A DNA stretch of 32,546 nt from an uncultured Dorea sp. (lineage in GTDB: Bacteria > Bacillota > Clostridia > Lachnospirales > Lachnospiraceae). The notes under the pieces were generated by a model that made no database searches, was not told the origin of the DNA, and worked only from the letters and a program-made list of their open reading frames with translations. Shown here in pieces: positions 1-32,546 of this stretch (within the stretch, counting starts at the first letter, position 1; each line of letters starts with the position of its first letter). The stretch is taken from NCBI GenBank assembly GCA_947388185.1, contig CANDQP010000028.1, positions 1 to 32,546 on the forward strand, written 5' to 3'. The position numbers were made by a program, and so were the translations under genes.

Positions 1-1128
1 GTCCGCCTCTTCGTAGAACTCGTCAGGAAGCGGAATGCCCTCTCCCCAGATACGAAGCATATTCATATTGGCATGCTCTACCATCTCGAACACCCGCCTG
101 GCCCGCTCCCGCTGATAGCAATGTGTATATCCCTGCATGGGGTCCATGCTTCCGCCGAAGAGCCGAACCTTCTTCCCATTGATCACGAACGCAAGGGGTA
201 CTGGCATCTCCACCGTCCGGAATCCCACTTCCTTCACCAGCTTGTCCTCCGGCTCTTCATCCGCCGGATATCCTGATTTTTGAACGACACAGATCTCCAC
301 CCGGTAAAGCGGATGATCTCCATACCCGACCGGCCACCAGAGAGCCGGATTCTCTATCTCGATACTCCCCTCTGCCTGGAAATATCCGTTCTTTGCTTCC
401 GCTTTTACAGAAGTCTCTCCCACCAGGACTTCCTCCTTGAACACAGACGCACGGAGCATTACCTCCTTGCCACTTCTCCCCTTCACATCAAACAGAATCC
501 TGCCGGTATTGCCTTCATATACCGTTCGGATATTATCTTCCGTAATCTCCGTATCATCCCAGGTCTCCAGGAACACATCGTCATAGATACCCACAGGGGT
601 AAATCCCGGCACCGCCCCCTGATAGCTGCTCTCATCAGGTCCGTTTTTCAGCGGGAAATCATGGATCGGCTTTCTGATCAGCTTACTCTTTAGCACCACC
701 CCCTGCAGATGAGGCGGAAGCGCCTCCTTATCAAGCTGCCGAAGTACCGAACGGAACCGGATCAAGAGCGTGTTCTCTTCCTCGCAGGCATCTGTGATCT
801 CTATCATCTCTGGTATATAGAAGTCGTCATGCTCCCCGATCTTCTTCCCGTTCAGGTAGATGTCCGCCAGAGTGTCAAGCCCCTTGCAGACCAGCCTGCA
901 CCGCTTATCTCCAGGTCTTGGGAAAGAACACCTGTATTCCCAGTCACACTGCCCGACCCACTGGGCTTCCTGGCACCAGCCAAGCTTCACCTCCTCAGGA
1001 AGCATGTGGTTTTCTAATAACACATCCGCTGCCTGCGCCGGCATGGAGCTTATGGGCATCCACTCGGTTCCCGGTTCCCCTGCCTGACGCAGCTCCCAGT
1101 TTTTATCTAATCTTATCCTGTTCTTCAT
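1..1128 (-). CDS. Glycoside hydrolase family 2, beta-mannosidase-like (N-terminal 376 residues, cut by window edge)
   Basis: Translation from the ATG at 1128 gives 376 uninterrupted residues to the window edge. The N-terminal domain shows the order of GH2 beta-mannosidases: a jelly-roll segment with WELRQAG and the QWVGQCDWEYRCSF stretch (about residues 50-65), an immunoglobulin-like domain, and then NMLRIWGEGIPLPDEFY at the mouth of the catalytic barrel. The catalytic acid/base and nucleophile glutamates lie beyond the window, so activity cannot be judged. There is no signal peptide, so it should act in the cytoplasm on imported oligosaccharide. A purine-rich site AGAAGGGG precedes the start. 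It follows the MalG-type permease by 36 bp with no terminator between, so it is probably the operon's hydrolase. Mannoside specificity is inferred from similarity; another GH2 activity is possible. Confidence 0.85.
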   Translation of the reverse strand, partial: MKNRIRLDKNWELRQAGEPGTEWMPISSMPAQAADVLLENHMLPEEVKLGWCQEAQWVGQCDWEYRCSFPRPGDKRCRLVCKGLDTLADIYLNGKKIGEHDDFYIPEMIEITDACEEENTLLIRFRSVLRQLDKEALPPHLQGVVLKSKLIRKPIHDFPLKNGPDESSYQGAVPGFTPVGIYDDVFLETWDDTEITEDNIRTVYEGNTGRILFDVKGRSGKEVMLRASVFKEEVLVGETSVKAEAKNGYFQAEGSIEIENPALWWPVGYGDHPLYRVEICVVQKSGYPADEEPEDKLVKEVGFRTVEMPVPLAFVINGKKVRLFGGSMDPMQGYTHCYQRERARRVFEMVEHANMNMLRIWGEGIPLPDEFYEEAD

Positions 1129-1164
1129 TATCTCTAAGCCCCTTCTCTCTTAATATCACTTGCG

Positions 1165-1989
1165 CTATCCTTTTACACTTCCGGCTACCAGACCCCTGAT
1201 CAAATGCTTAGAACCAAAAGCGAACAGGATCAGGATCGGTATGGTTCCCATGGACAGCGCCAGGATTCTTGCCGCATAATCCGTCCTGTACTCACTGCTG
1301 ATCTTTGCTATAGACAGCGGAATCGTATAGAGCTCCTCCTTGCTGATCATTACAAGGGGCATCATATAGTTATTCCAGGACCACAGGAAGAACAGCAGAA
1401 ACAGAGTGATCAGCGCCGGCCTTATAATAGGAAGAATCAGGCGGAAGAAGATTCCGAATTCCTTACAGCCGTCCACACGCCCGCTTTCTATGATCTCATC
1501 CGGCACAGAGCTCTCTATGTACTGACGCATCCAGAATACACCGAATGCACTTGCCATACCGAATACGATCATCGGAAACAAAGTATTGTTAAGCCCCAGC
1601 CAGCGCATCTCCAGCACATAGCCGATCAGACCTAACTGCTCCGGGATAGCCAACGTGGCAATGATCACCGCAAACAGAACCTTTTTCCCCTTGAATTCAA
1701 ACTTTGCAAACGCGTATCCCGTAAGCGTGCTGACGATCAGCGCGCCCGTCACATGGCAGACGGCAACCACAATGCTGTTCCAGTAATACAGGGGAAAGTC
1801 CTGTCTCATCACCGTCTGAAAATTCTCTTTGAAATATTTACCAAAAGTCAGCTTGACGCCCGTGTACAGGTCTTCGCTGTAATGTGTTCCCATCACGATC
1901 ATCATATAAAAAGGAAGCAGCGCACACACCGCCAGCACAAGCATATACAGATAGACCGGGACCTTATATAATCCTTTCTTTTTCTTCAT
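1165..1989 (-). CDS. Carbohydrate ABC transporter permease, MalG type
   Basis: This 274-residue integral membrane protein has about six hydrophobic segments, starting with VYLYMLVLAVCALLPFYMMIV. The permease-ATPase coupling (EAA) loop appears as IESGRVDGCKEFGIFFRLILPIIRP, the usual form for the second permease of CUT1 sugar importers. It would pair with the MalF-type permease next door to form the channel. Only 3 bp separate the upstream gene's stop from this ATG, and its ribosome site AAAGGAG lies inside the end of that gene, so the two are translationally linked. No ABC ATPase gene is present in the locus; CUT1 systems of this type often share a genome-wide MsmK/MalK-like ATPase, which is inference here. 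Confidence 0.93.
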   Translation of the reverse strand: MKKKKGLYKVPVYLYMLVLAVCALLPFYMMIVMGTHYSEDLYTGVKLTFGKYFKENFQTVMRQDFPLYYWNSIVVAVCHVTGALIVSTLTGYAFAKFEFKGKKVLFAVIIATLAIPEQLGLIGYVLEMRWLGLNNTLFPMIVFGMASAFGVFWMRQYIESSVPDEIIESGRVDGCKEFGIFFRLILPIIRPALITLFLLFFLWSWNNYMMPLVMISKEELYTIPLSIAKISSEYRTDYAARILALSMGTIPILILFAFGSKHLIRGLVAGSVKG

Positions 1990-1992
1990 TTC

Positions 1993-2877
1993 CTACTTCT
2001 CCTTTCTTCCTCTGATTCCGCAGAATAAGAGCAGCGTGATCGCAGCGATAACCATAAACAGACAATACGCAAGTGCCGAACCATAGCCAAACTCAAAGCT
2101 TCTGAACGCCGACTCATAATACCGCATTACCACCGTCATAACCGCCCGGTCAGGCCCTCCGATAGGCTGACTGGCAGAAGAAAACAAAAGCTGAGGCTCA
2201 TCGAACAGTTTGAATCCGTTGATCACGCTCGTAATGATCACGAACACAAAGATCGGCCGAAGCATCGGGATCGTGATCCTGGTAAACCGGCTCCACCATT
2301 TTGCCCCGTCGATCTTCGCCGCCTCGTAGAGCTCGTCCGGTATGGCGGCCAGTCCTGACAGGAACATGATCATCATGTACCCATAATTCTTCCATACGAT
2401 CATGATGATCACCACCGCCCTGGACGCCCAGGCATTTCCAAGCCAATAGACACTGTCCATATGAAGAAGCTCTAATACCGCATTCACAACACCGCTCTTC
2501 CAATCAAACATCAACTGGAAGATGATGCCGATCGCTACCGGAGTCGTAATATACGGCAGAAAATTGATAAGCTGCAGCCCGTTCTTCATCCTTCGGAAAA
2601 AGTCCTTCAAAAAAACCGCTGTCAGAAGCCCAAGAATAATCTGGATCGGTGCGCTGATCCCCAGAAGGATCGCCGTATTCCACAATGATTTGTAGAAAAA
2701 TTCATCCTGTACAAACACTCGTTTATAATTCTCAAGACCCACAAACGCTGCATTTCCGATTCCGTCCCAGGATGTAAAGCTGATTCCCAGCGAAAATAAT
2801 ACCGGAAATAATCCAAAAGCTATATATAATATAAAGTATGGCGCTATCATAAGATATGGCGCTGTTTTCTTTGACAT
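1993..2877 (-). CDS. Carbohydrate ABC transporter permease, MalF type
   Basis: This 294-residue permease has hydrophobic helices starting at about residue 8 (YLMIAPYFILYIAFGLFPVLF) and the EAA coupling loop YEAAKIDGAKWWSRFTRITIPMLRP near residues 184-208. The order binding protein, MalF type, MalG type is the standard CUT1 arrangement. It is preceded by a hairpin at 2897-2922 with a short T run, and by its own AAGGGGTG ribosome site just before the ATG at 2877. Transcripts reaching this gene have therefore read through a likely partial terminator. The substrate is unknown; the neighbouring GH2 gene suggests a plant or mucin-derived oligosaccharide. Confidence 0.93.
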   Translation of the reverse strand: MSKKTAPYLMIAPYFILYIAFGLFPVLFSLGISFTSWDGIGNAAFVGLENYKRVFVQDEFFYKSLWNTAILLGISAPIQIILGLLTAVFLKDFFRRMKNGLQLINFLPYITTPVAIGIIFQLMFDWKSGVVNAVLELLHMDSVYWLGNAWASRAVVIIMIVWKNYGYMMIMFLSGLAAIPDELYEAAKIDGAKWWSRFTRITIPMLRPIFVFVIITSVINGFKLFDEPQLLFSSASQPIGGPDRAVMTVVMRYYESAFRSFEFGYGSALAYCLFMVIAAITLLLFCGIRGRKEK

Positions 2878-2896
2878 TCTATCACCCCTTTTTAAA

Positions 2897-2922
2897 AAGG
2901 AGGCTGTCCTTACAGCCTCCTT
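2897..2922 (-). terminator. Hairpin between binding-protein and permease genes (likely attenuating terminator)
   Basis: A perfect 11-bp stem (2897-2907 with 2912-2922) with a 4-nt loop is followed on the minus strand by TTTTTAAAAA. It sits in the 52-bp gap after the solute-binding protein stop. Such hairpins commonly protect or terminate the 5' part of a transport operon so that binding protein exceeds permease; that role is inferred. Confidence 0.75.
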
Positions 2923-2929
2923 CTCTCTC

Positions 2930-4249
2930 TTATTCCTTCAGATCCGGCTGTTTCGTCATCAATTCTTTCGTCATGGACTCAAGCAGTTCATCCACAGAAA
3001 CATTCCCGTCCGGGGAAGCATTAATGGTCTTTAACGCCAGATTATAAACATCGTCAATATCCTGGTCATACCTGCTTGGCAGCCTCACTCCCTTGATATT
3101 CGGCAGAACATCCTGCGCAATCGACTTAAGAACATCCTGGCCGCCAAAGAATTCATCCTCCCTCGTGTAGAAATCTTCATTCTCATAGGATGGTTTGTAT
3201 GATGTAAAGTTCCCGACATAATCTCTGTTCAGCTCTCCGCCTTTATCCGTCAGCCAGAAATATTTCAGGAATTCAACAGCTTCCTCCTTATGCGCCGCAT
3301 CTTTCGGCACGCCGCTTACAGTACCGCCCCATGGGAACGGTCCGCCGGGCGGCAGCATGAAGCCCCATCTTCCCGCTCCGTCCTTGTCGTTTGACTTGAT
3401 CGTGAACTCCAGAGACCAGTTTGCACATGGATAGAAGATATCCTCATCCCTCGCGTAAGAAGCTCCTTCTTCCGCAGAGTTGAAATCCAGCACATCTATG
3501 ATCCCGGCCTTCTTCATCTCCACCAGTTTCTCCAGGATCGGTCTCATAGACTCTTCCAGATTCAATGCGTCATTCTCGATAAACGGCTCTGTAGACTGAC
3601 CTTTAAGAATCTGTCCCGCAGCGCCCAGGCTTGACATCATGAATACCTTCCCGTCAGATTTCTCTGCAACTTCCTTGCCCTTCGCAATAAAGGAATCCCA
3701 GTCTGACAGCATCTCTTCCAATTCCTTAGGATCATCCGTTCCAAGATACTCCTTGGCCAGCTCCCTCTTATACGCCATTCCCGCTACGGAAGGACACTCC
3801 GGTCCAACATAGACTCCGCTCTCCGAAGTTTCAAGCGGGATTAAGTAATCCATGATCTGCGAGGTATCGAAATTATACGGCTCCTTCGTAATATCCTCCC
3901 AGATATCTAAGGATAACAGCTTCCCGCGGAACGTTGCTTCAAGCCAGGCAATATCCGGCATCTCCCCGCCGCTGGCTAATGTCGTCTGCAGCTTTTGGGT
4001 CATATCCTTACTCTCTACAGCCACAAGGTTCACCTTGATCCCGGTGTCCTTCGTGAATTCCGCATACATATTCTGATTGTTTTCACTGGTATCCCAACAC
4101 CAGATCGTGATCTCCCGGTCTCCGCCTCCTTCGGCGCTCTCTGCTTCTCCCCCGCCGTCTGACGAACCGCCGCCCTTCGCAACGCAGCCAGACAGAGCAG
4201 TTACAGCGATCACTATGCCTAATAATCCAGCTAAAATTCTTTTTTTCAT
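2930..4249 (-). CDS. Extracellular sugar-binding lipoprotein of ABC importer (SBP family 1)
   Basis: This 439-residue protein starts with a type II signal peptide (KKRILAGLLGIVIAVTALSG) ending in lipobox LSGC, with Cys22 as the lipidated residue. A glycine/serine/glutamate-rich linker to about residue 45 follows, then the mature domain opening with REITIWCWDTSENNQNMYAEF, typical of family 1 solute-binding proteins. The protein would be anchored outside the membrane and feed the two downstream permeases. An excellent AGGAGGAGG site lies 8 bp before the ATG. The upstream promoter has a TATAAT -10 but no good -35, which fits control by an activator such as the YesN-like regulator encoded next door. 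Ligand cannot be read from sequence. Confidence 0.94.
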   Translation of the reverse strand: MKKRILAGLLGIVIAVTALSGCVAKGGGSSDGGGEAESAEGGGDREITIWCWDTSENNQNMYAEFTKDTGIKVNLVAVESKDMTQKLQTTLASGGEMPDIAWLEATFRGKLLSLDIWEDITKEPYNFDTSQIMDYLIPLETSESGVYVGPECPSVAGMAYKRELAKEYLGTDDPKELEEMLSDWDSFIAKGKEVAEKSDGKVFMMSSLGAAGQILKGQSTEPFIENDALNLEESMRPILEKLVEMKKAGIIDVLDFNSAEEGASYARDEDIFYPCANWSLEFTIKSNDKDGAGRWGFMLPPGGPFPWGGTVSGVPKDAAHKEEAVEFLKYFWLTDKGGELNRDYVGNFTSYKPSYENEDFYTREDEFFGGQDVLKSIAQDVLPNIKGVRLPSRYDQDIDDVYNLALKTINASPDGNVSVDELLESMTKELMTKQPDLKE

Positions 4250-4289
4250 TGACTTGACCTCCTCCTGAATGGTTTTCTAATGTGTTTTG

Positions 4290-4295
4290 ATTATA
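4290..4295 (-). promoter_or_regulatory. Likely -10 element of the transporter operon promoter
   Basis: TATAAT on the minus strand lies 41 bp upstream of the binding-protein ATG. No convincing -35 hexamer lies 16-18 bp further upstream, which fits a promoter that needs the adjacent AraC-type response regulator. The AT-rich stretch 4300-4349 may hold its binding sites, but no clear direct repeat was identified. Confidence 0.45.
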
Positions 4296-4349
4296 GGCAC
4301 AGTATACTTCCTTGTGTTGTCTGAAAAAACATAACATATTATATTTTTA

Positions 4350-6017
4350 TTACACTTTTTTATTCTTTTGAAAGGAAAATGATATCACCATTCCCTCTCC
4401 TTCCTTTCCGCTGACCGTCAAAGGCTGTTCCTCGTCATAGATCAGACGGATCCTTTGATTAACATTGGACAGCCCCACATGGTCTTCCACCTTCTCACTG
4501 CCGATCCAGCCTCGTATCTCCTCAAGCTGCTCCCGCGTACATCCCACTCCATTGTCCGATACGGTAACGCAGATCCTTCCGTCCCGCTCCGTTATGGCAA
4601 TACAGATACATCCCTCACGCTCGCTTGGTATAATCCCATGAAATACGCTGTTCTCAACCAACGGATACAGGATCATCCGCGGAATCTTCTGCGATCCCAG
4701 CCCTTCCTGCACCTCCCATGTGATATCCGGCACATTCCTGTAGCAGATCTGAAGGACATTTACATAATTATTGATATATTCCATCTCCTTCTCCACCGCA
4801 GTCATCGCCTGCAGGTCTGTGCGCAGCAGCAATTGGAGCAGTCCGATAAATGCTCTCGTCAGTTCAATGATCTCTTCGTCCTTGTGCCGCCGTGCCAGAC
4901 AGATGATCGCATTCAGCGTATTATATATAAAATGCGGATTCAACTGATACGACAGTGTCTTTATCTGCAGATCGAACTGTTTTTTCTCGCTTTGAATCAG
5001 CTCTTTCGTATGCAGATCAATACTCTCCACCATCTCATTGAAAACATTCGCCGCGTCCTCACATTCATCGCCTGTATGAATCTCAATATGTTCTTTCCTG
5101 CTGCCGCCGGACACATGCCGCATCCCGCTGATAAGTGTATCAAGCGGTGCGATCAGCCTCCCCAGAAGGCTTAAGGTAAGAAATGACACACTGCACAGTA
5201 TGACTGTAATGATCATAATGACCAGACCGCTCATCTTCCCCATGACATCCGTAATCTCTGTCATATCGATCTCATAGGTCACCTTCCATCCGTCTATGTC
5301 GATCTCCTCCGCGTATCCCTTCCCCGCCTCTCCATTCGCTGTCAGATGATCGAAGATGACCGCCCCGTCGGACGCCGCGATCTTCAGATACACATCTTCA
5401 TCCGTTACGAGCCTGGTATCCATCTTGTCCATATCCAGCAGCACGATCAGCTTCCCGATCTCATTTTTAATTCCGTTTTTGTCATAAACGGGATTCACGA
5501 AGGCAACCGTATCCTTCTTGCCGATCACGCCATAGTAATCCTGCTCAAACCCTGATGTAAAGCCTGCTTCGGATCCCTCCAAAAAGAACTTCCTGTAGTT
5601 CTCATTCTCCTTGACATTCCCATAGGTGTTGACCGTCTCCAGCGCCCTTCCTTCTTCATCCACCACGAATATATCTCTGATCAGGCTGCCGTACACCATG
5701 CAGTATTCTTTAAGCTTTCTTTCCATCGTAAGGATTCCCGCAAAATACTCATAGCTCTCTTCTTGCGGCCGTGCCTTTAAAAATCCCTGAACCGTGTCAT
5801 CAAACGTAATATTTCTGGCATATGTGACGACCTCTTCTAAGATATTTATCTCCTGCCTGGACAGATTTCTCAATGTATTCTTCTTCTTTTCTACCAGCGA
5901 ATTCTCTATTACAGGCTTCATGTACAGATAGATCACGCCGCTTGTCACAAGGACACAGCTGACAATAGATGCCAGCATGACAAGGAATATTTTCCTGAAT
6001 AGTTTTGTTCTCCCCAT
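4350..6017 (-). CDS. Two-component sensor histidine kinase, YesM-like
   Basis: This 555-residue kinase has a transmembrane helix at about 10-33, an extracellular Cache-like sensor of about 230 residues, a second helix near 273-296, a HAMP segment to about 345, and a His_kinase domain of the LytS/YesM class. The phospho-acceptor is His362 in QLNPHFIYNTLNA. The ATPase motifs are LVENSVFHG (about 453-461) and SDNGVG (487-492). Its ATG overlaps the stop of the response regulator by one base (TAATG), so the pair is translationally coupled. By family precedent it senses an extracellular sugar, possibly with the lipoprotein encoded downstream, and phosphorylates the YesN-like partner. The ligand is unknown. 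Confidence 0.93.
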   Translation of the reverse strand: MGRTKLFRKIFLVMLASIVSCVLVTSGVIYLYMKPVIENSLVEKKKNTLRNLSRQEINILEEVVTYARNITFDDTVQGFLKARPQEESYEYFAGILTMERKLKEYCMVYGSLIRDIFVVDEEGRALETVNTYGNVKENENYRKFFLEGSEAGFTSGFEQDYYGVIGKKDTVAFVNPVYDKNGIKNEIGKLIVLLDMDKMDTRLVTDEDVYLKIAASDGAVIFDHLTANGEAGKGYAEEIDIDGWKVTYEIDMTEITDVMGKMSGLVIMIITVILCSVSFLTLSLLGRLIAPLDTLISGMRHVSGGSRKEHIEIHTGDECEDAANVFNEMVESIDLHTKELIQSEKKQFDLQIKTLSYQLNPHFIYNTLNAIICLARRHKDEEIIELTRAFIGLLQLLLRTDLQAMTAVEKEMEYINNYVNVLQICYRNVPDITWEVQEGLGSQKIPRMILYPLVENSVFHGIIPSEREGCICIAITERDGRICVTVSDNGVGCTREQLEEIRGWIGSEKVEDHVGLSNVNQRIRLIYDEEQPLTVSGKEGEGMVISFSFQKNKKV

Positions 6018-7510
6018 TATTCAAACTCCTTCGGCGTCTTATTCGTCTCTCTTTTAAATACCTTGCTGAAATACTGGACCGTCTGGTAGCCCACCATCTC
6101 GCTGATCTCGTAGATCTTCTTATCTCCCCTGCGCAGCAGTTCTTTTGCCCTGTCTATCCTAAGCTTGGTCACATAGGCGGAAAATGTCATCCCCACCTCT
6201 TTTTTGAACAGATGAGACAGATAGATCGGAGTAACATCTAATAACTGCGCAACCTCATTTAACCCGACATCCTCCGCGTAATGCTCTCTCAGATATGCCA
6301 GCGCGTCACGGATCTTCCTGCCAAACTGCCGGTCCGTACATTCATTCAGAATCTCCAGAAGATATTCAAAGCGTTCCTCCGTGTGATAGATATTGTCTTC
6401 CAGAAGATTGACAAATACACGGTTTAAGTAATCATCAAAAACGGCAAGCCTGACCTCGTATCCTTTTTCCTGGAAATAATGGGCAAGCTTGGTCACCGTC
6501 TTCTGTACCAGCGTTACATCCCGGCTCTCTGCCAGCTCCCTGTCAAAAAGCTCCCGGATCATCGTTCTGACCCGCTCGTACTCGCTGCTTCTGATCTCCT
6601 GCTGTATCTCCTTTAGCCGCTTTGCGATCCGATCCGCCCGGTCTGCTGCCGTATCCTCCGGTTTCTCTTCCAGAACACAGCTCCCCTTATAGAAAATATG
6701 CTGCGGCAGATAGTCTGCCGCCCTCCTCCTGCACGGTCCGAGATCTCTGCTGCTTCCTATATATCCGCCTATCGCCACCGCTGTCCCCGTATTCAGCATC
6801 CGTTTAAAGACCTCCTGAAAAGCAGCAATAAATTCGCGCACATACTGCCGCCGCTCCAGTTCCGAATAGATGCGGGGCATTTTGAGAAATATCAAATATT
6901 CCCTCGGCTTGATCCGCAGAAAGACAAATCGATATTCCGAAAGCTCCTCCCCAAGCATGTCCATAAGATTTTCTTCACTCATCTCATTCCTGACTGACGA
7001 TTGCCATACGTCCAGCAGGACGCTTTTAACGATCCATTGGAAATACCTCTCCTCAACATAGATTTCCCCATCCGTATCCCGCAGTATTCTCTCCAGATTA
7101 TGCCGTATCGTCAGCATTTCAATGCTCCGCTCCCTTCGGATCACCTCAGCCAGTTTGTTCAATTCCTCCAGAAGCATCTCTTCATCAATCTCATATTTTA
7201 AGACATATGACTGCACCCCCATCTCCAACGCCTTCTTGGCCAGTTCGAATTCCTCGTAGGCGGTCAGCAGGATCACCTTCACCTGTGCATCCGTTTTTCT
7301 TATCTCCGTGATCATATCAAGTCCCGTCATAACCGGCATCTTGATATCCGTCAGGATAATATCCGGGCGGTACCGCGCCGCATATTCCAGCCCGATCTTC
7401 CCGTTTCTTGCCCCCGGAAGCAGTTGGAACCCATACTTCTCCCAATCGATCAGCGCCATAATATCCTCCCTCGTGATATCCATATCTTCCACGATCAATA
7501 CCTTATACAT
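6017..7510 (-). CDS. Response regulator, YesN-like (REC + AraC-type DNA-binding domain)
   Basis: This 497-residue protein begins with a receiver domain (residues 1-120) with acidic residues near 8-10 and phospho-acceptor Asp55 in ILTDIKMPVM. A long helical middle region of about 270 residues follows, typical of YesN proteins. It ends in two helix-turn-helix motifs of the AraC family from about 395 (LNEVAQLLDVTPIYLSHLFK and IYEISEMVGYQTVQYFSKVFK). It is the first gene of the sugar locus on the minus strand, with GGGAGGAG just before the ATG. It should activate the binding-protein promoter when phosphorylated by the adjacent YesM-like kinase. Regulation of the regulator itself by the upstream repeats is an open question. 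Confidence 0.94.
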   Translation of the reverse strand: MYKVLIVEDMDITREDIMALIDWEKYGFQLLPGARNGKIGLEYAARYRPDIILTDIKMPVMTGLDMITEIRKTDAQVKVILLTAYEEFELAKKALEMGVQSYVLKYEIDEEMLLEELNKLAEVIRRERSIEMLTIRHNLERILRDTDGEIYVEERYFQWIVKSVLLDVWQSSVRNEMSEENLMDMLGEELSEYRFVFLRIKPREYLIFLKMPRIYSELERRQYVREFIAAFQEVFKRMLNTGTAVAIGGYIGSSRDLGPCRRRAADYLPQHIFYKGSCVLEEKPEDTAADRADRIAKRLKEIQQEIRSSEYERVRTMIRELFDRELAESRDVTLVQKTVTKLAHYFQEKGYEVRLAVFDDYLNRVFVNLLEDNIYHTEERFEYLLEILNECTDRQFGRKIRDALAYLREHYAEDVGLNEVAQLLDVTPIYLSHLFKKEVGMTFSAYVTKLRIDRAKELLRRGDKKIYEISEMVGYQTVQYFSKVFKRETNKTPKEFE

Positions 7511-7550
7511 AAACTCCTCCCTTTTTTGTAAGCCGCGGGTATATACTGTA

Positions 7551-7556
7551 ATTATA
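7551..7556 (-). promoter_or_regulatory. Possible -10 element for the YesN/YesM operon
   Basis: TATAAT on the minus strand lies 40 bp upstream of the response-regulator ATG. The hexamer 17 bp further upstream (AAAACA) is a poor -35. This is the best vegetative promoter seen in the gap. Confidence 0.4.
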
Positions 7557-7641
7557 GCCTTTTCTGCTTTCTCTGTTTTTATCTATATTTTATATTTTTT
7601 ATATAATTTTATGGTAAACATGAGACACTGCACTCCTATTA

Positions 7642-7769
7642 TAATATGGGAAATATAGAATAATATAGAAATGTAGAATAATATAGAAATGTAGAATAAC
7701 ATGGAAATATAAAATAACATGGAAATATAAAATAATATGAAAATGTAGAATAATATGGAAATATATGAA
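7642..7769. repeat. Minisatellite: seven tandem 18-19 bp units, AT-rich
   Basis: Seven consecutive units start at 7642, 7661, 7679, 7697, 7715, 7733 and 7751. The consensus is TAAYATRGAAATRTARAA; the first and last units are 19 bp. Units 2 and 3 are identical, as are units 4 and 5, which points to growth by slippage or unequal exchange. Because 18 is a multiple of three, all three minus frames stay open through the array and give hydrophobic repeat peptides (FYISIL-like). These lack ribosome sites and I do not regard them as genes. Confidence 0.9.
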
Positions 7770-7914
7770 ATGGTCGGAATACCCACAGCAACAGGCGGCC
7801 AAGCCCAACCGCCTTGCCGGTCCGCCCATCTGCCGCGTTGGATATTCTATCCGCCGCCAACGTAGTCTGATGGAAATTTAGGCAAGGAGGTTTGAATATA
7901 ATATGGTCAGTACA
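7770..7914. other. Short GC-rich spacer with an orphan ribosome-binding-like site
   Basis: This is the rest of the 404-bp gap between the YesN-like gene and the 553-aa protein. It switches abruptly from the AT-rich array to GC-rich sequence. It ends with AAGGAGG (7884-7890) and ATG (7903) on the plus strand, but the reading frame then runs antisense into the 553-aa gene. No RNA gene, clear terminator or attachment site was recognised. Confidence 0.5.
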
Positions 7915-9576
7915 CTATCCAAAAAACAAGCGGTAACAGAGATATCCCAACACCAACACCGCCACACATACCGCCTGTGTAATGAGCGCCTTTTTATTGT
8001 CCGTTATATCCCCGTTCCCTTTCTTCAGCGGCTCCGGCTCCATCAAGTATCCCCACGGACTGTGCTTCTGCATCTTCAGGGCAATTCCCTTCTTCTCATT
8101 CTCCCCGACTGCCTTAAGGAAATCTCTCCAGTTACTCTCTAAAAGCTTCATTCCTCTGATCAAGTCTGCCTGCATCGTCTGCCCCTTCAAAAGCATCTGA
8201 AAAAAACCGGCTCTGTCCGAATAAGCTTCCTGCTGCCGGTATACGGTATTCTCCTTCTTCTCCATGAAGGTCTTGAATGCATATTCCAACCCTTCCTGCA
8301 CGGCTTTCTGCGGATCCCCTGTCTTCTCATATACATTCGTCGTATAATTATACACCTTGTAGACTCCCTTCTGTGAGAGATAGAAGTCTATCATCTGATT
8401 CACCGCACTCCTCATCGGGGTAGACATCGACTGGTCCCGGCCGGCGCTGGCCGCATACATCTGCCCTTTGATCGAAGTAATCGCTGCCAATAACCCCGCA
8501 ACCTCTTCATTGCGTGCGCTGATACCGGGGTTCTTAAGCAGGTTGCCGCTTCCATTGATATGCGCGGCAAAACGGTTCGCTCTTTCAAGTCCCTTCCCTG
8601 TAAGGGCCGCCTTCCCTCCCTGCAGGCTAATCTGCTTTGCACTGCCGTTCCTGGCCTCATTCAATATTCGGTTCCTCTGGATCATCTGCTGCTCACCAGA
8701 GTCCTGTCTCGCATCATATCCCTGACTGATCTTAACATTCCCGCCCTTCGTCAGCTTATAGAGCGTTCCCCCTTCTTCTGACGCTGCGGACAGACCGCCG
8801 GCAGAAACAGCCGTACCGGACGCAGTATACATACCTTTCCTGCCCCTGCTGCCTCCGGCCTGCCATTCCTGTGTTTCCAGCATAAAATACCGGGTGTTTC
8901 CCGTAGAATTCACCTTTCCCCGGGCATAGAATCTGTCCGCAGCTCTGGCTGAGATCGCCTCGCCTGTCGTCTGCTTGTATACACTAGATTTCACCAGCTT
9001 AAGAGTGTCTGTCTGACCGGTCTGTTTCAGGAATTCCATCAGATCCTTCAGTTCAACATCTACCAGAAGATTCAGCTTCTGCGCAAGGATCTCGTTCAGC
9101 CGGTCCATCTGCTGCATCTGCTCTTCCCCCATCGTATGTGTCAGAATCGCCTCAAGAAGCGCCAGATACAGCTTCGACAGCTCATCAAGCTGCGCCGAAA
9201 GGTTCTGATCACCGACCGGCATCCATCTCTGAAATGCTTCCCAGAGTTCCTGCTCCATCTCCAGAGTCCACGTTATATTCGCATCTTTCAGAAGCTTACC
9301 TTCTATTCCAAACCATTTGCTCTGCCGCGAGAGCTCCGGCGTATCCCTCTTCTCCTCCGTCCGGTCTCTCTCGTTCTCCTGCTCCCATTCCTGCTTCCTG
9401 GAATCCCGTTCCTTCAGAAGCTCTTCCTTCACTTCCGCCGCATGCCTGGATGCTTCTTCTATCAAGACCTGCCCTGCCTCCATCTGGGCGCACTTCCTGG
9501 CAAGCCTGTTCTCCATCGCCGCTGCTGCCGCAGACTGAGGCGCCTGGTTTCCTCCGGTTTCCTTCACTCTTGACAT
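7915..9576 (-). CDS. Unknown 553-residue protein with coiled coil and C-terminal membrane anchor
   Basis: I do not recognise a named family. The start at 9576 (MSRVKETGGNQ) is chosen because AGGAGG sits 7 bp before it; a further in-frame ATG at 9603 has no such site. Residues about 15-85 are charged and likely coiled coil (KEELLKERDSRKQEWEQENERDRTEEKR). A conserved-looking helical region follows (ITWTLEMEQELWEAFQRWMP), then a glycine/serine-rich centre around 230-330, then another helical domain. The last 25 residues (ALITQAVCVAVLVLGYLCYRLFFG) form one hydrophobic helix with almost nothing after it. There is no signal peptide, so the protein is predicted to be tail-anchored with its bulk in the cytoplasm. 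It stands alone, convergent with nothing obvious. A link to motility is only a guess. Confidence 0.8.
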   Translation of the reverse strand: MSRVKETGGNQAPQSAAAAAMENRLARKCAQMEAGQVLIEEASRHAAEVKEELLKERDSRKQEWEQENERDRTEEKRDTPELSRQSKWFGIEGKLLKDANITWTLEMEQELWEAFQRWMPVGDQNLSAQLDELSKLYLALLEAILTHTMGEEQMQQMDRLNEILAQKLNLLVDVELKDLMEFLKQTGQTDTLKLVKSSVYKQTTGEAISARAADRFYARGKVNSTGNTRYFMLETQEWQAGGSRGRKGMYTASGTAVSAGGLSAASEEGGTLYKLTKGGNVKISQGYDARQDSGEQQMIQRNRILNEARNGSAKQISLQGGKAALTGKGLERANRFAAHINGSGNLLKNPGISARNEEVAGLLAAITSIKGQMYAASAGRDQSMSTPMRSAVNQMIDFYLSQKGVYKVYNYTTNVYEKTGDPQKAVQEGLEYAFKTFMEKKENTVYRQQEAYSDRAGFFQMLLKGQTMQADLIRGMKLLESNWRDFLKAVGENEKKGIALKMQKHSPWGYLMEPEPLKKGNGDITDNKKALITQAVCVAVLVLGYLCYRLFFG

Positions 9577-9709
9577 TCCAGTTCCTCCTAAGCCGCTATG
9601 CATGCCGCCGGTTCATTCAGCCGCACGCCGTGACAAATCGTAAATCTCTTATAATAGTTATCGACCGGGGCGCTGATGTTGTAACCTTGAAATATAATTT
9701 CTTTTTATT

Positions 9710-9813
9710 CCCGCGAGCAACGAGCCAAGCGGGCATGCTTGCATGCACATTTGGCGACTGCCGCGAGGGTCAAAGACCCCGTTGCTTGCAGCGGGGTCTT
9801 TGACTTCCAAATG
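9710..9813. repeat. Nested inverted-repeat element (possible REP/MITE-like unit or structured RNA)
   Basis: Three stems can be drawn. CCCGC (9710-9714) pairs with GCGGG (9729-9733). CATTTGG (9748-9754) pairs with CCAAATG (9807-9813) as an outer stem. Inside it a perfect 13-bp stem joins 9769-9781 to 9792-9804 around a 10-nt loop. A GCATGC-TT-GCATGC motif lies at 9735-9748. The 13-bp stem alone resembles a terminator, but no T run follows on the plus strand and the outer stem is unusual for one. It lies between two genes unrelated by strand and upstream of an Rpn transposase-like nuclease, so a mobile extragenic element is plausible. Confidence 0.6.
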
Positions 9814-9826
9814 CCGACGATTTAAC

Positions 9827-9854
9827 TTTACTGAAATAGCTTTACTGAAATAGC
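9827..9854. repeat. Perfect 14-bp tandem duplication
   Basis: TTTACTGAAATAGC occurs twice without a gap (9827-9840 and 9841-9854), immediately after the inverted-repeat element. It may be a slippage product or a footprint of insertion. Confidence 0.8.
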
Positions 9855-10156
9855 TAAATTTACGATTGCATGCCGATTTATAATATGCTATACTTATTCT
9901 CAAGAATTTTTCAAGAATTCAGAAGGGCATTCGCCTTCTATTTTCTATCCGGCAATCACCGGAGGAATATCCCTGATTCATTTTCAAATCCAATATTTTA
10001 CACATTCAATTGGAGAAGCCTTGATACATTGAAACAGTTAAATTCTTCATAAGATTTCCTTTTCTGAAGCTTCGTTTCATGGTATGATTATAATAATAAA
10101 TCAAAGTCTTCTTACATTGAATCCTGTAATATCTTGCAGAAGAAAGGAGACTTTTT
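9855..10156 (+). other. AT-rich leader region of the Rpn-like gene with candidate promoters
   Basis: No gene is seen here. An extended -10 (TGCTATACT, 9886-9894) and a TATAAT (10089-10094) are on the plus strand; neither has a good -35 hexamer. The second would give a leader of roughly 55-60 nt. AAAGGAG lies 8 bp before the ATG at 10157. Confidence 0.4.
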
Positions 10157-11032
10157 ATGAGCATTACGAACAACACACTGAATGGAACACAAAAACAAGA
10201 AGATTTTATCATGCTCCCCACCAACGATGTCTGCTTTGCCGGACTGATGGAGAATCCTATTGTTCGGAAAGGCTTCTGTGCCGCCATTATACGGGTTCAT
10301 CCAGATGAAATTGGCAAAACAGAACTGCTTCCCACACATTTGCAGCGAGAAAATGCGGATGATAAGCTTGGCATTCTGGATGTACGGGTACGCATGAAAA
10401 ACGGTACTCAGATCAACATGGAAATGCAGGTAAAATATTTTGATTTCTGGGATGAACGTGCATTATTCTATCTAAGCAAAATGTTTTCCGAACAGTTGAA
10501 ACACGGAGACTCATACGAAAAACTTCAAAAATGTATCCACGTCAGTATTTTAGATTTTATACGGTTTCCAGGTGACGAAAACTGTTATCGTACAATACAC
10601 TTCCGTGATGATGCTACCAATGAAATTTATAACCGTAAGATGGAATTACAGATTCTAGAGCTTAAAAAGCTTTCCAAAACTATTCTTCCAAAAGAAGATA
10701 TCATTCATTGGATGCGTTTCTTTAATGGAAAGAACAAGGAGGAATTCGAACATATGGCACAGACAAATGAATATCTGGGAGAGGCCTATGAAGCGTTACA
10801 AAGATTGAGTGCAGATGATAAGAAGCGTCTGGAATATGAAGCGCGTGACAAAGCTTTGAAGGATTATAATACTCAGATGAGCAGCGCTGAAAAGCGCGGT
10901 ATTGAAATCGGTGAAAAGCGCGGCATTCAACTTGCCTGTAAAGTGTTCCGTTTGCATTCACAAGGTTTTTCAGATGAAGAAATTGCCGCCGAATGCAGCA
11001 TCTCTGCCGAAAAAGTACACGAAATCTTATAA
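10157..11032 (+). CDS. Rpn family recombination-promoting nuclease / PD-(D/E)XK transposase-like protein
   Basis: This 291-residue protein carries the PD-(D/E)XK core of the Rpn/transposase_31 relatives. The core is LGILDVRVRMKNGTQINMEMQ, with Asp75 and Glu89-x-Gln91 as likely metal and catalytic residues (ExQ in place of ExK, usual in this group). The N-terminal motif NDVCFAGLMENPIVRKGFCAAII matches the family's opening helix. The C-terminus is charged and repetitive (EKRGIEIGEKRGIQ) and ends in a small helix-turn-helix-like segment (SDEEIAAECSISAEKVHEIL). E. coli RpnA-type proteins are DNA endonucleases that raise RecA-independent recombination. These genes spread through genomes in many copies. 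The start is fixed by AAAGGAG 8 bp upstream. The gene is lower in GC than its neighbours. Confidence 0.88.
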   Translation: MSITNNTLNGTQKQEDFIMLPTNDVCFAGLMENPIVRKGFCAAIIRVHPDEIGKTELLPTHLQRENADDKLGILDVRVRMKNGTQINMEMQVKYFDFWDERALFYLSKMFSEQLKHGDSYEKLQKCIHVSILDFIRFPGDENCYRTIHFRDDATNEIYNRKMELQILELKKLSKTILPKEDIIHWMRFFNGKNKEEFEHMAQTNEYLGEAYEALQRLSADDKKRLEYEARDKALKDYNTQMSSAEKRGIEIGEKRGIQLACKVFRLHSQGFSDEEIAAECSISAEKVHEIL

Positions 11033-11140
11033 GGCAGCAATTCGGGCCTGTCTGAATTATTCCCGGATTTCCCCTCTTCCCCGATCACACCGGCACGGAA
11101 GACTGAAACGCCTGCTTTCCCATGTGCAACCGGCGTAAAA

Positions 11141-11170
11141 AAGGGAACGAAGTCCTTTCTTCGTTCCCTT
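11141..11170. terminator. Bidirectional terminator hairpin between convergent genes
   Basis: AAGGGAACGAAG (11141-11152) pairs perfectly with CTTCGTTCCCTT (11159-11170) across a 6-nt loop. An A run lies on the left. It serves the Rpn-like gene on the plus strand (weak T tract) and the DUF5610-like gene on the minus strand (TTTTTT follows on that strand). Confidence 0.85.
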
Positions 11171-11186
11171 ATAATTCTTCCGGATC

Positions 11187-11831
11187 CTATTCTGCCTTAC
11201 CAGCCTTCTCGTAATAGCTGTCGAATAGATCTCCGATTGCGCTGTGTGTCTCCTGTGAAATAGATGGAAGTGACTTGCCCCAAGCCTTAGTAGCCTGCTC
11301 AAACCCCTTCTCTACTGCCGCCTGCATCTCTTTCATCTTCTCCGGGTCATCTCCCGCGAGCGCATACGCAAAATCAAAGATTCTCTGAGACGTCTGCTTT
11401 ACACCCCAGTATCCGTCTTCAGAAATTGCCTGCTGAGCTTCTGCCTTCGTCTGCGCATCAACTGCGAAGTTACCGCTGGCAATCATCTTCCACATATTGT
11501 CGCCCTGTGCAGCGGCGCCGGTAATTCCCTGCTTCTGGAACATCTGGGTCATCATGTTCGTAAAACGGGTCATCTGGTTATCCAGGTCTGCTTTCAAGCT
11601 CTGCACCAGTGCGGCCCTCTCAGAATCACTCATCTTACCATTTACTTTCGTATCCTTGCTGAATTCAACACGGTCGGTATTCGTCTTGGAAGTTGTCTTA
11701 TCCACGGCACCTACCGCATCTTTACTCTGCTCCTCTGCAGCCTTGGACGCTGCTGCCGTCTTGTTAGCATTTACAGAAGTATATCCTGTTGTCGCCTGTA
11801 CATTCTGATAATAAAGGTCATCGATTTTCAC
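11187..11831 (-). CDS. Unknown 214-residue protein, DUF5610-like C-terminal domain
   Basis: The start is the GTG at 11831 (MKIDDLYYQNVQ) because AAGGAGG lies 7 bp before it; an in-frame TTG at 11858 has no such site. Residues 1-75 are low complexity, rich in Ala, Thr, Ser and Lys, and look disordered. A helical part follows (MSDSERAALVQSLKADLDNQMTRFTNMMTQMF). The C-terminal 80 residues (DGYWGVKQTSQRIFDFAYALAGDDPEKM) resemble the DUF5610 pattern, recalled rather than searched. There is no signal peptide or membrane segment. A near-consensus flagellar sigma factor promoter lies about 90 bp upstream, which suggests co-regulation with late motility genes. A secreted or filament-associated role would fit but is inference. 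Confidence 0.8.
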   Translation of the reverse strand: MKIDDLYYQNVQATTGYTSVNANKTAAASKAAEEQSKDAVGAVDKTTSKTNTDRVEFSKDTKVNGKMSDSERAALVQSLKADLDNQMTRFTNMMTQMFQKQGITGAAAQGDNMWKMIASGNFAVDAQTKAEAQQAISEDGYWGVKQTSQRIFDFAYALAGDDPEKMKEMQAAVEKGFEQATKAWGKSLPSISQETHSAIGDLFDSYYEKAGKAE

Positions 11832-11920
11832 AGCATTTCCTCCTTTTCCTCTTCTCAATTATCTAGTACAACATTGCACTAGTGTGCCAAGAAAATCATT
11901 TTATTTATGTTCATACTGTT

Positions 11921-11947
11921 ATATCGGCGGCAGCGGGAAAAAATTAA
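11921..11947 (-). promoter_or_regulatory. Candidate sigma-28 (SigD/FliA) promoter
   Basis: On the minus strand TTAA (11947-11944) is followed by a 15-bp spacer and GCCGATAT (11928-11921). The -10 is an exact match to the sigma-D consensus, the spacer is the expected length, and the -35 differs from TAAA at one position. It points at the 214-aa gene, with an untranslated leader of about 80 nt. Confidence 0.7.
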
Positions 11948-11976
11948 GATTGTATTGGGAATTACTTCCTTATTTT

Positions 11977-12576
11977 TTAACCTTCCTCAACTGCACGCAG
12001 CGACTCCAGGAACGGATTCAGGAGTTCCTGCCCGTACTGCAGGAGAGAATAATGTCCCTGCTGCAGACACCAGTTATAGGTGAGCCCGATCTGAAAACTT
12101 GCGATCATATCCGTCAGGACCGGATAAGAATGCACAGAAACGATCTCTCCCGCTTCGCTTCCTTCCTTAAGGAGCTGCCGGAGAATCTGATAATAACGCC
12201 TGTCAGGATTCAGTATATGGCGCACTCCCTCTGTCATGACCTGCAACCCATACAGCGACGGATAAAAAGAATGGAAAGGAGATTCCTCCACCGCACGCAT
12301 CACATAACCGTTGAACGAGATCAGATTATCGACCGTATGCTTCTCTTTATCGTAATATTCCTGCAGCCAGATATCATAATCATTATCGTAAGTATAAGCG
12401 ACCGTAAACAGCAGCTCCTCTTTCCCATGAAAATGATGATAGAATACGCTGCGCGAAGTACCTGATTTTGCAATGATCTGCGAGATCGTGGTTTCTTCAT
12501 ATCCGTTATCCTGAAATAATTCCCACGCAGCCGACATAATCTTTTCTTTTGTTTTCTTTTTATATGGTCCTCTCAT
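11977..12576 (-). CDS. TetR/AcrR family transcriptional regulator
   Basis: This 199-residue protein has an N-terminal TetR DNA-binding domain: KKKTKEKIMSAAWELFQDNGYEETTISQIIAKSGTSRSVFYHHFHGKEELL, about residues 6-57, with the helix-turn-helix at TISQIIAKSGTSRSVFYHHF. The C-terminal helical domain would bind a ligand and dimerise; its ligand is not readable. It stands alone on the minus strand, divergent from the toxin-antitoxin pair. No transporter gene, a common TetR target, is adjacent. A near-palindrome just upstream may be its own operator. Confidence 0.93.
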   Translation of the reverse strand: MRGPYKKKTKEKIMSAAWELFQDNGYEETTISQIIAKSGTSRSVFYHHFHGKEELLFTVAYTYDNDYDIWLQEYYDKEKHTVDNLISFNGYVMRAVEESPFHSFYPSLYGLQVMTEGVRHILNPDRRYYQILRQLLKEGSEAGEIVSVHSYPVLTDMIASFQIGLTYNWCLQQGHYSLLQYGQELLNPFLESLRAVEEG

Positions 12577-12597
12577 GGAAATCCCCGCTTTCTGTAA

Positions 12598-12612
12598 TTA
12601 TCATAATCATAA
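12598..12612. promoter_or_regulatory. Near-palindromic 15-bp site, candidate TetR operator
   Basis: TTATCATAATCATAA pairs at 6 of 7 symmetric positions and lies 22 bp upstream of the TetR gene start, where an autoregulatory operator is expected. The region is AT-rich, so chance is possible. Confidence 0.35.
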
Positions 12613-12631
12613 CATAATCCGCCGCCCGCAT

Positions 12632-12660
12632 CAAGATGGCCGCAGATTGTATACTAAATT
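12632..12660 (+). repeat. Left copy of imperfect 29-bp direct repeat flanking the toxin-antitoxin module
   Basis: The segment starts CAAGATGGCCGCAG and ends ACTAAATT. It matches 13412-13440 at 25 of 29 positions in the same orientation. It lies upstream of the antitoxin promoter. Confidence 0.8.
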
Positions 12661-12672
12661 GGTGCAAATAAC

Positions 12673-12691
12673 GTTCTTTTTCATGCAGAAC
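12673..12691. promoter_or_regulatory. Inverted repeat upstream of toxin-antitoxin promoter, candidate operator
   Basis: GTTCT (12673-12677) and AGAAC (12687-12691) form a 5-bp inverted repeat with a 9-nt centre, just upstream of the -35. GTGCAAATA also occurs twice nearby (from 12662 and 12704). RelB/DinJ-type antitoxins usually repress their own operon from such sites. Confidence 0.4.
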
Positions 12692-12692
12692 A

Positions 12693-12721
12693 TTGTGTTT
12701 TTCGTGCAAATATCATATACT
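12693..12721 (+). promoter_or_regulatory. Promoter of the toxin-antitoxin operon
   Basis: TTGTGT (12693-12698) and TATACT (12716-12721) are separated by 17 bp, 31 bp before the antitoxin ATG. An overlapping TATAAT at 12721-12726 is an alternative -10. Confidence 0.6.
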
Positions 12722-12751
12722 ATAATCACTAGCATGAAAGGAGATGGTTAT

Positions 12752-13030
12752 ATGGCTGGCTCTACCACGAATATCAGCATCCGCATAGATTCGGATTTGA
12801 AAGCGCAGGCCGATGCCATGTTCGGAGAACTCGGCATGAACCTGTCCACAGCGTTCAATATCTTTGTCCGCCAGTCGCTTCGTGAGGGCAGGATTCCTTT
12901 TGACATTTCTTTGAATCAGCCCAACAAGGAAACAATTGCCGCCATGTTGGAAGCGGAAAGGATTGCGAAAGATCCGTCTGTAAAAGGATATACCGATCTG
13001 GATGAACTGTTCGCAGACCTGAAATCATGA
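12752..13030 (+). CDS. RelB/DinJ family type II antitoxin
   Basis: This 92-residue protein begins with a ribbon-helix-helix domain (TTNISIRIDSDLKAQADAMFGELGMNLSTAFNIFVRQSLREGRIPFDI), typical of DinJ antitoxins. Its acidic C-terminal tail (KGYTDLDELFADLKS) is the part expected to wrap the toxin. The start at 12752 is chosen because AAGGAG lies 8 bp upstream; the in-frame ATG at 12734 overlaps that site. The stop overlaps the toxin start (ATGA), the usual coupling that keeps antitoxin in excess. The complex probably represses the promoter at 12693-12721. Confidence 0.93.
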   Translation: MAGSTTNISIRIDSDLKAQADAMFGELGMNLSTAFNIFVRQSLREGRIPFDISLNQPNKETIAAMLEAERIAKDPSVKGYTDLDELFADLKS

Positions 13031-13314
13031 GGAAAACAAAATATACTGTTAAGCTCACCACGCAATTTAAAAAAGATTACAAACTGGCAATGAAGCGTGG
13101 ATTAAAAATCGAGCTGTTAGAGGATGTGGTTTCTGCTCTTGCTATGGGCAAACCGCTCCCAGAAAAGAACAAAGATCACGCCCTGTCTGGGAATTGGGCA
13201 GGACACCGTGAGTGTCATATCCTCCCGGATTGGCTGCTGATCTACCGCATTGAGAATGATGTACTGGTGCTGACATTAGCCCGCACGGGAACACACAGCA
13301 ACTTATTTGGGTAA
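13027..13314 (+). CDS. yafQ: YafQ family mRNA interferase toxin
   Basis: This 95-residue protein of the RelE/ParE superfamily matches YafQ closely in its second half: DHALSGNWAGHRECHILPDWLLIYR and ARTGTHSNLFG. Residues corresponding to the E. coli YafQ active site (His50, His63, Asp67, His87) are present as His51, His64, Asp68 and His90, so the toxin looks intact. YafQ cleaves mRNA in the ribosomal A site. The start overlaps the antitoxin stop by four bases. Confidence 0.94.
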   Translation: MRKTKYTVKLTTQFKKDYKLAMKRGLKIELLEDVVSALAMGKPLPEKNKDHALSGNWAGHRECHILPDWLLIYRIENDVLVLTLARTGTHSNLFG

Positions 13315-13329
13315 ATATCAAAGATTCTG

Positions 13330-13365
13330 GCCGCCGTATAGAAAACCTTTTTTCTGTACGGCGGC
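13330..13365 (+). terminator. Strong hairpin after the toxin gene
   Basis: A 16-bp stem (13330-13345 with 13350-13365, one G-T pair) closes a 4-nt loop, 15 bp after the toxin stop. The T-rich segment lies inside the stem, so it may be an mRNA-end hairpin rather than a classical terminator. Confidence 0.65.
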
Positions 13366-13411
13366 ATTTCTGTGCGGCCTGCTTTTGGGACTGCCATTTC
13401 TTCAGCACGAC

Positions 13412-13440
13412 CAAGGCGGCCGCAAATTGTACACTAAATT
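13412..13440 (+). repeat. Right copy of imperfect 29-bp direct repeat flanking the toxin-antitoxin module
   Basis: It matches 12632-12660 at 25 of 29 positions, same orientation, 780 bp apart. Here it lies just upstream of the promoter of the peptidase operon. Confidence 0.8.
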
Positions 13441-13463
13441 CAACACAAATTTCAATATATATA

Positions 13464-13493
13464 TTGACTATAACACAGTATCTTTGATAAAAT
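13464..13493 (+). promoter_or_regulatory. Promoter of the peptidase / 5-oxoproline operon
   Basis: TTGACT (13464-13469) and TAAAAT (13488-13493) are spaced by 18 bp. The predicted transcript start near 13500 leaves a leader of about 63 nt before the ATG at 13564. No operator or riboswitch was recognised in it. Confidence 0.65.
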
Positions 13494-13563
13494 TTTAATA
13501 ATATATGCTAATTAAGAACGCAGTACGGAATTAAGTTTAAATTTAACATTGGAGGCATTTATT

Positions 13564-16500
13564 ATGAAACAATTAAGAATGGACGGCATTCTGACCGAAA
13601 CCAGGAAAAGATATGCCGTTGAAGCTGCCTTGCTGCTTGGATTCCAGACAGAATCCGCAGTATTTCCGATAGCGGGACCTGACGGTGAGATCCCCATCCC
13701 GGAATCAGACGAAGAGCTCCTGTCTCTATGGCGCCTGAGCGGAGCCGATATGCCGGACGGATATACCCCGGCACAGGCAGAGGGGCCGGTCTTTGAATTG
13801 GATTTCCGTAAGAGACACGGGCTTGAATACCTTTTTTCCAGAGGATTCTTCCTTAAGGACGAGAATCATGACCTGCTGCCCGACCGATTGGATGTCAAAC
13901 TCCTCCTCCCGGAAGACGCAGATACCGCAATGCTCACGGCTGCCTGCAATCTGGCGTTCCGTTTCGGCATGGAGACGACCGCTTTCGAGGGCAGTATCCT
14001 GGCGCCGGAAGGCTATGAAGGGAATGCCGTGATCTTCGAGTACGCCGAGCAGGAGGAACTGGTGCTTCAGGAGCTTCCCCAAGCCGTACATGTGCACATC
14101 AGGGGCAACGGCCAGAAGCTTCTGGAATTCTCGAACCTGATCTGCGAGAGATTCCCTGTCACCAACGCTTTTCAGAGCTGGCGCGATGTCCTGATGGATA
14201 TGACGGATGATTTTGCACTCAGAGGAGCAGACGGACAGCTTGCCTATCTTAAGGCCTGTATGGACAAGGAGCCCGAAGGCTCTCTGACGGAGTACACCTT
14301 ATACGGAGCGCCTGAGATCACCGAAGAACAGAAGGCACATTTCCCCGAAGGCAGTATTCAGGACCATAAAGCAGGCAAGAAGGTCTGGGAGCACAATTTC
14401 GATCTGCCCTGGGAGGCAGACACCTTCGAGCAGATCATTAAGGAAGAGATCATCCCGACTCTTCACACCGGCGATATCGTCCGGATCGAAGGAGCCCTCA
14501 GCGAAGACCCTGAGACGCGGGAAGCCATTGCAGACCGTATCCGCGAGGCATTCAAGCCCACAGGCGCCGACCTTAAGAGCATTCAACTTATCTGCGCTTA
14601 CAAGCAGGGGTATTCATGGATAGACGAGGCGGTAATCCCGGCCGTATGCCCTGGTACAACCCAAGATTCGCGCGATACAGCGCCTATGAAAGCCGAGATC
14701 TACTTCAAGCCGTTTCTCCCGGAAGGCGAAACTGTCTGGCTTGACGAGAACGGAGCGACACCTTCTTACCATAATCTGAAGGCTGATGATCCTGACAAAT
14801 GGTACGATCTTCCGATCCGTTATCTTCAGGAATTGTATCCTATTCAGGATAAACTGACAGAGAAGCTGGGTCTTACGCAGGACGATATTCTCTTCCACGC
14901 TTATGAGGGTGCCGAGGAATTGACCTATCTGTGCAGAATTACCATGCAGGATGGAACATGCCGGGAGTTCCGGTATCTGGCGAGATATTCCGAGCGTCCG
15001 TACCTTGACGAATACCCGCAGATGGGGAAGGTTCATCCCAGCACCGGTTATATCCAGGTATGGGTGAACGAAGAAGAACGGCTGAACCGCAGAATATCCA
15101 CCGATCTGGAACAGATCTGGGATATCTACCAGGGACAGATCCTTCCTCTGTGCCGTAATTATATAGAAGAGAAGACGAAAGGTGCTGTAACTTCCGACAT
15201 GCAGCCTTTCTTCCAGAAGCTTTTGCTGGAGGTATGGGCAAGCGAACCGGATTACAGAACCGGAAGCCGGGAAGACCTGATATCCTCTCTGGATGCACTC
15301 CATGAGGATATGTATTTCGTGGGCAGCGATTATTTCAAGAACTACGGCTTACAGAAGTCAGATCAGATCTTCGATGCTCCCGGGCTGATCCTTCCCAAGA
15401 TACACAAGCGCGAAGGAGCTCCCGCATTCCGGGCTGTGCTCTATGAGCGTCAGCAGGAAGAGGCCTGTATTATCCGCAGTCAGAAGACGGACGCCGGCAG
15501 CGGGACGATCGCCGTACAGCAGCTGCGAAGGGATCAGATAGACCTTCGCATCACACGGATCTGTCCAAGAGACGGACGCCTCGTATTGGAGATCCCTGTA
15601 ACCGAGGTTTCCTCAGATGTAACGGCTGCCTATGCACAGCTATTTTCGGAAGGAAGACTGAACATAAGCGGCAAGATCGCGGACTGCTATATCCTTAAGT
15701 TCCTTGCCGCAGACGGAGCAGCTTACGAAGCATCCGCGCCGCAGACAGCAGCGCTTCCCAGGAAACAGATCACTGATATCGACCTTCATGAAAATGAACT
15801 GATCGGATATGACACCTGCCTTGAGATCCTCGAAGAGCTCAGATGCGTACAAGGGCTTGAAGTCTTTGAGAACGCTCACTCTTACCAGGGACGCAGGCTC
15901 TACGGGATCTGGCTGAAACCAGAATACGAAGGATATCTGTCTATGACAAAACGGCTGTCAAGATGTCCAAGCGAGATCATCAACGCCAGACATCATGCCA
16001 ACGAGGTTTCCAGTACGAACGCCGCATTTATACTATTGAAGAGATTACTGACGGAAGTTATCTACAGGGACCTTCCCCGGAAGCTGAATCTGGTTCTGGT
16101 TCCCATGGAGAATACCGACGGCACTGCTATCCATTACGAACTCCAGAAGGAACATCCTTACTGGAAGTTCCATGTGGCAAGATTCAACGCGGTCGGAAAG
16201 GAATTCTATTATGACCATTTCCGTCAGGATACCATACATGCCGAAGCAATGGGGCTTACACGGCTCTTTGAAAAATATATACCGGATATGATCGTAGACA
16301 ACCACGGAGTACCGAGCCACGAGTGGGAGCAGCAGTTCTCAGGCTACACTTCTCCCTCTTACAAGGGCTTCTGGCTGCCGAGATCTCTGCTCTACGGATA
16401 CTTCTGGTATGTAACGGGTGAACAGTACCGTTCGAATTACTCCGTCAATAAAGTGATGGAAGATGTGATTGCAGACGAGATTGCCGCGGATGAAGAGATG

Positions 16501-16884
16501 ACACGGTGGAACCAGGATTGGAGCGCACAGTTTGAGAAGTATGCGCATGCCTGGATGCCGAAGCTGTTTCCCGCGGATTACTATAAGAATATGATCAATT
16601 ACTGGATACCTTTCGCCTTTGATCCGGCACACCGGTATCCATCCATCCGCTTCCCCTGGATCACTACGGTGGCATATACCAGCGAAGTGGCGGATGAGAC
16701 CGCGCAGGGTGAATATCTGAACCTGTGCGCAAGGGCACACGCGGCACACGACGAAGCAACCATCCGAATGCTGATGGCTGCAAAGCATATACATACCTGC
16801 CGGTGCGAGTGCCGGGACGGACAGATCTTTACCGAATACTCACGTCTGAGACCTATGATCGTGAACAATTCGGAGCAAAGATAG
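13564..16884 (+). CDS. Large M14-like zinc metallopeptidase (1106 residues, cytoplasmic)
   Basis: The start at 13564 follows GGAGG by 8 bp; an in-frame ATG at 13549 overlaps that site. The C-terminal third carries a metallocarboxypeptidase-like signature. RHHANEVSS gives the HxxE zinc pair His811-Glu814. VDNHGVPSHEW gives a third ligand, probably His914. VAYTSEVAD offers Glu1041 as the catalytic glutamate. The first 780 residues have no recognised domain; they include acidic stretches and repeated alpha/beta-like segments. No signal peptide or membrane helix is present, so it should act on peptides inside the cell. It heads a five-gene run with DUF969/DUF979 transporter subunits, an M29 aminopeptidase and Pcp. 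The M14 assignment rests on motif order only; the substrate is unknown. Confidence 0.82.
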   Translation: MKQLRMDGILTETRKRYAVEAALLLGFQTESAVFPIAGPDGEIPIPESDEELLSLWRLSGADMPDGYTPAQAEGPVFELDFRKRHGLEYLFSRGFFLKDENHDLLPDRLDVKLLLPEDADTAMLTAACNLAFRFGMETTAFEGSILAPEGYEGNAVIFEYAEQEELVLQELPQAVHVHIRGNGQKLLEFSNLICERFPVTNAFQSWRDVLMDMTDDFALRGADGQLAYLKACMDKEPEGSLTEYTLYGAPEITEEQKAHFPEGSIQDHKAGKKVWEHNFDLPWEADTFEQIIKEEIIPTLHTGDIVRIEGALSEDPETREAIADRIREAFKPTGADLKSIQLICAYKQGYSWIDEAVIPAVCPGTTQDSRDTAPMKAEIYFKPFLPEGETVWLDENGATPSYHNLKADDPDKWYDLPIRYLQELYPIQDKLTEKLGLTQDDILFHAYEGAEELTYLCRITMQDGTCREFRYLARYSERPYLDEYPQMGKVHPSTGYIQVWVNEEERLNRRISTDLEQIWDIYQGQILPLCRNYIEEKTKGAVTSDMQPFFQKLLLEVWASEPDYRTGSREDLISSLDALHEDMYFVGSDYFKNYGLQKSDQIFDAPGLILPKIHKREGAPAFRAVLYERQQEEACIIRSQKTDAGSGTIAVQQLRRDQIDLRITRICPRDGRLVLEIPVTEVSSDVTAAYAQLFSEGRLNISGKIADCYILKFLAADGAAYEASAPQTAALPRKQITDIDLHENELIGYDTCLEILEELRCVQGLEVFENAHSYQGRRLYGIWLKPEYEGYLSMTKRLSRCPSEIINARHHANEVSSTNAAFILLKRLLTEVIYRDLPRKLNLVLVPMENTDGTAIHYELQKEHPYWKFHVARFNAVGKEFYYDHFRQDTIHAEAMGLTRLFEKYIPDMIVDNHGVPSHEWEQQFSGYTSPSYKGFWLPRSLLYGYFWYVTGEQYRSNYSVNKVMEDVIADEIAADEEMTRWNQDWSAQFEKYAHAWMPKLFPADYYKNMINYWIPFAFDPAHRYPSIRFPWITTVAYTSEVADETAQGEYLNLCARAHAAHDEATIRMLMAAKHIHTCRCECRDGQIFTEYSRLRPMIVNNSEQR

Positions 16885-16922
16885 ATACTATTAACACATT
16901 TCACTAAAAGGAGGAGAAGTAA

Positions 16923-17603
16923 ATGGAACTAATTAAACTGGTTGGCGTTCTGATCGTAATCGTCGGGTTTGCATTGAAGCTGGATTCAATCCTGATCATT
17001 TTCCTGGCGCTTATCACAACAGGACTTGTAGGGGGACTTGGCATTGACGGCTTGTTGGAAGCAATCGGAACGAATTTTGTCGCAAACAGAAGTATGGCGA
17101 TCTTCATCATGATCCTTTTGATCACAGGTGTTCTGGAACGTAACGGGCTGAGAGAGGCAGCGACAGACCTGATCAAGAAGGTCAAAGGCGCAACCGCCGG
17201 CAAGGTTATCTGCGCATACGGTGTTATGCGAGGAATCTTCGGCGCATTCAACGTCGGCTTCGGCGGTGTTGCCGGATTCGTACGTCCGGTCGTACTCCCG
17301 ATGGCAGAAGCAGCCGTCAAAAATCAGGGCCATGAGGCGGCTGAAGAGCATGTGGAAGACATCAAAGGTATGGCATCCGCAATGGAGAACATTACATGGT
17401 TCTTCTTCCAGGTATTATTCGTCGGCGGATCCGGCGGTATCCTGGTGCAGAGCACACTGGCTTCCCTGGGCTATGAGGTCGAACTGATCGAGCTTGCGGC
17501 GGCAGAGATCCCGGTAGCGATCGTTGCATTGATCTCCGGCTGTGCCGTTACGCTGCTGAATGACAAGAAACTGACAAACAGATATTACAAAGATACGAAG
17601 TAG
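16923..17603 (+). CDS. DUF969 family subunit of a putative 5-oxoproline transporter
   Basis: This 226-residue polytopic membrane protein opens with LIKLVGVLIVIVGFALKLDSILIIFLALITTGLVGGLGIDGLLEAIG, a pattern I recognise as DUF969. It has about five to six hydrophobic segments and a conserved-looking loop, GVMRGIFGAFNVGFGGVAGFVRPVVLPMAEAA. DUF969 and DUF979 occur as a pair and have been linked to 5-oxoproline uptake by gene context with oxoprolinase or Pcp genes. AAAGGAGG precedes the start, 38 bp after the peptidase gene. The DUF979 gene follows after 12 bp. Confidence 0.88.
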   Translation: MELIKLVGVLIVIVGFALKLDSILIIFLALITTGLVGGLGIDGLLEAIGTNFVANRSMAIFIMILLITGVLERNGLREAATDLIKKVKGATAGKVICAYGVMRGIFGAFNVGFGGVAGFVRPVVLPMAEAAVKNQGHEAAEEHVEDIKGMASAMENITWFFFQVLFVGGSGGILVQSTLASLGYEVELIELAAAEIPVAIVALISGCAVTLLNDKKLTNRYYKDTK

Positions 17604-17615
17604 GAGGTGCTTAGA

Positions 17616-18569
17616 ATGGCTGATTTGAAATTTATACAGATAAATGAAGTATTAGGCACGAATCTGCTGAACACGGTATGGGTCATCGTAGGTTTGATCG
17701 CTATCTATGCAGGAATTAAGAATCTGATGGATGAACAGAATCCTTCCAGGATCGGAACCGCCTTATTCTGGTGCTCTTTCGGAGTCGTATGCGCATTCGG
17801 CACCTGGCTTCCCGCGAAGATCTCCGGCGCCCTGGTTATCATCATGTGTCTGCCGCCGATCTTCAAGAAGGTAAAAGTCGGCAAAGCAGATACACCGACC
17901 AAGGAACACACCATAGAACAGTATCAGAAGGTCGGAATGAAGATCTTCTTCCCGGCGGTCTGCGTAGGCTTATTCTCACTGGTGTTCGCGTTTTTCAGTA
18001 ATCTGAGCTCTATGGTTGCAGTCACGATTGGTGTTATCATTGCCATGATCATCCTGATGCTCTACAATCCTTCTGAAAATAAGCCAAAGGTATTCCTTAA
18101 GGAATCCGAGAGATTTCTTTCCATTATGGGTCCGTTATGTATGCTCCCGCAGCTTCTCGGCTGTCTCGGAGGTGTATTCACGGCAGCAGGCGTTGGGGAT
18201 GTCGTTGCCAGCATTGTGGAGAAGATCGTTCCGAAGGGAAATGTCAATGTCGGCATCATCGTATTCGCGATCGGTATGGCAATATTTACCATGATCATGG
18301 GTAACGCATTCGCCGCCATCACAGTAATCACCGTAGGTATCGGCGGTCCTTTCGTTCTGGCATACGGCGCCGATCCGATCACCATCGGTATGCTGGCGCT
18401 GACCTGCGGTTACTGCGGTACCTTATGTACGCCTATGGCAGCTAATTTCAACATCGTTCCTGTAGCTATCCTGAACATGAAAGACCGTTGGGGAGTTATC
18501 AAGAATCAGGTGATCGTAGCTGGAATCATGCTGACATTCCAGATCTGCTACATGATCATATTCAAGTAA
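17616..18569 (+). CDS. DUF979 family subunit of a putative 5-oxoproline transporter
   Basis: This 317-residue membrane protein has about eight hydrophobic segments and DUF979-like motifs, including LFWCSFGVVCAFGTWLPAKISGALVI and TCGYCGTLCTPMAANFNIVPVAIL. The ATG at 17616 is chosen because AGGAGG lies 8 bp upstream; the in-frame GTG at 17607 overlaps that site. It should form one transporter with the DUF969 partner. Context with pyroglutamyl-peptidase supports movement of 5-oxoproline or a related compound. Direction (import or export) cannot be told from sequence. Confidence 0.88.
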   Translation: MADLKFIQINEVLGTNLLNTVWVIVGLIAIYAGIKNLMDEQNPSRIGTALFWCSFGVVCAFGTWLPAKISGALVIIMCLPPIFKKVKVGKADTPTKEHTIEQYQKVGMKIFFPAVCVGLFSLVFAFFSNLSSMVAVTIGVIIAMIILMLYNPSENKPKVFLKESERFLSIMGPLCMLPQLLGCLGGVFTAAGVGDVVASIVEKIVPKGNVNVGIIVFAIGMAIFTMIMGNAFAAITVITVGIGGPFVLAYGADPITIGMLALTCGYCGTLCTPMAANFNIVPVAILNMKDRWGVIKNQVIVAGIMLTFQICYMIIFK

Positions 18570-18621
18570 ACAGTGTCCGGCAGGCACCATAAACTAATCG
18601 ATAACAAAGGATGTGGAAAAA

Positions 18622-19611
18622 ATGTCGCAAAATATAGAACGCGGCGCCAAAATCGTGATAGAACATTGGATGCGTGTAAGACGTTGGGACAAGCTGCTTA
18701 TCGTCACAACGAAAGAACATCTGGAAGAATTAAGAGTCCTTAAGGAATTCGCAGCAAAGCGGACACGGTCAGTAAGCTCTCTGGTCGTAGAAGACACCGG
18801 AAGGCATGTGGGAGTCTTTTTTGACATGAATGAAGAAGTCTTTGACCCCTATACGGCAATCATTGCCGCGACAGATTACTCTCTCGTAACGACAAAAGCC
18901 GCAAAACGGGCGCTTCAAAAGCACAGGAAATTCCTGTCGCTGCCCTTATCTACCAACGACGGACGTTCCATGCTGGAGTATGATTTCATGACTATGGATA
19001 CAAAGAAGAGCCGGCTTATGGCTAACGTGATCATGAAATATCTGCGCCACTGTACCACGATTCATGTAACAACGCCTGCCGGAACAGACCTGCACATATA
19101 CAAAGCAAACCGGATCCCGGGATTCTTTAACGGTGTAACCAAGGATGGAAAGGGATATTCTTCCGCCAGCATTGAAGTCTACGTCTCTATTGAAGAGACA
19201 AAGACGGAAGGCACCATGGTCCTGGATGGATCTCTTGGGTACATCGGACGTGCAGAAGAACCGACGAAGATCCTGTTCAAAGACGGTCGTATCACCTGGA
19301 TCGAAGATACCCTCACCGGCGTCAGGCTCCAGCAGTATATGGAGGATTATAATGATTCCCGCATCTATATAGGCGGCGAGTTCGGAATCGGCCTGAATTC
19401 CTATTCCAAGTGCCTCGGCAACTGCTATATTGAAGATGAATCCGCATACGGGACATTTCACATCGGGCTGGGAAGGAATCTGGCCCTTGGCGGGCGGCAG
19501 AATGCCAACGGACATTTTGATCTGGTTTGCCTGGAACCGGATATCTACACAGATAACCGGCAGATCATGCAGCAAGGCAAGATCATCATCCCGGAACCCG
19601 TAGTATATTAA
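18622..19611 (+). CDS. M29-type aminopeptidase (AmpS/aminopeptidase T-like)
   Basis: This 329-residue protein follows the shorter M29 layout. An N-terminal alpha/beta domain (GAKIVIEHWMRVRRWDKLLIVTT) is followed by VTTPAGTDLHIY and the metal-site motifs ASIEVYVS, GGEFGIGLN, GTFHIGLGRN and NGHFD. The glutamates and histidines expected to bind the metal pair are all present. It probably removes N-terminal residues from peptides in the cytoplasm. The ATG at 18622 is preferred, with AAAGGA 10 bp upstream; a GTG at 18613 is possible. It sits between the DUF979 gene (52 bp gap) and pcp (13 bp gap), so it would act with Pcp once the pyroglutamyl cap is removed. Confidence 0.82.
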   Translation: MSQNIERGAKIVIEHWMRVRRWDKLLIVTTKEHLEELRVLKEFAAKRTRSVSSLVVEDTGRHVGVFFDMNEEVFDPYTAIIAATDYSLVTTKAAKRALQKHRKFLSLPLSTNDGRSMLEYDFMTMDTKKSRLMANVIMKYLRHCTTIHVTTPAGTDLHIYKANRIPGFFNGVTKDGKGYSSASIEVYVSIEETKTEGTMVLDGSLGYIGRAEEPTKILFKDGRITWIEDTLTGVRLQQYMEDYNDSRIYIGGEFGIGLNSYSKCLGNCYIEDESAYGTFHIGLGRNLALGGRQNANGHFDLVCLEPDIYTDNRQIMQQGKIIIPEPVVY

Positions 19612-19624
19612 GGAGGAATTAACT

Positions 19625-20269
19625 ATGAAGATATTAGTGACAGGATTCGACCCATTCGGGGGCGAAGCCGTGAATCCGGCATTCGAAGCAGTAAAGATGC
19701 TTCCTGACAACATCGCAGGAGCAGAAGTGATCAAACTTGAGATCCCGACCGTATTCTCCAAGAGCGGCCCGGCAGTTGAAGAAGGCATCAAGAAGTATCA
19801 GCCGGACGCAGTCATCAACGTGGGACAGGCAGGCGGAAGATCCTGCGTTACGATTGAACAGGTAGCGATCAATCTGGCCGAGGCCCGTATCCCGGATAAC
19901 GACGGAGAACAGCCGTCAGGCGAGCCGCTGCAGGCAGACGGCGCTCCCGCATATTACGCAACGATCCCTGTCAAAGCGATCGTTCAGAATATCCGCGACC
20001 ACAAGATTCCCTGCCATATCTCATACACGGCTGGAACCTATGTGTGCAACAGCATCATGTACAATGTCCTTCACATGACCGCGACCAAATATCCAGACAT
20101 CCGTGCAGGATTCATCCATGTGCCGTTTGCTGCAGAGCAGGTAGTAAGCAAACCGAACGGAACACCGTTCATGTCTCTTGAAATGATCGCCAAATGCCTG
20201 GAATACGCAGTAGAGGCAACCGTGAAGAATTTCGCAGATATTGACGGTTCTTTTGGAGAAACACATTAG
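19625..20269 (+). CDS. pcp: Pyroglutamyl-peptidase I
   Basis: This 214-residue cysteine peptidase has the usual length for C15 enzymes and opens with MKILVTGFDPFGGEAVNPA. The triad is intact: Glu78 in TIEQVAINLA, Cys141 in SYTAGTYVCN and His165 in AGFIHVPF. It removes N-terminal 5-oxoproline (pyroglutamate) from peptides in the cytoplasm. GGAGG lies 8 bp upstream. It is the last gene of the operon and is followed directly by a strong terminator. Confidence 0.97.
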   Translation: MKILVTGFDPFGGEAVNPAFEAVKMLPDNIAGAEVIKLEIPTVFSKSGPAVEEGIKKYQPDAVINVGQAGGRSCVTIEQVAINLAEARIPDNDGEQPSGEPLQADGAPAYYATIPVKAIVQNIRDHKIPCHISYTAGTYVCNSIMYNVLHMTATKYPDIRAGFIHVPFAAEQVVSKPNGTPFMSLEMIAKCLEYAVEATVKNFADIDGSFGETH

Positions 20270-20280
20270 ACAACAAGACA

Positions 20281-20328
20281 GGGGCTGCCGGAGAATGTTC
20301 TTATCAGACATTATCTCCCGGCAGCCCC
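20281..20328. terminator. Bidirectional terminator after pcp
   Basis: GGGGCTGCCGG (20281-20291) pairs perfectly with CCGGCAGCCCC (20318-20328), and the inner sequences extend the stem with small bulges. TTATTCTATT follows on the plus strand. It separates the plus-strand peptidase operon from the minus-strand hydrolase gene. Confidence 0.88.
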
Positions 20329-20378
20329 TTATTCTATTCATACATCTAAAACTTACTTACACTATCACACACGCCGTA

Positions 20379-21311
20379 TCAGCCCTGCAGCTTCAGGCAG
20401 CGATCACACCAGCGAAGCAGATCCTTGTACACGTCCTCTCTCTTCGTCTCGTTCAGGATCTCATGTCTTAGTCCGGCGTACAGCTTCACGGCAGTCCTGC
20501 ACCCTGCTTTCTTATAGCGCTTATACACCTTCCTCACATTCTTACCAAACGCCCCCACCGGATCATCTGCCCCGGCAGTAAATAATACAGGTAGATCCTT
20601 CGGAATCTTCGCCATACTCTCCCTGCGGTTCAGGGTCTTCATCCCCTCAAACATCTGGTAATACCCTCCAAGCGTAAAACGGAACATACATAACGGATCA
20701 CCCACGTACTTCTGCTGATGCTCTTCATCCGAAGTGACCCACTCCCTTCCGGTCTTACTTGGTTCAAATCTCTTGTTAAAACTTCCGAAGCTCAGATTAT
20801 CCACGAACTTACTGCGGTATCTCCATCCCTTGAACAGCGCGGTCACACGGCAGATCATCTGCCCCGCCATAAGAACCGGCAACGGCTGATAGCCGGTCCC
20901 CATGATGATCACACCCGAGAGCCCTTCCCCATACACCGTCAGATACTGACGCATCAGAAAAGATCCCATACTATGCCCCATCATCATATACGGCACACCC
21001 GGATACTTCCTGGCAGTGATCACTCTCAACTGCTGAATATCACCGATCACACACCGGTTCCCGTTATCCTCAGGGAAGTATCCATAATCCGCTTCGTCTG
21101 TGACCGACTTGCCATGGCCCAAATGGTCATGGCCCACCACATAATATCCGTATCCGCACATATACTCGGCAAATTCATGGTAACGCTCAATATACTCTAC
21201 CATACCGTGGCAGATCTGAAGCACTCCTCTGACCTCGCCGTCCGGCAGCCATTCCACGGCATGGATCTGCGTCTTCCCGTCCCTCGACAAATAATAAAAC
21301 TCTTCTTTCAT
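20379..21311 (-). CDS. Alpha/beta hydrolase, monoacylglycerol-lipase-like (serine aminopeptidase S33 fold)
   Basis: This 310-residue hydrolase has the nucleophile elbow MGHSMGS with Ser114, the acid Asp250 in AGADDPVG and His283 in GLRHEILNE, so the triad is complete. The segment ICHGMVEYIERYHEFAEYM and VVGHDHLGHGKS are typical of bacterial lysophospholipase or monoglyceride lipase relatives. The ATG at 21311 is chosen because it lies one base after the citrate synthase stop; a longer frame from 21389 would overlap that gene by 77 bp. GGAGA inside the end of the citrate synthase gene is a likely ribosome site. There is no signal peptide. Confidence 0.9.
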   Translation of the reverse strand: MKEEFYYLSRDGKTQIHAVEWLPDGEVRGVLQICHGMVEYIERYHEFAEYMCGYGYYVVGHDHLGHGKSVTDEADYGYFPEDNGNRCVIGDIQQLRVITARKYPGVPYMMMGHSMGSFLMRQYLTVYGEGLSGVIIMGTGYQPLPVLMAGQMICRVTALFKGWRYRSKFVDNLSFGSFNKRFEPSKTGREWVTSDEEHQQKYVGDPLCMFRFTLGGYYQMFEGMKTLNRRESMAKIPKDLPVLFTAGADDPVGAFGKNVRKVYKRYKKAGCRTAVKLYAGLRHEILNETKREDVYKDLLRWCDRCLKLQG

Positions 21312-21312
21312 T

Positions 21313-22683
21313 CTAACGGTCTCCCATCCGAATATAATCCCTGTGTTCTGCCAGAGGCCTGTATGCCGGACGGATGATTTTATCCACATTCCGTAGCTCT
21401 TCCAGTCTGTGCGCGCTCCAGCCCACGATACGGGCAGTCGCGAAGATCGGCGTATACAATGCCGGCGGAAGGTCTAACATACTGTATACCAGACCGCTGT
21501 AGAAATCTACATTCGCATTAACGCCCTTATAGATCTTCCTCTTCTCGGCGATCACCTTCGGCGCCATATTCTCAACCATCTCATAGAGCGCATATTCCTC
21601 CTCGCAGCCCTTCTCCTGCGCCAGCTGCTTCACAAACACCTTGAAGATATCTGCTCTTGGATCTGATATGGAGTAGACAGCATGTCCCATCCCATAGATC
21701 AGCCCCTTCTTGTCGAACGCCTTCTTCTCCAGGAGATCACAGAGATACCTGCGCACCTCATCCTCGTCCGTCCAGTCCTTCACTACCTTCTTCATATCCT
21801 CGAACATCCGTGTCACCTTGATATTCGCACCGCCATGCTTGGGCCCCTTCAGTGAAGCGAGCGCCGCCGCGATCGTCGAATATGTATCCGTCCCAGAAGA
21901 GGTAACCACATGAGTCGTGAATGTCGAATTGTTACCGCCGCCATGGTCCATATGGAGCACAAGCGCCATATCCAGGATCTTGGCCTCAAGCTCTGTATAC
22001 TGCCTGTCCTCGCGGAGCATCATCAGGATATTCTCTGCCGTAGACAATTCCGGCGACGGCGCATAGATAAAAAGATCCTCCCCCATCCGGTGGCTGTATG
22101 CATGATACCCGTATACCATCAGCATCGGGAACTCACTGATCAGGTTCAGACACTGGCGCAGCACGTTCGGAATCGATGTATCGTCTGCCTTATCGTCATA
22201 CGAGTAGAGATTCAGGATCGAACGTGACAGCGTTATCATCACATCACGGCTCGGCGCCTTCATGATCACATCCCTCACGAATGTCGGAGGCAGCGTACGC
22301 CTCTCCACCAGCGTATCGTGAAACATCTCCAGTTCCTTCTCTGTCGGCAGTTCCCCAAATAACAGAAGATACGTGATCTCTTCGAATCCAAAATGGTTAT
22401 CCTCAAGAAATCCCTTGACCAGATCCTTGATATTATAGCCGCGGTAGTACAGATTACCCGCACATGGAACCTCTTCCCCGTTCACGACCTTCTTCGCGCA
22501 TACATCTGATATATTCGTCAGTCCTGCGAGCACACCCTTCCCGTTCAAGTCACGGAGTCCCCTCTTAACCTCATATCTGGTGTACAGTTCCTTGTCGATC
22601 TCATTATTCTGATTACAGAGTTCTGCAAAATGTTCGATCTCCGGTGTAACCTCAAACAATGAAAAATCCTTCCTTTTATCCAT
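21313..22683 (-). CDS. gltA: Citrate synthase
   Basis: This 456-residue enzyme condenses oxaloacetate and acetyl-CoA. HMDHGGGNNSTF (around 244-255) is followed by the catalytic His283 in KHGGAN, His334 in GMGHAVYSISDPRA and Asp393 in NVDFYSG, spaced as in other citrate synthases. In fermentative Clostridia the enzyme feeds a partial citric acid branch towards 2-oxoglutarate and glutamate. It lies 2 bp downstream of rsmA and one base upstream of the hydrolase start, so the three genes are co-transcribed. A methylcitrate synthase activity cannot be excluded from sequence. Confidence 0.95.
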   Translation of the reverse strand: MDKRKDFSLFEVTPEIEHFAELCNQNNEIDKELYTRYEVKRGLRDLNGKGVLAGLTNISDVCAKKVVNGEEVPCAGNLYYRGYNIKDLVKGFLEDNHFGFEEITYLLLFGELPTEKELEMFHDTLVERRTLPPTFVRDVIMKAPSRDVMITLSRSILNLYSYDDKADDTSIPNVLRQCLNLISEFPMLMVYGYHAYSHRMGEDLFIYAPSPELSTAENILMMLREDRQYTELEAKILDMALVLHMDHGGGNNSTFTTHVVTSSGTDTYSTIAAALASLKGPKHGGANIKVTRMFEDMKKVVKDWTDEDEVRRYLCDLLEKKAFDKKGLIYGMGHAVYSISDPRADIFKVFVKQLAQEKGCEEEYALYEMVENMAPKVIAEKRKIYKGVNANVDFYSGLVYSMLDLPPALYTPIFATARIVGWSAHRLEELRNVDKIIRPAYRPLAEHRDYIRMGDR

Positions 22684-22685
22684 AT

Positions 22686-23564
22686 CTACCTCTCCTTTCT
22701 GTCGTACAGATAATTACTAAGCCTTGCAAACTCTTCCAGTGTCAGAGCCTCTCCTCTGACGCTGGTCCCCTTGCCAAGCTTCTCGATCGCCTCCAATATC
22801 ACCTCTTTCGAAAATACAATCTTATCTGAATTACTCAATCCATTGGCCAACGTCTTCCTCCGCTGATTAAAGGATGCCCGTATGACGTCAAACAAGAGAC
22901 GCTCGTCCTTCACCTCAACCGGCGGATGCTCATGACTGGTCAGACGGATCACCGCTGACCCTACCCTGGGCCTTGGCATAAAACAATTCGGCGGTACATT
23001 CGCCACGATATAGGGGCTTGCATAATACTGCACAGCCAATGACAGCGCCCCATAATCCTTATTGCCAGGCCCGGTCTGCATACGCTCCGCCACTTCCTTC
23101 TGTACCATAACGGTAATGCTCTCCACAGGCACATGTTCTTCAAATAATCCCATAATAATCGGTGTCGTTATGTAATAAGGAAGATTCGCCACCACCTTAA
23201 CAGGCTTCCCTCCATGCTCCGTCAATGCAAGCTCCCGGATATCAAGCTTCAGGATATCCTCATTGATAATCCTTACATTCGGATACGCACTGAGAGTATC
23301 AGACAGGATCGGTATCAGATTCTTATCGATCTCTACAGCTACAACCTTCCCTGCCGCTTCCGCCAGATACTGGGTCATGGTCCCGATCCCGGGACCAATC
23401 TCCAGTACCATATCTTCCTTATTAATATCCGCTGCGCGGATAATCTTGTCAAGTACATGGGTATCAATCAGAAAATTCTGACCAAACTTCTTCTGAAATG
23501 AAAAATCATACTTCTGCAGAATCTCTATGGTATTCTGCGGAATCCCTAAGACCGGTTTATTCAT
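22686..23564 (-). CDS. rsmA: 16S rRNA dimethyladenosine transferase
   Basis: This 292-residue SAM-dependent enzyme dimethylates two adjacent adenines in helix 45 of 16S rRNA during small-subunit maturation. The motifs are QNFLID (29-34), the SAM site LEIGPGIGTMT (54-64), VEID (77-80) and the catalytic NLPYYI (127-132). FNQRRKTLANGLS near the C-terminus is also a family hallmark. Citrate synthase follows after 2 bp. Loss of this enzyme gives kasugamycin resistance in other bacteria. Confidence 0.97.
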   Translation of the reverse strand: MNKPVLGIPQNTIEILQKYDFSFQKKFGQNFLIDTHVLDKIIRAADINKEDMVLEIGPGIGTMTQYLAEAAGKVVAVEIDKNLIPILSDTLSAYPNVRIINEDILKLDIRELALTEHGGKPVKVVANLPYYITTPIIMGLFEEHVPVESITVMVQKEVAERMQTGPGNKDYGALSLAVQYYASPYIVANVPPNCFMPRPRVGSAVIRLTSHEHPPVEVKDERLLFDVIRASFNQRRKTLANGLSNSDKIVFSKEVILEAIEKLGKGTSVRGEALTLEEFARLSNYLYDRKER

Positions 23565-23595
23565 ATATTTCTCCCGAATTGTGGTAATAGAGATT

Positions 23596-23601
23596 ATTAT
23601 A
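23596..23601 (-). promoter_or_regulatory. Likely -10 element of the rsmA promoter
   Basis: TATAAT on the minus strand lies 31 bp before the rsmA ATG. The -35 region is weak. The 108-bp gap to the hybrid kinase stop shows no clear terminator. Confidence 0.45.
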
Positions 23602-23672
23602 CATGATTTTCCGTTTGAATCATAGAGTAAAAGAATTAAAAATAATTAAGAATCTATGAATAAACGTCTCTG

Positions 23673-25859
23673 TCAGCTCCCGGCATTATACAATGTATTG
23701 CTGATCGCGCTCAATAACTGTGTGATATCCACCGGCTTCGCCACATGCGCGTTCATCCCGCACTCAAGCGCCTTCCGCCGGTCCTCTTCGAATGCATTGG
23801 CCGAGACCGCGATGATCGGAATCCTGGCAAGCGACGGATTCTTAAGGCTGCGGATGGCCTGCGCCGCATGATACCCGTCCATGACCGGCATCTGGATATC
23901 CATCAGTATCACGGCATACTCTCCGGGCCGGGAATTCCTCACCATCTCCACCGCAATACTTCCGTCCGTCGCAGTATCCACAAGGAAACCCTCATCCCTC
24001 AGCAGTTCAACCTCCAGTTCCATATTGATCTCATTATCTTCCACCAACAGAACCTTATACTCCTGCGCCGCATCGACAGAACTCTTCTTCTTCATCTCAG
24101 ATTGATGCATGCTCTCCTGACGTATACGGAAATCAAGCGTCACCGTGAATCTGCTGCCTTCGCCTTCTACACTGTTCACCTCGATGCTTCCATTCATCAG
24201 ATCCACGATCCTCTTCGCAATAGTCAGGCCAAGCCCCGTACCGTGTATACGGCTCATCGTCGTATTCTTCTGCCTCTCAAACGGCTCAAACATACGCTCC
24301 TGGAAGCTCTCGCTCATTCCGATCCCGTTGTCCTCAACCACAAACTGGTAAGATACATAATCGTTCTCTGTTCCCTCCAGTTCCTTGACAGTGACCTGGA
24401 TCCTGCCGCCATCCTCCGTATACTGGACGGCATTGCTTCCCAGCCGCCAGAGAACCTGATTCAGCTTCTCCGGATCACTGTAGACCTCGCAATGCTTCAC
24501 TCCCGAGACATCCAGAAGGATTGTAATATTCTTCGTATTCGCCTTGGGCAGGATCGCTTCATGCACTTCCTCGACACAGGCGCGGATATTACACTCTTCT
24601 TCCTCAAGATTCACTTCCGTGGTATCCATCTTGGATATCTCCAATACGTCATTGATCAGGTTCAGCAGATGTTCCCCGGATTCCTCGATCTTGTTCAGAT
24701 ATTCCCACACCTTATCCCTGTCATCTATGTACCGCTTGGCAAGACTGGTAAATCCTACGATCGCATTCATCGGAGTCCGCATATCGTGAGACATATTGGC
24801 CAGAAACGCATCCTTCGCGGCATTCGCCTCCTCTGCGCGCCCCAGCGCATCCTCAACCAGATTCTTCTGCATCATCTCACGCCGGATCTCGTCGTCCACG
24901 CTCCGATAGCCCATGACGATCTCCGACACCTGCTCCGCGGGACCTACATTCACCACACGAAGCTGCAGATATTCCACTTTCCCGTCCTTGATGATCCGGT
25001 AATTAATATAATACATCCCTGTCTCGGACAGTCTCTCCCGGATATAATCCGGATTCGTCGCCTCCTCCACGATCCAGCGGTCCTCCGGATGCACCCAGGT
25101 CTGAATATACTCCGCGTCAAATCCCTCGAACTCACACAGCCACCGTCCGCCGCCGAACTGATACTCTATCCGGTCACTGTGGCGGTATGTCTGAATCCGA
25201 TTCTCATCCAGATCGGCATAGAAAATAGACTCATAATCCATACTGAGCCCTTCGATCACATTCATATGGCGAAGCTGTTCCTGATTGACAACCTCTAATT
25301 CCTTGTCATATTCCTCAATACGCTGCTTAAGGATCTCTTCCTTCTGAAGCTGTTCTGACAGCAGTTCCTCCTTCTCCTCTTCCTTCTGCTGCAGTCTCTC
25401 CGTCGCATCCGACAAAAACACATAGAATATATCCCCGACGATCCCACTGTGGATAAAATGCCCGTAATCCTCCACCCAGCGGACATTCCCATACTTAGTG
25501 ACAATCCGATATTCCACGTAATCCAGATCATAGCGGCTCTCCTGGATCTGATACCAGATACTTTGCTCTACTTCCTCCAGATCATCCGGATGCACGATCC
25601 CGCGAAACGAATTCCCCGTCAATTCAACAAATTCCTCCATCGTATCGCATTCAAATATACGGAGCATCGCCATATTGGCATATATGATCTCTTCATCTCC
25701 GCCTGCCTGGTACACGAAGAAACCTCCAGGCATCTCGTCTGTTATCTTCTTCAGCATATCTTCCGCATTCATATTATAAATCTTCAGCAATGAATAAACG
25801 CTGTCTATCTCACCTTCCTTATTCTTCTTACGATTATTCAATGCCTCCCCTCCCTTCAT
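23673..25859 (-). CDS. Hybrid sensor histidine kinase with PAS domains and receiver domain
   Basis: The protein has 728 residues from the ATG at 25859, which has AGGAG 9 bp upstream; an ATG at 25877 is possible. A PAS domain spans about 40-160 with a PAC-like VEYRIVTKYGNVRWVEDYG. A coiled coil (155-200) and a second PAS-like region (about 205-335) follow. The kinase core has H-box NMSHDMRTPMNAIVGF with His358, then ATP-binding motifs VVEDNGIGMS and GTGLGLTIAK. A receiver domain follows with Asp654 in ILMDIQMPVMDGY. No transmembrane segment is seen, so it senses a cytoplasmic signal. There is no output domain, so phosphate probably moves on to another protein. The small gene upstream is 3 bp away and may be its partner. 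Confidence 0.92.
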   Translation of the reverse strand: MKGGEALNNRKKNKEGEIDSVYSLLKIYNMNAEDMLKKITDEMPGGFFVYQAGGDEEIIYANMAMLRIFECDTMEEFVELTGNSFRGIVHPDDLEEVEQSIWYQIQESRYDLDYVEYRIVTKYGNVRWVEDYGHFIHSGIVGDIFYVFLSDATERLQQKEEEKEELLSEQLQKEEILKQRIEEYDKELEVVNQEQLRHMNVIEGLSMDYESIFYADLDENRIQTYRHSDRIEYQFGGGRWLCEFEGFDAEYIQTWVHPEDRWIVEEATNPDYIRERLSETGMYYINYRIIKDGKVEYLQLRVVNVGPAEQVSEIVMGYRSVDDEIRREMMQKNLVEDALGRAEEANAAKDAFLANMSHDMRTPMNAIVGFTSLAKRYIDDRDKVWEYLNKIEESGEHLLNLINDVLEISKMDTTEVNLEEEECNIRACVEEVHEAILPKANTKNITILLDVSGVKHCEVYSDPEKLNQVLWRLGSNAVQYTEDGGRIQVTVKELEGTENDYVSYQFVVEDNGIGMSESFQERMFEPFERQKNTTMSRIHGTGLGLTIAKRIVDLMNGSIEVNSVEGEGSRFTVTLDFRIRQESMHQSEMKKKSSVDAAQEYKVLLVEDNEINMELEVELLRDEGFLVDTATDGSIAVEMVRNSRPGEYAVILMDIQMPVMDGYHAAQAIRSLKNPSLARIPIIAVSANAFEEDRRKALECGMNAHVAKPVDITQLLSAISNTLYNAGS

Positions 25860-25880
25860 CCTACGGCACTCCTGCATTCA

Positions 25881-26228
25881 TCATTCATCATTCATCTTCT
25901 CATCTATCGTGATATCCATCTTAATTCCGTCCCGGCCTTCCATACCGGTAAGGAACAGATAGCGCACACCCTCTTTCGTCTCTTCACTGGTATATATATT
26001 ATAACAACTGCGTCTCATGAATTCCGCCAAACGCAAAAATATGTCCTTTGCTGCCAGAAATGAAAAACTCTTCAGCGACATATGAATCTTAATGCCATCC
26101 TCGGCATCTGATTCAACCATATACTCTTCCACTGCCTCTTCCGCCCTGATAAACCCCTCTATATCTTCAAGGCTATCCGCTCCGATCTGCGAACGGAATC
26201 CCTCGAATATACGAAACCTGTCTGCCAT
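25881..26228 (-). CDS. Unknown 115-residue protein upstream of hybrid kinase
   Basis: I do not recognise this family. It is an acidic mixed alpha/beta protein with no signal peptide or membrane helix. Two similar segments occur: DGIKIHMSLKSFSF near residue 44 and DGIKMDITIDEK near residue 98. A helical stretch with several aromatic residues lies between them (DIFLRLAEFMRRSCYNIYTSEE). The stop lies 3 bp from the kinase reading frame, so it is probably made with the kinase and may supply or relay its signal. A GGGGGGA-rich leader and TATAAT lie upstream. Confidence 0.75.
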   Translation of the reverse strand: MADRFRIFEGFRSQIGADSLEDIEGFIRAEEAVEEYMVESDAEDGIKIHMSLKSFSFLAAKDIFLRLAEFMRRSCYNIYTSEETKEGVRYLFLTGMEGRDGIKMDITIDEKMNDE

Positions 26229-26328
26229 ACCTTACTTCCCCCCATTGCCCTTACCTTAGCATGCATTTTATTATAACACATTTCCTTAGATTATAGAATA
26301 AATTTTCATTTAAAAAAAGCTTTAAAAA

Positions 26329-26352
26329 GGCGTCCCTGATAACAGGAACGCC
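26329..26352 (-). terminator. Terminator of the chemotaxis receptor gene
   Basis: GGCGTCCCTG (26329-26338) pairs with CAGGAACGCC (26343-26352), with one mismatch and a 4-nt loop. On the minus strand it is followed by TTTTTAAA. It lies 24 bp past the receptor stop. Confidence 0.8.
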
Positions 26353-26375
26353 CTTCTGCACTTTTCTCTTATCTA

Positions 26376-28058
26376 TTATTCGCCCGGTCTTGCACTTCTC
26401 AGCTTGAACCGAGAAATCAGGGACTTCAATAACTGAGACTGACTGGATAGCTCTTCGCTGGCTGCCGCGCTCTCTTCCGCTGTAGCAGAGTTCGTCTGAA
26501 CCACGCTGGAGATCTGATCCATACCCATCGTTACCTGTGAGATCGCTTCTGCCTGGCTTACTGCCGCAGTAGAAATCTTATCCACATATGTAACAGCGCT
26601 CTTCGTACTCTCCACTGTCTCGGAAATCGCTTCCGCAGTACGGTCTACGATATTCGTACCGTTCTCTACTGCCAGAATCGTTCCCTCGATCAGCACAGTC
26701 GTATTGCTTGCCGCTTCCGCGCTCTTGGACGCAAGATTACGAACCTCATCGGCTACTACCGCGAATCCCTTGCCGGCCTCACCCGCACGGGCTGCCTCTA
26801 CCGCTGCATTCAACGCAAGGATATTAGTCTGGAATGCAATATCCTCGATCGTCTTAATAATCTTGCCGATATCGCCGGACTTCTGGCTGATCTCACCCAT
26901 AGCAGAGATCATATCCTGCATCTGCTCATTGGATACAGACAGCTTGCTCTGTGCTTCCATAACTTTACTGCTTGCTTCTCTCGCGTTTTCAGCAGTATTG
27001 CTGACTTCTCTTGAAATGTCGTTGATCGTTGCCGCCAATTCCTGTACGGAACTTGCCTGCTCTGTCGCACCCTGTGACAACGCCTGCGCACCGGAAGATA
27101 CCTGATCGGCGCCGCTTGCCACCTGGTCGGACGCATCGTTGATCTGTCTCATCGTATCGCTCAGGCTGCGGTTCATCTTACGGATGGATGCCAACAGCGG
27201 CTCGAAATCTCCCTTGTAGATATTGTCCTCCGCAAAGAGGTCGAAATTCCCGCTTGCCATCTGATCCAGCAGACGTGTCAGATCTCCGACAACAGCCTCC
27301 AGACCTTCGCAGGTACTCTTCACACTGTTCACCAGCATACCAAATTCATCCGCGGAATCATACTCCAATGACTGCGACATATCTCCTCTGGAAAGCCCTT
27401 CCATCGCTTCTTCCACCTGATGAACCGGATGTACGATCATTCTCGTCACCCTTGCACAGATGATCATCGCAAACACGATCGCGACTACGGTAATGGCCAG
27501 GAGGATGATCATGCTCATGTTCGTCTCCCTCACGCTCTCATCCATAGTCTCTGCACGGATAGCCGCCGTATTCTCAATTAACTGATTAATATTAGATATC
27601 ACTTCTTCAAGCGCCGGTGTACACTGTGTCCGCACCAGCTCCGCCGCGCGCATCGCGTCTCCCGACTTTAACTTATCCAGGATATCATCCGCAATACCAA
27701 GCCATTTGTTCAAAGAATTCTCAAATTCAGCCACTTCATCCTTATTCAGGATATCCAGGCTATGCAGCTTCTCCAGATTAGACTCAATACTTGCCTTGCT
27801 CTCGTCGACCGCCTGCAGGTTCGCCGCGTCTGTCTGCCCTGCTATGATCATATTACGCACATCCGTCGCCGCCATAAATGTTGCAATACGGCATGCCTTG
27901 ACCGCATCGTCTGCCGCAACTGAGCCTTCCATAAATTCATTCAGATTATTGCTTGCCTTTCTTAGCTGTAAAATGGAATACAAGGATACTAAAATCGTCA
28001 GCACGAGCACTACTCCAAATGACACTAACAATTTAGATCTGATTTTTAAGTTCTTCAT
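26376..28058 (-). CDS. Methyl-accepting chemotaxis protein
   Basis: This 560-residue receptor has a transmembrane helix at 10-30, an extracytoplasmic four-helix-bundle sensor at about 31-180, a second helix at 181-202 and a HAMP domain to about 260. The long signalling hairpin has its conserved tip at about 404-440 ([36 protein letters not shown]). The bundle is rich in Ala, Gln and Glu, as expected for methylation sites. It ends SARPGE, without the NWETF-type pentapeptide that binds CheR. The ATG lies inside the 3' end of the preceding gene (26 bp overlap), with AAGGAGA 5 bp upstream. It should pass ligand signals to CheA/CheW. The ligand is unknown. Confidence 0.95.
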
Positions 28059-29439
28059 AGTTCTCTCCTTCTGTTTCTTCTAATCTAGCGGTCTCATCCG
28101 CCGTCTCTCTGTTCGGGGAATCCCCCGCTTCTTCTGCCTGCGCCGCCGTTCCTTCGGCCGTGCCTGCGCTGCTCTCATCGGGGCCTGCTTCCTCAGCCGC
28201 ATCTTCCCCGCTTATATTCGGATCCGCCCCGCTGCCTTTGTCTCCTTCGGCCGCCTCAGGCATCTCCTCCTCTCCATCCTTCTTCCTGCCTATCATTCCT
28301 TTCAATTTTTCTTTTATATCCAACAATCTGACTCTAAGCCGAAATCCTGCTTTCTTACACTTATTTGTACAGATTCGTCTGATAAAACGCCAATTGCGGA
28401 CAATCCAACAAAATACCAATAAAAACGGATACTTCTCAAGCGCCGGGAAAAACTGCATCATGTACTCTCTTGAAGGAAACCACCATGCCTGCTGCTTAAG
28501 AGCCCATTCCTTATCCCTGTCACGCCAGTAGAAATCCAGCCTCACCTTCTCACACGGCAGAAGCTCTTCATCCAGATGCTCATTCTCACGTCCGCGTGAT
28601 AAGATATATTCTTCCAGTTCTATTGCCACCCCATATTGCTGCTCGGCTCCTTCACCAAACCAGAGTTCCGCAAGCAGCTCCGCCTGCCGGATAAATTCCT
28701 GCCACTTTGCCTTCTCCAGAAATTCTCTCACTGCCTTCCAGCGGAACTTCTCACCCAGAATCTTCTTAAACTGCCACAGATCCATAATATCCCGAATCTT
28801 CAGCTTACCCGTAATATACAGCTCGACCATCCTCGCCGCACGATACAGGTAGACCTCCTCATTCGTCAGCATATGTATGAACTTGTAAGACTCTATGCGC
28901 CGATAACTCTTAATAGAACCGGAAAAGTAATGCCTGATCACCTTATTCTCGATCGGCATTCCGTCATAGAATACAATACGGACACCAGGTACTCTCACAT
29001 AGACCACTCCGCTGCCTATCGCTTCTTCCCGCTGCTCATAATCCATATCCAACATAATTCTATGGATCCTGGGCATCTCCTTCTTGTCCGCAAGAATCTC
29101 TATCTGTCTGATATGAGCCATCTCCGGCTTAGGGTACATCTCGGTTACTTCTGAATCTAACAGAAACAAAGCGTCTATCTTATGCCTCTCCAACTGCCAC
29201 TTGATGACCTCATCTACCTTCTTGTAGGATTCATAAAGAAGAAGCTGCTTCCTGTAACTCTGATAAAACTCTGCTTCGCATTCTTCTGAGATCTCTTTTT
29301 CTATTCCTAAAAGCCCTATATAGACAATACTGATTACATCCTGATAATCGGAAACGTCTAAAAGCGTCTCCCATCTCATTCGCTTTCTCAATGTCTGGAT
29401 CGGTTTCTGGTTAATGATAGCTGCCAGCAATATTAGCAT
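28033..29439 (-). CDS. Nucleotidyltransferase-like protein (NTP_transf_5 related) with acidic disordered tail
   Basis: The protein has 468 residues from the ATG at 29439. The middle ([34 protein letters not shown]) resembles the PF14907 nucleotidyltransferase-like family, but the GxxL and DxD-type catalytic residues look degraded, so activity is doubtful. A hydrophobic patch ([18 protein letters not shown], near 345-365) and basic residues suggest membrane contact. The last 80 residues are Glu/Ala/Gly-rich and look disordered. A strong AAGGAGG lies about 30 bp before the ATG. It is better placed for an in-frame ATT at 29460, which would add MSYEIRY; the two starts cannot be settled by eye. 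It overlaps the chemotaxis receptor gene by 26 bp. Confidence 0.75.
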
Positions 29440-29563
29440 GTATCTGATCTCGTAGCTAATAGCTCATTGCCTCCTTTCCAAACCGTCTGCAAATTAGACT
29501 GCCGACTTTCATCCCCTACTTTTAATTTATCGGACATTTTTAGGCAAATATAACATTTTTTCG

Positions 29564-30289
29564 CTAATTTTTTAGAATTCTTCTCTCCGCAAAGATATCC
29601 ATTGATTTCTGGTTATAGATCGAACGCTTCTCGTCCGCCGCCATCCTTCCTGCGATCAGCGTGATACAGCGTCTCTTCATGATCGTAACCAGTCCCCGGG
29701 CATGACTCGCTACCAGGATCGTCATCCCTCTGTAGTTCAATTCCTCCAATAGCTGCATCAGGTCCCACGCGGAATCCGGATCAAGATTCGCCGTCGGCTC
29801 ATCTGCGATCAGAATCTCTGGCTGAACCGAAAGCGCCCTCGCCAAAAGTATCCTTGCCTGTTCACCCCCTGATAACTCGTCCGGGTATGACTTGTACTTC
29901 TTCGCAAGACCTACCAGTCCCAGTACCTTAATGATCTTCTCCCGCATACGGTCATCTGCATTCTCCGTTGCGAGCAAAGCTAACTTAATATTATCATATA
30001 CCGAACGATCTTTCAATAGTCCAACTTCTGGAGACATAATACCCAGCCTGCGCCGGTGTTCAGGGACCTTATTCCTCGTCATGGTATCCACCCTGCGGCC
30101 TTCCACTGTGATCTTCCCGGAAGTCACCTCCTCCTGCTTCATGATCAGGTTCAGCAACGTGCTCTTCCCCGCTCCGCTCTTCCCGATGAAGAATACGAAC
30201 TCCCCTTTATCTATTTCAAAAGAAATATCGTGTAATGCAGTTTCGTTTTTAAATTTTTTCGTCACATGGTCAAAAATAATCTGCGCCAT
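29564..30289 (-). CDS. FtsE-like ABC transporter ATP-binding protein with altered Q-loop
   Basis: This 241-residue ATPase follows FtsE layout, including GLLKDRSVYDNIKLAL. Walker A is GKSGAGKST (36-44), the signature LSGGEQ (138-143), Walker B ILIADE (158-163), the D-loop NLDP and the H-loop His195. In the Q-loop, an ungapped alignment with the FtsE pattern RRxIGxxFQD places Pro87 where the conserved Gln is expected. FtsE normally works with FtsX to control peptidoglycan hydrolases at the division site; no ftsX is adjacent. The C-terminal 20 residues (YNQKSMDIFAERRILKN) are basic. It may be a diverged paralogue. Confidence 0.88.
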   Translation of the reverse strand: MAQIIFDHVTKKFKNETALHDISFEIDKGEFVFFIGKSGAGKSTLLNLIMKQEEVTSGKITVEGRRVDTMTRNKVPEHRRRLGIMSPEVGLLKDRSVYDNIKLALLATENADDRMREKIIKVLGLVGLAKKYKSYPDELSGGEQARILLARALSVQPEILIADEPTANLDPDSAWDLMQLLEELNYRGMTILVASHARGLVTIMKRRCITLIAGRMAADEKRSIYNQKSMDIFAERRILKN

Positions 30290-30353
30290 ATATTCCCACC
30301 TTATTTTTCTTGCACATTTACCGATATATTTCTATTACGATCAATAATAGTTA

Positions 30354-30382
30354 TTGTGTATATTTGTTACATATACTATACT
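30354..30382 (+). promoter_or_regulatory. Promoter of the secreted C39-like protease gene
   Basis: TTGTGT (30354-30359) and TATACT (30377-30382) are separated by 17 bp and lie about 50 bp before the ATG at 30431. The 141-bp gap also holds the divergent start of the FtsE-like gene. Confidence 0.6.
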
Positions 30383-30430
30383 GGTTTAAAATGAAACCGT
30401 CAACAACGATTATTTAGACACGGTGAAAAT

Positions 30431-31174
30431 ATGAAAAAGAAATTATTATGCGGTGTATTCATTACCGCATTACTGTTATGCCTGTACTTTGTTCGGACTG
30501 ACCGTGCGTCGGGCACTGATCCGGCAGCCGCTGACGGCCAGGCAGATAATACTGAACAGGGACCCCCGCCGCCGCGTGTGCTTCCCGACGCTGCCCCTGA
30601 TCCGGCAGAAGCCCCGGCATTCATAGATGGTCAATATACCCTGTCTATGAGCAGCAGTATCGGCACCCTTACCTACTATAATCAATCCGACGTCCGCTGG
30701 GCCGACTTCCTGTACGGAGGACGTGATCCGCTCCATTCATACGGCTGCGGACCGACCGCCCTTGCCATGGTTGTAACCAGTTTTACCAATCATTCCCTCT
30801 CACCTGCCGATATGGCGGCATGGGCTGCTGAACACAATTACTGGTCCGCCGGCCACGGAACGAAGCACAACTTCATCATGGAGGGTGCCGCCGCCTTCGG
30901 CCTGAAGGCAAGCCCCTTCCAGAACTTTACAGAAGAAGGGGTTCTCGCCGAGCTGCGAAGCGGGCATATCCTGATCGCGCTGATGGGATCCGGACATTTT
31001 ACTTCCAACGGGCACTTTATCGTCATTGCCGACGACTGGTCCGGCAATCAGGTCCGTATCGCTGATCCTGCAAGCCTGGAGAATACACAGATCCCCTGGG
31101 AGATCTCTGTGATCTTAAGCGAACTGAACGCCACCGCCAACTCCGGGGGGCCCGTGTGGAGCATCTCTCCTTGA
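30431..31174 (+). CDS. Secreted or membrane-anchored C39-like cysteine peptidase
   Basis: This 247-residue protein begins with a signal or anchor sequence (KKKLLCGVFITALLLCLYFV) followed by a Pro/Ala/Asp-rich linker with GPPPPRVLP to about residue 65. The peptidase_C39_2-like domain has Gln85 in TYYNQSDVRWA, the nucleophile Cys106 in YGCGPTALAMV, His195 in NGHFIVIADD and Asp212 in ADPAS, so the papain-like set looks complete. The enzyme should act at or outside the cell surface; its substrate is unknown. The ribosome site is weak (GGTG). The linker is GC-rich against an AT-rich leader. It converges with the flagellar genes at a shared hairpin. Confidence 0.88.
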   Translation: MKKKLLCGVFITALLLCLYFVRTDRASGTDPAAADGQADNTEQGPPPPRVLPDAAPDPAEAPAFIDGQYTLSMSSSIGTLTYYNQSDVRWADFLYGGRDPLHSYGCGPTALAMVVTSFTNHSLSPADMAAWAAEHNYWSAGHGTKHNFIMEGAAAFGLKASPFQNFTEEGVLAELRSGHILIALMGSGHFTSNGHFIVIADDWSGNQVRIADPASLENTQIPWEISVILSELNATANSGGPVWSISP

Positions 31175-31191
31175 TATGATTATACTGTAAA

Positions 31192-31222
31192 AAGTCTGCA
31201 GCACATTAATTGCCGCAGACTT
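31192..31222. terminator. Bidirectional terminator between protease and flagellar genes
   Basis: AAGTCTGC (31192-31199) pairs with GCAGACTT (31215-31222). CTTTTCTTTT follows on the plus strand and TTTTTACAG on the minus strand, so it can serve both convergent units. Confidence 0.85.
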
Positions 31223-31268
31223 CTTTTCTTTTGTAAAATTATTTTTATTCTATTATATCGGCAGCCCG

Positions 31269-31676
31269 TTAATGAGCCGCCTGATAATAAGAATCCTTTC
31301 CGGCAACTCTGGAATTGAACACCTTATCGATATCGATCGTTCGTTTCAATGCCTGCTGAAGCTGACAGCTTAATTCCAGGATCTTCTTCTCTCCAAATTC
31401 TTTCGGCTGATACTTGCTCTCACCGTTCAGCCAAGACTTAAGCTTCTCTTTGTCCTCGCCGCCAACCCCGATTAACATCTGAATCTCATGCTTTGCCTCC
31501 ATGAACCGCTCCAGTTCATCCTGACGCATCTTAATAAGTAACTGCACCGACTCCTGGTCGTTCCTGGACAGGGCATCCGCCATCTCCTTCGTTATCCGCT
31601 CAATCTCCACGATGTGTACATAATTCCGCTGTACACGCTTAAGGATCTCTGTAAATAATTCTTCTTTATTTTCCAT
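31269..31676 (-). CDS. FliT/FlgN-like flagellar export chaperone candidate
   Basis: This 135-residue, all-helical, charged protein (EELFTEILKRVQRNYVHIVEIERITKEMADALSRNDQESVQLLIKMRQDELERF) has no signal peptide. It is the third gene after fliD and fliS, the position commonly held by fliT, whose product guards FliD before export. The helical N-terminal half with an MRQDELERF motif also fits FlgN-type chaperones. AGGAG lies 7 bp upstream and the gap to fliS is 14 bp. Sequence likeness alone is weak, so the call rests mainly on position. Confidence 0.65.
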   Translation of the reverse strand: MENKEELFTEILKRVQRNYVHIVEIERITKEMADALSRNDQESVQLLIKMRQDELERFMEAKHEIQMLIGVGGEDKEKLKSWLNGESKYQPKEFGEKKILELSCQLQQALKRTIDIDKVFNSRVAGKDSYYQAAH

Positions 31677-31690
31677 GTGACTTCTCCTGA

Positions 31691-32065
31691 CTATACAGCA
31701 GCAGCCTTTGTACTGGCTTCCTTAAATGCATCCCTAAGCTCCCCTACCAGGGGCTTCAATTCCTGGATCACAGCGCTATTCCTTCCTGCCTGCAGTCTGC
31801 TTAGTTCATAAAGAAAAAATTCATACATCCTTCTCAACTCATAACTGATCTCATATTCCATATTCAGCGTCTTGTCGAGATACTGGATAATCTCCTTCGA
31901 TCTCCGAACTGACTTTTCAAACAAATCGTAGTCTTTACTTTCCAACGCGATCTGCGCCCTTGTGAGACGTTTGATCAGCTCGTCATACAAGAGCAGGAGC
32001 ATCTCACCGCGGGTCATTGTATTTACAGACTGCATTTTGTACTGTTGATATCCATTCTGATACAT
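31691..32065 (-). CDS. fliS: Flagellar export chaperone FliS
   Basis: This 124-residue protein has the usual FliS length. The hallmark features are the N-terminal YQQYKMQSVNTMTRGEMLLLLYDELIKRL and the four-helix pattern continuing to YEFFLYELSRLQAGRN. FliS binds the C-terminus of flagellin in the cytoplasm and prevents early polymerisation. AAGGGG precedes the ATG, and the gap to the fliD stop is 20 bp. Confidence 0.95.
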   Translation of the reverse strand: MYQNGYQQYKMQSVNTMTRGEMLLLLYDELIKRLTRAQIALESKDYDLFEKSVRRSKEIIQYLDKTLNMEYEISYELRRMYEFFLYELSRLQAGRNSAVIQELKPLVGELRDAFKEASTKAAAV

Positions 32066-32085
32066 ATTTTTCCCCTTTTTTGCTC

Positions 32086-32546
32086 TTAATAGCCGCCAAG
32101 CTGGCTCAGATATCCACTCTGACTATTCATCTGGGAGATCAGCGTCTCTAAACTTGTAAACTGTTTAATATAGCGGTCTCTCTCTGACTCCAGTCTATCC
32201 TGAAGTCTCGCAATCATCTTCTCGATCTCGCTTAACTGCTTATAGATAGTGTTCTCCGTAACACTCATCGGCGAACTGGTGGATCCAGCCTTCTTAATCA
32301 GGATACCCTTGGTCTCCATAGATCCGATCGTCTTAACATACTTATCCATTACATTCCGAAGTTTCGTTGCAAGTCCGTCAGATGTCGGTTTACCATCCGC
32401 ATTTGTCCCTCCTGCCTTTGATGTAAAGAGCTGCTCTACCTTCTCTGGATTAGTTTCAAGCGCAGCACGAAGTTTCGTCTCATCAATGGATATCTTACCG
32501 TTATCTGAATACAGAGTTGATGTAGTAATTCCAATCTCTCTGAACT
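32086..32546 (-). CDS. fliD: Flagellar cap protein FliD, C-terminal part (cut by window edge)
   Basis: An open frame of 153 codons runs in from the window edge to the TAA at 32086. It starts FREIGITTSTLYSDNGKISIDETKLRAALETNPEKVEQLF, matching the FliD domain in which LxxDxxKLxxAL and the NPEKV motif precede the final helices. It ends with a coiled-coil segment (IYKQLSEIEKMIARLQDRLESERDRYIKQFTSLETLISQMNSQSGYLSQL), the signature of FliD C-termini. FliD caps the growing filament and folds incoming flagellin. It heads the fliD-fliS-fliT-like run on the minus strand. Confidence 0.92.
   Translation of the reverse strand, partial: FREIGITTSTLYSDNGKISIDETKLRAALETNPEKVEQLFTSKAGGTNADGKPTSDGLATKLRNVMDKYVKTIGSMETKGILIKKAGSTSSPMSVTENTIYKQLSEIEKMIARLQDRLESERDRYIKQFTSLETLISQMNSQSGYLSQLGGY

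Follow-up and report, generated by a model that had tools for sequence, protein, structure and literature searches.

How bacteria handle pyroglutamyl peptides that escape ordinary aminopeptidases, from which many food and host peptides are shielded by their pyroglutamate caps, is the question raised by a gene cluster in a stretch of 32,546 nucleotides from an uncultured Dorea sp. (the window), where a long M14-like peptidase gene precedes those of a putative transporter, an M29-like protein and pyroglutamyl peptidase. The answer that we favour, at a probability of roughly one half, is that these genes constitute a TetR-flanked operon by which pyroglutamyl-capped peptides are broken down in the cytosol, DUF969/DUF979 serving as the carrier of 5-oxoproline.

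Layout and conservation of the operon

Five open reading frames fill positions 13564-20269 of the plus strand and encode an M14-like zinc metallopeptidase of 1106 amino acids (13564..16884), the half-transporters DUF969 (16923..17603) and DUF979 (17616..18569), a hydrolase of the M29/NicX superfamily of 329 amino acids (18622..19611) and the pyroglutamyl-peptidase I Pcp, of family C15 (19625..20269). Their coordinates agree with the original prediction, which counted five genes separated by gaps of 38, 12, 52 and 13 bp. A single transcript may span all five. The same prediction had enclosed them between one promoter and one terminator: a terminator-like hairpin can be read by eye at 20281..20328 on the plus strand, but it is missing from the output of the terminator scan, and no known RNA element was matched in Rfam at E up to 1 between positions 13380 and 20400. 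The promoter-like site, TTGACT-18-TAAAAT with an extended -10, is present at 13464..13493 of the plus strand. Since the scan found 17 promoter-like sites in the region against 9.6 expected, it is weak by itself; three sites matched at 10/12 bases, the extended -10 occurring solely at this one, and -35/-10 pairs resembling it precede the operon in relatives.

Overlooked in the earlier account was a divergent TetR-family regulator gene (11977..12576, minus strand; PF00440, 56.9 bits), which is part of the conserved unit, a homologue lying upstream of the operon in 26 of the 38 loci with enough upstream sequence. Between this gene and the operon the window also carries a RelB/YafQ pair (12575-13314), which is absent from that place in loci L002, L003 and L020. 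Just past the promoter, at the predicted transcript start, lies an element kept in relatives, AGAACGNAGTACGGAATTNAGTTT (13515..13538, plus strand; exact 16-base core at 13517-13532), which is a candidate operator to which TetR may bind. It is absent, at up to three mismatches, from 8 of the 26 TetR-bearing loci, and it is not clearly palindromic, with an unconvincing 8/12 at best.

The order M14-DUF969-DUF979-M29-pcp is found exactly in 32 of the 41 loci that contain the large M14-like gene, spread over six families and including loci of Coprococcus comes, Sellimonas and Dorea; we therefore reject a chance neighbourhood, and the idea that the genes rarely co-occur outside this strain fails with it. 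One further locus holds all five genes in permuted order (33/41 together), and contig ends cut four. M29 is missing from L021 and L034, the M29-pcp pair lies distant from M14 in L041, and one genome (L006/L082) keeps M14 separate from DUF969-DUF979-M29-pcp, with promoter and leader element on both units. In trees of which one set leaves out L022, L039 and L040, the M14 of L033 falls into another clade (SH-aLRT 100), whereas its DUF979, M29 and Pcp group with the Dorea-like clade; on this phylogenetic evidence, the original M14 gene of L033 was exchanged for a foreign one, which sits at a different position. Among the matches listed from the open-licence literature, no paper dealt with the five-gene operon, nor with an M14 enzyme linked to pxp or pcp.

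The operon is a variant of an already known cluster of Bacillota, in which DUF969-DUF979-pcp, arranged just as in the window, encode a putative 5-oxoproline carrier and pyroglutamyl peptidase. This trio is complete in six of eight fetched class genomes with DUF979 and no adjacent M14 (of the other two, one has pcp next to a partial DUF979 and one lacks pcp) and recurs on plasmids of E. faecalis and Melissococcus, whereas the window operon adds M14 in front, M29 between DUF979 and pcp, and the divergent TetR gene. Other Enterococcus plasmids carry glutamate 5-kinase-M14-DUF969-DUF979-pcp, without M29 in the two clusters read. As neither M14 nor M29 adjoins the trios or the cluster on E. gilvus pCR1A, clusters of this kind do not always require them. 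In trees with the clostridial trios (L019 and L068 left out), DUF979 of the M14 operons falls in one subclade, separate from the trios. An exclusive clade could not be upheld: adding Enterococcus sequences, with ten further near-copies left out, placed the M14-less pCR1A cluster inside, and our claim is thus limited to a single subclade within which a loss or transfer took place at least once.

The three enzymes

By hydropathy, all three enzymes are free of membrane or signal-like stretches. The M14-like protein matches PF00246 with 32.2 bits against a cut-off of 21.6, along profile positions 17-113 of 286 only, and all 26 aligned members of its subfamily match the same profile at E up to 0.1. 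M14 peptidases hold their zinc by HxxE and a later His, with a Glu as the catalytic residue, and in the subfamily alignment H811xNE814, H914 and E1041, all within the catalytic part at about 740-1106, are invariant. Common to the subfamily and to family M14 (e.g. MpaA and carboxypeptidases) are the HxxE zinc motif, an NxDG-like stretch, the third His and the late Glu. In M14 enzymes an Asn-Arg pair binds the C-terminal carboxylate of the substrate, whereas no such pair could be recognised in the window subfamily at the expected place, R873 being invariant instead, as placed by an hhalign pairing with MpaA (E 0.15) that stops short of E1041. Alignments of the domain with single M14 proteins by hhalign were weak (E 0.0013 and 0.15) and were therefore used for residue placing only. 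The subfamily differs in a signature of its own, HGxPxHEW plus an ExxDET-like motif, found in all 41 M14-bearing loci, and the window protein differs further by a long N-terminal part free of Pfam families. A search of 391 class genomes with this part returned one match, the window's own genome, and so provided no second context; sequence searches of the PDB gave no solved structure for the protein.

With dN/dS at 0.12-0.13 the gene is under purifying selection, and relatives found elsewhere rule out a strain oddity. What had been described as a giant peptidase belongs, judged by its sequence, to a distinctive and conserved subfamily whose relatives occur in three phyla, and the substrates of the enzyme would be N-blocked or pyroglutamyl peptides.

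The short form of this enzyme, in Deinococcus and Proteobacteria, has a peptide ABC importer as its neighbour in 15 of the 19 loci, with pxp-type 5-oxoprolinase genes nearby in four and an annotated proline iminopeptidase-family gene nearby in four; pcp or DUF969/979 occurred in none of the 19. These neighbourhoods, together with the three peptidase-type genes of the operon, could be taken to mean that the operon serves general peptide scavenging with a broad peptidase set, the tie to pyroglutamate being incidental. We consider this improbable, as the long M14 is usually accompanied by Pcp and DUF969/979, pxp genes in two other phyla recur near the short form, and the operon itself contains no peptide importer.

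The fourth gene had been called an M29 aminopeptidase. Its product scores 25.6 bits with PF02073, just below the cut-off of 27, and among solved structures the 2,5-dihydroxypyridine dioxygenase NicX (7cn3, E 2.3e-13) is the sole relative at E up to 0.1, but the metal ligands of M29 enzymes (E, E, H, H, D) are kept as E253, E273, H280, H298 and D300, which align with those of three class M29 proteins (hhalign E 2e-05). The M29-type Tyr is not matched in the same alignment. NicX binds its iron by His265, His318 and Asp320, and the window protein, despite the kinship, holds E253, H298 and D300 at these positions, a Glu thus replacing His265. We ascribe to the protein a putative trimming role on peptides. 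Pcp matches PF01470 with 250.1 bits and TIGR00504 with 244.2 bits (cut-off 201.75); of 44 aligned Pcp proteins, all keep the Cys and the Glu of C15 and 43 the His, the remaining one having a gap there.

The carrier and the fate of 5-oxoproline

Both half-transporters belong to their families (PF06149, 243.9 bits; PF06166, 359.9 bits), with four strongly hydrophobic stretches in DUF969 and eight in DUF979. In L019 the two are fused in one ORF, and published modelling reportedly pairs them (PMC11467057). That they transport 5-oxoproline, as originally proposed, has preliminary experimental support in a C. jejuni cj0552-4 mutant that reportedly lost growth on 5-oxoproline (PMC12795558). Carriage of 5-oxoproline is the best reading of DUF969/DUF979; the mutant points to import and against export.

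The original prediction noted no pxpABC in the window, and PxpA (PF03746) has no match in the whole of the window's genome either (G000, 91.6% complete). PxpA occurs in 6 of the 41 M14-bearing genomes and in 31 of 290-291 in the class sample, and is not enriched (p = 0.43); probably, therefore, 5-oxoproline leaves the cell by export or exchange, or is consumed by another enzyme. Although PxpABC loci share 5-oxoproline metabolism with the operon, and pxp-type genes accompany the short M14 as described, six fetched pxp stretches (3 to 13 kb) of M14-bearing Clostridia were all without DUF969/979; with PxpA also scarce, PxpABC is unsupported as a partner of the operon in Clostridia.

One candidate for another enzyme is a hydantoinase/oxoprolinase-type HyuA/HyuB pair beside a Na/alanine-type symporter in the window's genome, so that an oxoprolinase may exist there. 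HyuAB could open 5-oxoproline, which counts against export, and would fit an uptake operon in which DUF969/DUF979 imports 5-oxoproline, Pcp adds to the pool, an oxoprolinase elsewhere (PxpABC or HyuAB) opens it, and M14 and M29 are accompanying general peptidases. The C. jejuni phenotype and the six PxpA-bearing genomes agree with such a scheme. We nevertheless regard it as unlikely: PxpA or HyuB was found in only 11 of the 41 M14-bearing genomes (many of them incomplete MAGs), PxpA is not enriched, the pxp stretches lack the carrier, and HyuA and HyuB fall far under the cut-offs of the NCBIfam equivalogs that they match (caprolactamase, acetophenone carboxylase).

The 30 genomes with neither PxpA nor HyuB could also be explained if the M14-like enzyme, acting singly or together with M29, itself opened the 5-oxoproline ring or worked on a gamma-glutamyl amide, making up an oxoprolinase pathway independent of PxpABC; the strongly conserved signature and the glutamate 5-kinase of the Enterococcus cluster would be in keeping with this. 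It is very improbable, since a second ring-opener would be redundant in the four loci with pxp-type genes near the short M14, and we know of no M14 enzyme that opens the 5-oxoproline lactam.

A proposed route for capped peptides

In the favoured reading, the breakdown of capped peptides, short peptides would enter the cell via some importer and Pcp would cleave the pyroglutamyl cap, freeing 5-oxoproline. The M14-like zinc enzyme would act in the manner of a carboxypeptidase or dipeptidase on N-blocked peptides, including poor Pcp substrates, and the M29-like enzyme would trim the remainder from its free N terminus. DUF969 and DUF979 would form one carrier, most likely for export of 5-oxoproline or its exchange for substrate, because most genomes with the operon show no PxpA, and TetR would switch the operon by way of the conserved leader element.

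More tentatively, and at less than even odds, the HxNE/HGxPxHEW/ExxDET proteins may represent an unrecognised M14 subfamily, spread over three or more phyla, that is dedicated to peptides with an N-terminal (pyroglutamyl) cap. The 5-oxoproline set free would then have two alternative outlets: DUF969/DUF979 transport in PxpABC-poor anaerobes and enterococci, or, in Deinococcus and Proteobacteria, PxpABC hydrolysis following uptake by the ABC importer. If this holds, anaerobes with the operon would excrete 5-oxoproline as an end product when they feed on peptides. The operon lends itself well to testing the DUF969/DUF979 carrier, the function of which, in the literature covered, has come from gene context, modelling and one preliminary growth test, and it suggests a job for an unnamed M14 peptidase subfamily across three phyla. 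In gut anaerobes such as Coprococcus comes, Sellimonas and Dorea, it would indicate a gut source of 5-oxoproline, or a sink for it.

Gene order and putative control region of the operon

The original prediction, an operon of M14-like peptidase (13564-16884), DUF969 (16923-17603), DUF979 (17616-18569), M29-like protein (18622-19611) and pcp (19625-20269), all five on the plus strand, was confirmed in the positions of its open frames, of the gaps between them and of the promoter. The family calls held for Pcp, DUF969, DUF979 and M14, which score above curated cut-offs, but 'M29' falls slightly under (25.6 vs 27 bits), and the proposed terminator corresponds to a hairpin at 20281-20328, 3' of pcp, read by eye but absent from the terminator scan listing. 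An M14-seeded scan of bacterial genome contigs, biased to close relatives and non-exhaustive, gave 40 loci (41 with the window), and mapping the five proteins onto them revealed the order M14-DUF969-DUF979-M29-pcp in 32 of the 41. These 32 include three loci trimmed by a contig end with all five genes still visible (L022, L039, L040), and L019, with DUF969 and DUF979 in a single frame. This 547-aa frame (7107-8747, a Tissierellia MAG) reflects either natural fusion of the two genes or loss of a stop. Elsewhere, the operon lacks M29 (L021, L034), is interrupted by a contig end (L008, L014, L018, L030), or has all five genes with M14 placed between M29 and pcp (L033); in L041, M14-DUF969-DUF979 form one unit and M29-pcp lie at another place in the same genome, and in L006 M14 stands alone, with DUF969-DUF979-M29-pcp (L082) on a different contig of that genome. 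Genome-wide, a close M29-like protein (E <1e-100) occurs in 37 of the 41 M14 genomes, with only distant kin in one further genome, and Pcp in 38. The original observation is confirmed, and is bigger in extent than first described; its interpretation is partly supported.

In a separate genome set, the M14 protein was found in 10 of 61 relatives and 9 of 12 within the same genus, one of these nine genes having an internal stop. Among 391 class genomes, the N-terminal part of this protein was found only in that of the window. DUF979 is present in 9 of 291 class-sample genomes, the window's included; the other eight carry DUF969-DUF979-pcp (six), pcp with a partial DUF979 (one) or DUF969-DUF979 without pcp (one), with M14 or M29 next to DUF979 in none of the eight. 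One genome, G047, has an orphan long M14 relative (L086, 5633-8863; 38-40% identity) adjoined by none of the operon's other genes.

A divergent TetR gene lies upstream of the operon (11977-12576, minus strand), and of 38 loci with sufficient upstream sequence (L023, L039 and L040 left out), 26 have a similarly placed TetR homologue (phmmer E <=1e-6 to the window's TetR). Immediately 3' of the -10 box, a conserved element (13515-13538), a candidate TetR operator, contains the 16-base core AACGNAGTACGGAATT (13517-13532). At up to three mismatches, this core occurs in 18 of 26 TetR-bearing loci vs 2 of 12 TetR-less ones (Fisher p = 0.004, kinship uncorrected), the chance expectation from shuffled window sequence being 0.47 per 32.5 kb over both strands. 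The eight TetR-bearing loci that fail have four mismatches (L019, L032), five (L029), or no core found within five (L026-L028, L034, L038). An RNA role is possible, since the element has no clear palindrome; an Rfam search gave it no match. Between the TetR gene and the operon lies a RelB antitoxin/YafQ toxin pair (12575-13314), absent in the relatives L002, L003 and L020, and a YafQ query matched no other locus of the operon-locus map. Window positions 12660 and 13412 flank an insert, and the flanks share ~29 bases of the L002/L003 empty site.

Several observations suggest that M14 is a functional part of the operon. The gene is under purifying selection (dN/dS = 0.12 vs L002, 0.13 vs L020). 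Where the operon is split within one genome, both units (L006 and L082) begin with the same promoter-element arrangement, with two and one core mismatches, respectively. In the rearranged L033, trees place DUF979, M29 and Pcp in a Dorea-like clade and M14 in a Mogibacterium/Faecalicatena clade (SH-aLRT 100); it seems that an M14 of foreign origin came to occupy a new position within the same operon.

Predicted peptide cleavage and possible fates of 5-oxoproline

PF00246 is matched by all 26 aligned M14 members at E <=0.1, and any other Pfam family has a match in at most one member; the three M14 signature motifs are present in 41 of 41 frames, with H811, E814, H914 and E1041 among the invariant residues. 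The catalytic Cys and Glu of Pcp are conserved in 44 of 44 aligned sequences, and the His in 43 (one gap). NicX (7cn3, 2.3e-13) is the sole solved structure related to the M29-like protein at E <=0.1. In comparison with three same-class M29 proteins, E253, E273, H280, H298 and D300 are conserved and the Tyr is absent. NicX has a His at the position of E253. We read the protein as a putative hydrolase rather than a dioxygenase. No membrane or signal-like stretch was found in M14, the M29-like protein or Pcp, and such membrane stretches are present in DUF969 and DUF979, which suggests that peptides should be cut inside the cell. M14 carboxypeptidases favour N-blocked dipeptides, and Pcp is not known to cleave pGlu-Pro. 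Combined with the Pcp residues, the predicted location of the enzymes and the carrier literature, these preferences make a role for M14 on N-capped peptides plausible.

PMC11467057 describes DUF979 and DUF969 as single-repeat ion transporter superfamily members, confidently paired in models, and PMC12795558 reports that a C. jejuni cj0552-4 mutant (DUF969, DUF979, DUF2891) was unable to use 5-oxoproline as its nitrogen source for growth, in a test its authors call preliminary. A search for PxpA, a 5-oxoprolinase component, found no match in the window's genome, which is 91.6% complete; PxpA occurs in 6 of 41 M14-bearing genomes vs 31 of the 291 class-sample genomes (p = 0.43 with the window's genome excluded), in one of the eight DUF979 genomes without adjoining M14, where it is split in two pieces, and in G047. 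A HyuB-type protein is found in 6 of 41 M14-bearing genomes, among them the window's own, where HyuA and HyuB genes adjoin a Na/alanine-type symporter (L099, 3480-8848, contig C124 of G000). This HyuB resembles caprolactamase and acetophenone carboxylase subunits at scores far under their cut-offs, and the pair is possibly a hydrolase of 5-oxoproline or another lactam. With PxpA or HyuB in 11 of 41 genomes, the operon has, in the majority of these hosts, no link to a known oxoprolinase, and this favours 5-oxoproline export or exchange by DUF969/DUF979. The C. jejuni result favours import there; the two can be reconciled by one reversible carrier.

The M14 subfamily on plasmids and in other phyla

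A tblastn search of plasmids with M14 gave 40 records, six from Enterococcus (five E. raffinosus, one E. gilvus) with full-length relatives at ~48%, and 34, chiefly Deinococcus and Rhizobiaceae, at 23-30% identity and mostly partial query coverage. The two Enterococcus M14 plasmids examined have the order glutamate 5-kinase-M14-DUF969-DUF979-pcp, their kinases scoring above the proB cut-off (220 and 222 vs 186 bits), and a second E. gilvus plasmid lacks M14 but has the kinase gene together with DUF969, DUF979 and pcp. The glutamate 5-kinase heading these clusters, both with and without M14, consists of the kinase domain only (L101 8207-8983; L100 7203-7985; L113 4367-5146). Since gamma-glutamyl phosphate, which this kinase forms, cyclises into 5-oxoproline, the enzyme may produce 5-oxoproline instead of consuming it.

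A Deinococcus M14 query returned 47 plasmid records, six of these being the Enterococcus long forms. The short forms (560-649 aa in 10 aligned relatives) share with the long ones HxNE, a P/S-x-D-G/A-like stretch, R873, HGxPxHEW..GY and ExxDET, with two short rows deviating (S for P in HGxPxHEW..GY, Q for the second E of ExxDET). We examined 19 short-form loci, chosen for annotation and spread, the Rhizobiaceae and Deinococcus loci being internally non-independent. A same-strand family-5 type (dipeptide/oligopeptide) ABC transporter is present in 15 of the 19; L111 has a divergent binding protein only, and no such transporter was found at L107, L117 or L122. Four of the 19 contain pxp-type genes (PxpA with partners at L102, L107 and L108, broken pieces at L122), two a HyuB-type gene (L109, L121), and none pcp or DUF969/979. 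At L122, a Rhizobium etli plasmid, the short M14 gene itself (6971-8587) is in two open frames. GntR-type genes occur in four loci (L106, L107, L108, L117); PMC13274462 describes C. glutamicum PxpR, a GntR-type regulator, as binding 5-oxoproline and controlling pxpTABC, and the short-M14 neighbours fit because PxpR is of this type, although the GntR family is large. Proline iminopeptidase-family genes are annotated close to short M14 on four Deinococcus plasmids (L102-L104, L110). Other neighbours hint at a glutamate/proline tie: L106 has glutamate-5-semialdehyde dehydrogenase, and L118 has both proC and a gene of the ornithine cyclodeaminase family.

Judged from the open-licence literature, the conserved five-gene form and the operon's TetR/element pair seem to be new, as does an M14 subfamily that links peptide uptake with 5-oxoproline enzymes across three phyla.
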